NCBI RefSeq assembly: GCF_963675165.1
Contig: NC_087392.1
Location: 2,991,001 to 3,055,000, forward strand
Source of the DNA: Halichondria panicea
Taxonomy: Eukaryota; Porifera; Demospongiae; Suberitida; Halichondriidae
Length of the DNA: 64,000 bases
Reading direction: 5' to 3'
Shown here: positions 1 through 64,000 of the stretch, piece after piece
How the letters are laid out: the number at the start of each line of letters is the position of its first letter
How positions within the stretch are numbered: the stretch's first letter is position 1
Translations under genes and position numbers: made by a program
The notes under the pieces: model-generated
The model's database searches: none
Told to the model about the DNA's origin: nothing
Seen by the model: the letters and a program-made list of their open reading frames with translations, nothing else

Positions 1-44
1 TAGTTCAATGTACTGTGTAATAATTATGCTAGTTAGTTCAATGT

Positions 45-303
45 TCAAGGGCCTGTTATCAGTGACTCACTGATCACTAAATCGATTGGGAGGGAAGTTG
101 CTTTTGAGGCCTTGCCTGTAGTTGAACGAGCTCCTCTGATGGCTGGGATTGAAGATCTTAAGAGTGAGAACGAGAGGTGGCATCTCAGCCAATTCATTGT
201 GGAGGTATAGGGTTGGTCCCATTTTGCGGCCAGGAGGGTGGCAAGACGCTTGTAGGTGGATGTTGAAGCGGGGCGGAGTGTGTGGCTTCTGCACGACCAC
301 TAA
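45..303 (-). pseudogene. Degenerate transposon coding fragment
   Basis: A minus-strand reading frame of about 85 codons ends at a stop near position 45 and has no proper start. It contains the stretch AKWDQPY followed by LSFSLLRSSIPAIRGARS. From memory, this pattern is common in repeat-associated ORFs of sponge and cnidarian genomes. A related but further decayed piece ([16 protein letters not shown]) lies on the plus strand near 16395-16455, which supports a repeat origin. A longer ATG-initiated frame overlaps it (67-300) but has no recognisable content. The transposon class cannot be decided from this fragment. Confidence 0.4.
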
Positions 304-531
304 TTGACCGAGGCGCAGTCATGCCTCAGCAACAACACTCCTGGGGTTCTCAATACTACTAAGAAACCTAGTACACCTAGTCTAACTAATACTTTGTTCA
401 ATATTTAATATGACGTGTTCTGACAATACTTGACATTAATCAATTATTAGTAACTGTTTGACAACAATAATAATGATATTCATACACATGTCACATTCCT
501 GAGTATCACGGAAAAACGGTGGGTTCGACCA

Positions 532-1692
532 TAGATAAACGAAAGAAAGGGATAGGCAACACCCCACGTGATGCTAGATAAATGTAGGTAAATGCAGTGT
601 GTGACGTCACACCCTCTGGTTGGAGGCGAGTTGCGCTCAAGAAAGTACACAATGATCACTATATCTGCTTATTTTTCTCGTAGGGGGCCTAAAAGAGAAA
701 TTCAAAGCAATCAGGCATCATGCACACATACACCCAGCACTACTGATAGCTACAGCTGCTATGTTAGTGCCGAGCTTTCTTTTATTCAGCTTGATTTGTG
801 TGAAAAAACACCAAATTGTCAGTTTGTGTACCTCTATCTCCAATATGAAATAATTTTATAACATACATGTTTCACAGAATTAAAGTGTGTTTTTAACTGC
901 ATGGAACAAAGCATATTTTCCAGCTCTCAATGCAGTGAAGTAGTGGCAGCACCATATGAAACGTTTCTCCAAAGTCCAGAAAGTTTGCGTACCTCTCCTG
1001 CTCTTACTGTAGACTCGCAAGCCGTCACTGTTGCAGGCGAACAGTAGACTGGTCAAACTCCGTGTAGAGACTCGTGTAAGGTTTGCCACGATATTTGTGG
1101 CAACTAACTGCATGCGGTTACCGCAAGATCGTTGATAGTGACGTATCACTAGAAAACTCTACGTAGCACAGCAGTATAGTGACGTCACGAAAACCGCAGC
1201 CACTTAGAATCTATCTGATATGCTGACTGTGCAACACGAGTCTCTACACGGAGTTTGACCAGTCTACTGTTCCCCTGCAACAGTGACGGCTTGCGAGTCT
1301 ACTCTTACTGTACATGGTAATCTAGTTTGAGGTGCTCTAAGACACAGTTTAGGTATTAGAAAGTGGAACACAAGTATCTTTATCTGTATTGTGTGATCGA
1401 AGAGATGGCATTTGAAGGACTTGGGAACAGACCTGTTATGGTTTGTAGAGAGTACTGACACCCCCTTTGGAGCTCACTTCCTCATCACTTTGCATAAGCA
1501 GCTCTAGATTAATAGCCTATGTCTAAGTGTATCTGGTGTCCTCAAGAGCACAGCTTGCTATAATACTACAAACTATAAAATCTTTACTGACATTTTGAGT
1601 GCACACACCCCTTTTTGGCCCCTTTTTAGCAACTCGCCTCATCCAAACGGAAGTGCTGGGCGTTGCCTATCCCTTTCTTTCGTTTATCTATG
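532..1692. mobile_element. Non-autonomous inverted-repeat element, 1.16 kb
   Basis: The ends are inverted repeats of about 35 bases: the left end reads CATAGATAAACGAAAGAAAG and the right end is its reverse complement (1657-1692). The flanks carry an imperfect 8-base direct repeat (GTTCGACC on the left, ATTCAACC on the right), suggesting a target-site duplication. No transposase ORF is present. A second, nested inverted repeat lies inside at 1003-1306. The terminal CATAGATA motif resembles two other elements in this window (27868 and 31293). Confidence 0.65.
1003..1306. repeat. Inner hairpin with arms of about 75 bases
   Basis: Positions 1003-1077 and 1234-1306 are near-perfect reverse complements, separated by about 155 bases. 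The arms share the segments CTCGCAAGCCGTCACTG and ACACGAGTCTCTACACGGAG (given on opposite arms). The repeat is nested in the 532-1692 element and could fold into a long hairpin if transcribed. Confidence 0.75.
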
Positions 1693-1788
1693 ATTCAACC
1701 AGACGTCCTTCCCCCTTCGACGGCTGCTCGCGAGACTAACCATTGACCTTGTGGAAGCAAATCGCTGCCATAGGGTTAATGGTAGTTG

Positions 1789-1854
1789 GGCGGAGCCAAA
1801 CCCTGGACGCTCACGGTGAGCGTCCAGGGTTTGGCTCTGCCCAACTAAGGTTAA
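1789..1854. repeat. Perfect palindrome inside a duplicated segment
   Basis: A near-perfect palindrome with arms of about 30 bases (TTGGGCGGAGCCAAACCCTG and its complement) is centred near 1819. It sits in sequence that is duplicated at 13500-13850. There the same arm is shorter and followed by a different GGGCTCCGCC hairpin, so this is a small, variable insertion. No coding content. Confidence 0.7.
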
Positions 1855-1921
1855 TGGTAGGATGAGCAGCACTATGCTCATACCGATATACATTTCTACA
1901 TGATACTTAACTTGTGTCTAC

Positions 1922-2031
1922 CTTTTAGCCATTGAAATCTTCTCCCAGCCATTGAAGCTACCACAAACAAATACTTCCTTGCCTCCTCCATCCCAGGAGA
2001 ACTTGTGACTGAAATCCTCAATGCTAGCCAT
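1922..2031 (-). pseudogene. Isolated paralogous first exon with N-terminal half of a CBM48 domain
   Basis: This minus-strand exon is the same length (110 bases) as the first exon of the CBM48-PARP gene at 13657-13766 and nearly identical to it. It runs from the ATG at 2031 to a GT donor after 1922. It encodes MASIEDF, then FSWDGGGKEVFVCGSFNGWE, the first half of an AMPK-beta type glycogen-binding module; a Pro of the other copy is Ser here. I found no matching second exon between this point and position 1. It is therefore either the start of a second CBM48 gene continuing left of the window or an orphan exon left by a partial duplication. The upstream flank is also duplicated. Confidence 0.7.
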
Positions 2032-2550
2032 GTATTAAGCACACTAGCATGGCATGCAGTACAGTACAAGATATCGAGTACTAAGGCCACAACAAGAGGT
2101 AGTTCTCACCTAATGCGCATGCGCAAACCACACCCACTCACTTAGGTTGAGTGGGTGTTGCAATAATTACATGTACAACACACTTCAATATTCAGTAAGC
2201 TAGTGTTTGTATCTTAATTGTAGTAACAAGTATTATGTATTTTGCCATAAAAGATGTTATTATGCTAACACAATAATTATGTGGTCTCACTTTGCTTTTT
2301 TGCTTTGATACAGAGCACGTACAATGGCTCAAGCTAGTGCAATGACAGTATAGGTGTTTGATATAGAGACAATTCTCAGTTCAATGTTCTGGTTGCCAAA
2401 AGCCTAAAATACCTCTACCTGTATGTTTTTTAGATGTTATTTTTGTGTTGTAAACCTTTTTTAAACAAACTGAAAAATAAAAAATAAAGTGATGACACTG
2501 CAAAATAATGTGTTGCCAGAAACAGAACTACGTTGTGGCCTAATGAACTT
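2032..2550. other. Intergenic, upstream of the orphan exon
   Basis: 2040-2105 still matches the flank of the PARP gene start (13800-13850). From about 2110 to 2540 there is unique AT-rich sequence, including a short hairpin at 2121-2160 (arms ACACCCACTCA / TGAGTGGGTGT). This block is absent from the 13.8 kb copy and looks like an insertion. I see no gene here. Confidence 0.5.
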
Positions 2551-2614
2551 AGGTGTGGTCCTCTTAAAAAAAAACTGTGATGTCATTCACCATTTCGACA
2601 TGTGACTTGTTTAT
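2551..2614. promoter_or_regulatory. First copy of the shared promoter segment
   Basis: Matches 13850-13905 and 45836-45890 over about 55 bases, except for a short A-rich insertion. Shared motifs are GTCCTCTTA, GTGATGTCATTCA (a CRE/ATF-like core) and GACATGTGACTTGTTTATA (an E-box followed by a TTTATA box). In the other two copies this segment lies just upstream of a GH116 start codon. Here no GH116 exon follows, so it is probably a relic or serves only the exon at 2031. The factor assignments are inference. Confidence 0.55.
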
Positions 2615-2913
2615 AGAGGTTATGCAGATCCGCCCACTTCCGGCCAAAAAGGGGTGTGGCCACATACACCTCCACATAATATATTTATAAATTAGTGAAT
2701 AATTATACTGTCATTACATATAATTATGAGCAGTCATAATACTTTATACATAAATTATATGACGTGTACATACAGTATATGTAGAACCAGAACCTCGCTA
2801 ATCCTGCAATAATAACATTCACATCACAAAATCAATTGTAATTTTATAGTATAATTATATACACATTCAGAATAAATGCCAGATTCTACATATTATATAT
2901 AATCTGCAATTAG
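2615..2913. other. 3' flank of the PARP gene
   Basis: AT-rich sequence between the duplicated promoter relic and the PARP stop codon (TAA at 2914-2916, minus strand). It must contain the 3' UTR of the PARP gene. No canonical AATAAA is obvious on the minus strand. Confidence 0.4.
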
Positions 2914-5900
2914 TTACTGGTATTTGATCAGATAAGCTGGATAAGCCTTGTCGTTATCATATGTCATGAACACTTGAGATCCGTTTGTGTCACCAGTCAC
3001 AGAGTCGTAATCCATATTAGTAAAGTGTACTTTTCCACCCACAGATCCACGCGGTTTTTGAGGCGGCTTACGAAGGCTGTTATTTGCAACACAATTGTAG
3101 CTATCCCCAGTGAGAACTTTGACGAGAAACATTTCTTTGCAACCATCAGATGTTGTGTAGGAATAAGTGTTGGAATAGTTTGCATTGACCGCGAAGTAAT
3201 TGGCTGTTCCCCACATCCCCCTGTTACTGTACCTCATATCGAACCCATTCTCTCCTTCGTAGATGAGTTTGGGATCGTTGCTGCGGGTACCATGAAAGAG
3301 CTCTTTTTCATTGACATTTCCATCGTTCTTCAGATGCAACCTCTTCTTGTGGGCACAATAGGCTTCCCACAACCAGGTGTTTTGGATCCTTGAAATGGAT
3401 ACAATACGACTAGTAGACAGTGTAGCTTTAAATTTTTGCTCCACCCTGGTCCATTCGGGAGTTCTCGGTGACACTGGGAACACCTCTGTGGTTAGATTTT
3501 GGTCTTGCCATTCAGGTGGAGTGGAGATCTCTGCGTCAGCACGGTCCAGTTGATGGTCGATGATGAGTTGATGTACTGTCTTCACCACAACTTGCACATC
3601 ACTATTGATACCCTCCAGGGTTACCAAACTCTGTTTTTTAGACCCAACCTGGCTCTCAGTGACACTGAAACCAACTTGGTGCTTGAGAGCAACATTCTCA
3701 AGCTTGCTGGAAAATTGATGAGATAAGGCAAACCTAATGTTAATGTCCTCTGTCTGCATATAGCTGTCTAGTTTCTTTTTAAGTTTGGTTTTGGCAGCCT
3801 CCAGAGAGTCCCTAGGTCCACGCAGGGTTACACACACTTCCTGCTGGCCAGATGAAGGGTCACATATTTTGGGTGCAGGAGTAGCAGGAGGGTTAGGCTG
3901 ATCAGGCCCCTCTCTGCGCTGTAGCGGCCTCTTGTAATTGGTAGTCGTGTTAATCTGACACATACTGCTGAAATCGAATGTGTACACAGTACGACCAATT
4001 TTCAGGACACCAGGTACACCATCTCGATACATTTGCTCAATGCTCTGATTGTTAGAGGAGTTGTAAGGGGAAAAACCGCTCTTATCGTCCCTGTAGAACC
4101 AATGAGCAGTACCTCTGCTGCTGGGTGGGGAGGAGTTAGCGTCATATTTCACAACTCTTCTGTGACCCGTTTGCACATTAGTCTGGATCATTGTAGGAAA
4201 GTCAACACAGTACATCTGACCGTGAAGGGTTAAATTGCAATTGCCTTGTGGGCTTACAGAGTAGACTGTGGACAGCTGTTGTGAGATTTCACTGGTGTAA
4301 GGTGTGTACGTGCCGAGATCATTTGTCCAAAACCAGGCGCCACTGGGAGCAGAGATCACAGGGTTCGCATTAGCTGGCTGGGAGATATTTGATGCAAGAA
4401 TAGCACCAGAGTCAAAATATGAGCAGAAATCATCCAATTCTGATTGTGCAAACAGCACAAATCTGACAGTGTGAAGTGTTGAGCTGGGATAGGTCTGGCA
4501 GAAATCCTGTACAGCTTTCAATGATGCTTTGGCACATAAACTTGTAGGCACAGCAAAGATGTCAGCACTGATGGCGGGAAAAGATATACTTTCGTACTGA
4601 GCAGAGCTGGCAAGAACCAAACTTTTGTACACAGTGATATAGAGTAGTGATTCCTCTCCCACTTTCCCCCCTTTCCAACGAGGTCCAACTGCATGAACAA
4701 TGACTTTACAAGGCAACTTGCCGGGTCCTAAAGCCACTACCTCTCCTGCCTTTAGCTTCATATGGTCTCTCACGTAGTCATCACTTTCTGTCTGAATGGT
4801 TTGTCCTCCAGCCTCAAGGATAGCCTTTGCAAGTCCACCGATATGTTGCAGGTCCTCATTGGCAGCATTCACAATGACGTCGGTCTGTTCGCTGACAACA
4901 CTACCCTTGCATATCTCTAGCTTGAGGCATCTGGCAGTGCTGCTTGGCTGAATCATGGAACTGCGAACTACTTTATTGGGCCTAGTTGATCTTGGGTACG
5001 TACACACCACACACAGCTCCTCTTGAAGTTTATATGTAAACTGCAAAAAGTTGGAGGTTGATAACACCGATCGAAACATGGGTTTGACTGTCAGCTGCTC
5101 TTGCCCGACACTCAATTCGATTGGTCGAATCACTTGCGTTATCAGTGGTTGTTCAGCAACAAGAATGGCTGCTGGAGTGCCACTCAGCTTTAGGCCACTC
5201 TGAGGCTTCTTGAGGGGGTAAACTTTGATTCTACAATTCCGAGCAATGCTGTTAGCATGCGAAAGGTATGTAGTGTACTTAAAGTGTGAGTTCAGTACTA
5301 GTCCAACAACCTCATTATTACTGGTAAGGATCTTGCTGGTCATGGTGCGCTCTCCAAGGAACTTCTGTATTTCCTCCTCAGCTGTGTCTAGTTCCTCACT
5401 GCAGTCCTCAGGAGCAGTTAACTCAGCCTCAAAGATGGTAGATTGACATTTTATACAGAAGTACACGGCTAATGGCCACAGAAATTCTTTTTTATCTTTT
5501 CTGAGGGTGTTGGCTGCAATAGGCGTGAGCGGAATAGTTTTTGTGATAGTGGCTGTTTGCGAGATCTCTTCTCCAATTTGAAAGACTTCAGATTCCTCAC
5601 CCACAACATAGATAGTGGTTGTAGTTACTTCATCCTTCGGAATTGATTGTTGTCTGGCCTCCTTACTAATGTCTATGACAATGTTACAAGTTCTTTCCTT
5701 GTCTTTCTTGATTTGATCCCACCGTTTTTTCCACATATGGTAGTATTTGCTCTCATAGTTAACTTCGAACTTACCAGTGGTGATGCCGTTTTTGATTCCT
5801 ACCAATTTTTCGTACACTGGCTCCACACTCTTAATTGGACCCCTGATGAGAATTGAAAACATTTCAGACTCACTCTTTGATCTTACGATACGCAGTTCAT

Positions 5901-8900
5901 TACAATCTTCCTTAAGTTCTTCGAAGTCTTGCTTGTGTCTTATAAAGAGCTGTTGGTGGGTGGTGAGGGGAATGAATTTGGTTATCTCATGACGGCTGTT
6001 AACTCTGTCTAGTATCTCAGCTGCACAATCACAAACTTCCTTCTTTGTGAGACCATGGATCATCAGAAAATCATCACGGTTGATGATTCTAACACGATAA
6101 CTCATCTCAAGCTTAGATTTGATCTCGTTAAGCCTGATCGACCTTGCTGCTCCCTTGCGTAGAGTTAGTTTCCTATGAGAACTTTCAACTTGCTCTAAAC
6201 ACGAGCACACAGTCTGAAACACCTCGTGATGCTTGCTACAGATTATCACGCTAATCTCTGTTTCATCTCCTTCAGATCGTGACCGTTGTTTATGAGCAGG
6301 AGCTTTTTGCTCCTGTATTATCCATATCACTTCATCTGACACAGGCTTCAAAACTACATCTTCAATTTGCGATACAAATCTTCTGTTTTGATAGACAAAA
6401 CGGCGAGTGGAGACTTGAGAGAGAAAATCGCCCCTTATTAGTGCCTGTGCTGTTTGAATAGCTTGGGGATTTCCTTTGAGGAATACTGTGCTTTTTCTTA
6501 CAATAAACTCTGCAGAAAGAGAGGACAATTGTTCCCGTGCTTTGTGGTCTGTCTTGTGTAGGTAGATAAGGTATGCAGTTTCCTCAGGAGAGCATTGAAC
6601 AGGGTTTTTCTGAGAGGTAGCTGTTTCCATTCGTTCCCTTAGGGCAGTACATACACTTGCACATTCCTGTTGCAAATAACTCTTAACTAAAACATTGGAT
6701 TCCTTTTGTTCTATGTCCACGAATGGTGGGTTCAATGTTGAGATGAGTTTATCGCATACCTCGCTTGATATATTGGTAATGTTCTCAGTGAACAATCCTT
6801 GTTTAAGGACAACACTAGCGGTCTCAGTACTAGATTTGGACAGGGAGTATAGGACAACACTAGGTCTTGTATCATGAGAGAAAATACACACTTGTAGATT
6901 TTCAATACAGAATCTCTCTTTAGCTGATCTAAGAAGCGGTTGTGCAAGACTGATATTCACTTCCAAAGTTTTGATACCACCCAGGGCTGATTCCAGTTCC
7001 TGCCTAGCAAATTGGAGATTTCTGTCGTCGCCCACAAGTCCAATGAAAGTAGACGACTCATCATAGCCCGTTAGCCTTACATCGTACTTCTGCTGGAGAA
7101 TGCTGGGTAGGTCTTGTCTGAGAGCAACCAGAGAGGTTTTTTTGTGCCTGTAGGATGAGTGGTATCACATAATTAATTATGAACAGTGTGTATTATAGTC
7201 ATAATCACTCTTTAATTGCACTTATTAAATACATTGCTACCCACCTGTCCTGTATGGTGAGCTCCCGGTACACCTCGCCAGTCACTCTACTGTAAGCACT
7301 GGCTATGGCTTCGGGCAGTCCAGCGAAGAATATAGTTCGACTAATCATGTCCTCCCTGATGTGTATACCTGGGTTGGTCTTGTACGGCTCAATAACATCC
7401 TGATAAAGCATTCGACCTGAAGGTCCAGCAATCATCAGACGATTCCAGTCAGCTGGGGAGAGTGTGAGACTGGATTCCGATCCTGGAGGGTGTGGGTGTG
7501 TGATTCTAGAAGATTGCAGGGAAGTAGGCACCGTCACTGATGGTGGAGGAAACGACATTGAGGAATGAAATTGAGGAGGTATGATCTCTTGAAGGTATAG
7601 TGTATTTGCTGCTGGAGTAGGCACACTGTGCTGATGATCAAATGGGATCTTTACTTCTTTATTCACTGTTCTTCCTAAGGTGATTACATTGGCCTGGATA
7701 GCTTTACCGAGAAGAGACATTCCATTCAGTCGTTTTACAACATTGTGTGCATCCTCATTACTGGGGAGATACAGCAGAACTCTCGAAGGAGGTGACATCA
7801 GCCGCTCGACTTTAACCCCTGATACCCCAACCATTGTTTTTAGTTCTTCAGCAGAAACAAGAGAGTCCACATGGTCTAATGAGACTGTCCACTGACTGCC
7901 AAGAGCGAAAGAAGGCGTGGGGGCTTGAGGTACAGAGGGCTTGATGGATTCACCTCCCTTCAGTGATACCTTGATGGTGTAACCATCTAGTACCTTCTTA
8001 TCAAGACCATGAACAGCTTTCTGTGCAGCCATAAGGGTGCTGTATTGTGCCAATGCATATCGATTCTTTGACTCAAAGATTTTAGGCGGTTCAGGCAGTT
8101 CACCAAATATTCTAAGACGTTCAACCAATTGTTCGTTAGTTAGGCTTGGAGGAAGACATGTAAGCTTCACAGTAAACTGCTGTTTGGTGTTGTATGAGGG
8201 AGTGGCTGGCACATGAATATGTGGGGTTGATTCCTCGCTATTGCTGGGCCGTCTTCCTGCAGATGATTTCATCAGAGAAGGTGCAGCCTTCTCGCCTTGT
8301 TTGCAATGTATATTCAATTTGAAAACACCAAGCAACATAGAATCATTGTAAACCCTAGCTGCTTCATCAGCCAGCTCAGCATTGGTAAACGTGACAATTG
8401 CATAGCCTTTCGACTTTCGTTGCTTGTCTCTGATGACCTTTGCCGACGAGAAGCGACCCTTGTAACTTGAAAAATGTTCCGAAATTTGTTTGTTAGTGAT
8501 TTTATCAGGCAAAGGTGGGTTAGAGTTGACAAACAATTGACATTTCTCTCCCGACAATGAGCAAACAGATTCAGTATCTGAATTATCTTCTTCAGGAGCT
8601 ACTTGACGAGGGGGGCCTATGATGGGGCTATTCGCTACGGGTGACTGATCTTCTTTGGCTAGATTTACTTTAATTGGATACGTGTTCAGCAGGAGAGTTT
8701 TAGCCATTTTTTTGATAGCTGCCTCAGCCGAGATTCGATTTGAGAAAGTAATAAAGCCAAATCCTTTTGACTTTCCGCTCTCTTTGTCTTTGATTATATC
8801 AACCCTGACTATTTTCGCTTTGAATGACGAAAAATGATCCTTTAGCTGATTATCAGTCACAAACTTCGGCATAGATCCAACAAAAACTTTTGTGTTTTTC

Positions 8901-11900
8901 TTCTTTGATAGTGGTTTTTCTTTCTCTGAAGTTCGCTCTTCTTTTGTAGAAGATCGTTTCCGTCTTTGAGTGCGATTTTGCTTCTGAACACTCAATTTAT
9001 ACTTTCCAAGCAATAGAGATCCATTGAGCATCAAGATGGCATCTTCCCCTACTTGGGGAGGGGTCACGCAAATAGTATAGTAGCCTTTACCGTTTCGAGA
9101 AGTATTCCATTGCATTCTTGTGACATTGTCACTCAAGCCGTACGACTGAAGTTGCTTCGAAAGGTTTTCTTTGAGGATATGTGGTGCCTGGAAACACTTC
9201 ACTAACAGTTTAACGCATGGCTGTCTTGTAGAGAGGTCCATACTACTTGCTGTGCTCTCTGTATCTGATTCTGAATCCTCTTCCTGTGGGTCTTCTGTAT
9301 CAATGGTCATCTGTACAAACAATGAAGGAAGTATATACAATCACACCTTTGTGTTGGATGCGCAAAATTAGTTTTTGTATGTCAGCTACTACACACTACA
9401 TCCATACATGTACATTGTCTACGTACACGTATACGTTGGGATATTCTCAATTTGCAATTTTAAGTGGCAGATTATTGCCTATAATATTACAATAATTATT
9501 ATGATTATGTTTCCGACAAGAACGTACAAAGTGGATGTCCTCGGAAGAGGCATGACTATCTTGAGACATTGCACTAGACACTGCAGACACTGTGGAACAA
9601 AACATTGAGGTTAAAACACAATAGGATTAATTGTGGCAACTTATACATACCTTCAGGTATCCAGCACACATTGTTAAGAGCTCCACTGTCATTAGTCGAT
9701 CGCTCCTGTAGTGAACCACATGATCACAATAAGGAGGTGAGGCCATACAGCAATTGAGTAAGATACCTGATTAACATCAAGCATCCATTCTTCATCTACC
9801 ACAAACTTGTAATCGTGTCTCCCTTCAGATAGAGGTACAGTGGCGGTAAACACACCCAACTTGGAACGACTGTAAGTGATACAAATACTTAATTCAATTG
9901 CTGGACTTGATTGGATTATTATAACAATACATGTAGATAGAGACAGTGATTATTAGCACCACCAAATTAAACACACCCAACTTGGAACAACTGTAAGTGA
10001 TACAAATACTTAATTCAATTGCTGGACTTGATTGGATTATTATAACAATATATGTAGATAGAGACAGTGATTATTAGCGCCACCAAATTAAAACATGCAC
10101 ATCTGCTTGTAATACTTTTGGTCAATGAAAGCCGCAGGTGCTGATGCCTCGGTGGAGATGCCAAAGCTATATAACATAAAGCTACTAATAGCTTTTATAC
10201 ACATGACAAACATTTTTGCATTAATTAATTCAAACACAAAGAGTGGTAATGATCGACCATGATTGTTGTTAAAAACGATCGATGCTAAGTTTAAATGGCT
10301 GCATCAGCAGAGCCTTGCAGCTCTCTTCTCACTCTTGCAGCTACCAATAGCTAGCGTTTTAGTGCAGAGCTAACTACTAAGTAGAGTAGCAACACTCGGT
10401 AAACAAATTTGGCTACATACTCTTCTGAAAAGGCTGCAATGGCATTCCAAGTAAGCAAAACTAGGCAGAACTCGAGAACGAAGCATTGTTTTGCACATCC
10501 ACGAATTAAAATCCAAGAAAACATGACTAGAAGCCTATAGAAACTCTTACTTGTACTTCATTGATCCTTGAGCAGCTGTAGCGGTCTACACACACACACA
10601 CACACACACACACGCAGACACACAAACACACTACCGTATACCTCGTTTGCGCATGCGCAACGAGGCATAATAATATAAGATGTGCATGTATATAATAATA
10701 AATATACATGTAGATCCACAAGCTACATGTAACTGAAATAGCTTTTTAACGACTGGCAATGACCAAAAGCAAGGGATGCAAATGGATCTGGGCTACAAAG
10801 TTAGATTCAACACGTCTATTTGTATTGAGAAAAGCCCTTGATAACCACCTAAGCAAATCTATACAGTAGCTAACCATTGCTCCAATGACATATAACGTAT
10901 GACACATCAAGAAAGCACCGAGTGCGGGAATGCCTTTTGCCTCAGATTAGGTACGACACCACTAGCTACCTAATCTGCTACCGTATACAGTAGAACCTCG
11001 ATTATTTGGACACCTTGGTTCCAGAGGCAGGCCGGATAACTGAATGACCTGAATGACCTAATAATCGAGTGGATAAACCATGCCTTGATCCACCCACTTA
11101 ATTGATAAACAGCAGTACAAATTTAGTGCACGTGGGGGCGTCTGCGCATGCATATGATAAACATACCCGTGTCCATGGTAACAGCTGTTAATTGCGCATA
11201 CGCATTAAGGGACACACCTATTTTGCAGATAATCGAGGTTCCAAATATTGGAGGGCCGGAAAATCGAAGTTCTACTGTAGTGCCAAATTCAAGGAGCATA
11301 ATTTTCACCGTTTTACGCAGATTGACCTTGAACCTCAAAAATTATGCTCCTCAAAATTTGGAATCAGGAATTGTTTACTTCCGGTATTGTAAATACAATT
11401 TTTTTCTCACAAATTTGTCGCTATACGATAATCAATTCACTGTAGCTTTTTCAGCTAAACAGTTCGTCATACAACTTACTGCTGATTCAGCAATTTACGG
11501 GTGACTTGATCTCAATTCCGTAAGGCAACCCCGACACTTAATTAAACAACATACTGAAGTACATGCACACTATTAAACATTAATTTTGCTTTGGATAGAA
11601 TCTATAATTTTTTACAATGTATTCGGGTCGTACCCATGCACATAAGTCCCACATGTAATCTATGCATCTTTATCCAAGTACAGTTAAGCCTTGATTATCC
11701 GAACACTTGGTGTCCCCACCTCATCCGGATGGCTGAAATATTCGAATATCATCTAAATCAGCCACGCCCATCAATAAATCACATGCAAAATCAGCGAACA
11801 ATGTCCAAAGCTCTTACAAATGTACAACATGTAGTCTTGGACATAATGCATCAGTGGACAGAACAAGGTAGCAAGTTATACTGTTAGGCTAAGCTGAAGC

Positions 11901-13766
11901 GTTTAGCTGCTTCTGCTAAGTCAGAACACTTCAACCACATGGGACACTTAATGCGCATGTGCGAGTAGGTATTTGCTATGAATATCATCGGATCTTTCAT
12001 CCGGATAATCGAGAATTCGGATGATCGGGATTCGGATAATAGACCACAAAGGACAAACAGGGTCGATTAACATATATGGATCTAGATGTACGTGAGTGAT
12101 CCCAGAGGTTCAGCTGGTCAAAACGTCACATTATTTTGTAAAGGTAGGTATAGTCCCTAAATACATTCCATCATAGAAACGGATTAGGAGATCTGCGTTT
12201 GACCACTTGACTTAGACTTTGAACCACAAATATCATATAGAAGCCTTTTTCCTAGGCTCATTCTTGTCTAATATACTGGGCGTTTAAAAATGCGATTGCA
12301 TGGTTGTTAATTAATCATGCACTGCAGTATTACTCAGAATCTGGGTAATCGTGTTACGTTAGTAACACGTTATTAATATGAATATGAAAACATTTACTTG
12401 GAATTTGTTACTGTCTCAATGCTGTGAAGCTATGGCTTATAATTATGTTTTCTTGCATTGGTCGAGAAGACTATTAAAGCAAGAGGAGGCTCCTTCACCT
12501 CTTTAGACTGACAAGAAATCTAGGTACCTTAATTGCTCCAGCTTGTAGCTATACTCATACTAGACTATGATGCCAGAGAGTATAGCAGCAGAGAACCTCT
12601 CTTTTGCGTAGAGGTGGATGAGAGGCTTTTGATTCAGGTCCTCTCGACCAATACAAATAAACAACAGCTTCACGAAACTCAGTCGATCGACCCATTGAAA
12701 CAGTAACTAAAATCTGGTTGTATATGAACTAGATCTAGTTTACTAAAGAATCGTTGAATCTTGACATGGCACCCCAGACATAAAAGTGAGGGGCAGGACC
12801 AGTTGGTGTACGACCGAGTGCTAACAATGATGAAGACAGTGATGGACAAACGTACGTCAACGATTGAGGGGAACGCACACCTAATTTACCGCAACTTGTG
12901 GCAATGGACGTTGCACTTTGCTGAGGTAGTACGATTATTCTGGTTCAACAGACACCAGGCCCCTAGCGTTACAATAGAATGGCCTGGAAAAGAGGCTACG
13001 GTAAAAACCGTTTGCTCATGAATATTCACATTAATGTGAAATCGGTATTATTCTGTATGAAAAGTATCAATCTTCACAATGTCTTTCAGTGGAAGCTCTA
13101 AGTTACTAGAAACAACAAACTAGTAGTCAAAATAAACTTCCAAAAATACTTTTAGCTGCTAACTTTCCATACTGGAGGGAAGCTCTTTTCAGGCCAAGAA
13201 ACACTCACAAAACACTTAAAATGGCTGTCGGAGCCAAGGAAAACAGCCTTCTGAGAGCTTTCAGTAGCCAGTAAAAGTGTCTATTTGATCCATAAAATGA
13301 CTACTGCGTTTCAACTGGACTTTCAGCTTATTCCAGTTGCTCACAATTAAGTTTAACCGTATCCATAGGCGAGACGAGTCCGTCATCTAGATATAGCTCA
13401 TGAATAATTATTGAGCAAATGGTTGACCTTAAGCGCTTGTACACACTCATACAATGGCTTAGTGATAATTATGTATGTCATTGTGCTATACCTTACTATA
13501 TCGACCTTGTGGAAGCAAATCGTTGCCATAGGGTGTTGGGCGGAGCCAAACCCTGGACGCTCACGGTGTTGGGCTCCGCCAACAAGGTTAATGGTAGGTG
13601 GACGAGCAGCACTATGTTCATACCGATATACATTTCTACATGATACTTGTGTCTACCTTTTAGCCATTGGAATCTTCTCCCAGCCATTGAAGCTACCACA
13701 AACAAATACTTCTTTGCCTCCTCCATCCCAGGAGAACTTGTGACTGAAATGCTCAATGCTAGCCAT
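2914..13766 (-). CDS. CBM48-RRM-KH-macro-WWE-PARP fusion protein (PARP14-like)
   Basis: Six exons on the minus strand: 13766-13657, 9869-9767, 9705-9651, 9589-9528, 9310-7245 and 7147-2914. All introns are GT-AG and the phases join perfectly (6630 bases, 2209 residues). Residues 9-90 form an AMPK-beta type glycogen-binding CBM48: FSWDGGGKEVFVCGSFNGWE, then HDYKFVVDEEWMLD and ALNNV. The glycogen-contact Trp, Lys, Trp and Asn are kept. RRM-like domains follow near 145, 252 (VFVGSMPK...KGFGFITF), 365, 487 and 582, then a KH-like region. A macro domain lies near 1538 (VIVNAANEDLQHIGG), with WWE domains near 1733 and 1813. The PARP domain is near 2045-2209, with FHGT, NANYSNTYSY and QVFMTYD. The third triad position is Val rather than Glu, so mono-ADP-ribosylation is expected. 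Vertebrate PARP14 has RRM, KH, macro, WWE and PARP domains but no CBM48. If translation began at 9310, the CBM48 part would be a separate short gene. Confidence 0.8.
9849..10086. repeat. 119-base tandem duplication at an exon border
   Basis: Two head-to-tail copies (about 9849-9967 and 9968-10086) differ at only a few bases. The unit contains the first 20 or so bases of the second CBM48 exon and its splice acceptor, so a decoy acceptor lies 119 bases upstream of the true one. Only the copy at 9869 continues into open coding sequence. Confidence 0.8.
10124..10670. mobile_element. MITE of the GCCTCGGTGG / GAGGCATAAT family, copy 1
   Basis: One end reads GCAGGTGCTGATGCCTCGGT and the other reads TGCGCATGCGCAACGAGGCA. 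The same roughly 520-base unit recurs at 15389-15907, 27299-27821 and 56096-56615. Shorter or rearranged relatives occur inside 24203-24851, 53829-54604 and near 44300. It lacks coding capacity. This copy includes a (CA)n microsatellite at about 10589-10612. It lies in intron 1 of the PARP gene. Confidence 0.75.
10988..11277. mobile_element. Tc1/pogo-type MITE
   Basis: The ends are CAGTAGAACCTCGATTAT and the complementary ATAATCGAGGTT...TTCTACTG, flanked by TA on both sides. This is the typical layout of pogo/Tigger-like MITEs. It lies in intron 1 of the PARP gene. Related elements occur at 11681-12042, 21263-21516 and 51407-51646. Confidence 0.65.
11681..12042. mobile_element. Second pogo-like MITE, diverged
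   Basis: The left end CAGTTAAGCCTTGATTATCC faces a right end with CCGGATAATCGAGAATTCGG. The repeats match imperfectly and the right boundary is approximate. No ORF of note. Confidence 0.5.
12407..12707. mobile_element. 300-base MITE with GTTACTGTYTCAATG ends
   Basis: The left end GTTACTGTCTCAATG is complementary to the right end CATTGAAACAGTAAC. Subterminal matches continue through GCATTGGTCGAGAAG and CTCTCGACCAATAC. The right half of a second copy lies at about 40009-42603, split there by a LINE insertion. Confidence 0.65.
12998..13432. mobile_element. MITE with GTTTGCTCATGAAT ends, copy 1
   Basis: The left end (ACCGTTTGCTCATGAATATT) faces a right end with ATGAATAATTATTGAGCAAA. A second member lies at 14793-15190. 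The two share internal sequence such as CCAAGGAAAACAGCC and CAGCTTATTC. It lies in intron 1 of the PARP gene. Confidence 0.55.
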
Positions 13767-13952
13767 GTATTACAACATAGATAGTAAAGGATTACACTGT
13801 ACAAGCACTATAGCACATGGCATGCAGTACAGTACTAAGAGGTAGGTACTAGGTGTAGTCCTCTTAGTGATGTCATTCAGCAGTTCGACATGTGACTTGT
13901 TTATAATAACGTAATACAACCACAGACAACAGAATATCGCTACGGAGGAGCC
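13767..13952. promoter_or_regulatory. Divergent promoter between PARP and GH116 copy A
   Basis: Only 186 bases separate the start codon of the minus-strand CBM48-PARP gene (13766) from that of the plus-strand GH116 gene (13953). The stretch 13850-13905 is conserved in two other places in the window (2551-2614 and 45836-45890). It contains a CRE/ATF-like TGATGTCA, an E-box CATGTG and TTTATAATA. The conservation and arrangement suggest a shared bidirectional promoter. Factor identity is inferred from motifs only. Confidence 0.65.
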
Positions 13953-16900
13953 ATGGATAACAAGGCTACTCTTAATCTTGATGGCAAGCATCAACTGAAT
14001 CACAGTACTGTGTATAAGTCGGCTAAACCTACCAGGTAATAAAGTAATAGAGTAGATCTGATGTGATGCATGGACTATGATGGACTATTGTATAGCTTTA
14101 AAAACGTGATGTTTGACTAATGGAATTAGCAGCGCAGTGTCCACAGGATCTACAGCTCCTTATGGGTAGCCAGTCAATCTTTAAAGAAGGTCCCGAGATA
14201 CAGGTCACTGATATGGCCTTTATATAGTAGGCATGGCAATAAAAACTTCAGTTTATTGGGGCTGTTCTTGTGTATTGTACGTGGTTAGTCTCGTGGGCCA
14301 TACATTAAAAATTGGAAAAATCGTATGGTAACTGCTATAAAAACGTGTAGGTAGATCTACATGTTGGCACATAGCCAGCCAGGTTTTTGTGTTGCAGTGG
14401 AATTACATCCTGTCATATGTGCTTCATTAATCGCAACATTTCCACATGCGTATACGGAGGAGGTACGACAGGCACGGTGCAGCTCAAGCATTAGCCTCTG
14501 ATTACACAGAGGAGTTACGGCAGGCACGGTGCAGCTCAAGTATTAGCCTCTGATTACACTCAGCAATAACACATGGCGTGGGTGTGGCGTGGGCGGATAA
14601 TTAGTGTTCATTCAGAGCTCCACCGCACTTGTCGTACCTCCTCTGATGTGTATATATATAATTATAGCCACAAGCACTCACTGTTCAGCTGCATGTACCT
14701 GGTTTGGAGCCTCGCTTCTCCACAGAAGAAATCGATAATTATAGCTACAACAAAATTAATACTGAAAGTTACATGTATGGTACTACCGTAAGACCTCGAT
14801 TTAAGGTTACGGTAAAGTGTTTGCTCATGAATATTCTTATAATGATTTTGCTATGATAGACTAACTCTACTTAACGGTCAGAGCCAAGGAAAACAGCCTC
14901 TTGTGAGCTTTCAGTAGCCTTTTTTCACAATCTTCGAGCTGCCCTGCATAATTATAGTGACGCTACAGTAGACTGTACCTAAGCTATAAGTGTCATATTC
15001 GAGCCATGAAATGACTACTGTGTTTCAGCTGGACTCCAGCTTATTCTAGCTGCTCACTATCACTAGATCTAGAAACGGTTTATCGTAACGTTAAGGTGAC
15101 CCTCCAAATAATTATGCGACTGCTCACTATCACTAGATCTAGCTCAAGAATAATTAATGAACAAACAGTTTATCGTAACGTTAAGGCGACCCTCCAAATA
15201 ATTATGCGAGACACCCTCGAGCTTAGGCAATTTTCTGACCTCTAAAAGTAGCGACAGCTGTGTTTGACTATTATTTTGTAATGTCGCGTCGCGTCCTAAA
15301 TGGAGGTAAATGTAGTCACATCCTAGCCTCGATTCTAGCCCTCTGGAAAATAAGCGACCTGAAATTGAGGCATGTAGACTTACCTCCAATGAAAGCACCG
15401 CAGGTGCCTCGGTGGATGTGCCAAACCTACATAAAGCTACTAGCGATTGCTAATGCACACATGATATCATGATGCACATTTATTTGCTACACGCAGGCAG
15501 AACATCACAGGGAAACTCAGACCATGATTGTTGTTATGATGCCAAAAGTCTAGCTGCTGCATCAGTAGAGCCTTGAAGCTTTCTTATCACTCTTTCAACT
15601 ACCAATAGCTATTGTTATAGTGCAGAGCTAACTACTAAGCAACACTCCATGGGCAAGTTTTGCTACGCACTGTTCTGAAAAGGCTGCAATATGGCATTCC
15701 AAGTAAGCAAAACTAGGCATAACTTGAGAACCAAGCATTATTTTTCAAATCCACGAAGTAAAATCATGACTAGAAGCCTATAAAAACTCTTACTTGCACT
15801 TGATTTATCATTGAGCAGTTGTAGCAGTCTACGTACACACACACAGATAGACAGACTCACACAAACACACTACTGTATACCTCGCTTGCGCATGCGCACC
15901 GGGGCATAATTATAATAGGACCCTCTAATATGTGTCGCCAGGACTTCAACATAATGTTTCAACCTCTAAAAGAAGTAAACTCTGCAATGCAGTGCAGGCA
16001 ATGAAATTTTTACTCACGAAAATCACCGTGTTCGAATTGAACGGATTTTTTACCCCATAAAATGACCTGCTCAAGATTTCATCTAGGATTAAAAGTGGGG
16101 GGGGGGGGGTTTGGGTAAGCATACCCACACCGCAAAATGTTTGGCCACTCCCACATTTGTTGACTACACACCCTATTACATGCTAGTGCATCACAGTAGA
16201 TCTAGTTACATATTGCACATCATAAACAGTACTACTGTGATGATGTCATCCACAACATTTGGGGGGGAGGTTCACCCCCCCCCCAACTAGATGAAACCCT
16301 GCCGCTATACAGTAGTATGATAGCCTTGACGCACTCTACAAGAGACTCTTCGTCATTGCTCAGTAAGAAGAGTGATGTAAGAAGAGAGATGTACCCTACA
16401 GCTCAATTATCCCTACTGAAGGCATCCATTATGGCGATTAGAGGTGCCAGGTCATTAAGACACAGACCAGCTAAGATGTTCTTTTTGAGCCAGTCGAGAC
16501 ACCTTCTACATGCATTATTTATATTGTAGGACCTTGGATACCACAACATTTCACATGACCGTGTATTGTTGAATTAGCGTCATTCAGCATTGTTGAATTA
16601 ATATTATGCTTGTTTGTTTCAACTTTGACCATCGCACACTTACATGTAGTCTGCCCATGCAATAAAAGCTAGTTTTTGTGGGTAGTCATGTGACTACTGG
16701 AAGCTGAGTGGTAGTTTCAACAACATTCTGAAACTCTACACGAAAACCTGGCTATAGTCTAGACTTGCTGGCCACCCACATCCACAAGGGAAGGGGCTTG
16801 TCAACTGCCTATCATTCAATTGTTCTCATTACCTGACTCTGGCATGACCATGCAATCACAGTGCAAAAGTAAAAAGCATTTCACGTGGAACCAGAGGAGG

Positions 16901-19900
16901 TGTCCCGACACAGTGCAGTGATGTCATTTACTGCCACGATAACATCAGGCCAATGCACTGCACTTGTAGTGATTTGTGCATGCATGGGACCTTCTCTGGG
17001 CTTTGCCAGCATAATATTATCCCGTGTGTGCGCAGTGCGCTACAGGGGTAGAGTGATTGGTGTGTTTGTGGACTGTGTGGACACACAAATGAGCTGTTTG
17101 AGCGAACTAGACACTTTCATGGACTGCTTTAACCGCTAATGAAACAAACATAATAGGTTCCTTATAGTTGAAACTTGTAGCGATCTTTGAAGGCGACAAA
17201 AACTAATTGTTGCTTATAGATTCACGACAGGAGCCCATAAATAAGAGAAGGAGCGGCTGACTACGGGATCATGTTTCGTAAGTGGCTTACGACCGCGTTT
17301 CCATATAATTATGCAGAGTCACTAAGTGGTTGAATCGTTATACGCAATACAGGGCTGCGGTTTGCAAGCACTTCAAATGCTGTTTCACCGGAAATTACCA
17401 AATGTAATCCTTAGAATGCGTTGAAGTTAGCCGCTCCTTCATCTTATTTATGGGCTCCTGTTCACATCATTCCCCCATCATAAACATCAAGCTGCTAGGA
17501 ACAAACCCTCTGGAATGGACCTGAATACTATATATAGCTCACTAGTTGGTAGCTAGTAATGAGAGTGTGGAAAGGGAGCACTCTCTTTGCACAGAAACTT
17601 CTGGTTCCAGTACTTGCGTATCACCTTCCTCTCCGGGGCCGGGGGCTGGTTTATTTAAGATCGTTACGGTAAAAATGTATCGTGTCTGTTATGTAAATGC
17701 ACGGGTGAATGCTCTAAGCATCTTATTTTGAGACTAAAGGTAACCCTGGAGCATTGAGCATAATGCCACCCTATTAGGCAAATTGTGTACTGAATATGAG
17801 TAATGCTAACAATTGACCTTTTAATTTTCTGTGCTAAAGAATTCCTTAGAAGATAGAAGTAATAATCAATGATGATTTTTTGAGACTAATTGGCTAATGG
17901 GTAAAAACATGACAGACCATTAGCAACATTTTGAGCTATAACCCACACATTCACGAGTTATGCACTTTGGTCAACGCACAAACCACATGATGATGTTGCA
18001 ACTTCCACTAGATCAAATCGGTGATAGGCAGTTGACTGGGCAGTAGCCTCGATTCCAGGCCGTATTTTAATCGGCCTTGAATCGAGGCTAACTGGGCAGT
18101 AGCTATAGTTACTATACAATAATTTTTTACGCGTGGCATAAAATTATATATACAAGACTAATATGTAATTGCCATGTACTAGTATCTGGCATGATCTGCA
18201 AAGGGACTGTCACAAAAAAATACTTAATGCTGTCAAAAAAATACCTATGCAGATCTTGGTTTCCAGTTGCTGTCGCCTTGTTCCTATTGCTGTCGGTGGC
18301 TGGCTTGTACCATGTGCATCAGTGCTTCAGATTGTCGTCGCTAATCAATCCTCAGTACACGAACTCGGAGAAAGAAACAATTACACTCTATAGAGACCCA
18401 ATCAAGGACCCAATACCACACGCTGAGACGCCTGTCAGTATGCTGCAGCCTGAGACACTCATTGAATTGTTGCAGAATTTAACGTTTTTGAACTCAGGAG
18501 TTGTAAAGAACAGTGATGAGTTTGTGTGGCTAAATCAGAGATGCCAGTACCTTGAGTCACAAAATGTTAGTGGACCTTATACGGGCTGGGCTGATGTAAA
18601 TTCAGTTAACTACCTGTTCAGAGATCGAGGCCAAAATTATGTTGATCCTCCTTCTGGAATGAGGAGTAGCGTTCCACTCGGAGGTAAGATGGTACTGTAA
18701 ACAAACCTTACACGAAGGAAGATTCCTATTGTGAACGTACCCCGTTAGAACTCTACGTGTCAGTCTCAGCGCATTCGCATGATCACTTTAATCATCAATC
18801 TAAACATACCTCGATTTTCATTGCAGGAATATCAACTGGTGTATTTGAGCTTCGTGCTGACGGTTCATTTCACGAGTTTACTATCTTCAACCAATACCCA
18901 GCAGGTGCTGCCAAAATGCAGACTTTTGATGACATGTTTATGGCTGTGAGAACTCAGGTACAGTAGGAAAAGCCCATTGAATTGAATTTCAAGGCTGAGT
19001 TAGAGTGTGTAATGGCACTCTGTGATAATTATTACAGGCCAATGATGAAAGTGTTGCACTAGTGTTGCAGACGCACCCCAGCAATAAGGAGCTGCCAGGT
19101 GTCCGTTCTCTGGACTACAGAGGTATAATCATCCTCTAATGAGTTAGTAATTAAGGTTGGAATACCGTCACATTTTGCTAAGCCATTCATACACAGGCAT
19201 ATACCCAGCACTGATGTACTGACAATCTCCTTTGGTTCCTAACTATTCCTCACACTTGCAGGCGCCTATCCTGTTAGTAAGCTGTTGGTGAATGATCCTC
19301 GACTCCCTGTTGACATGTCAGTGTATGCCTACTCTTGGTACAAGCACAGCGACATGAACATCTCAGCTACACCAGCTGTAGCCTTTACTGCAGTATTTCG
19401 TAATACACTGACTGAAGATGTTAATGCATCATTCATGCTCAATCTTCCTATTGGTGAGTGACTATTGCTGCTAGGAACTAAATCTCAAATTTCCTTGTAC
19501 ATTTGTATATATAGAGCTTATAGTGTGATTACTGTGTCAATGCTTGATTCCCCCTCAGGCCTTGAGCATCGTACACAGAGAGTTGCCGACCAGTTTTCAC
19601 CAAACCTAAACAGCTATGATAGTAGCTACGCCTCTCCCCCTGCTGAAGTACATCAATTAACCGTACAGCCTGACAAAGATATGTCAATCGAGTGTTTCAT
19701 GATGTGTGGTGATGGTTGTAAATCATGGACTTATAACAAGTCAAGCAGCGAATGTTTGGTGTACAAAGATGCTCCTCGTATGAATGGTCACAATGACAAC
19801 TGCTCTTCAGGAGTTAAGGTACATGTATTAAATGCTACCAAACTGTACCGGTGATGTATGTCTATTCTATGGTTACAGTTTAACTGTAGGCCTCTAGAAG

Positions 19901-22900
19901 ACTAGCAAATTTGGCAATATTGTGGGGACGCGTAGTCCAATAAGAACTTATTCCTTTCCTGAGCAATGAACAATCTCTTGTAAACAACTTAAAGTTGTTG
20001 TCACCGTACAGTGGGTGTATTTTGAGAGTATAAATTTGCGGTTTTCGCTGATTAAGCATGTACTGCGAACATTTATACCCCCGAATTTTATATAGCAGCA
20101 TGCATGCTGCAAAAGGCTGCTATTTCGCGAAAACCTCTAATGGTATTTCTGCAAACCTCAAAATATACCCGCTGTATGGTATATTCATCAATTATATCAG
20201 GTTGTCAAGGTAACATAGGTGTAATAAAAGTCATACAGTCCCTCTGTATTTTATTGCACGGTTACGTGTAGCCTGAAGGCATGATTTGGTAAGGGGTCGT
20301 GGTGGTATGAAACACATAATTATACATGTAGCATGATAATCCTCGTGTTTTATGCAATATACATGCAACTCCCCCTCGTACTTGTGCCTGTATATTTTAT
20401 GAAACACTCGATCTCCTGCTATGTAAATAAGTGCATTTTAAGCTGTCATATCTACAGACTCACTGGACTGTCAATTCTGGGTGCCTCACAGTGAACAGAG
20501 ACACTCCTGGCTATAACACACATGGCAACATGTCGTTGTGTGCATTTTCATCAGACAAAGAAGTGAGCTTTAAATGTATCAATGATTAAGGATTGAGTGT
20601 TGTTGGTGCTTGCATGTTATTCGTGAATCTATTAGGTATGTGTTTGTATGAGTACAAATGAGCTACAAGTATCTAACGAGTCAATGGTCACAGGTTGATA
20701 TCAAGGTTGGAACAAGCAACAGTGTTACTTCCCTGTGGAAAGATTTCTCCACGTCTGGTAGTTTCTCTGAGGTAACTGAAGGCTCTTATGTGGCTGGGGC
20801 TGTATCAGGTCAGGTGTCACTCAAACCAAATGAGGTCAAGGAAGTCACAATTGTTCTAGGATGGTACTTTCCAGAGAGAGACTTTCTTGGATTACCTGTC
20901 GGTATGTAATACTGTTCTCCCATATGTTTTGTATGGTATTCGTTCCATTGCTCATGTATTCAGCATTGTTTGGACGCTTTGTGCTTATTAATAAGTACCG
21001 TATAGCATGTAATTTTAGGGGGAGGGGGGAGGGGGAAATTTCGTGGTTGAAACTCTGAAAATGTTTACTTACGAATGAATGAATGAAGCGCCTTGAATAC
21101 CTTTACATGCAGTGCAAGCAGCAACTACGAAAATAATAAAAATATCCACAAACTGACTAAATACTGCTCAACCACAAATGTTTTGACCCCAGAAATTACC
21201 AGTATTCTGTTGTTTGTTTGAGCAAGAGATCAAAGAAACCATGTAATTATTGCACGTGGTTACAGTAGAATATCCAGACACCTCGGGGGAACTTTGTAAG
21301 CCAGATACTGAATATGCCAGGTAAGCGAATGGATAAACCACGCCTTGGTTCACCCGCTTACATGTATTTCATAACACAGTGCATGGTTGTCTGCGCATGC
21401 GCAGAAGATATTTCAGCCTATCTACATGGTAACAGCTGTTATTTGCGTGTGCGCATTTAGAGGACACGTGACCCTGTCATAGAGAAAGTTGCCCAGTTGG
21501 ATAATAGGTTCTACTGTACTCACTACCTACTAAAGTCTATTTGCATCGACTCAAGAATGATCCTCTTAATATTGTCATAACTTCAAATTTTGTTCCTTGC
21601 TATAATTATTTTAGAGGTGATAAGCTCCAACCTAACATGTTCCATGTAGAAGTTTATGGCATACCAGTTAAACACGTAAAAACATAATTGACCACATAAC
21701 TTCCAGGATCGTTCTCAATGCAAATAGACTTTAGCTTTGATCTGTGTGTGGCGTCACTGTGCAATAGTGTCAGATTAGTGGTGAGCGCCACTTAGCACTT
21801 TTTGCAGGTTCTTTCTTTTGTCACAGAAAAAAATACGAGAGTAATTGGAGGACCAAAGAAAGAAAGAAGGATGTGACTTAGAAAAAAGAGGGCCTGCCTC
21901 GCTAATTGTTGTATGACAGTAGACAAGTTAAAAATTAACGTGGGCAGAAAGTAGATGGGCCACAGCGAGCCTATGCATTACAGACTTCCACCTCAAGCTG
22001 AAGCACCATAGCTAGTATGCGAAGTTCTGAACACACAATTTATTGTAGTGGTATACTAGTCTTTTCATGCTGCATCTTGTAGATCTACTGAGTACACGTC
22101 TAACATCACGCACTGTGCATGTACTGTACACACTGCGCTTGCCTTTAAATCCTAGTAAATGCTCTCCAAGTACTGTGTAGGAGAACGGTTATGGCAGTGT
22201 ACTTGTGCGCTCAATGATATTTGGTAACGTCAGTAGCGAATCACGTGACTTAACGAGGCAGGCTCTCCTTTTCTCCTTCTTTCGATCTTTGTTCCTTCAA
22301 TTTACCCTTTGACAAAGAACAAGAAAAAGAAAGAGCCTGCAAAGGAGGCTAGGTCCCACTAGCCAATATTATTACGTTGCACGCTGGGCTCATGCAATGA
22401 CATGGGAAGGAGAAGAGAGCATACAACTATAATTAGTTTAGGCAAGATATATGATATATATCTGTATACCGCATAAGTTAGTGGGGACGTAGAAGGATCT
22501 ACAAGTAACATGGGTGGCAACTTTAGTGTACGTAGCTTTTTATAGTAAAATTCCTTGCCCACTTTGCTTTTTGCTCGCTAGCAGTTACATACCCTGTTCT
22601 CCTTTATATGCCTCCAATAATTAAGTATACATGCACATGCAAGCTCTTACAGAAAAAAGTGTCATTCACAGCACTCCATTTGAAATTTACCGTTTTTGAT
22701 CCATGTCTGCTTGTGCTCATTGTCCACTCTTTCCTCCATAGGCAACTATTACAGTCATCTTGTTGATAACTCCTCTCAAGCTGCACAGTTAGTAGGGAAG
22801 AATGTTAAGAGTGTAGTCAAAGATGCTGCTAAACTGCACACCACATTCTTCGGTTCAGATGTGGACGAAACTCTACAAGACATGCTCATTAACAGTCTCT

Positions 22901-25900
22901 CTCACATAAGGTATATACATGCATTGATGTTCACAGGTTATTATTGGCACTATAATATTTAAAGTTGAACTCTCACAAATTCTATGTTGCCAACAGATCT
23001 GCATTTTGGCTGAAAGATGGCCGTTGGAGGCAATGGGAGGCACATGATTGCGTCAATTTAGGTACAATTATGCAAATTATAGCCTAAATGGTAGAACCAA
23101 AATTATTAACATCTGACGGTTGTTGTGCAGATTCTGTGCATAATGATGGAGAGAGGCACATCCCGTACTTAATGATCTTCCCTGACTCTACTATTAGCAA
23201 GATGAGGGCGTGGGCTAGCTTTCAACTTGATAATGGCATGATACAAGAACAACTGCGATGTGGTTGTCAGTCGTTACCCATTTTACCTATTGTAAGTGAT
23301 TTTCACCTGTAGACAAAATATTATATTTTTTGTTTGTTCTTTACACATCAGGAAGTGGAGTTTGGCTGTGGACGTGCAATGTCTGATGTGTCCTCTATGT
23401 TCATTGTCTATTTGCTTGAGATTCTGCAGTGGCATCCTGGCCCTACGTCTAACCAGGTTCGTTTGTGAGAGACCGAAGTACTAATTACCCTCGGCACGTG
23501 GGCAGTCACAGGTATAGTAGTCGTTTGGTCTGTTGTGACATCTGAGTCTGCTTACCTAGATTTCATAGCGCTGCGTTACAGCACGGACAGCTTTCACACA
23601 AAAATTAGTTTTATAATAGTTGCAAGTTTTGATGTTAAACCTTAATTTAAGCTAAGAAGCTTGAACTTACACGTTGGCTGCATGGCTAGCTTGCTACAAG
23701 CAACCTTTATTCTAGGTATGTATTTACAGTTGAAGTGATCTCGTCGTACCAGAACAGGGTCATTAAAATAGAAAGCAAGAATTATGATTGTGGTTGCTAG
23801 CCCTAGAAACATACCACCACAGGAGCCATATTTCTAAGACTCCAGTCCTCTTTGCTGTGTCCTAGTCCACAATGCATGTCTCATACACAGCATGCCTCTA
23901 GGCTAGCTCCTGTTACTTGCTGCTTAGCACCAACATTTATTATATAACACTCTTTTGGTTGCTATACACCTGTAGATTTCGTTATTCGTGTCAACAGCCG
24001 AGGGTTAGCACTTCAGATCTCTAGTGAAGTGCTCTAGGTACTTCATACTTGTACACTCAAATCAAGGCTATACTATTCGAAGCACATGTATCATCACATC
24101 CACAATATTTGTCGCACATCATATTACATACATTGCACTTGCCCACTACGCTTATCATGTGTACACAACATGACTGATGTATTTCTATATGCGAGTTAAC
24201 CATACTGTAGAAACTGGATTATTAGCGTATGCGCAATGGGATATAAGTAGGGCTCTATGCGCTTATATTCGAGGGTGCACTTATAATGCAAGCTCCACCC
24301 AGAAACCGGATGTCCCTGTGATGAGTGATGACTACACTACGAGTCCTTCGAGATAGATTGCACCAGCTGTATAGCTACCGTGCACTGTACAAGCTAGCTA
24401 ACTAATTTCACCCACATTAGAATAGCGCTAAAATTTGTGTTACACGTGGTAGACTACATGTGCAGCATTGATGCAACAATCGATGTAATGGCGCTCATAA
24501 ACGTTGGCAGTGGAACTTTTGCAGCTCTTTTATAACTCTGGCAACTAAAATAATAGCTGCGCTCTACTGCAATGACAACTGCTAAGTAGATAGCTACTAC
24601 GCTAGAGTATAAACTAAGACTAAAGAGAAATTTCAATGGCCTCCAACTAAGCAAACTAGCCATAACTCGAGAACTAAGCGCTTTAGTTGGCAAACCCATG
24701 AGTCAAGAAAAAGTGGCTAAAAGCCTATTAGAATATCACTTGCACCTGCATTGAACCGGTAGAGCATAATACATTATACACTACGTATACCTCACTGTGC
24801 ATGCGCACGCGCCGAGGCATAATAAGCGCTAACAATCCAGTTTCTACTGTACTGTAACTCACGGTACATTTAGGTGGTCAAGGAACTATGGCCGAATGCC
24901 AAGAGAGCTGCACAATGGCACTTGGACGTAAGCAAAAAAGTAGGCATGCCACAGTATCTAGTCAGTACATACGATGTGCTGGGACTTCGTTCTTATCCAT
25001 ATGCAAGCTACAATGGAGCCTTTCATTTGTTGGCCATGAAAGCAGCAGAAAAACTGGCAGTGTGGATGAGTAAGTGTGTATCGCTTTATTGCTCATTGTG
25101 GTTAATCAAAGGATTGTACTACTGTTTAAGTATTATTTAGAACACACCTAGCCAAGATTAAGTGTTTTAATCTGGTTAACGTAGTGCTCGAGGCGCAGCC
25201 GAGTGCATTACGTAACCGAGAGGCCATCCGAGTGCACCAGCATTAAAACACGTGACTTGGCTAGGTGTGTTCTAAAGGATTTAGTGCTGTCACGTGAGCT
25301 CTAGCCTCGTGGCAGCTAGATCTAGCTACATTTTAAATCAGTTGCTGGTGGCTAGCTAGCTAGCTAGACGTAATAGCAAGTTTTAGTAGGTTTGTAGATC
25401 CAGTAACTGATGCAAAGGAGAAGGAGATACGATCTAAAGCTATCTGGACTGACTGGGCATGTTCTCGACTTATTTCTCCTGCTGACCAACAGTCCCGTCC
25501 CACTACTGGATATGCCTCCAGTTGATCTGGCGTACTGGATGAGAAACTTTGTGCGCAAACTATATGGCAATGAGTATCTAGTTTGCTCTTTTGGAACGCT
25601 ATGATATTCGAAGCACCTTTGATGAAACGATTATATGGATCTGGCTTAGGTACAGGTACGTACATCTTCGAAGCAAGCTGAGCCTATTTCTCTAGACGAA
25701 AAAGTGATGCTGTGGTCAAGCCAGCAATTCGGTGCACATGAAACACGTCGAAACAATAACATTCAACTTTCTAATACTTTTCAGCTTTGCTTGTGTACGT
25801 ATTCAATCTGCTTGTATTATTATTATGATTATGATGACATTCAGATTCAATCTGCTTGTATTATGATTGTTTGATAAAAGTGTGCATTAACAAACCAACT

Positions 25901-28900
25901 TAAAGCACACTTAAGTGTGGATTAAGTTATTTAATCTATGGTCACCTGGCTACTTTCAGATAAGCTGATTGGCTGGAGATCATGTGATCAGCACTAAATA
26001 CAGTTATATAGTACAGGGTAGTATCAATATCACCCAGGATGTGGTCGATAACCTGGAGGATATTGATACTACCCAGGAGGTAGTCCGATTCGAATTCGAT
26101 AAGAAACTGGAGTGCATTGATGTGTGGCGAATGCAGTAGGGTAGGAATTTGTATTGTGTAATCAGCAATAAGTTAGATTACTACATAATGCCCTCGTGCT
26201 GTACTGCTAATACAACTCTTGCCCTCGGGCTCGAGTTGTATTAGCTGTACATCCCTCTTGCATGGTAACCTATACTCGTTGAAAAACTGTTTATTATGCC
26301 TCGAGGCGTAGCCACACGAGGCATACGGTAATTTAGAAGCTGTTAGTTTTCGTCGCATTGCAACCGTTGAGCAGTTACAGCTGGAACAGACACACACACA
26401 GTCAGCTTTTAACTAACAGCTTCTATATGCTTCTAGCCACGTTCTCTTGGATTTGATTCGTTGATTAGCAAACCAAAGCTTCTTTCTAGAGATATGGCTA
26501 GTTTTACTCACAGTGAAGGCTGTTGCTGTCTCTTCAGAATCTTTTATAGCATCATCTGTCCGCACAAACTTTCTATTAACTTATGAGTTAGTCTTGCACT
26601 AAAGCGCTAGCTGTTTGTTAGCTACAAGAGTCAGGAAAGAGCTGCGTGCCCTACACTGTACTACTGCAGCCCCCTTGTGAACTCTGACCTCATTGCAGAA
26701 GATCCATGTCCTTAGTTATAATAAACAGCACTGAGATGAAAAATCCTTTTTAATTGTTTTTGTGCTCATCATACAGTACAGTCAGTGCTATAATTTTTGT
26801 TTGCCCTTCTTTCTTGCAGATGACACTGACTTTGCATTGGAGTGCCATACAGCATTTCTGGTTGGGCAGGACACACTGGATGATATTCTTTGGAACAGCA
26901 CTGGAAAATACTACAATGCTTACAGTACGACGGAGGAAGATTTTGCAGAAGAGCTATTCTTCGAGGACCTTCGGGTCAATCTGTGTGACTATCCAAAGTA
27001 TCACAAGGAGGAGTGGGGGGAGTGTTATGATGGCTCCCCTACCAACCCAGGAGCCATCATGACTGACACCTTCTATGCGCAGGTTACATATGAGTATATA
27101 CATATACAAAGCTACCTTCTAAACCCTTGTAGCCATGTTGACTCGATAGGGTCTTCAGTGACCAAATTACTCTTCCTACATGTCAGTATTACAGTATGTT
27201 TAAATAGAACCAGTAACGGTGACTATGAGCTTTTGTACCAGAGCTTAGCCTGAGATATCCTACATTGAGCTACTCTACTTTTGATTTTAAGCTGAAATGC
27301 GAAAGCACCGCCGGTGCTGATGCCTTGGTGGAGGTGCCAAAGCTACATAACATAATAGCTTTTATTATTATCATGATAAACATTGCGAATTTGCTGCATG
27401 CAAACTCAAAGAGTGGGCAATGATCGACCATGATTGTTGTTAAAAACGATCGATCAAGTCTAAAATTAATAGCTGCATCAGCAGAGCCTTGCAGCTCTCT
27501 TCTCACTCTTGCAGCTACCAATAGGTAGCATTCTAGTGCAGAGCTAACTACTAAGTAGAGTAGCAACATTCGGTGAACAAGTTTTGCTACGCACTCTTCT
27601 GAAAATGCTGCAATGGCATTCTAAGTAAGCAAAACTAGGCATAACTCGAGAACGAAGCATTATTTTGCAAATCCATGAATTAAATCCAAGAAAACATGGC
27701 TAGAAGCCTATAGAAATTCTTACTTGCACTTCATTGATCCTTGAGCAGCTGTAGAAGTCTACACACACAGACACACAAACACACTATCGTATACCTCGCT
27801 TGCGCATGCACACCGAGGCATAAAAAGTACATACTTGCTATCCAGTTCTGCTCTTATCAGGTTGTAGCATATAGATATAAGAAGGGAGAGGGATGGGAAA
27901 CGCTACGTAAATAGCATTGACGATCCGCGTTTCAGTCAATGTTTATTTCCTCCAGCCCATGCTTTTAGCTAGTACTAGGCTATAAACTAGCTACTGACCT
28001 CCATGTATTAGCAATGGCTAGTGGAACAGTCACAACAAGGTAGCAGCAATAGTTAGTGAGACCCCTCCAAGCAGTAAAAAGCAACTTGGACAGGCAAATT
28101 CTTGAGAAGAGCTCTGTCTGTACCGTTGAGTGTTCCAGTCACAAACTTGATAGAGAATTATGGAAATGTAGCAAAGTTCTGTCGTAAATTACTGTGCCGA
28201 TACGATGAACCAACTATCAATGAATACAAAGAGACCTTTACCTACACTCAATCATTGATATAACGTTCTAAATGGGTACACAAAAAGTCTGCTTTTCAAA
28301 ACTAGCTTACTAAGACAAAAATGAACATTACTTACCAACCTAAAGCCAAGTGGCTTTGATTTTACTTGCATACAATGCCCAGCTACTTAAGAAAGAGGGA
28401 ATCATTAATATTTTGGGCGTCACAACCTCTCCTTGTAGAAGGTACACAAAGCCACTAGGTAGAGCCTAAATGTCCCAGTGGGGAGCTGTGAATGATAGTA
28501 ATAACATTTCCCACTCGGTTGGCGGGGTCGAAACGCGGATCAACTTTTGGCATTACACAGAAGTGATTGTGCGCACATGCTCCGTTTCCCATCCCTCTCC
28601 CTTCTTGTATCTATGGTTGTAGTTATTTGAAGCTCAATCCATTGGTTAGGTCCTGGCATACTCACTTGGTATTGGAACGCTTGTCAAGGATGAGAACAAG
28701 CTAAGAAGTCACATGAAGGCTGAGCGAGTCTACAGTCATAGTCCCAGAGGGATGGTTGTAATGACAGGTGAGGTTTGCTTGTCCTACAAAATTGTTGTGA
28801 CATATTCGCGAACCTTTTGCTCCTTTTCGCTAGGTCGGTACACTAAAGTACCTATCCCATGGAGTGACAATGCCATATGGATGATGGGAAACCCTAACTG

Positions 28901-29722
28901 GGCAAGCATCCAGCTGCATCTGGGAGAGGTGAGGCATGAATTTGGGTTGTAATTATAATTTCAATTTCTCGGCTCCAGAACCGTCAATTCCTAGTATTGT
29001 ATATCCCTACCGCAGCTGTTATTTATTTTCAAGATGCACAGAATCATCAACTACAGCTAGATCACCTTTATTTCTCTATGTTTAGGATCGAGACGAGGCT
29101 ATGGATGTGGTTAGGGAGTCATTCGACCAATGGAGGACAAAACTCAATGAGATTTGGAATGTTGCTGGTATCTTGGCCAGTGGAGACTACACTAACTCTG
29201 GAGCCAGTGCCACTACTGATGATACTGAGCTGCCTTATATCACTAGCCACTACGGCTACTACATGTCATCGTGGCACATTATTCTAGGTAGGTACCAGTA
29301 TATACATGTAAATAGAGTCTGCATGGGCTGAATTAACTGTGTACATGTTTACCAAATGGAGCAACCAGTCTTTGTGTAGCATTGAGATTGATTTATTTGC
29401 AGCGCTCTCTGGACAAAATGTTGATGTTAATGAACAGAAGATGACCTTCTCTCCTAAGTTCCCTCTGTGCTGTAGTAGTGAGTGCAAGTCGTACAAACTT
29501 CCTGTAATGCTACCAACGGTTTGGGGCACCCTCAAGCGAGACTCAGGTTTTGACTTGGCCAAAGAAAAATTATTGTACGTACATTACACACTCTCACTGG
29601 AGTATGGTACTGTGGATGTGATGGAGTTGTCTGTTGATGACTGCAAGATGCAAAACGCTGGTGTCACAACTGTGGATGTAGATCACCCAGCCAAGTGGTA
29701 CTGCCCTGTTACGTGCTTGTAG
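13953..29722 (+). CDS. Membrane-anchored GH116 glucosylceramidase-like protein, copy A
   Basis: Eighteen exons: 13953-14035, 18253-18683, 18827-18957, 19038-19122, 19262-19453, 19559-19818, 20458-20562, 20694-20901, 22742-22910, 22997-23061, 23131-23291, 23352-23456, 24874-25069, 26820-27082, 28650-28767, 28834-28928, 29086-29287, 29403-29722 (1062 residues, all phases fit). A 28-residue cytosolic tail precedes a TM anchor ([20 protein letters not shown]), so type II topology is expected. The GBA2-like N domain starts near 170 ([18 protein letters not shown]). A Cys-rich PAN/apple-like insert lies near 345-400 ([15 protein letters not shown]). The catalytic barrel follows. Its TYD Asp near 699 matches the GH116 acid/base, and Glu near 569 (WEAHDC) is my tentative nucleophile. 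The C-terminus has [17 protein letters not shown]. The family hydrolyses beta-glucosides, including glucosylceramide; this protein's substrate is unknown. AATAAA lies at 29781. Confidence 0.85.
14793..15190. mobile_element. MITE with GTTTGCTCATGAAT ends, copy 2
   Basis: Left end TTAAGGTTACGGTAAAGTGT and a complementary right end with TTTATCGTAACGTTAAGG. Inside, a roughly 75-base segment beginning CTGCTCACTATCACTAG is repeated in tandem (about 15048-15117 and 15120-15205). It lies in intron 1 of GH116-A, in a block missing from copy B. Confidence 0.55.
15389..15907. mobile_element. GCCTCGGTGG / GAGGCATAAT MITE, copy 2
   Basis: Same family as 10124-10670. It starts with AAAGCACCGCAGGTGCCTCG and ends with GCGCATGCGCACCGGGGCAT. 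No coding content. It lies in intron 1 of GH116-A. Confidence 0.7.
15908..17224. other. Intron 1 of GH116-A: low-complexity and repeat debris
   Basis: Contains a run of G near 16096-16110 and facing G and C runs near 16259-16285. It also holds the transposon coding relic at about 16395-16455 ([16 protein letters not shown], matching 45-303) and an 84-codon frame at 16885-17139 that starts only with GTG and resembles nothing I know. The whole 14500-17265 stretch is absent from copy B. Confidence 0.4.
17225..17465. mobile_element. 240-base MITE, complete copy
   Basis: Inverted ends of about 36 bases: GACAGGAGCCCATAAATAAG at the left and the complementary CTTATTTATGGGCTCCTGTT at the right. Copy B of the duplication keeps only the interior and right end (about 46780-47000). 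The element is therefore older than the duplication, and copy B suffered a deletion. Confidence 0.75.
18042..18090. repeat. Small hairpin element AGCCTCGATTC...GAATCGAGGCT
   Basis: Arms AGCCTCGATTCCAGGCCG and CGGCCTTGAATCGAGGCT with almost no loop. It is present in copy A, absent at the equivalent place in copy B, and similar to the hairpin at 32442-32496. Probably a tiny foldback element. Confidence 0.6.
21263..21516. mobile_element. Pogo-like MITE in intron 8 of GH116-A
   Basis: Ends CAGTAGAATATCCAGACACC and GGATAATAGGTTCTACTG. The orthologous insertion in copy B is 51407-51646, so it predates the duplication. Confidence 0.6.
21735..22350. mobile_element. Foldback/MITE with AAAGAAAGAGCCTGCAAAGG end
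   Basis: The right end (about 22310-22350) reads AAAGAACAAGAAAAAGAAAG then AGCCTGCAAAGGAGGCTA. The left end near 21805 carries the complementary GCAGGTTCTTTCTTTTGTC. Copy B keeps only the right tip (about 51770-51810), so it lost the rest by deletion. Same family as 45176-45723. Confidence 0.55.
24203..24851. mobile_element. 650-base element with TACTGTAGAAACTGGATT ends
   Basis: The left end TACTGTAGAAACTGGATTAT is complementary to the right end AATCCAGTTTCTACTGTA. It lies in intron 12 of GH116-A, with a counterpart at 53829-54604 in copy B. The interior resembles the GAGGCATAAT MITE family, suggesting one element inserted in another. Confidence 0.65.
25079..26035. mobile_element. Copy-A-specific insertion with Crypton-like coding relic
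   Basis: Copy B goes directly from the exon 13 donor region to sequence matching 26036 onward, so this block is extra in copy A. It has an inverted repeat at 25137-25276 (AGAACACACCTAGCCAAG and its complement). A decayed coding piece lies at 25385-25600: [15 protein letters not shown] in one frame and [20 protein letters not shown] in another. These recall the N-terminal part of DUF3504/Crypton-like proteins. The assignment is from memory and tentative. Confidence 0.4.
27299..27821. mobile_element. GCCTCGGTGG / GAGGCATAAT MITE, copy 3
   Basis: Same family as 10124-10670, in intron 14 of GH116-A. The orthologous copy is 56096-56615 in copy B, so this insertion predates the segmental duplication. 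Confidence 0.75.
27868..28614. mobile_element. 747-base non-autonomous DNA transposon with 8-base TSD
   Basis: The inverted ends share AAGAAGGGAGAGGGATGGGA. An exact 8-base duplication GGTTGTAG flanks it (27860-27867 and 28615-28622). The empty site, with a single GGTTGTAG, is visible in copy B near 56653-56660. An 8-base TSD fits hAT or P-type elements. No transposase is encoded. It inserted in intron 14 of GH116-A after the segmental duplication. Confidence 0.85.
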
Positions 29723-29780
29723 AATATCTACACATAACACTGAACAAATTATAATTATAGTTAGTTTTTTGTGACCCAGT

Positions 29781-29786
29781 AATAAA
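29781..29786 (+). terminator. Poly(A) signal of GH116-A
   Basis: AATAAA lies 59 bases after the stop codon of GH116-A. The equivalent signal of copy B is at 57825-57830, 54 bases after its stop. Confidence 0.6.
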
Positions 29787-31329
29787 AATGTAACTATTAT
29801 TTTATTAACTGTCTGTTTACCACTGGTAAAGATCACTGCAGTATAATAAGTAAGATGTCTAACTGCTACCCACAGCATACAGATCTGGTAGATTTAGCAC
29901 TATAGTATACAGTGCTGTGAGAATGGAGCACCTGTGTGTGCTAACAGGTGCTAGGCATGATTAATTTTACATGAGGTGTCTGTCACTTCTGGAGAAAGGT
30001 TTAATTTGAACCCCGGAGATGATTTTGGTGTGGTATTAACAGGTACTGTGTTTGCTTTAAACTTAAACGACTCAAATAAAAGAAATTACGTTTTTGAATT
30101 TTCATAAAAACATACATGTAACTGATGCAGAATGTGTTGACATTGAATACTCTGTTCATTCTGTAAATAAGAATGTCATAATAATTATTATTTTGCTTGC
30201 GATAGACAGGAATGCGGCAGCCATACTGCAGGAATTCTATACACATATTTGAAAGAGTACAGAGCTCAAATTAATAATCTTCAGAGGAGATTACTTCTTT
30301 CCTTCTTGCTGCTCCTGTGCTTGTCAATGTCCCTGGGGTATGGCCTATAGAATCAAATAGTTCTCTCTCTATACGCATTTTTGATCAACAACTAAACGAA
30401 TATATGTAAAGGACTGTATTGTAAAAAATGGCTCTGGTTTGATGAAGCGAAATGGAACCAATTGGATAGGAAGGGCTAACACTACATATACAATTTTGGC
30501 ACAAAGGTTTTGCCCGTTAGATTACTGCAATAATATTTTTGTAGACATACAGAGTACTGAAAGTACTGATAACCAGTCTGCTTTCAATCACAGTGGTGTT
30601 CTCTGTGGAGGCTGTGCACCTGGTTTCAGTCTGGCTATCGGCAGCTCTAGGTGTATACACTGTTCCAACAACAATGGGATTTCCTTTTTTGTTTTGTTCA
30701 TTGTAGTCGGTGTTGCGTTTGTATTAATTGTTTATCAAGCTACTAGACCTCACCGTTGTTCACGGAACTATAAATGGGTTGATTTTTTATGCAAACATAA
30801 TTAGGATATTTCAGGGAATGTTTTTCCCGAACCTTAACCAAGGGGAGCAGCAAAACATCGTTTACGACATAAGACTTGTCATTGCTTGGATATTAAAATC
30901 TAGATTTTGATATTGAAACTTGCTTTATTGACGTGCTTGATACCTATGGTAAAATACCTGTGTATCTTCGGTTTTTAGCTAAACTCATCCGTACTAATTT
31001 GCAAGCTTTTAGATCAGTATAGTGTTAAATAAGTTTACTAGTGTTCAAGCTTTTGGACCTGTAGTGTTAGCTTGAAGTCCCGCTTTGAGATGGTTGTTGG
31101 ATGCTAAACTCACTTTCTTCGAAAATCCTCATGCTTTTCTTTCTGTTGTGGCATTACTTATATTTCTTTTTTTCTGCTTACCGTACACACTACTACTTTT
31201 TGTTGTTGGCTAGCTGAACTATCTTCCTTTTGATTGTGCTTCTCGTCTATTGGTTAAGTTTAAGCCCACCGCGTACCGTACGATACACACACCATAGATA
31301 CTATAAATTACATGGATATGAAACGCCTC

Positions 31330-32441
31330 TAGATTACAGTGATTCCAGATAGTATCCGGAGTTTTGCTGGGAGGAGGATTGTCTCACAGCTACCAGAAAA
31401 TGAAGAGCTACTGGCAAGCAAAGAATCTGTTGTCACAAGAGTCTACGATTGAAAACTGAAGTGATACCACTATGATTGGCTTTAACTAGGTCTGTAAAGT
31501 AAGTTTTAGTTATGATTGTTCCAGTTAGAGCGTTGTAGCTGATTTGTGGAGCTAAAAATGGCTATATTCACTCTTTTAATAACTTTGTGTTAGTTGATCT
31601 GCTGTTTGAAAAGAATTACTGTGTTTATTTTTTGTGTAGTAGTTAGCCAGTAGGTATAGGTACTGGGTCCACTTACTTCTGACCTTGTGTATGCTTTAAC
31701 TATCTGGTTACAAACAGTTGAAGGTGTTTTCAAGTGTCCTTCTTTGTGTCAGTTGATTTCTTGAACCACATTTGTTGAATGTCTGTACTAAGTTTTATTG
31801 CGTAGAGTAAGGGCATGTTCACCGGGTCCACTAAGTTTTATTAATGCACATGTCTTAGTTTGGCTAAAAAGCAAGTTCAAATGTACTAAAAATTCACGCT
31901 CTCAATGAATTGTTATTGATTATTTATTATTTTTCGATTATGAAATTATAGCTACAGAATTATTTTTCGTTCGTATAATTATTATAGTAGTTACAATGTC
32001 ATACTTGACTGTTTGCTTATGTTTTGCAGCCAGACTATGTATACCTCAGACAATGCCTCGCGAGAAGAAGGAACCATTCATTGACTGGCGAAAGAATGAC
32101 ACGAGAATGTGACGTCCATATGTCTATGTCAAAGCCTCTACTCCACATCAGCTATTATAGCCAAGCATTATCATGATTCATTCATTTCCAATCTATCTAG
32201 ACACATAGTTTTTGTTATTAAATAATAATAATTTGTGCTATATTAAATCCCAGAATGCACATGTAAAGTTATTCTTGTTATTGTCAAGCCTCCATCATCA
32301 TCATTCTCAGTCAGAAATTTTCAAAAGTCATCTGAGACGCTCTCAGAGCTGAAACAACTAGAGACACACTTTCAGTAGCCATTTTTATTTGGAAAAATTT
32401 GTATACTAGACCGTTACATCCGAGGCAATCATCATCCCAGC
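31330..32441 (+). other. Possible captured coding fragments in the palindrome's left arm
   Basis: This stretch has no counterpart in the right arm. Two short open pieces have splice-like borders: 31339-31453 (IPDSIRSFAGRRIVSQLPEN, ending at a stop) and about 32030-32112 (MPREKKEPFIDWRKNDTRM, ending at a stop, after a TTTTGCAG acceptor). I do not recognise either. They may be a captured host-gene fragment or chance frames. Confidence 0.25.
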
Positions 32442-32496
32442 TAGCCTCGATTCAAGGCCGCTTTAGAAGCTGTAAAGCGGACTTGAGTCGAGGCTA
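32442..32496. repeat. Small hairpin element
   Basis: Arms TAGCCTCGATTCAAGGCCGC and GCGGACTTGAGTCGAGGCTA. Same type as 18042-18090; a diverged half is also seen near 39455-39480. Confidence 0.6.
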
Positions 32497-32599
32497 CATC
32501 CCTATGGAACGCCGTTTGCGACAAAATTCAGGCAGAATGTGATAGGCGTGTGCATCCAATATAAAATCGATTTTTTACAGTTGATTTTCGATTTACACG

Positions 32600-32815
32600 T
32601 GTAACTTCGCTAGCTAGACCCCAGGCCTACAAGCTTACTATAGTACCCCAGAGAAGCTCCCACTGAACTCAACACTTCAATAGAATATAGATAACACGAG
32701 ACTGCCCTAAGGCATCACATGATACAGTCATGACGTGGCAGCCCTAAGGCTCACGCCTTACAATTATAGGATTAATAACAGTAACAATAAGTAGTGTCAT
32801 AGTCACATAGTTACA
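32600..32815 (-). repeat. 3' LTR of the gypsy element
   Basis: 216 bases with TGTAAC/GTTACA inverted termini, identical by eye to 38771-38986. It is the 3' LTR because the internal ORF runs on the minus strand. Confidence 0.95.
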
Positions 32816-32826
32816 TCACTCCCTCC

Positions 32827-35800
32827 TTAAGAGGCCAAACCACCTGGTTGGTATACTCGAAATAATCGCTCTGGGGGTTGGACGTTCTTCCTGAGCGGAT
32901 ATCGGCCATGGTGTCGTGTCCGGGTCGGCTGCCCGGACTCAGCTTGATTAGAGGCATCGCCCTCGACCTCGGGAGTAACGGTATCCTCGTTGTGTCCGAA
33001 TTGCACTTCATTCGACTCGGTGGTCTCTTCAAACAGCCCCTCTAGGTCAGGTGGTGGGCGATCCTCAGTTACAACGGTTGAAGGTTTCGGATCGTTGAGG
33101 AACTGCTGCACCCACTCAGGTACACTGCCTTGGCTCTTACGCTGCTTATACAAGTAGGAACCAGCTGGAAATCCCATTGGACTTGGTTTCACCCGCGATT
33201 GGTGCACTCGAATTTCTCCTTCCTCAGGGAAATATACTTTGACCACACACACATCTGGCCCTTGCACAGATACAACACGATAGGGACCATGCCACGGCCT
33301 TGACAATTTCCTCATCCTTCCAGACTCCTCTTGAGGGAAGCGAATAAACACCCAATTTCCAAGTTTGTACTGGTATGGGGTAGCATGTAAATCGTGGTAT
33401 TTCTTATACTTTTGCTGAGCTGTCTTGATGGACTCGGCGGCCAACCGACGAGCAGAGGAAAGCGAGTAGACTAGTTCCTCTCGATAGTCATCGACGTCCG
33501 TCAACGTGAGTGGGGATGGAGGAAGCAGTGCAGCCTCAGTTGGCGAGCGTAGATCCACCCCGTACAGAAGGAAGGAGGGCTTCTCGCCTGTGGACTCGTG
33601 GGGGACATTCCTGTACGCCCACACAACACCGGAGAGGTACCTATCCCACTGGTCACCACACTCCGCAGCTCGTTTCCTCAGAGCAGTCTTCAGCGTTCGA
33701 TTGAATCGCTCTACCAATCCATCGCAGGCCGGGTGGTAGGAGGTGGTGTTGAGCTTCTTAACTCCTAGGAGCGCACACACATCGGTCATCAGGTGTGAGA
33801 GGAGATTGGTACCTCGGTCAGAAAGTAGGCTCTCAGGCACGCCCGCGATAGGAATCACCTCTTCAACCAACAATCTCACAAGTCTGATAGCCTTCTGGTC
33901 AGGCATAGCAAACACAAAGGGCCACTTTGTCAAGAAATCTTGAAACACCGCTACATAACGGTTGCCATTCTTTGTCTTTGGTAGCTCCATGATGTCCAAT
34001 CCCATAATCTGAAATGCTCGTTGAACCGGGATCGGTGTGAGTAGGGGCTGATGTATGCGTCCCGAGGCATTAACAGCAGTACACTGGAGACAAGAACCAC
34101 AGCGTTCAGTAATCTCCCCGTGCATTCCTTGCCACCACCAATGTCGTGCGATGGCCTTCACCAGCTTGGGTGCTGAAAAGTGACCAGACATGGCACTGCT
34201 ATGGTAGCCTTGAATCAGTGTTTTCCTCAAGCTCTTAGGGACCACTCGTCTCGCTTTTCCGTCACCTTTGGGGCCTAGGAAGCACAATACTCCATCCACT
34301 ACATCGAATAGAGTGGCCTGGGCTGCCACTTTCTTGGCTAACGCAGCATCTTCAGGTAGTTTTCCTAGCAACAGAAAATCAAACATTGTCTGACACTCAG
34401 AGTCTTCAGCTTGCTCGTTACTCAAATCACAATCGATGGTCGTTTGATTGGGGTCAGGATCGATCTGTAAAAGGTCTTCACACTCCAGGCTGTCAATAGT
34501 CGCTATCTGGACATCCGTGACTAACTCGACTTCAGATGTCGGCTGGGTAACTGGGGCCCGGGACAAAGCGTCAGCATTGGCATTATCTCGCCCAGCTCGG
34601 TACACTATCTCCAGATTCTTGATGCCACTGCAGTAGACTTGGCTCCACCACCTTGCATGCTTCCCATTAGCCTGAGGATTACTCAGAACGGCTTTCACAG
34701 CTGAATGGTCTGTGTAAACTACAACGTCATGTCCATAGAGGTATGCATGGTAGTGCTTGACTGCCCATACCACCGCGAGTGTCTCTAACTCTGTCACTGA
34801 GTATCTCTGTTCTTGAGGGGATAGGGCTCTGCTTGCATAGGCCACAGGGTGAACCTTTCCATCCTCCTGCCCCCTCTGAGACAGTACAGCTCCAAGTCCT
34901 TTAATACTGGCGTCAGTTTCCAGGGTGAAAGGGAGAGAGAAATCAGGGAAAGCCAACACCGGCGACATGAGCATTCTCGACTTGAGGGAATCAAAGGATG
35001 TCTGACAATCCGCTGTCCAATCATACCGGCAGTTGGCCTTAGTCAATGCATGTAGAGGTTGTGCAATATCAGCAAACCCTTTCACGAACCGTCGGTAGTA
35101 CGAGGCAAGTCCGAGAAACTGCCTCACTTCCTTCACACTAGTGGGTCTTGGGAACTGCTGTACGGCTCTAACCTTTTCCGGGTTTGGACAAATACCCATT
35201 GGTGTGAGAACGTGCCCCAAATACTCAACTGTTTGACGGATGAATTTGCACTTCGATGGTTTGAGTCTCAAGCCAGCTGAAGCCACTCGATCGATAACCG
35301 CTTCCAGGTGCTGTAGGTGATCGTTGAAGCTCTGGGAGAAGATCAATATATCATCGATGTATACAGAGGCAAACGGAACACCCTCCTCAGGGTTCAAACC
35401 AGCTAGCACCTGCTGCATTAGTCGCTGGAACACTGCAGGAGCATTGCGTAGGCCAAAAGGCATAACATTGAATTGATAGAGGCCTTGGTGAGTAATGAAA
35501 GCAGTCTTCTCCTTCGAGTCTGGATGAACTTGAACTTGCCAGAAGCCTGAGGCAAGGTCGAGAGTACTGAAATATTTAGCTTTGTTCAGCTGGTCTAACA
35601 GGTCATCTATGCGAGGCAACGGAAACGTATCTGCTTTTGTGAGTGAGTTAAGTTGCCTGTAATCAATGCAGAAGCGTAAGGTACCATCTTTCTTCCGGAC
35701 TAGGACCACTGGGCTTGCCCATGGGCTAGCAGATGGAGAAATTACCCCGTTTTCTTGCATCTCTCTCAACTGACGGGCCACTTCTCCTCTCACCGCAAAT

Positions 35801-38697
35801 GGAGTGCGTCTCACTGGCTGTCTCTTTGGCGTGGTCTCGTTCGTGAAGATCTCCATCTGGATCAAGTCAGTCTCGCCTCGCTCGTCCTTGTCTAGGGCGA
35901 ACACAGAATGGTTGGCCATGAGGAGTGAATACAGTTTGTCTTTGTCTTGCCATCTCAGACCTTGTCCTTCGTCGACCAGGATACTAGCAAGATACTTCCT
36001 CCGCTCTTCGTCACTAGTGATCATCCGGATCACCACATCATCGTCACTCTTGGGAGGTTCCTTCTGTGGCTCTGATTCTTCTTCCATGACTTGGTGAGCT
36101 TCGCTAGCCAAGCCAACTTGAGTGTCCTTCTCAATACGCTGGGTAAACCCCGTATGGTTCTCTAGCATAACACGGAACACTTCATTTAGACCAACCGTAT
36201 CAAACAGGGAATCTGCCAACTGTATAGGCTGTGGACTGTCCAAATCCAAATCCTCGACTACGAACGGTCCTTGGAGGCCTTCTTCGCCTTCTAGCTCTAC
36301 TCTAGCTGGGACACAACGAAGGGGTGGAACACTCAACGATTCCACTAGCTTCACACGAACTACGGGCACACGGACCGGTGGTTTCTCCTTTGCTGTGCCT
36401 CGCTTCTTGTTCTCAACGAAGGGGTGGTAGGACACTATGCCTAGTTGACAGCAAACTCCTTCGGACAACAGCAACTGATCACTTGAGTCCATCTTTAGGT
36501 AGACCGGAGTAGCAAGAGCCTTGTCTTCGAAAACGATGTCTAACTCGAGCTTCCCATCAAGCTTAATGGGCTTGTGATCATACGTGAACGCTGCCTTGTC
36601 TACTGATTTAAGAGATCTCTTCTTCATTCGGGTCGCTGCAGCCACTGTCTTAAATAGTTCTGCGCCCATGATAGATATATCTGCTCCTGTGTCGACTACA
36701 CCATACGCTGGGATACCCTGCACTTCAACTAATGCACGACGAGGGTGGCTCCCCTCATAAGGAACACGTATCAACTTCACATCTGAGTCACTATCAGAAT
36801 CACTGGACGTATATAGATATGCCATAGGATCATTTCTGTCCCCAAGTGGCTTGGTCTGGATAGCCTTCAGCCTATTGCCATTGCTGTAGCTTTTGCTAGA
36901 ACTCTCCTTGCTCGGTGCCTTGCAGTCTCTAACAAAATGATCAGGACTGCCACAATTATGGCAGGTCAAGGTCCTTGGTTTCATTGGTTTCATCGGGCGC
37001 CTACGGTCATCAGAGAACTTGTCACTATGGCTATAGCTATGGCTATGGCTCAAACTAGGGCTCGCCCCTTTGTCTGGGAATCTCTTCTTGGGGTTGGAGT
37101 CTGAGGTGTTCCCTTTGAGGGCGTACACCTGCCTGCGTTTGATGTCAGCAAGTCGTTTCTCCTCTTGTTTGGCAGCAATACACAACTCCTTGTACCGCTG
37201 ACAACCAGACACAGAAGGGCTCCTAACAAGATTTAACAACAGACCTTCCTGTAGCTGGCTGTATAGCATTGTCTCGCGCGTCTCAGACTTCAGGTCATCT
37301 CGGCCATAGGCTAACTGGAATTGTCTCTCCAGTCTCCTTAGGTAGTCTGCTACTGTTTCTGTCTCCTTCTGGATTGCATGTCTAAAATCCTGGGCAGCCA
37401 TCACTCTTCCACCTGGGTCCATTCTCCTTGACAGTTCACTGGTGGCTGACTGGTAGCTGGACTTATCGTCTGGGCTAATCAGGTTCCACTCTTGAAGGGC
37501 CTTTCCCCTCAGATGTCCAGCTAGCTGCATGAGCTGCTCTTCACTGGACCACCTGTTCCACGTAGCTGCTCTCTCTAGAGTCGGCAACCAGTCCTCGAAC
37601 CTAGTTTCCTCGTTCTCACCGGTGAACGGGTCTACTGGTGGTGCCCTACCAGACCTACGTCTGTCGTCAACATTACGGGTTAATGTGCGACTTATTTCTG
37701 TATCGACCATTACCGGATACTCGTCTGGAGCCCTTATAGTGGGCGTGGCAGGGAATCTAACTCTCCCATCAGGCACTGGTGTGATACTGGTGTCTAGATC
37801 AAGTCTCGAAATTGGTACAGTCGGGATCGATGCTGGATTGGGGGCCCCCGGAGTTGTAATCGTCCGTTCATCAAGTGTGCGGCTCGTAAGTGCATTCAGC
37901 CTTCGCGTTAACGGCATACATTCAAACTCGCGAACCCGGGTTCTCAACAATTCAATTTCCCGATCTTTACTATCACATTCATTCACACATCTACCACACT
38001 CTTCATCTAGCATGGTCAATTGTTCACAATTTAATTTCCACATATTTTTCACTCTTTCCCTTTCATGTTTCACACAATCATTAAGACCTCTTACCTCCTC
38101 TCTCAAGGCCGCACTAGTGGCCTGCTCACCCTTGAGAGATGACTGCACAGCCAACTTTGCTTCTTGTTCCTGTCGCAGCTCGGCCTCCAGGTCCCTCACG
38201 GTAGCTTCTAGATAGTTCGTCCGCCGCTCCGCCTCATATAGGGCCTGCTTCAGTCCAGAGTCCGGGTTGGTCTCCTGTATCGTGGTCACATCAGAGTCTT
38301 GTTCCACCCATCGTTCTGAGTCGGACAACGAAAGTTCTTCTTTCTCTTTCACTTCCTGGGGCTCTTGTTCATTGGGCTCTGCCGGTATCTCTAGGAAATA
38401 TCCTTCAGCATCACTCAACTTGATCATCCGGACATTAGTCTCTTCCTCAGTAGCAAACAGCCACGCTTGCACCTTCATGGGTTCTCTGCCCCTATCCGAC
38501 AGCTTTCCGTCTATCATCTGTCTCAGGTCCTCCTGTGTGGTGTCAGCCGGCAGTCCTAAACCCTTTGCGATAGCCTTCAACAATCGCAACGTGAGTCTCT
38601 TAGAGTTCAGGGGTAGTGCGCGTGGCCTAAGCCACGCATGCGCACTCTCTCCATCAGCAGCACATGGCTCCTCCTTGACCTCGGTCTGTCCAGCCAT
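32827..38697 (-). CDS. Gag-Pol polyprotein of Ty3/gypsy retrotransposon
   Basis: A single uninterrupted 1956-codon frame with Gag and Pol fused and no frameshift or stop between them. The N-terminal part has a predicted coiled coil near 155-260 and a Gag-like region near 355-530. A CCHC zinc knuckle lies near 579 (CHNCGSPDHFVRDC). The aspartic protease has DTGAD near 669. Reverse transcriptase spans about 985-1160, with YIDD near 1113. RNase H begins near 1255 (TDAS). The integrase has an HHCC finger near 1500-1540 and a catalytic triad near 1568, 1627 and 1663. A basic, proline-rich tail follows the GPYRVVS segment. The domain order protease-RT-RNase H-integrase identifies Ty3/gypsy (Metaviridae type). 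No envelope ORF is present. Plus-strand ORFs here are shadows. Confidence 0.95.
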   Translation of the reverse strand: MAGQTEVKEEPCAADGESAHAWLRPRALPLNSKRLTLRLLKAIAKGLGLPADTTQEDLRQMIDGKLSDRGREPMKVQAWLFATEEETNVRMIKLSDAEGYFLEIPAEPNEQEPQEVKEKEELSLSDSERWVEQDSDVTTIQETNPDSGLKQALYEAERRTNYLEATVRDLEAELRQEQEAKLAVQSSLKGEQATSAALREEVRGLNDCVKHERERVKNMWKLNCEQLTMLDEECGRCVNECDSKDREIELLRTRVREFECMPLTRRLNALTSRTLDERTITTPGAPNPASIPTVPISRLDLDTSITPVPDGRVRFPATPTIRAPDEYPVMVDTEISRTLTRNVDDRRRSGRAPPVDPFTGENEETRFEDWLPTLERAATWNRWSSEEQLMQLAGHLRGKALQEWNLISPDDKSSYQSATSELSRRMDPGGRVMAAQDFRHAIQKETETVADYLRRLERQFQLAYGRDDLKSETRETMLYSQLQEGLLLNLVRSPSVSGCQRYKELCIAAKQEEKRLADIKRRQVYALKGNTSDSNPKKRFPDKGASPSLSHSHSYSHSDKFSDDRRRPMKPMKPRTLTCHNCGSPDHFVRDCKAPSKESSSKSYSNGNRLKAIQTKPLGDRNDPMAYLYTSSDSDSDSDVKLIRVPYEGSHPRRALVEVQGIPAYGVVDTGADISIMGAELFKTVAAATRMKKRSLKSVDKAAFTYDHKPIKLDGKLELDIVFEDKALATPVYLKMDSSDQLLLSEGVCCQLGIVSYHPFVENKKRGTAKEKPPVRVPVVRVKLVESLSVPPLRCVPARVELEGEEGLQGPFVVEDLDLDSPQPIQLADSLFDTVGLNEVFRVMLENHTGFTQRIEKDTQVGLASEAHQVMEEESEPQKEPPKSDDDVVIRMITSDEERRKYLASILVDEGQGLRWQDKDKLYSLLMANHSVFALDKDERGETDLIQMEIFTNETTPKRQPVRRTPFAVRGEVARQLREMQENGVISPSASPWASPVVLVRKKDGTLRFCIDYRQLNSLTKADTFPLPRIDDLLDQLNKAKYFSTLDLASGFWQVQVHPDSKEKTAFITHQGLYQFNVMPFGLRNAPAVFQRLMQQVLAGLNPEEGVPFASVYIDDILIFSQSFNDHLQHLEAVIDRVASAGLRLKPSKCKFIRQTVEYLGHVLTPMGICPNPEKVRAVQQFPRPTSVKEVRQFLGLASYYRRFVKGFADIAQPLHALTKANCRYDWTADCQTSFDSLKSRMLMSPVLAFPDFSLPFTLETDASIKGLGAVLSQRGQEDGKVHPVAYASRALSPQEQRYSVTELETLAVVWAVKHYHAYLYGHDVVVYTDHSAVKAVLSNPQANGKHARWWSQVYCSGIKNLEIVYRAGRDNANADALSRAPVTQPTSEVELVTDVQIATIDSLECEDLLQIDPDPNQTTIDCDLSNEQAEDSECQTMFDFLLLGKLPEDAALAKKVAAQATLFDVVDGVLCFLGPKGDGKARRVVPKSLRKTLIQGYHSSAMSGHFSAPKLVKAIARHWWWQGMHGEITERCGSCLQCTAVNASGRIHQPLLTPIPVQRAFQIMGLDIMELPKTKNGNRYVAVFQDFLTKWPFVFAMPDQKAIRLVRLLVEEVIPIAGVPESLLSDRGTNLLSHLMTDVCALLGVKKLNTTSYHPACDGLVERFNRTLKTALRKRAAECGDQWDRYLSGVVWAYRNVPHESTGEKPSFLLYGVDLRSPTEAALLPPSPLTLTDVDDYREELVYSLSSARRLAAESIKTAQQKYKKYHDLHATPYQYKLGNWVFIRFPQEESGRMRKLSRPWHGPYRVVSVQGPDVCVVKVYFPEEGEIRVHQSRVKPSPMGFPAGSYLYKQRKSQGSVPEWVQQFLNDPKPSTVVTEDRPPPDLEGLFEETTESNEVQFGHNEDTVTPEVEGDASNQAESGQPTRTRHHGRYPLRKNVQPPERLFRVYQPGGLAS

Positions 38698-38770
38698 GGC
38701 AGCTCCTCTCCGTCTTCACGACGTATAGAATCTCTCTTAAAAGAAAGTCAGTCTCGGCAGGACCTCCAAA

Positions 38771-38986
38771 TGTAACTTCGCTAGCTAGACCCCAGGCCTA
38801 CAAGCTTACTATAGTACCCCAGAGAAGCTCCCACTGAACTCAACACTTCAATAGAATATAGATAACACGAGACTGCCCTAAGGCATCACATGATACAGTC
38901 ATGACGTGGCAGCCCTAAGGCTCACGCCTTACAATTATAGGATTAATAACAGTAACAATAAGTAGTGTCATAGTCACATAGTTACA
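38771..38986 (-). repeat. 5' LTR of the gypsy element
   Basis: 216 bases, identical by eye to the 3' LTR. It abuts the CACG target duplication at 38987-38990. Confidence 0.95.
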
Positions 38987-38994
38987 CACGTGAA

Positions 38995-39815
38995 CGATCT
39001 TTGACAATCGATCTGATAATCGATTTTTGAAATTCGATTTTTGATAATCGATTTTTGATAATCGATTATTGAAATTCGATTTTTGATAATCGATTTTTGA
39101 TAATCGATTATTGAAATTCGATTTTTGATAATCGATTTTAGAACTGCTCTGGGGGGGCCCCTGTCTAAAGCTGTATCACGTGAGACTATCCTTAGAGCAT
39201 TGAAGAAGCCACTATTCATGACTTCTATTCTATCTGGAATCACTAAACTCTTTCTCAGCTCTCTAAGCACACACAAGATGGCCAAATAAAACAGTGCTGG
39301 CGAGAAACCATACAAAAATGGGTGCACGAAGGAACTAAATAAGTTCTAAAATTAATGATTTTTACTGTGACTTATGGCCCTTCTTTTTAATGGTTCCAAA
39401 AAACAATAATGTTTCGCTTTTGCGTTATAGTCTATCATGTGAGATAGCTAACCAAGCCAAGCTTTGATTCCAGGCCGCGAAAAGGAGTTTGTGCATGTTC
39501 TGAGTTTCAAGGGCGGCCTAACTGTAACCATTTTAATGTATTGCGATTTTTGTAATCGATTTTCAAAAATCGATTATCAAAAATCGAATTTCAATAATCG
39601 ATTATCAAAAATCGATTATCAAAAATCGATTATCAAAAATCGATTATCAAAAATCGAATTTCAATAATCAATTATCAAAAATCGATTATCAAAAATCGAT
39701 TATCAGATCGATTGTCAAAGATCGTTTACGCGTAAATTGAAAATCAACTGTAAAAAATCGATTATTAAAAATCGATCTTCAAAAATCGATTTTATATTGG
39801 ATGCACACGCCTATC
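38995..39815. repeat. ATCGATTTTT satellite-like core of the palindrome
   Basis: Two arrays of short units such as AAAATCGATTATC and TTTTTGATAATCG lie at about 39000-39140 and, in the opposite orientation, 39545-39800. The 39150-39540 spacer is not repetitive. The arrays are reverse complements of each other and form the inner part of the large palindrome's arms. Shared motif: ATCGAT, itself palindromic. Confidence 0.75.
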
Positions 39816-40008
39816 AGATTCTGCCTGAATTTTGTCGCAAACGGCGTTCCATACATCCCAGCCCAAACCTCTGTTTACGGAGGCGTTTCATATCCATGTA
39901 ATTTATAGTATCTATGCACACACTGGACCTCTGAAGGGCAAATATCGTTACTGGGTGGGCTTGACAATTGATTTTTGCGCTACCTTTTTCAGTTGCTCCA
40001 TGAACGTC

Positions 40009-42603
40009 TCTTTTGCGTAGAGGTAGATATTATTATTATTATTATTATGTGAACTTTACAGCTATGCACAAAAGAAATTAAGTGAAAATTATTGGGTGAG
40101 AGGAAATAGCTGACAGACTTACTCCAACATTGGAGCAGCTGATGTATATTATAATAATCTATAGAGTGATAAGTATAGTTAACAGAGGATCCTATATATG
40201 ACATTTAGAGCATGGGCAAACCATATGAAATGAACATAAGTTATTTGTGTCAAAGTTTTCTAGAAAATCTGACGCTAAAAAGTCCGAAGTCTTTTTCTTG
40301 ATTGTTCCTAGAGATGAATCTAGATTTATTAAATTCGACGGCAATTTATTCCATACTTTTGCAATTCTAATGAAGTAGAAGTGTCTTGAATAGTTATTTC
40401 TAGCAAATTTAATTTGAAGGGAATGGCCTGAGCAGCCTGCCCTGGTTTTGGATGAAGTGAAAGATACTAGTTCTCTTATATCGTCCGACTGCTGCTGCAT
40501 ACATTTCACAATAAACATGATATCTTGCAGTTCAAACCATCTCATGAGGGGCAATAACTTTAATTTGCAGAGTCTTGCTTTGTAGTCTGATACATAATCA
40601 TTAAGGATATATTTTGTGGCTCTGCGTTGCACTTTTTCTAGTGACTTGATATCCTTTATTAATTTAGGTCTCCACAACTGCGAGCAATATGTTAAGTGAG
40701 TTCTGACAAGAGACAGATATAATTGTTTCTTTAAATTAGTTGAATAGTTTGTTGGAATGATCCTTCTAATAAGATTGAGTGACATGTAAGCCTTTCCACA
40801 TATTTTACTATGCTGTTGAGACCATGAGAGATCTTGCGTAACTGTTATCCCTAAATCACGATAAGAATTGACTTGTTCTATGGTGTTATCCTGAACAGAG
40901 TAATGACTAGTTTCTTCAGTTTGCTTCAACGATAGTCTAATAGTTTTGCATTTGGACACATTGAGTCCGATATTCCACTTTTCACACCATAAACTCAAAG
41001 CATTCAAATCATCTTGCATAAGAATTTCGTCCCTTGTATCTCTAAAGGATTTCAACAGTTTCGTATCATCAGCAAACAAGAAACACTTAGAATTCTGGAT
41101 ACAGTCAGGTAAGTCGTTGATGTATACTAGGAATAGTATAGGACCTAAGATACTGCCTTGTGGTACTCCAGACTTTACAGGTAACATAGTTGAGCTTTTA
41201 TTTTCCATTGTTACATAATGAACTCTCTGTGACAAATATTCCTTGAACCAAAGCCATAATGGGCCTGTTATTCCTAATTTCCAAAGCTTGAAAAGTAACT
41301 CATTATGACCAACGGAGTCAAAAGCTTTTTTAAAATCTAAATAAACAGCATCAACAGCACAGCTATTTTCAATTTCTTCTTGGATAAAAGCATAGGAACA
41401 CAACAATTGAGATAAGCAAGATCTATTCTTCAAGAATCCATGTTGGCATTTAGAGATTTTGCCTTTAATGAAATCTATAATTTTATCATAGACCAGCCTC
41501 TCAAGCACCTTTCCTACAATACACAACAAAGATATTGGTCTGAAATTTTCAACAGAACAAGGATTTTTCCTCTTAGGAATGGGACAAATTTTGTGTACCT
41601 TCCATTCGTCTGGTAGAATAGCTGAATTTAGAGAGGTACGAAATATATTGTAAAGAGGGGTAGACAATGGACTGGCACATAACTTCAAGATTAATGGGTG
41701 AATCTGATCACAACCCATAGCCTTATTTGGGTTCAAGGCAATGAGAGCTTGACGAACATCTTCTGCAGTAAATTCAATATTACTTAATTGTACTGAAGGT
41801 GGTGATAAGGACCAAATAGGTGGTAACTCAAAATCGCTTGTTGTGAAGGTAGAGTTAAAGAAATCGTTGAAAGCAGAGACTATGGAGGACATGTCAGAGA
41901 GTGGACAGCCCTTATACATGATGTATTGCATATTTGGTCTATTGTCGCTTAAGCTGCTAATATAGCTGTATAGCTTTTTCGGTTGCTTATTGAAGGTTTT
42001 AGTTAGACCTGTTATGAATGTGCTCTTGGCCTCCCATCATTTGAGAGGTTAAATTATTTTCCATTTCCACAAGCTTGTTGATTAGATAGGGTGTGCTTGA
42101 AGATCCAATACGTTTCCTTAAAGACTTGACTTTATTTAGGTTGTGTCTGATCTCAGAGGTAAACCATCTAGGAGATGTGACAGTAGGGATCCTTAACTTG
42201 GGAACAAATTGAAGGCAAGCATTGGTAATAATGTCTTTAGTGAGATTCCAGGAGTAACATGGTTGTAGAACTGATACATCCTCAAGTTGGTAATAGACAT
42301 CCTCCATAAAGCCTAATAAGCCTTCTTTGTCTACTTTGGAGTAGTTTAACACGTAATCACAATTATTTTTTTGATGAAGTTGGTTATTCCTCTTAGAAAG
42401 AAAAACAAATGTTATGAAAAAGTGATCTGAATGTAGCCTACGTTGAGAAGTATTCACTTCTAAATTGACTATTCTCTGGGGAACATTGGTTGCTATTATG
42501 TCCAAGATATTGCCATAGGATACTCCTCTTGCTTTTGATTTAGGTCCTCTCGACCAATACGAATAAACAACAGCTTCACAAAACTCAGTCGACCCATTGA
42601 GAC
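40009..42603. mobile_element. MITE right half split by a LINE
   Basis: The left flank TCTTTTGCGTAGAGGTAGAT and the right part CTTTTGATTTAGGTCCTCTC then CGACCAATACGAATAAACAA match continuous sequence of the MITE at 12407-12707. The intervening 40027-42527 is therefore the LINE insertion. The MITE's left half is missing. Confidence 0.65.
40027..42527 (-). pseudogene. 5'-truncated, frameshifted LINE (Jockey/CR1-like)
   Basis: Two minus-strand frames, 42505-41999 and 41931-40192, are parts of one ORF2 separated by a frameshift near 42010-42035. The first holds the end of an apurinic-type endonuclease (HSDHFFITF contains the conserved SDH). The second holds reverse transcriptase motifs GVPQGSILGPILFLVYINDL and FADDTKLL, plus the C-terminal YRDLGITV and LEKVQRRATKYI typical of the Jockey/CR1 group. 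The 3' end carries an (ATT)n tail at 40027-40047. The 5' part of the endonuclease and any ORF1 are missing. The copy is dead. Confidence 0.85.
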
Positions 42604-43161
42604 AATCCGACTAGAAAAACATTTGCAATGTGAAAAATTGCTAGGATTGGCCAGGGGAACCACAAAAAAGCGTGGGAACAAGAAATCAGACGAGAGCATA
42701 ACTCCAATCCGTTACAACGTCAATCACATGTATACTGGTAGTTTTCCCATGTTTTCCCAGCCAATATGCCACGCAATTTTTACTGGTAGAGTGATGACCA
42801 ATCCCTATATATATTTATTATACATCCATTTTAGAATGTGGGGCACATAATCATGATGATTTGTGATGAATTGATGTTCCTAATACATGCAGTGTTGAGC
42901 ACAGGTACACACAGTCCATCCATGCGTAGTAACATGCACGGACCGTACTGGTGACTGCATGGAATGATGTGGTGGATGGAAGCTGATAGGTGGATCTGGA
43001 ACACAGTCTATTATTTAATATACTATGTATTGTACATGTTCATGACGTTGTAACGGATTGGAGTTATGCTCTCGTCTGATTTCTTGTTCCCACGCTTTTT
43101 TGTGGTTCCCCTGGCCAATCCTAGCAATTTTTCACATTGCAAATGTTTTTCTAGTCGGATT
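42604..43161. mobile_element. Foldback element with arms of about 120 bases
   Basis: 42604-42726 and 43043-43161 are near-perfect reverse complements. The arm begins ATCCGACTAGAAAAACATTT and includes GGATTGGCCAGGGGAACCAC. About 315 bases of unique sequence lie between. It abuts the truncated MITE at 42603. No ORF in the loop. Confidence 0.75.
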
Positions 43162-44580
43162 CCCTTTCTTTTTCAGTACAGTTTACGTATCATGACATGC
43201 ATAAAGTGGAACGTCAAGAGGCAGTACAAGAAGAGAAGACAGGACTAATCAGATATCTTCTCGAATATCTCTGGACTAATAATTATAGTATAATGAGTAA
43301 TAATTAATTTTATTGCTTGATAATTATGTTGAATTTGCGAATCAGTATTAAATGACAGCCATTTTAAGAGCATGATATCTAGCCAGTGCATATAGCATGC
43401 CTGTCAGAGAAAGGGAGCTAGAGCTGAACAGTGTGAAGAAAAGGAACACCTCAGGCTCTGGAAAAGCACTGCTGCACTGATTTTAGGCGCACGGTTTATT
43501 AGCCACGCCTATCTATTATTATTGGCCACAACGCAATTGCTGAGTCATTAAAGATGGCGGAATTGTCTAGGTAAGAGAAATAGAGACTGAGAGGTCATCT
43601 GCCTCGTGGAAGCAATCGCAAATCTGAAGAAGCGCTTTGTAATCCAGGTTGTAGTTGTTTGGAAACCCTGTGCAGAATGTCCTGGAGATGGCTGTACTTG
43701 GAGTAAATGCTGGGCAAGAAACTTACTTACTTACTCACTTACTTACTTAGTCAGTCAGACAAAGAGCGGTGAAACGTCGAAATAGTGCAATTTTTAAAAT
43801 GAAAATATTCATTCATTAAAATGTTTATGGATTATGAAATGAGAGATACAAAGAGAGAAAAGGCTAAATAAACTATCTGTTCAGCCAGTTTCTTGATGTG
43901 GCCTTTCCCTGCAGAGATAGAACAGTTTGAACATGAGTCAAAATAATTGAAATATTGCTAAACACGGGCAAACCCACTGCCAATCCTATGTAAAACCTAC
44001 TGGTTTTACTAATAACTAAATTCCGGTAGTATAAACTACAGTGGAACCTAGACTCGCTGGCCACTCCCATCATCACTATTTTGAGGTTAGAAAATGCTTG
44101 TAGTAATACTGCAATCTGATAGGTCACTGAGAGGTCCATTATTTCACTTATGGACCTGAGGTCTTCTAAGTAGGTCTATTATACTGATTATGCCTACAGG
44201 CAAGATGATGTCAAGATTAACTTGTATGGAACATGGCAACATCACACAGTTTATGTTGAAGTCATAGTAACGATGATACAGTGCATCATTAAAAATTAAA
44301 GTTTTGCGTTCTGCAGTGCCGCTTTGCAGCTACAATAGCTAGTGCTCTAGTGCAGAGCTAACTACTATGACAATAGCAACTTTTTATTTGCAATGCGTGA
44401 TTCTCAAGAAACAGAAACTGCCGGTGCCTTCATCAATGTGAGTTTTTTTATGTAGACTAGCCAGAGCAAAGCTTTAACGTTGCTTGAGGCTTGTAGAAAC
44501 TCTTGGTTTCAGAGTCTTCTTTGTGTTAATATAGCCTAGCTTGCTTAGCACTATTCTAAACCAGTTATAGGCCTCGTCAA
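43162..44580. other. Intergenic, repeat-rich
   Basis: An ATG at 43554 (ATGGCGGAATTGTCTAG then GTAAGA) looks like a tiny first exon, but no joined exon was found. A 60-codon open stretch from 43606 (EVICLVEAIANLKKRFVIQV) has no start and runs into a (TTAC)n tract at about 43724-43751. Near 44038 an element end (CAGTGGAACCTAGACTCGCT) faces a relative near 44700. 44290-44400 matches part of the GAGGCATAAT MITE family. Nothing is well supported as a gene. Confidence 0.35.
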
Positions 44581-44581
44581 C

Positions 44582-44684
44582 GGTCACTATGGAGTTTTGA
44601 GACCCTCAGGCCCTTAGTAGCACCCTCGCTACGCTCGAGATGCTACAGCCTCGGGCCTTCAGGTCTCAAAACCCCATAGAGACC
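44582..44684. repeat. Hairpin element
   Basis: Arms GGTCACTATGGAGTTTTGAG and CTCAAAACCCCATAGAGACC with a GC-rich loop (CTCGCTACGCTCGAG). A 92-codon frame at 44640-44918 starts inside the hairpin and is probably repeat-derived. Confidence 0.65.
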
Positions 44685-45175
44685 TTGGACTCACTATTAT
44701 ATAGTGATGATGGGAGTGCATTGCCAGCGAGTCTAAGTGGAACCTCCATTAACGACCACCTCCAAGAGCAACCAAATGTGATTCCGTATAACAAGCAACT
44801 TTCTAGTCCCCAATCAGCTCTAGCAATGGAAAATATCCTCCCAGAACAGAGCTCAAAAGATGTGCAAGGTAATGAAGTACTTGCACAACAAATTTCAGAT
44901 CTTAACTCAAACATATAAGACAGTTCCATGCCTAACATATTTTCCAATGTACACAGATTCTAGCAGCCATTTTGGAATGATGATGTAACAGGTGGTGGTC
45001 CACTGGAAGCGCCAATAGTTGAACTTTCAGTACCAATCACATTTAGTTTAGAAGATATACACAAAAACGTAAAAAAACAAAAGTTCTACTCTCTTTGGTT
45101 GTTGCACTGTTGTACTCAATGATTGACCTGCCTGCTCCATAATTTTTGACCTGAATGACTATTATACGTTAGCCT

Positions 45176-45723
45176 TTAGCCTCCTTCGCAGGCCTTCCTT
45201 TTTCAGTTGTTTCTGTTGTTTGTCACCATACGGGAATAATTGGAGGAGCAAAGAAAGAAAAAAGGAAGCCACTATAAGAAAAAGGAAGGCCTGCCCCGCT
45301 AAGTCTTGTGATCTGCTACTGACGTAGCCAAATTTAATTGAGCGTGGGCAAGAGTAAACCGCAATATCTGTCCTCCCACACACTGTGACACAGTACTTGG
45401 AACGTATTTACCAAAAGTATTGCTGTGAGTTGTCCAGGATCTGGGATAGGTTCCTTCTTTGCCCAGGTCCTTTTGACAAGGGCTATTATATCAGATACAG
45501 TAGTACTCTAGCCTTTCATGCTTCATCTTGTAGAGCTAACTTCTACATACTGTTCTGTAGCTTCACACACTAGTATAGTACACTGCTTTGCCTCTAGTTC
45601 CTGGTAAATACGCTTCCTTTTTTCTTTCTTTGCTCCTCCAATTATTCCCGTATGGTGTTAACATTGTGACAAACAACAGAAACAAATTATAACAGAAAAA
45701 GGAAGGCCTGCGAAGGAGGCTAA
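45176..45723. mobile_element. 550-base MITE, TTAGCCTCCTTCGCAGGCCT ends
   Basis: Both ends match as inverted repeats (TTAGCCTCCTTCGCAGGCCT). The match extends through TCCTTTTTC and the internal TCACCATACGGGAATAATTG on one side and its complement on the other. A partial relative follows at 45745-45825. Same family as 21735-22350. It ends about 110 bases before the promoter segment of GH116-B and may mark where the duplicated block was cut. Confidence 0.75.
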
Positions 45724-45835
45724 CATGACTTCATGCGACTTGGCTTGGACGGTTCGTTCTTTCTTTCTTTGTTCCTCCAATTCGTACCGTATTTTATCTT
45801 GCTGCGAAGGAGGCTAATATACGTATACCGGTAGT

Positions 45836-45890
45836 CCTCTTAGTGATGTCATTCAGCATTTCCACATGTGACTTGTTTATAATATATACC
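45836..45890 (+). promoter_or_regulatory. Promoter segment of GH116 copy B
   Basis: Third copy of the conserved segment (GTAGTCCTCTTAGTGATGTC, CACATGTGACTTGTTTATAA), 56 bases before the GH116-B start codon. Unlike at 13.8 kb, no PARP first exon lies upstream, so here it would act in one direction only. Confidence 0.6.
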
Positions 45891-45945
45891 CAAAATTAAC
45901 CACAGGCAACAGAATACCTCGACAGAATATCTCTACAGAGGAGCT

Positions 45946-48900
45946 ATGGATGGTAACAAGGCTACTCTTAATCTTGATGGCAAGCATCAACTGAATCACA
46001 GTACTGTGTATAAGTCGGCTAAATCTACCAGGTATTGAGTAGATGCATGGACTATTGTATAAAAATGTGACCAATAGAATTAGCAGCGCAGTGTCCACAC
46101 ATGTACATGCACAGGATATACAGGCTCCTTATGGGCAGCCAGTCAATCTTTAAAGAAGGTCCCGAGATACAAGTCATTGATATGGCCTTATAAATTATAG
46201 TAGATATTATTTTTAATAATAGTACAGTAGATCTAGGCGCTAGGCGCTAGGCATGGCAATAAAAACTTCAGTTTATAGGTGCTGGGGCTGTTCCTAAGCA
46301 GTTAGTCTCGCGGGCCATACATTAAGTAATGGTTAGATAATGGGCATGAGGTATCTATGTGTTATAGTGTCCCAAAGCTCGAGGGATGAGGGACACTATA
46401 ACCATAGATACCTCATGACTGTACTAAGAATCTAGCTAGTACAGTCATGTTATTACATGTGCATCTCCTTGTACAATGTGCATAGCCTGAAGCGTTGAAT
46501 AGAGCACGTTGTCAAGTGCTCTATTCTAATAGAGCACATAGCAACAATAAGCAAAAATACTCAAGTGGGATCTAAAAATTGGTATGGCAACTTTGCTATG
46601 AAAACGTGTAGTTGACGTAGGTACCTGTTGGCACATAGCTAGCTAGCCAGCCAGGTTTTCATGTTGCAGTGGAATTAAATAATTGCATCCTGTCATGTGC
46701 TTCATTAATCGCAACATTTCCACATGCGTATACGTATACAGAGGAGGTACGACAGGCACGGTACAGCTCAAGCATTTGGATCATGTTTCGTAAAGTGGCT
46801 ACGACCGCATTTCCATATAATTATGCAGAGTCACTACGTGGTTGAATCGTTATACATGTACGCAATACAGGGCTGCGGTTTGCAACAACTTAGTCACTTC
46901 CATAAAAGGAAATGTTGTTTCACCGGAAATTACGAAACGTGATCCCGAGTATACGTTGAAGTTAGCCGCTCCTTCATCTTATTTATGGGCTCCTGTTCAC
47001 ATCATTCCCCCATCATAAACATCAAGCTGCTAGGAACAAACCGTCTGGAATGGACCTGAATAATATTATATAGCTCACTAGTTGGTAGCTAGTAATGAGA
47101 GTGTGGAAAGGGAGCACCCTCTTTGCACAGTAACTTCTGGTTCCAGTACTTGCGTATCACCTTCCTCTCTGGGAGGCTGGTTTATTTAAGATCGTTACGG
47201 TAAAAATGTATCGTGTCTGTTATGTAAATGCACAGGGTGAATGCTCTAAGCATCTTATTTTGAGACTAAAGGTAACCCTGGAGCATTGAGCATAATACCA
47301 GCCTATTAGGCAAATTGTGTACTTAATGCTAACAGTTGACCTTTTAATTTTCTGTGCTGAAGAATTTTTTTAATATAGTTTTCCTCAGAAGATTATAGAA
47401 GATAGAAGTAATAATTATACTTCTAATGATTTTTTTGAGACTAATGGGTAAAAACATAACAGACCATTAAAGAATAGCAACATTTTGAGCTATAACCCAC
47501 ACATTCACGAATTATGCACTTTGGTCAATGCACAAACCACACAATGATATTACCTTAAGGTGACATATTTTCGCGTGTATTTAATTTCTGCTATTTCTGC
47601 GAATGAGAGTAAAATCGCAAAAATTAGTACTCGCAAATAATTGGCCGCCCTCTTGTTTAATGTATCCAGATCAACATTTCGCAAAAAAATTATACCGCAA
47701 AATGTACAAAACTGTAAAAACGCAAACAAATCTACCTGTGAAAATATGTCACCTTAAGGTACAACTTCCACTAGATCAAATCGATGATAGGCAGTTGACG
47801 GGGCAGTAGCTATAGTCACCATACATTAATTTTTCACGCGTGGCATATAAGACTAATATGTGGTTGTATACTAGTATCTGGCATGATCTGCAAAGGACTG
47901 TTACAAAAAGTACTTACTCAAAAAAATACCTATGCAGATCTTGGTTTCCAGTTGCTGTCGCCTTGTTCCTATTGCTGTCGGTGGCTGGCTTGTACCATGT
48001 GCATCAGTGCTTCAGATTGTCGTCGCTAATCAATCCTCAGTACACGAACTCGGAGAAAGAAACAATTACACTCTATAGAGACCCAATCAAGGACCCAATA
48101 TCACAAGCTGAAACGCCTGTCAGTATGCTGCAGCCTGAGACACTCATTGAATTGTTGCAGAATTTAACGTTTTTGAACTATGGAGTTATAAAAAACAGTG
48201 ATGAGTTTGTGTGGCTAAATCATAATTGCCATTACCTTGAGTCACAAAATGTTAGTGGACCTTATATGGGCTGGGCTGATGTAAATTCAGCTAACTACCT
48301 GTTCAGACGACGAGGTCAAATCTATGTTGATCCTCCTTCTGGAATGAGGAGTAGTGTTCCACTCGGAGGTAAGATGGTACTGTAACAAACCTTACACTAA
48401 GGAAGATTCCTATTGTGAACGTATCTCGTTAGAATCCTTTGTAACTCTACGTTTCAGTCTTAGCATTCGCATGATCACTTTAATCGTCGATCTCTTGTCA
48501 ATTTAAACGTACCTCAATTTTCATTGCAGGAATATCAACTGGTGTATTTGAGCTTCGTGTTGACGGTTCATTTCACGAGTTTACTATCTTCAACCAACAC
48601 CCAGCAGGTGCTGCCAAAATTCAGACTTTTGATGACATGTTTATGGCTGTGAGAACTCAGGTACAGTAGGCAAAGCCCACTGATGTATTTTGTTTCAGAA
48701 TTGAATTTCAAGGCTGAGTTAGAGTGTGTAATTGGCACTCTGTGATAATTAATTCTCTTTACAGACCAATGATGAAAGTGTTGCACTAGTGTTGCAGACG
48801 CACCCCAGCAATAAGGAGCTGCCAGGTGTTCGTTCTCTGGACTACAGAGGTATAATCATTGTCTAATGAGTTAGTAAGGTTGGAATGGCAAGTCATATTT

Positions 48901-51900
48901 TTTGCTAAGTCATTCATATACGACAATCTCCTTTGGTTCCTAACTATTCCTCACACTTGCAGGCGCCTATCCTGTTAGTAAGCTGTTGGTGAATGATCCT
49001 CGACTCCCTGTTGACGTGTCAGTGTATGCCTACTCTTGGTACAAGCACAGCGACATGAACATCTCAGCTACACCAGCTGTAGCCTTTACTGCAGTATTTC
49101 GTAATACACTGTCTGAACATGTTAATGCATCATTCATGCTCAATCTTCCTATTGGTGAGTGAGTATTGCTGCTAGGAACTAAATCTCTATTCAATGTACA
49201 ATTATGTAGAGCTTGTCTGGTTACTGTGTCAATGCTATCACCCCCTCAGGCCTTGAGCGTCGTACACAGAGAGTTGCCGACCAGTTTCCACCAAACCTAA
49301 ACAGCTATGATAGCAGCTACGCCTCTCTCCCCACTGAAGTACATCAATTATCCGTACAGCCTGACAAAGATATGTCAATTGAGTGTTTCATGATGTGTGG
49401 TGATGGTTGTAAGTCATGGACTTATAACGAGTTAAGCAACGAATGTTTGGTGTACAAAGATGCTCCTCGTATGAATGGTCACAATGACAAATGCTCTTCA
49501 GGAGTTAAGGTACATGTATTAAATGCTACCAAACTGTGTACCGGTGATGTATGTCTATTCTATGGTTAACAGTTTAACCTGCTAGCCTCTAGAAGACTAG
49601 CAAATTTGGCAATAATAATTATTTCAGGGACTGCGTAGTCAATCATTCCTTTCCTGAGCAATGAACAATCTCTTGTAAATAACTTAAGTTGGTGTCACCA
49701 TACAGCGGGTATATTTCAAGCGTATTAATTTGCGGTTTTCACTAATTATACCCCCGAATTTTATATCGCATGCTGTGCATGCTGCAAAAAGGCTGCTATT
49801 TTGCGAAAACCTCAAAATATACCCGCTATAATTTATGGTATATTCATCAATTATATCAGGTTGTCAAGGTAACACGAAAAGTCGTACAGTCCCTCTGTGT
49901 TTTTTATTGCACCGTCACGTAGCCTGGAGGCATGATTTGGTAAGGGGTCGTCGTGGTCACATAATTATAGCATGAGAATCCTCGTGTTTTATACAATATA
50001 CATGTACAGTGTACATACAACTCGCACTCGAGCTTGTGCCTGTATATCAGTCTCATACTATTTAAATAAATGCATTTTAAGCTGTTGTATCTACAGACTC
50101 ACTGGAGTGTCAATTCTGGGTGCCTCACAGTGAACAGGGACACTCCTGGCTATAACACAAATGGCAACATGTCGTTGTGTGCATTTTCATCAGACAAAGA
50201 AGTGAGCTTTACATGTATCAATGATTAAGGATTGAGTGTTGTTGGTGCTTGCATGTCATTCGTGAATCTATTAGGTATGTGTTTGTATCAGTGCAAATGA
50301 GTTACAAGTATCTAACGATCAATGGTCACAGGTTGATATCAAGGTTGGAACAAGCAACAGTGTTACTTCCCTGTGGAAAGATTTCTCCACGACTGGTAGT
50401 TTCTCTGAGGTAACTGAAGGCTCTTATGTGACTGGGGCTGTATCAGGTCAGGTGTCACTCAAACCCAATGAAGTCAAGGAGGTCACAATTGTTCTAGGAT
50501 GGTACTTTCCAGAGAGAGACTTTCTTGGATTACCTGTCGGTATGTAATACTGTTCTCGCAGATGTTTTGTATGGTATTCGTTCCATTGCTCATGTATTCA
50601 GCATTGTTTGGACGCTTTGTGCTTATTAATAAGTACCGTATAGGGGGTAATTTAGGGGGAGGGGGGAGGGGGAAATTTCGTGGTTGAAGCTCTGAGCACG
50701 AAAATGTTTACTTACGAATGAACGAATTAAGTTATACTTATTGTCCACTACATCAGAATTTATGGCAGTAAACCTCCGAGGATGAGGGCGAAGCCCCGAA
50801 GCCAAGGATGGTTTACGTTTGCCATAAATTCGAATGTAGTGGACAGTAACTGTTATATACCCACTTGAATGAAAAGTACTTGCTACCTAAGCTATCTCAC
50901 CTTGGATACAACTAGCAAACAGTCTCAAAAACTATTGGAAACGAACAAAAAGCTTGTGTGTATAGCTTGAAGCCAGTGCTAAGCTTCTAGCTCTACGCAC
51001 TAACTTGTCAATGTCCAAACAGTGAGCCCCACCCTTCCTCCACCCTTCCTGATGTTTAGCAAGCCCCACCCATCTGTTCTGCCAGTGTCTAGCTTCTTTT
51101 TGGCTGTAGTGCGCCCTCAACGCAAGGGAGTTTATGAGGAATGTGCTCCAGGGCTGGGGTTTATGGTAGTTAAACCCCACCCAGTTGCTATGATACTGAC
51201 CCTAAGTGGGGAATATTGAATGAATGGAGCGCCTTGAATACCTTTACATGCAGTGCAAGCAGCAACTACGAAAATAATATCCACGAACTGACTAAATACT
51301 GCTCAAACATAAGTGTTTTGACCCCCAGAAATTACCCACTTTACAGTATTCTGTTGCTTGTTTGAGCAAGAGATCAAAGAAATCATGTAATTATTGCGCG
51401 CGGTTACAGTAGAATATCCAGACACCTCGTGGCAACTTTGTAAGCCAGATACTGGGTAAGCGAATGGATAAAACCACGTCTTGGTCCACCCACTTTCATA
51501 TTTCGTAACAGTGCATGGTTGTCTGCACATGCGCAGAACATTCCATCCTATCTCCATGGTAACAGCTGTTATTTGCGTGTGTGCATTTAAAGGACACGTG
51601 ACCCTGACATAGAGAAAGTTGCCCAGTTGGATAATAGGTTCTACTGTACTCACCACCTACTAAAGTCTAGATGGTCCTCTTAATATTGTCATAACTTCAA
51701 ATTTTGGAGTCCTTGTTAATAGTTATGCTTTAGAGGTAATAAGCTCCAACCTAACATGTTCCATGTAGAAAAGAACAAGAAAAAGAAAGAGCCTGCAAAG
51801 GAGGCTAGGTCCCACTAGCCAACATTATTATGTTGCATGCTGGGCTCATGCAATGACATGAGAAGGAGAAGAGAGCATACAACTTATTAGTTTAGGCTAG

Positions 51901-54900
51901 ATATACGATATATACTATAATTATATAGCTACATGTATCTGTATACCGCATAAGTTAGTGGGGACGTAGAAGGATCTAGTGTACGTAGCTTTTTATGTAA
52001 TTAGTGTTAATAAAATTCCCCGCCCCCTTCGGTTTTTGCTCACTAGCAGTTACATGCCCTGTTCTCCTTTATATACCTCCAATAATTAAGTGTACATGCA
52101 CATGCAAGCTCTTACAGAAATATTCCCCTTCTAAAAAGTGTCATTCACAGCACTCCATTTGAATTTAGATCCATGTCTGCTTGTGCTCATTGTCCACTCT
52201 TTCCTCCATAGGCAACTATTACAGTCATCTTGTTGATAACTCCTCTCAAGCTGCACAGTTAGTAGGGAATAATGTTAAGAATGTAGTCAAAGATGCTGCT
52301 AAACTGCACACCACATTCTTCGGTTCAGATGTGGACGAAACTCTACAAGACATGCTCATTAACAGTCTCTCTCACATAAGGTATTATACATGCATCGATG
52401 TTCACAGGTTATTATTGGCACTATAATATTTAAAGTTAAACTCTCACAAATTGTATGTTACCAACAGATCTGCATTTTGGCTTAAAGATGGCCGTTGGAG
52501 GCAATGGGAGGCACATGATTGCGTCAATTTAGGTACAATTATGCAAATTATAGCCTAAATGGTAGAGAACCAAAATTATTAACATCTGACGGTTGTTGTG
52601 CAGATTCTGTGCATAATGATGGAGAGAGGCACATCCCGTACTTAATGATCTTCCCTGACTCTACTATTAGCAAGATGAGGGCGTGGGCTAGCTTTCAACT
52701 TGATAATGGCATGATACAAGAAGAACTGCGTTGTGGTTGTTGGTCGTTACCCATATTACCTATTGTAAGTATTTTCACCTGTAGACAAAATATTATATTT
52801 TTTGTTTGTTCTTTACACATCAGGAAGTGGAGTTTGGCTGTGGACGTGCAATGTCTGATGTGTCCTCTATGTTCATTGTCTATTTGCTTGAGATTCTGCA
52901 GTGGCATCCTGGCCCTACGTCTAACCAGGTTCGTTTGTGAGTCCATGTATGCTTTAATTATGTGTGTACACAAGTCATAGTACCGAAATACTAATTACCC
53001 TTGGCGCGTGGGCGGCCACAGGTATAGTAGTCGTTTGGTCTGTTGTAACATCTGAGTCTGCTTACCTGGATTTCATATGATGTGACATCTGAGTCTGCAT
53101 ACCTGGATTTCATAGCACTGCGTTTACAGCATGCGCTAGCACAGACAGCTTTCACCCAAAAAGTTATTATAGTTTTATAATAGTCGCAAATTTTGATGTT
53201 AAAGCTTAATTGTCGAATATAAGCTAAGAAGCTTGAACTTACACGTTGGCTGCATGGCTAGCTTGCTACAAGCAACCTTTATTCGAGGTATGTATTTACA
53301 GTTGAAGTGATCTTGTACCAGGAATAATGGAACAGGGTCACTAAAGTAGAAAGCCTGAATTATGATTGTGGTTGCTAGCCCTAGAAACATACCACAGGAA
53401 AGACTCCAGTCCTCTTTGCTGTGATCCTAGCCCACAATGCATGTTTCATTCACTACTAAACTCAGCATGCCTCTAGGCTAGCTCCTGTTACTTGCTCCTT
53501 AGCCAAAATTTATTATATAACACTTTTTTGGTTGCTATACACATGTAGATTTTGTTATTCGTGTCAACAGCCGAGGATTAGCACTTCAGTGCTCTAGTGA
53601 AGTGCTCTAGGTACTTCATACTACACATGTAACAACCCCCGACATGTGGGAGGCCACGGGTTACAGTGGTGTTGTATACACAAATCAAGGCTATACTATT
53701 CGAAGCACATGTATCATCACATCCACAATCTTGTACATCTTTATCGCACATCATTACATACATTGCACTTGCCCACTATGCTTATCATGTGTACACGTGA
53801 CTGATGTATTTCTATATGCGAGTTAACTATACTGTAGAAACTGGATTATTAACGTATGCGCAATGGGATCAATAAGCAGAGCTCTATGCGCTTATATTCG
53901 AGGGTGCACTTATAACTTATAATGCAAGCTCCACCCAGAAACCGGATGTCCCTGTGACGAGTGATGACTACACTACTAGCTAGGATGAGTCCTTCGAGAA
54001 TGATTGCACCAGCTGTATAGCTACCGTGCACTGTACAAGCTAGCTAACTAATTTCACTTACATTAGAATAGCGCTAACATTTGTGTTACAAAAAACCTGC
54101 AGTTGAGCATGAATAAAAGCACCATGGATGCTGATGCCTCAGTGGAAGCTACATGAATAATTCGAGTTTGCACGCAGGGAATGATAGGAAATAATTGACC
54201 ATGATTGTTACTAAAAAGGACGTTCAAAACAACAACATGTGGTAGACTGCATGTGCAGCATTGGTGCAATAATCGATGCAATGGCGCTCATAAACGTTAG
54301 CAGTGGAACTTTTGCAGCTCTTTTATATCTGGCAACTAAAATAATAGCTGCGCTCTACTGCAATGACAACTGCTAGATAGAATAGCTACTACGCTAGAGT
54401 ATAAACTAAGGCTAAAGAGAAACTTCAATGGCCTCCAACTAAGCAAACTAGCCATGACTCGAGAACTAAGCTTTAGTTGGCAAACCCACGAATCAAGAAA
54501 AGTGGCTAAAAGCCTATTAGAATATCACTTGCACCCACTACGTATACCTCACTGTGCATGCGCGCCGAGGCATAATAAGCGTTAACAATCCAGTTTCTAC
54601 TGTACTGTAACTCACGGTACATTTAGGTGGTCAAGGAACTATGGCCGAATGCCAAGAGAGCTGCACAATGGCACTTGGACGTAAGCAAAAAAGTAGGCAT
54701 GCCACAGTATCTAGTCACTACATACGATGTGCTGCGACTTGGTTCTTATCCATATGCAAGCTACAATGGAGCCTTTCATTTGTTGGCCATGAAAGCAGCA
54801 GAAAAACTGGCAGTGTGGATGAGTAAGTGTGTATCGGGATATTGATATTACCCAGGTGGTAGTCCGATTCGAATTCGATAAGAAACTGGAGTGCATTGAT

Positions 54901-57771
54901 GTGTGGCGAATGCAGTAGGGTAGGAATTTGTATTGTGTAATCAGCAATAAGTTAGATTACTACATAATGCCCTCGTGCTGTACTGCTAATACAACTCTTG
55001 CCCTCGGGCTTGAGTTGTATTAGCTATACATCCCTCTTGCATGGTAACCTATACTCGTTGAAAACTGTTTATTATGCCTCGAGGCGTAGCCGCACGAGGC
55101 ATACGGTAATTTAGAAGCTGTTAGTTTTCGTCGCATTGCAACCGTTGAGCAGTTACAGCTGGAACAGACACACACACAGTCAGCTTTAAACTAACAGCTT
55201 CTATAGGCTTCTTAGTCTAGCCACGTTCTCTTGGATTTGATTCGTTGATTAGCAAACCAAAGCTTCTTTCTAGAGTTATGGCTAGTTTTACTCACAGTGA
55301 AGGCTGTTGCTGTCTCTTCAGAATCATATGATGCTATAAAAATAGCATCATATGTTCGCTTTCTATTCAACTTATGAGTTAGTCTTGCACTAAAGCGCTA
55401 GCTGTTGTTTGTTAGCTACAAGAGTTAGGAAAGAGCTTCATGCCCTACACTGTACTACTGCAGCCCTTGTGAACCCTGACCTCATTGCAGAAGATCCATG
55501 TCCTTATTCATTGGTATTATAATAAACAGCACTGAGATGAAAAATCCTCTTTAATTGTTTTTATGCTCATCATACAGTCTATAATTTTTGTTTGCCCTTC
55601 TTTCTTGCAGATGACACTGACTTTGCATTGGAATGCCATACAGCATTTCTGGTTGGGCAGGACACACTGGATGATATTCTTTGGAACAGCACTGGAAAAT
55701 ACTACAATGCTTACAGTACGACGGAGGAAGATTTTGCAGAAGAGCTATTCTTCGAGGACCTTCGGGTCAATCTGTGTGACTATCCAAAGTATCACAAGGA
55801 GGAGTGGGGGGAGTGTCATGATGGCTCCCCTACCAACCCAGGAGCCATCATGACTGACACCTTCTATGCGCAGGTTACAATATAACTATGAGTATATACA
55901 TATACAAAGCTACCTTCTAAACCCTTGTAGCCATGTTAACTCGGTAGGGTCTTCAGTGACCAAATTACTCTTCCTACATATCAGTATTACAAATAGAACC
56001 AGTAACAGTGACATGAGCTTTTGTACCAGCGCTTAGCCTGACCTTTCCTACATTAATCTACTCTACTTTTGATTTTAAGCCAAAATGCTTAAAAAATGAA
56101 AGCACCGCCGGTGCTGATGCCTCGGTGGAGGTGCCAAAGCTACATAACATGCATAATAGCTTTTATATATTATCATGATAAACATTGCGAATTTGCTGCA
56201 TGCAAACTCAAAGAGTGGGTAATGATCGACCATGATTGTTGTTAAAAACGATCGATCAAGTCTAAAATTAATGGCTGCATCAGCAGAGCCTTGCAGCTCT
56301 CTTCTCACTCTTGCAGCTACCAATAGCTAGCGTTCTAGTGCAGAGGTAACTACTAAGTAGAGTAGCAACATTCGGTGAACAAGTTTTGCTACACATTCTT
56401 CTGAAAATGCTGCAATGGTGTTCCAAGTAAGCAAAACTAGGCATAACTCGAGAACGAAGCATTATTTCGCAAATCCACGAATTAAATCCAAGAAAACATG
56501 GCTAGAAGCCTATAGAAATGCTTCATTGATCCTTGAGCAGCTGTAGAAGTCCACACACACAGACACACAAACACACTATCGTATACCTCGCTTGCGCATG
56601 CGCACCGAGGCATAACAAGCACATACTTGCTTTCCAGTTCTTCTCTTATCAAGGTTGTAGTTATTTGAAGCTCAATCCATTGGTTAGGTCCTGGCATACT
56701 CACTTGGTATTGGAACGCTTGTCAAGGATGAGAGCAAGCTAAGAAATCACATGAAGGCTGAGCGAGTCTACAATCACAGTCCCAAAGGGATGGTTGTAAT
56801 GACAGGTGAGGTTTGCTTGTCCTACGAAATTGTTGTGACATACTCGTGAACTTTTTGTTCCTCGCTTTTTCGCTAGGTCGGTACACTAAAGTACCTATCC
56901 CATGGAGTGACAATGCCATATGGATGATGGGAAACCCTAACTGGGCAAGCATCCAGCTGCATCTGGGAGAGGTGAGGCATCAATCGTTATTAGTGTATGG
57001 GTTGTAATTATAATTTCAATTTCTCGGCTCCAGAACCGTCAATTCCTATATCCCTACCGCAGCTGTTATTTATTTTTAAAGATGCACAAAATCACCAACT
57101 ATAGCAGATCAACTATATTTCTCTATGTTTAGGATCGAGACGAGGCTATGGATGTGGTTAAAGAGTCATTCGACCAATGGAGGACAAAACTCAATGAGAT
57201 TTGGAATGTTGCTGGTATCTTGGCCAGTGGAGACTACACTAACTCTGGAGCCAGTGCCACTACTGATGATACTGAGCTGCCTTATATCACTAGCCACTAT
57301 GGCTACTACATGTCATCGTGGCACATTATTCTAGGTACGTAGGTACCAGTATATACATGTAAATAGTCTGCATGTGCTGAATTAACTGTGTGCATGTTTA
57401 CCAAATGGAGCAACCAGTCTTTGTGTAGCATTGAGATTGATTTATTTGCAGCGCTCTCTGGACAAAATGTTGATGTTAATGAACAGAAGATGACCTTCTC
57501 TCCTAAGTTCCCTCTGTGCTGTAGTAGTGAGTGCAAGTCGTACAAACTTCCTGTAATGCTACCAACGGTTTGGGGCACCCTCAAGCGAGACTCAGGTTTT
57601 GACTTGGCCAAAGAAAAATTATTGTACGTACATTACACACTCTCACTGGAGTACGGTAGTGTGGATGTGATGGAGTTGTCTGTTGATGACTGCAAGATGC
57701 AAAACGCTGGTGTCACAACCGTGGATGTAGATCACCCAGCCAAGTGGTACTGCCCTGTTACGTGCTTGTAG
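45946..57771 (+). CDS. Membrane-anchored GH116 glucosylceramidase-like protein, copy B
   Basis: Exons 45946-46031, 47938-48368, 48530-48660, 48765-48849, 48963-49154, 49250-49509, 50097-50201, 50332-50539, 52212-52380, 52468-52532, 52604-52764, 52824-52928, 54627-54822, 55611-55873, 56688-56805, 56877-56971, 57133-57334 and 57452-57771 give 1063 residues in frame. Every exon equals its copy A partner in length except the first, which has one extra codon (MDGNKATLN against MDNKATLN). The TM anchor, PAN/apple-like insert, TYD acid/base Asp and C-terminal [11 protein letters not shown] are all kept. Exon 2, the membrane-proximal stalk, carries about 11 amino-acid changes, while most later exons carry very few. 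Both copies look functional. RPP14 starts about 200 bases after the stop. Confidence 0.85.
46345..46418. repeat. Hairpin in intron 1 of GH116-B
   Basis: Arms CATGAGGTATCTATG...GTTATAGTGTCCC and GGGACACTATAACCATAGAT...ACCTCATG. It is absent from the matching place in copy A (near 14300), so it is a copy-specific insertion or was deleted from A. Confidence 0.6.
47551..47761. mobile_element. 211-base MITE with TA target and visible empty site
   Basis: The ends TACCTTAAGGTGACATATTT and its complement are perfect over about 21 bases. Copy A has the uninterrupted sequence at about 17990-18010 (ACAAACCACATGATGATG then TTGCAACTTCC). The element therefore inserted in copy B after the duplication, most simply at a TA, as Tc1/mariner-type elements do. 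It lies in intron 1. Confidence 0.8.
50731..51222. mobile_element. Copy-B-specific insertion with hairpin
   Basis: Copy A lacks this block (compare 21070-21090, where GAATGAATGAAGCGCC is continuous). It starts with an inverted repeat at 50731-50857 (ATTGTCCACTACAT...TTTATGGCAGTAAACC and its complement). It lies in intron 8 of GH116-B. Confidence 0.55.
51407..51646. mobile_element. Pogo-like MITE in intron 8 of GH116-B
   Basis: Orthologue of 21263-21516 in copy A, with the same ends CAGTAGAATATCCAGACACC and TAGGTTCTACTG. Confidence 0.6.
53829..54604. mobile_element. TACTGTAGAAACTGGATT element in intron 12 of GH116-B
   Basis: Orthologue of 24203-24851. This copy retains about 150 internal bases (AAAGCACCATGGATGCTGAT and neighbours) that copy A lacks, which shows the MITE nested inside it. 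Confidence 0.6.
56096..56615. mobile_element. GCCTCGGTGG / GAGGCATAAT MITE, copy 4
   Basis: Intron 14 of GH116-B; orthologue of 27299-27821. Confidence 0.75.
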
Positions 57772-57824
57772 AATATCTACACATGACACTGAACAAATTT
57801 TATTCTTGATATAGTTATGTATGT

Positions 57825-57830
57825 AATAAA
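57825..57830 (+). terminator. Poly(A) signal of GH116-B
   Basis: AATAAA 54 bases after the stop codon, in the same relative place as in copy A. Confidence 0.6.
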
Positions 57831-57974
57831 AATGTAATGTACAATTTTGTATCTATGTTTACCACTGGTAAAGATCACTGCAGTAATACGTAAGATGTTT
57901 ATTAAAATGACTGCCCACATGCAAATCTAGTACTAGTATACAGTGCACCAGCACAGCTAGACTACATATGGGAT

Positions 57975-59603
57975 ATGGAGAAACTCCAGTCTAACCATTT
58001 CTTTTTAAAAGTCTCGTTGTAAGTCCAATATTCATTTTCTTATAGTATTAAAACATTATACTTCATTGCATATTGCAATGTTCTTTGTATAAATAGATTA
58101 TAATTATACTAGATCTATTTATTATCTATACTATTTCGATACCCCCCCCCCCAAATTGAAGGATTTTTCAGAGAGCGCCTGAGTTTCTAGTAGATGCTGT
58201 CAAAGTAAAAATGGTTATGATGGCTGCTCTTCAGTCTCTTCACGGACAGGTACAAGCTCAATTCAAAGCATACTATTGTACTAATCGTGCTTTTACAGAT
58301 TTGATGTAGATCTAGGCTCTATGTGGCTTCATTATTAATTTTGTCCGACGTAGTCGCCAAGGCATGAAATCCCTCTATTGTACAGTACGTGTAGTTGGAA
58401 GTGATTTTGCTGCATGATTACACATCTCATAGACCGATATTACTAAAACGATTGATGCTCTAATTAGCATAGTAGTATAGAAAACAAGTTTTATGTATAT
58501 ACATACATTGGCTAAATAGCCTAACATTTTCTCGGAGAAATGTCTGGAAGCTCGTGCAGCTTTTCTGTGTGCTTTAAAGTTAGACTTTGAGAACCAGTGT
58601 ATTTAGAGGAAACGAGAAGACTTAGTTTTATATCTAGACGCTACAAAAAATGAAGAATACAATGTGATTGCGAATATAATGCGATTGCGGAATTCAGTAA
58701 CATGCTGTCATGCTCCTATAATTATAACTGAGGATAAAGCAACTTGAGTGGTCTGAGATTTAAGAAAAAATTAGCTAGGGAAATATGTACGCTGAAACTG
58801 ATGCCTTCTAGAATATAGAAGTGGCAGTATAGGAATGTCAATGATGCATTTGTTTCTTTACCCACTGGTTGGAAATAGTACATGTAGTTCTGCCACTTCT
58901 ATATTCTAGAAGGCATCAGTTCAGCGTACATATTTCCCTAGCTCATTTTTCATTAATTCTCAGACCACTCAAGTTGCTTTATCCTCAGTTATAATTATAG
59001 GAGCATGACAGCATGTTACTGAATTCCGCAATCGCATTATATTCGCAATCACATTGTATTCTTCATGTAATTAATAACACATTCTCTCTGTTGTCTCTCA
59101 AAAGACGAGTAGGGATGCAAACTCATGCTGGTATAGCTAGAGTGGGTATTAATTTATGATGGCACTGTCATCATCCTGGATAGCCTGCACTCAAAATTAT
59201 AAGCAGGCCAACATAATTATTTTCAGAGCAGAGTATGATTAATTGTTATTCCACATGTATATGTGGTCATTACTTTCAATTATCTGCAGGTTGGCTTGTC
59301 AATACCTATTGATGTATTGTATGTGCATGGCACAGAGGTACAAAGGTCAGGGATTGTCTCCACTCTGTCCATACTAAGAGTACCATGCGGGTGAGCTAGC
59401 TACGACTCATTTCTTACTCCAATAGCAATTGTATTCCATGCAGAGAGGTTGTGCGAGTGTGGTCTGCTTTGACATTGCTTGGTTCCTATGATGGGAAACT
59501 GTGTGCTTTTCGAGTTTGTCAATTATCTTCATCTTTGGTGTCATTAGCAGTTTTTAGTAGAGACAATTGGTGCAGTGTGCGTGACTGTGAAGATTTTTGC
59601 TAA
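57975..59603 (+). CDS. RPP14: Ribonuclease P/MRP protein subunit p14
   Basis: Four exons, 57975-58018, 58174-58249, 59290-59390 and 59444-59603, join in frame to 126 residues, close to the 124 of human RPP14. The diagnostic block is VVRVWSALTLLGSYDGKLCA followed by FRVCQLSSSL, matching the conserved LWSSLTLLGSY/CAFRV core of RPP14. FFLKVSL near the start matches the family's first beta strand. The first intron uses GTAAGT and an acceptor two bases downstream of a competing CAG; only the former keeps the frame. The protein is a small subunit of nuclear RNase P and RNase MRP, for tRNA 5' and rRNA processing. In vertebrates RPP14 shares a transcript with HTD2, but I see no HTD2-like ORF between 59604 and 61450. 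The gene is missing from the duplicated copy A locus. Intron 2 holds a long foldback repeat. Confidence 0.85.
58650..59067. mobile_element. Foldback element with 178-base arms in RPP14 intron 2
   Basis: 58650-58827 and 58891-59067 are near-perfect reverse complements separated by only about 63 bases. The outer end is GAAGAATACAATGTGATTGC and the inner end TTCTAGAATATAGAAGTGGC. If retained in the primary transcript it would form a very long RNA hairpin. No ORF. Confidence 0.85.
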
Positions 59604-61451
59604 TAATTGGCACAATGGCATAATTGTGTACCGGTATGTAAGAATGTCGCAGGCTTTAAAAGTTTTATTTTAATCGAGTCATGCACAATTTAGTTATGAG
59701 AAAAAATACTGTATACATAGCAGGTAATTTCCAAAATTAACGTTGAGCAGTCAGCTTTTCGGATATTTTGTTTTCTGCGTATTGGCTATAATTATATCAG
59801 TATGGTTTGCACTTGTAAAACCTCAAGAGAGAGATATATATTCAGAACTGTATGTAGGTACAAGATCAATACATACACATCTAAAGCTTTAGCTCAAAAC
59901 TACATTTCACATAGATCTAATGGTAAAGGCGGGGTCGACCAATGATCGCTTCATTTTTGGGTTTGTGCTCAGGGTTTCAACCACGAACATTTTTCCTTGA
60001 AAATTACCTGCTATACAGTAGATTGGTTCCAGCAAACTTAAGTATACCTGCGCATGCATGCAGCTGCCTTGGATGAACGAACCTCAAAGCCACCTCTAAA
60101 ACTTTAGCTCAAAACTACATTTCACATAGATCTAATGGTAAAGGTGGTCGACCAATGATCGCTTCATTTTTGGGTTCGTGTTAGGGTTTCAACCACGAAC
60201 ATTTTTCCTTGAAAATTACCTGCTATACGGTAGATTGGTTCCAGCGAACTGAAGCATACCTGCACATGCATGCAGCTGCCTTGGATAAACGAACCTCAAA
60301 GCCACCTCTAAAGCTTTAGCTCAAAACTACATTTCAGGAATACTCATAAATTCCCTCGTCATGCAGTATAGTATTGAGTTGTTCCTTATAAAGACCAACT
60401 GCTGTAAGCAAGGGTTTTTTGGACTTTTTAATAATTATTGTAGTGATAAGCATCAATAGTCTTGCTTAGTATCCAAGAAAGAAACAGCAGTTTTCCAACA
60501 AATTTTATTTGCCAAACACTTTACAGTGACAGGGCCCAGGACCCTTACAGTAGCATGCGTGCAATAATTGTGCTTAATTGGATAGAGCAGAGCGGTTTCA
60601 AAATGATACCAATTAGATCATTTTCAGTTTCTTAGGCTGCAGGGAGATATTTTCGAGTGAATGGTTGGTAGTAGTAGTGCAGTGACGTTTTGAGAAATCC
60701 AAGTTCAAATTAAGGTTGTTTTTTTAGAAAACATGTATACGTGTATATATAATTACATGAACAGTGAAAAAAAAAAGTGAATATTTTGCGAGCATCAGCG
60801 AACTTTGCGAGCATTATCAATTCGCCAAAATAACATTGCAAAACCTTTGCCAGAACGCAATAGTTAGATCGCAAAGGGTTATTTTTCTGCTGATTTGGCT
60901 CCAAATGCAAAGGTTTTTCATCATCCTTCCCGGCTCTCTAAAATAATGCTAGGTCGCGGTTGTCGACAATTCGGCCAGAAACAAGGCTAAGTTGAACTGT
61001 ACTGCTGTTGTGTAAGTATGTGTAGATATTAGACTATATAAATGCCGTATTTTCACCTGACTTGACTCATGAGAAGCACAAGCCTCTTCACGATATTCTG
61101 CACCCTGTTTCCAACTCGGACTAAAGGCAATTTGCTTCAGATTTGCCAACACTTTCACAAGGCAGATACGGTTCGAATGCATTTTGATGCTCTTCCCGGC
61201 CAATCCTAGCCACTGTTATGTTGCAAATTTTTGGGTATGGTGTATTGTCTAGGTAATGTGTGCCATTGTTGAGGTAGAGGAGCCCCTCAGTGATATTTAT
61301 CTTTGCTGCCTTATTTGGGAACTCTCTGGGGAGAGAAGTTGATGGAGTGGCTTTGGTAATAAGGTATTGTGCTTATAAAGAAGTGGTGTCATCATGCATG
61401 CATGTGATTTTTAGTGACTGTGTAATGCATGATTTTAAGGTAGCTATAGTT
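59604..61451. other. Intergenic between RPP14 and the membrane-protein gene
   Basis: Contains a MITE at about 59707-60020 (ends ACTGTATACATAGCAGGTAA and TTACCTGCTATACAGTA). A direct repeat follows: two units of about 215 bases at 59880-60095 and 60096-60309, plus a third start at 60310 (each opening CTTTAGCTCAAAACTACATT). A minus-strand frame at 61203-61060 ending in a GTGAAA donor-like site is not recognised. No supported gene. Confidence 0.5.
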
Positions 61452-64000
61452 ATGCTACAAAAGATGTCCACTATGAATCCAGTGCTTTCATTCATACTGG
61501 TGATGATCATTGTGTTGTGTCCTCTCTCCAGCAAGGCACAAGAGTACTATGTCACTCCTACCCCACCTCCAAACCCTGATTGTCCGGCGGACAAACCTTG
61601 CCACACTCTCAACTACTATGCTAATAATACATCATCTCTGCTTGACAGCCGGGAAAATGTGTCCCTACTCTTTTTGGATGGTTTTCATGACTCAAAGGTG
61701 ATTTCTATATATCATGTTTGTTCTTTGACAATAGCTCCTGTAAGTAACTCGACTCTAGTGTCAATTAGAAAAACTTTGTTGCGTATACAATCTGTCTCAA
61801 TGCTTTCTCTGAAGAGCGTAAGTTTTAAAACAGCAAAGTTAGAATTGATCGACGTGAACTGGTATAGCAGCCAACAAACTGTTTTCGAAAATTCAACCAT
61901 TTTTGCTCCATCGATTAGATCAGGAGTTATGATTCGTAACTCAGTATTCATGCTCAGTTCATTTGTCTTTGACTTTGAGCTTGCGTGCAACCGCAGTGAC
62001 TGCTCTAGAAATGGCACCGGCATTGAACAACAAACAATTGTCCTTACAGGGTCAGTTTTTGATGGACCTGGGAGCTATAAATTTAATTTAAAGCGTTCAC
62101 TAAGTTTACCTGCACCAGTAACATCCAATGATTATTGCAATATTAGTCTTCATGACATACTTATCACTGGTTCTGAAGTTATGGCTATACATATTGAACA
62201 ACAATACACTGCCTTGTTTGTGGATGTGAACAATTGCTCAATACACAATAGTACGTTTGGTTTTAAAATGGTTAAAGCTTCCAAGGTAGATGTCTTTATG
62301 ACAATAGCAAACTCCCACTTCAGCCATAACGGACTAGCTTTGTTTGTTATGAGCAACACTGATAGTTTGGAAACTAGTTTGCTTGATTTAACTGTTCTGC
62401 ATACCACGTTTTTTCGAAATAATGGCTGTGGATCAATTTCGCTTGGTCCGAGTGGTATCAATCAGTCACTGTTGCTCGAGAATGTTTCAATTGTTGATAG
62501 CCAGGGTAACCGACTAGGTCTAAAATCTATGGGGGCCTCGTTAACTGTCTATGGTCCTGGAGCGATTTCTGTAAAAGACTGCATATTCAAAAGCAATGTT
62601 GGCGTTTCCGCTTTCGCTGCGATCGATGTTGATCTTTTATTCACTGGAAATAATCAGTTTGTGGGTAATATTGGAATTGATGGTGGGGCCTTGATATTGA
62701 TCGATACAACAATGTGGCTAGACAATGGTACACACATAAACTTCACTAATAACTATGCACGTGAAGTGGGTGGAGCAATATGGATCAAGGAAGATACTCG
62801 ACAACCAATCCTCTTCAATATGCGCACTAATCATTACTGCTTCTACCAACTAACATTTGACTTACAAGAACCATGGGAAAACCAATGGATTCCTGTATCT
62901 ATTACTTTTGAGAATAACAGTGCTCTTGCAGGGGGTGATAACATCTTTGGTGGCAGTTTACAAAGTAACTGTAAAATGACTCCTAACAAACAGATCAGTA
63001 GCTTTGAAATTGCAAGCAACCTTTTTAAAATTAAACCTACAATGCCACGTAGTGTGTCTTCGATATCCAGTAGTCCTAAAAGGGTCTGCCTCTGTGAGAA
63101 TGGAGCACCTGTGTGTGCTAGGCATGATTTAATTTTACATGAGGTGTCTGTCACTTCTGGAGAAAGGTTTAATTTGAGCCTTGCTGTTGTCGGAGATGAT
63201 TTTGGTGTGGTAACTGGTAGTGTGTTTGCTTTAAACTTAAATGACTCAGAAAAAGAAATCACATTTTTGAATTTTCATAAAAACATAACTGATGCAGAAT
63301 GTGTTGACATTGAATACTCTGTTCATTCTGTAAATAAGAATGTCATAATTTTGCTTGCGATAGACAGGAATGCGGCAGCCATACTGCAGGAGTTCTATAC
63401 AGATGAATACATATTTGGTAAAGAGTACAGAGCTCAAATTGATCAATACAACTCTTCAGAAGAGATTACTTCTTTCCTTCTTGCTGCTCCTGTGCTTGTC
63501 AATGTGACCATTCTCCCTTGTCCCCTGGGTATGGTAGAATCAAATAGTTCTCTCTCTACATGCGTTTGTGATCAAAAACTGAACGAATATGTAAAGGACT
63601 GTATTGTAAAAAATGGCTCTGGTTTGATGAAGCGAAATGGAACCAATTGGATAGGAAGGGATAACACTACAATTTTGGCACATAGGTTTTGCCCGTACTG
63701 CAATAATAGTGTAATTTTTGTAGACATACAGAGTCCTGAAAGTACTGATAACCAGTGTGTTTTCAATCACAGTGGTTTTCTCTGTGGAGGCTGTGCACCT
63801 GGTCTCAGTCTGGCTATCGGCAGCTCTAGGTGTATACACTGTTCCAACAACAATGGGATTTCCTTTTTTGTTTTGTTCATTGTAGTCGGTGTTGCGTTTG
63901 TATTGTTTATCAAGCTACTAGACCTCACTGTTGTTCACGGAACTATAAATGGGTTGATTTTTTATGCAAACATAATTTGGATATTTCAGGGAATGTTTTT
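61452..64000 (+). CDS. Receptor-like membrane protein (beta-helix ectodomain, Cys-rich, multi-TM), cut by window edge
   Basis: An uninterrupted frame of 849 codons runs off the right edge without a stop. A signal peptide (NPVLSFILVMIIVLCPLSS) follows a start at residue 1, 5 or 8. The ectodomain has PCHTLNYYANN, then many short beta-strand-like segments with repeated NN/NS motifs, as in right-handed beta-helix proteins, and many N-glycosylation sites. A Cys-rich juxtamembrane region has LCGGCAPGLSLAIGSSRC. TM segments begin near 802 (GISFFVLFIVVGVAFVLFI) and near 832 (NGLIFYANIIWIF). The pseudogene at 29915-40008 shows that several more TM segments should follow. From memory, such proteins form a large uncharacterised family in Amphimedon. 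Function is unknown; recognition at the cell surface is a guess. No introns are seen. Confidence 0.8.
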   Translation, partial: MLQKMSTMNPVLSFILVMIIVLCPLSSKAQEYYVTPTPPPNPDCPADKPCHTLNYYANNTSSLLDSRENVSLLFLDGFHDSKVISIYHVCSLTIAPVSNSTLVSIRKTLLRIQSVSMLSLKSVSFKTAKLELIDVNWYSSQQTVFENSTIFAPSIRSGVMIRNSVFMLSSFVFDFELACNRSDCSRNGTGIEQQTIVLTGSVFDGPGSYKFNLKRSLSLPAPVTSNDYCNISLHDILITGSEVMAIHIEQQYTALFVDVNNCSIHNSTFGFKMVKASKVDVFMTIANSHFSHNGLALFVMSNTDSLETSLLDLTVLHTTFFRNNGCGSISLGPSGINQSLLLENVSIVDSQGNRLGLKSMGASLTVYGPGAISVKDCIFKSNVGVSAFAAIDVDLLFTGNNQFVGNIGIDGGALILIDTTMWLDNGTHINFTNNYAREVGGAIWIKEDTRQPILFNMRTNHYCFYQLTFDLQEPWENQWIPVSITFENNSALAGGDNIFGGSLQSNCKMTPNKQISSFEIASNLFKIKPTMPRSVSSISSSPKRVCLCENGAPVCARHDLILHEVSVTSGERFNLSLAVVGDDFGVVTGSVFALNLNDSEKEITFLNFHKNITDAECVDIEYSVHSVNKNVIILLAIDRNAAAILQEFYTDEYIFGKEYRAQIDQYNSSEEITSFLLAAPVLVNVTILPCPLGMVESNSSLSTCVCDQKLNEYVKDCIVKNGSGLMKRNGTNWIGRDNTTILAHRFCPYCNNSVIFVDIQSPESTDNQCVFNHSGFLCGGCAPGLSLAIGSSRCIHCSNNNGISFFVLFIVVGVAFVLFIKLLDLTVVHGTINGLIFYANIIWIFQGMF

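Follow-up and report, generated by a model that had tools for sequence, protein, structure and literature searches.

A predicted gene with six exons lies on the minus strand of the analysed window, a 64,000-nt stretch of the Halichondria panicea genome (NC_087392.1, positions 2,991,001 to 3,055,000). The first four exons of this gene, gene A, are short (110, 103, 55 and 62 nt), end in codon phases 2, 0, 1 and 0, and are followed by the donors GTAGAC, GTATCT, GTATGT and GTACGT, while the acceptors of exons 2 to 5 all end in AG. Exon 5 has the donor GTGGGT and exon 6 the acceptor CTACAG. Spliced in this way, the frame encodes 2,209 amino acids and a stop codon, with no internal stops. Reading the sequence confirmed the phases and GT-AG borders that a first-pass annotation of this DNA had given for the junctions it named. 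The first exon of a tandem paralogue, gene B, also falls within the window (Table 1).

Table 1. Features of gene A and its tandem paralogue, in window coordinates.
Feature	Position	Strand	Evidence or remark
Exon 1 of paralogue B	1922..2031	-	97% identical to gene A exon 1
Exon 6: KH units, macro, WWE, ART, stop	2914..7147	-	Frame, Pfam, KH fold
PARP14-like ADP-ribosyltransferase (ART) domain	2920..3456	-	PF00644 E 1.1e-15; PARP14 and PARP15 catalytic chains E about 1e-28
WWE domain, best of two stretches	3916..4107	-	PF02825 E 5.2e-29
Macro domain	4528..4872	-	PF01661 E 2e-25; PARP14 and PARP9 macro chains
KH-fold unit, model residues 532-602	5341..5553	-	
KH-fold unit, model residues 320-387	5986..6189	-	
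Exon 5: acidic leader from ATG, then RRM domains	7245..9310	-	RRM_1 in three stretches
RRM of exon 5, reciprocal best match of the C12 gene's RRM	7922..8200	-	Own-genome search, query 371-463
Exon 4: linker, domain-free, phase 0 at end	9528..9589	-	AG/GT borders; 65 nt in paralogue B
Exon 3: final part of CBM48	9651..9705	-	AG/GT borders, phase 1 at 3' end; CBM48 match up to residue 88
Exon 2: middle part of CBM48	9767..9869	-	AG/GT borders, phase 0 at 3' end; PF16561 match
Exon 1: begins with the start codon; opening part of CBM48 (codons 1-36 plus two bases of codon 37)	13657..13766	-	GT donor, phase 2; PF16561 match

The domain assignments in gene A are far above chance level. Residues 10-88 of protein A match AMPK1_CBM (PF16561) with an E value of 1.9e-22 and 79.7 bits, against a Pfam cut-off of 26.8, and the solved chain nearest to this CBM48 is rat AMPK beta-1 (1z0n, E 2.1e-18), as expected from the earlier call of an AMPK-beta-type module. 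The RRM, macro, WWE and PARP domains of the same annotation also hold up, all exceeding their Pfam cut-offs, with RRM_1 in three stretches (best at residues 252-319, window 8887-8684) and WWE in two. The last 665 amino acids have PARP14, PARP15 and PARP9 as their nearest solved chains, and the ART domain itself is closest to PARP14 and PARP15. Aligned with PARP14 chains, it keeps H and Y and has V opposite the L of PARP14, a non-acidic third residue; we take these three positions to be the catalytic triad sites.

The macro and WWE domains precede the ART domain, the order required of a PARP14-like clade 3 mono-ART. The N-terminal RRMs and KH array of such an enzyme are also present, the KH fold being recognised at two places of the model and the others barely covered. 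No PARP14 chain occurs among the 50 matches listed in the KH-fold comparison, which is not evidence against likeness to PARP14. By its domains, protein A is a predicted PARP14-like clade 3 mono-ART. PARP14 (ARTD8) is described, in the available text of two papers, as carrying RRMs, KH units, macro and WWE domains and a C-terminal ART (PMC13224862, PMC10450202). Protein A shares this series as well as the H and Y of the ART domain, but it adds an N-terminal CBM48 and, set against PARP14 as those parts of the papers describe it, has one Pfam macro domain rather than three and two WWE stretches rather than one.

The head resembles the AMPK beta module in several ways. It is 45% identical to rat beta-1, belongs to the same fold family, and shares the first two intron phases and the W, K and W of the sugar site. 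In contrast to AMPK beta, protein A has no AMPK beta C-terminal region, carries its head on an RRM-KH-macro-WWE-ART series, and has replacements for L146 and T148. We rejected the idea that gene A is a plain AMPK beta gene; a separate AMPK beta gene sits on contig C6 of the same genome.

We hold with moderate confidence that the locus is one PARP14-like mono-ART gene with an AMPK-beta-type CBM48 head, followed by RRMs, KH units, macro, WWE and ART domains. Judging from the sequence, a single mRNA would span exons 1-6. Exon 5 does open with its own in-frame ATG (9310), in some relatives the RRM is preceded by a Met and a short leader, and read-through of exon 4 yields a 136-aa product ending at a first stop at 9449-9447, rather than near 9475 as first annotated. 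The locus could then be divided into a small CBM48 gene ending past exon 4 and a PARP14-like gene starting at ATG 9310. However, the phases match across the junction, the exon-4 donor and exon-5 acceptor are strong, and the gap between them, intron 4, is only 217 nt. Two other genes count against the division as well: paralogue B has the same arrangement, and an independent gene on contig C12 joins a CBM48 to an RRM, its RRM and that of gene A being reciprocal best matches. Two separate genes are thus quite improbable.

Paralogue B, whose remainder lies outside the window (C16:2984345-2979217), retains each of the six exons with its splice borders, with a frame open over 1,602 amino acids. The exon lengths of B differ from those of A by 0, 0, 0, +3, -753 and -1071 nt, each divisible by three, and the macro and WWE regions of A fall within a 358-codon deletion of B. 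The two genes have a one-base difference directly past the exon-4 donor, because of which their read-through tails diverge; this is expected of an intron. Their heads differ by seven nonsynonymous and two synonymous substitutions, a set of only nine changes that gives no sign of purifying selection but is too small to decide the matter.

In the C12 gene, the CBM48 exons share the phases of those in gene A and join in frame to an RRM (Pfam values over the joined frame are 6.8e-22 for the CBM and 8.5e-10 for the RRM). In-frame head-to-RRM phases were found in A, B and the C12 gene. The C12 protein then continues differently, with DEAD/Helicase_C, KH_DEAH11 and IBR domains, a DEAH11-type helicase effector in place of the macro-WWE-ART series of protein A. 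Beyond the C16 copies, the best own-genome match of exon 5 of A is the C12 RRM (E 1.1e-8); beyond C12, the best matches of the C12 N-terminus are the RRM of A (E 2.7e-9) and then that of B (5.8e-9). Because an in-frame Met precedes the RRM within an intron of the C12 gene, that RRM may have a separate start. Chance or an assembly artefact is unlikely to have produced the arrangement, because it recurs in B and on C12. Among 59 PARP places and 10 PF16561 places in the genome, A and B are the only PARP places within 20 kb of a PF16561 place on the same contig. A common origin of the A and C12 heads is unsupported by the CBM48 sequence alone: the two are 36% identical, no closer to each other than either is to AMPK beta, and the C12 head matched places on C13 and C11 before exon 1 of A in the own-genome search.

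A third arrangement would make the head optional: through alternative promoters or splicing, the gene would yield a long protein with the head as well as one that lacks it and starts at ATG 9310, which is in frame with both. A head-less start at the exon-5 ATG, which would weigh against the one-gene reading, is plausible because relative P0121 begins exactly at the matching position and, in relatives P0045, P0098 and P0090, a Met and a short leader precede the RRM. P0045, a distant relative, also speaks against that reading, being a single 2,354-aa frame without a CBM48. A tandem duplication of 121 bp (9847-9967 and 9968-10088, 98% alike) gives gene A a second exon-2 acceptor, and splicing to this copy would cut the protein short at 68 amino acids, a possible basis for a choice between forms. 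We nevertheless regard the production of both forms as unlikely.

The CBM48-headed PARP14-like protein is probably a real and new domain architecture in its family. PF16561 was absent from the 120 relatives listed out of 187 and from three more, even though most of these are single-exon frames, a finding that counts against the one-gene reading. A search of 5.8 billion proteins for the fusion (residues 1-140) gave no match among 184 candidates of about 1,215-3,866 amino acids. Viral contigs yielded one stretch with exon 6 and 35 stretches with alignment A2, none of them relatives, and genome contigs yielded 22 stretches and no relatives with exon 5. Searching genome contigs with alignment A2 gave 474 stretches and 423 relatives. 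The matches of the best 80 of these 423 extend no further than residues 642-928, the macro region, and their titles are bacterial or archaeal, so these searches provide no outside host DNA for the head-RRM junction.

Several PARP14-like paralogues with macro domains, some with WWE or RRM domains and one bearing a Radial spoke 3 domain in addition, are described for the sponge Amphimedon queenslandica in the available text of Perina et al. 2014 (PMC4245714), in the main text of which the terms glycogen and carbohydrate do not appear. In the openly licensed literature, which leaves most subscription papers outside, we found neither a CBM48-PARP protein, in line with the first-pass annotation, which knew of none among PARP10, PARP14 and PARP15 proteins, nor a glycogen-binding PARP14, nor a CBM48 with RNA-binding domains in metazoa; AMPK1_CBM domain architecture came up only in work on a Bacillus genome. 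The available text of openly licensed papers on glycogen-binding domains, ADP-ribosylation and AMPK contains none on such a fusion.

The sugar site of the head is partly altered. In the available text of two studies on AMPK beta-1, mutating any of W100, K126, W133, L146 and T148 lowered glycogen binding, markedly so at W133, L146 and T148 (PMC2642990), and W100G and K126Q abolished it (PMC6274970). The heads of A and B keep equivalents of W100, K126 and W133, so the core of the site persists, but they have S for L146 and A for T148 and thus three of the five glycan contacts; the C12 head additionally has C in place of W133. The AMPK beta of the same genome keeps L at 146 and has S at 148. With part of the glucan site changed, AMPK-like glycogen binding by the A head is likely weak or altered. 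The fusion may even be real while its CBM48 has ceased to bind sugar and works in protein contacts or autoregulation, a role that the AMPK beta module also plays towards its kinase. The replacements in A, B and C12, at positions where mutation lowers binding in AMPK beta-1, favour such a loss, yet the retained W, K and W leave the core of the site in place in A and B; we consider a sugar-blind head possible, if somewhat unlikely. In the first-pass reading, one gene over six exons is backed by paralogue B and by the C12 gene with its reciprocal best RRM, whereas docking on glycogen draws no support from sequence alone, with two of the five contacts changed.

If the favoured one-gene reading is correct, the head may, with less certainty, act as a targeting module. 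It would bring an enzyme that reads RNA and ADP-ribose to an alpha-glucan, or to some partner recognised by heads of this kind. The ART domain would then mono-ADP-ribosylate targets at the head-bound site. To our knowledge, the recruitment of PARP14-like enzymes to their targets is still poorly understood.

It is tempting to speculate that one CBM48-RRM head serves two effectors, the mono-ART of A and B and the DEAH helicase with IBR domains on C12, and that the pair could direct ADP-ribosylation and ubiquitination to glucans or microbes, although we rate this as doubtful. IBR domains are RBR-type ubiquitin-ligase domains. HOIL-1, an RBR ligase that reportedly ubiquitylates glucans, offers a likeness for the C12 side, and the pair as a whole may be likened to PARP14/PARP9 with DTX3L, where, in the portions of the literature available, RRM or KH modules are also shared. 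PARP14-like enzymes have been connected with antiviral and stress responses. If the pair is true, recognition of glycogen or microbial glucan would be tied to RNA-linked innate defence.

A carbohydrate-module head on a PARP14-like enzyme and on the C12 helicase would give ADP-ribosylation a new input, and would connect glucan recognition with innate signalling in a way open to direct test. Even a sugar-blind head would be an example of an AMPK beta module taken over for the targeting of RNA-binding effectors.

Gene A, on the minus strand, is predicted to join a CBM48 head of the AMPK-beta type (AMPK1_CBM, PF16561) to a PARP14-like enzyme. Its six exons have GT-AG borders and give a single frame of 2,209 amino acids, bearing out the exons and phases by which the first-pass annotation had joined the two parts. 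Very probably, one mRNA spans these exons. Pfam matches over the cut-off comprise AMPK1_CBM at residues 10-88 (E 1.9e-22), three stretches of RRM_1 (E 2.3e-37), Macro (E 2e-25), two stretches of WWE (E 5.2e-29) and the ADP-ribosyltransferase (ART) domain, Pfam PARP (E 1.1e-15). The nearest solved structure to the CBM48 is rat AMPK beta-1, and the nearest chains to the C-terminal part are PARP14, PARP15 and PARP9. A structure model of 744 residues, which begins with exon 6 and reaches almost to the macro domain, was built from 29 input sequences and has alpha-beta units in repeat (mean pLDDT 85.7, pTM 0.49). At least two places of the model, residues 320-387 and 532-602, match KH domains; PARP14 itself has RRMs and a KH array (PMC10450202, PMC13224862).

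A 121-bp tandem duplication (98%) copies the exon-2 acceptor of A and the first bases of that exon; use of the copied acceptor would stop the protein after 68 amino acids. Two further repeats in the window are perhaps remnants of mobile elements: an inverted one of 69 nt (99% complementary) and a dispersed direct one (blocks of 84-91% identity), of which one copy lies inside intron 1.

Positions of the genes and side features (C5 to C16 are contigs of the H. panicea genome; plain numbers are window positions, the window being C16:2991001-3055000)
Feature	Position	Strand	Remark
B, exon 1	2031-1922	minus	about 880 bp past the stop codon of A
B, remaining exons	C16:2984345-2979217	minus	
AMPK beta	C6		
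CBM48-RRM gene	C12:3115452-3104263	minus	DEAD/DEAH helicase, KH_DEAH11, IBR
CBM48 with KH and Tudor	C5:6900931-6905062	minus	
CBM48 with esterase	C13:1752469-1755678	minus	L013:640-1791
CBM48 after NIDO	C11:3073650-3075800	plus	
RRM piece	C9:4556421-4556540	plus	
Tandem duplication	9847-9967, 9968-10088		
Inverted repeat	1009-1077, 1234-1302		
Direct repeat	10298-10675, 15556-15914		

The tandem paralogue of A, B, has the same exon-4 acceptor, CCACAG, and a frame open over 1,602 amino acids. Its exon lengths differ from those of A by 0, 0, 0, +3, -753 and -1071 nt, each a multiple of three, and the protein alignment has seven gaps (1, 1, 1, 115, 134, 3 and 358 codons). B lacks the macro domain and the stronger of the two WWE stretches, which fall in the 358-codon gap, while it retains the CBM48 and ART. 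Exons 1-4 differ by two synonymous changes on 66.3 sites and seven nonsynonymous changes on 263.7 sites, and purifying selection does not show in these counts. The introns differ at 1 of 61 aligned bases (intron 2), 13 of 49 (intron 3, 12 gap columns), 2 of 207 (intron 4, 10 gap columns) and 3 of 97 (intron 5). A and B are recent copies, and comparing them says little about age.

A search for PF16561 across the entire genome (131 Mb, 39 contigs) found 10 places, grouped by position into seven genes: A, B, AMPK beta and one apiece on C13, C11, C5 and C12. The CBM48 introns of the C12 gene have phases 2, 0 and 1, identical to A, and its CBM48 exons join in frame to an RRM and on to the start of a DEAD/DEAH helicase. 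An adjoining second frame, which would belong to the same gene, matches Helicase_C, KH_DEAH11 and IBR. As judged by eye, phases 2 and 0 are common to the CBM48s of AMPK beta, C5 and C11 as well, and are thus inherited; the phase-1 intron closely after the module occurs in A, B and C12 and is absent from AMPK beta. Its position in A and in C12 is about three residues apart.

With exon 5 of A as query, 10 places were found in the genome. Three are the C16 copies and the fourth is the C12 gene (E 1.1e-8, query residues 371-463); the next, C16:954069 (E 5.7e-8), and the remaining places match a different RRM. The C12 N-terminus matched 18 places at E <= 1, and its best two matches outside C12 are the RRM of A and that of B, the next one having E 0.005. 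A and the C12 gene, whose effectors differ, share the kind and the position of the head, and their RRMs are mutually closest. Descent from a single CBM48-RRM protein would best explain this, but is unproven because the two CBM48s are only 36% identical and the C12 intron holds an in-frame Met, where a separate start is possible.

On C5, frames of one strand hold a KH match and two Tudor matches followed by the CBM48. The arrangement resembles a Tudor-KH protein that has the CBM48 at its C-terminal end, putatively encoded by a single gene. At the C13 place, a single 384-aa frame combines a CBM48 (E 4.2e-12) with a putative esterase domain (E 2.4e-20). The C11 CBM48 exons follow a nidogen-like (NIDO) frame on the same strand and may belong to its gene or to a second one. 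A 34-residue piece on C9, with one TAG and 74% identity to the beginning of the RRM exon of C12, is perhaps a fragment of another CBM48-RRM-type gene.

Exon 5 of A opens with an ATG, at which the database relative P0121 also starts. Judged by eye, the start of P0122 (55% identical) lies a few residues upstream of it, and in P0045, P0098 and P0090 the RRM is preceded by a Met and a short leader. The head is not universal, since P0045 is a single 2,354-aa frame without CBM48. PF16561 was absent from the 120 relatives listed of 187 at E <= 0.001, and from the three of a second search; most of these are single-exon frames, where exons lying apart upstream would escape notice. P0123, distantly related to exon 5, has a differing N-terminal stretch ahead of its RRMs (residues 1-155, no Pfam match), so the N-terminus of the A-like family may be a variable slot.

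The first-pass annotation also envisaged an enzyme that docks on glycogen or other glucans. In rat AMPK beta-1, sugar contacts are made by W100, K126, W133, L146 and T148, and glycogen binding was markedly reduced in every mutant tested (PMC2642990); the W100G and K126Q mutants no longer bound, and W133L disrupted binding in part (reviewed in PMC6274970). A and B retain W, K and W but have S for L146 and A for T148, so glycogen binding of the unaltered AMPK kind is unlikely. At these positions the genome's own AMPK beta has W, K, W, L and S; the C12 CBM48, with W, K, C, N and D, lacks three of the five glycan-contact residues.

Six PARP14-like proteins are reported from the sponge Amphimedon; macro, WWE and RRM domains occur among them, and a Radial spoke 3 domain in one (Perina et al. 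2014, PMC4245714). Neither "glycogen" nor "carbohydrate" occurs in the main text of that paper or of PMC10450202. No CBM48-PARP protein came up in the titles and abstract openings of the open-licence papers that the literature searches listed. With less confidence than we have in the single mRNA, we propose that the CBM48 head would direct the mono-ART and its RNA-reading modules to a glucan or a partner protein or molecule. In humans, PARP14 has an interaction partner in DTX3L, an E3 ligase that bears RRM and KH domains (PMC13224862). By analogy, and as speculation, the C12 protein, with its IBR domains and the same kind of head, might be a partner of A as DTX3L is of PARP14.
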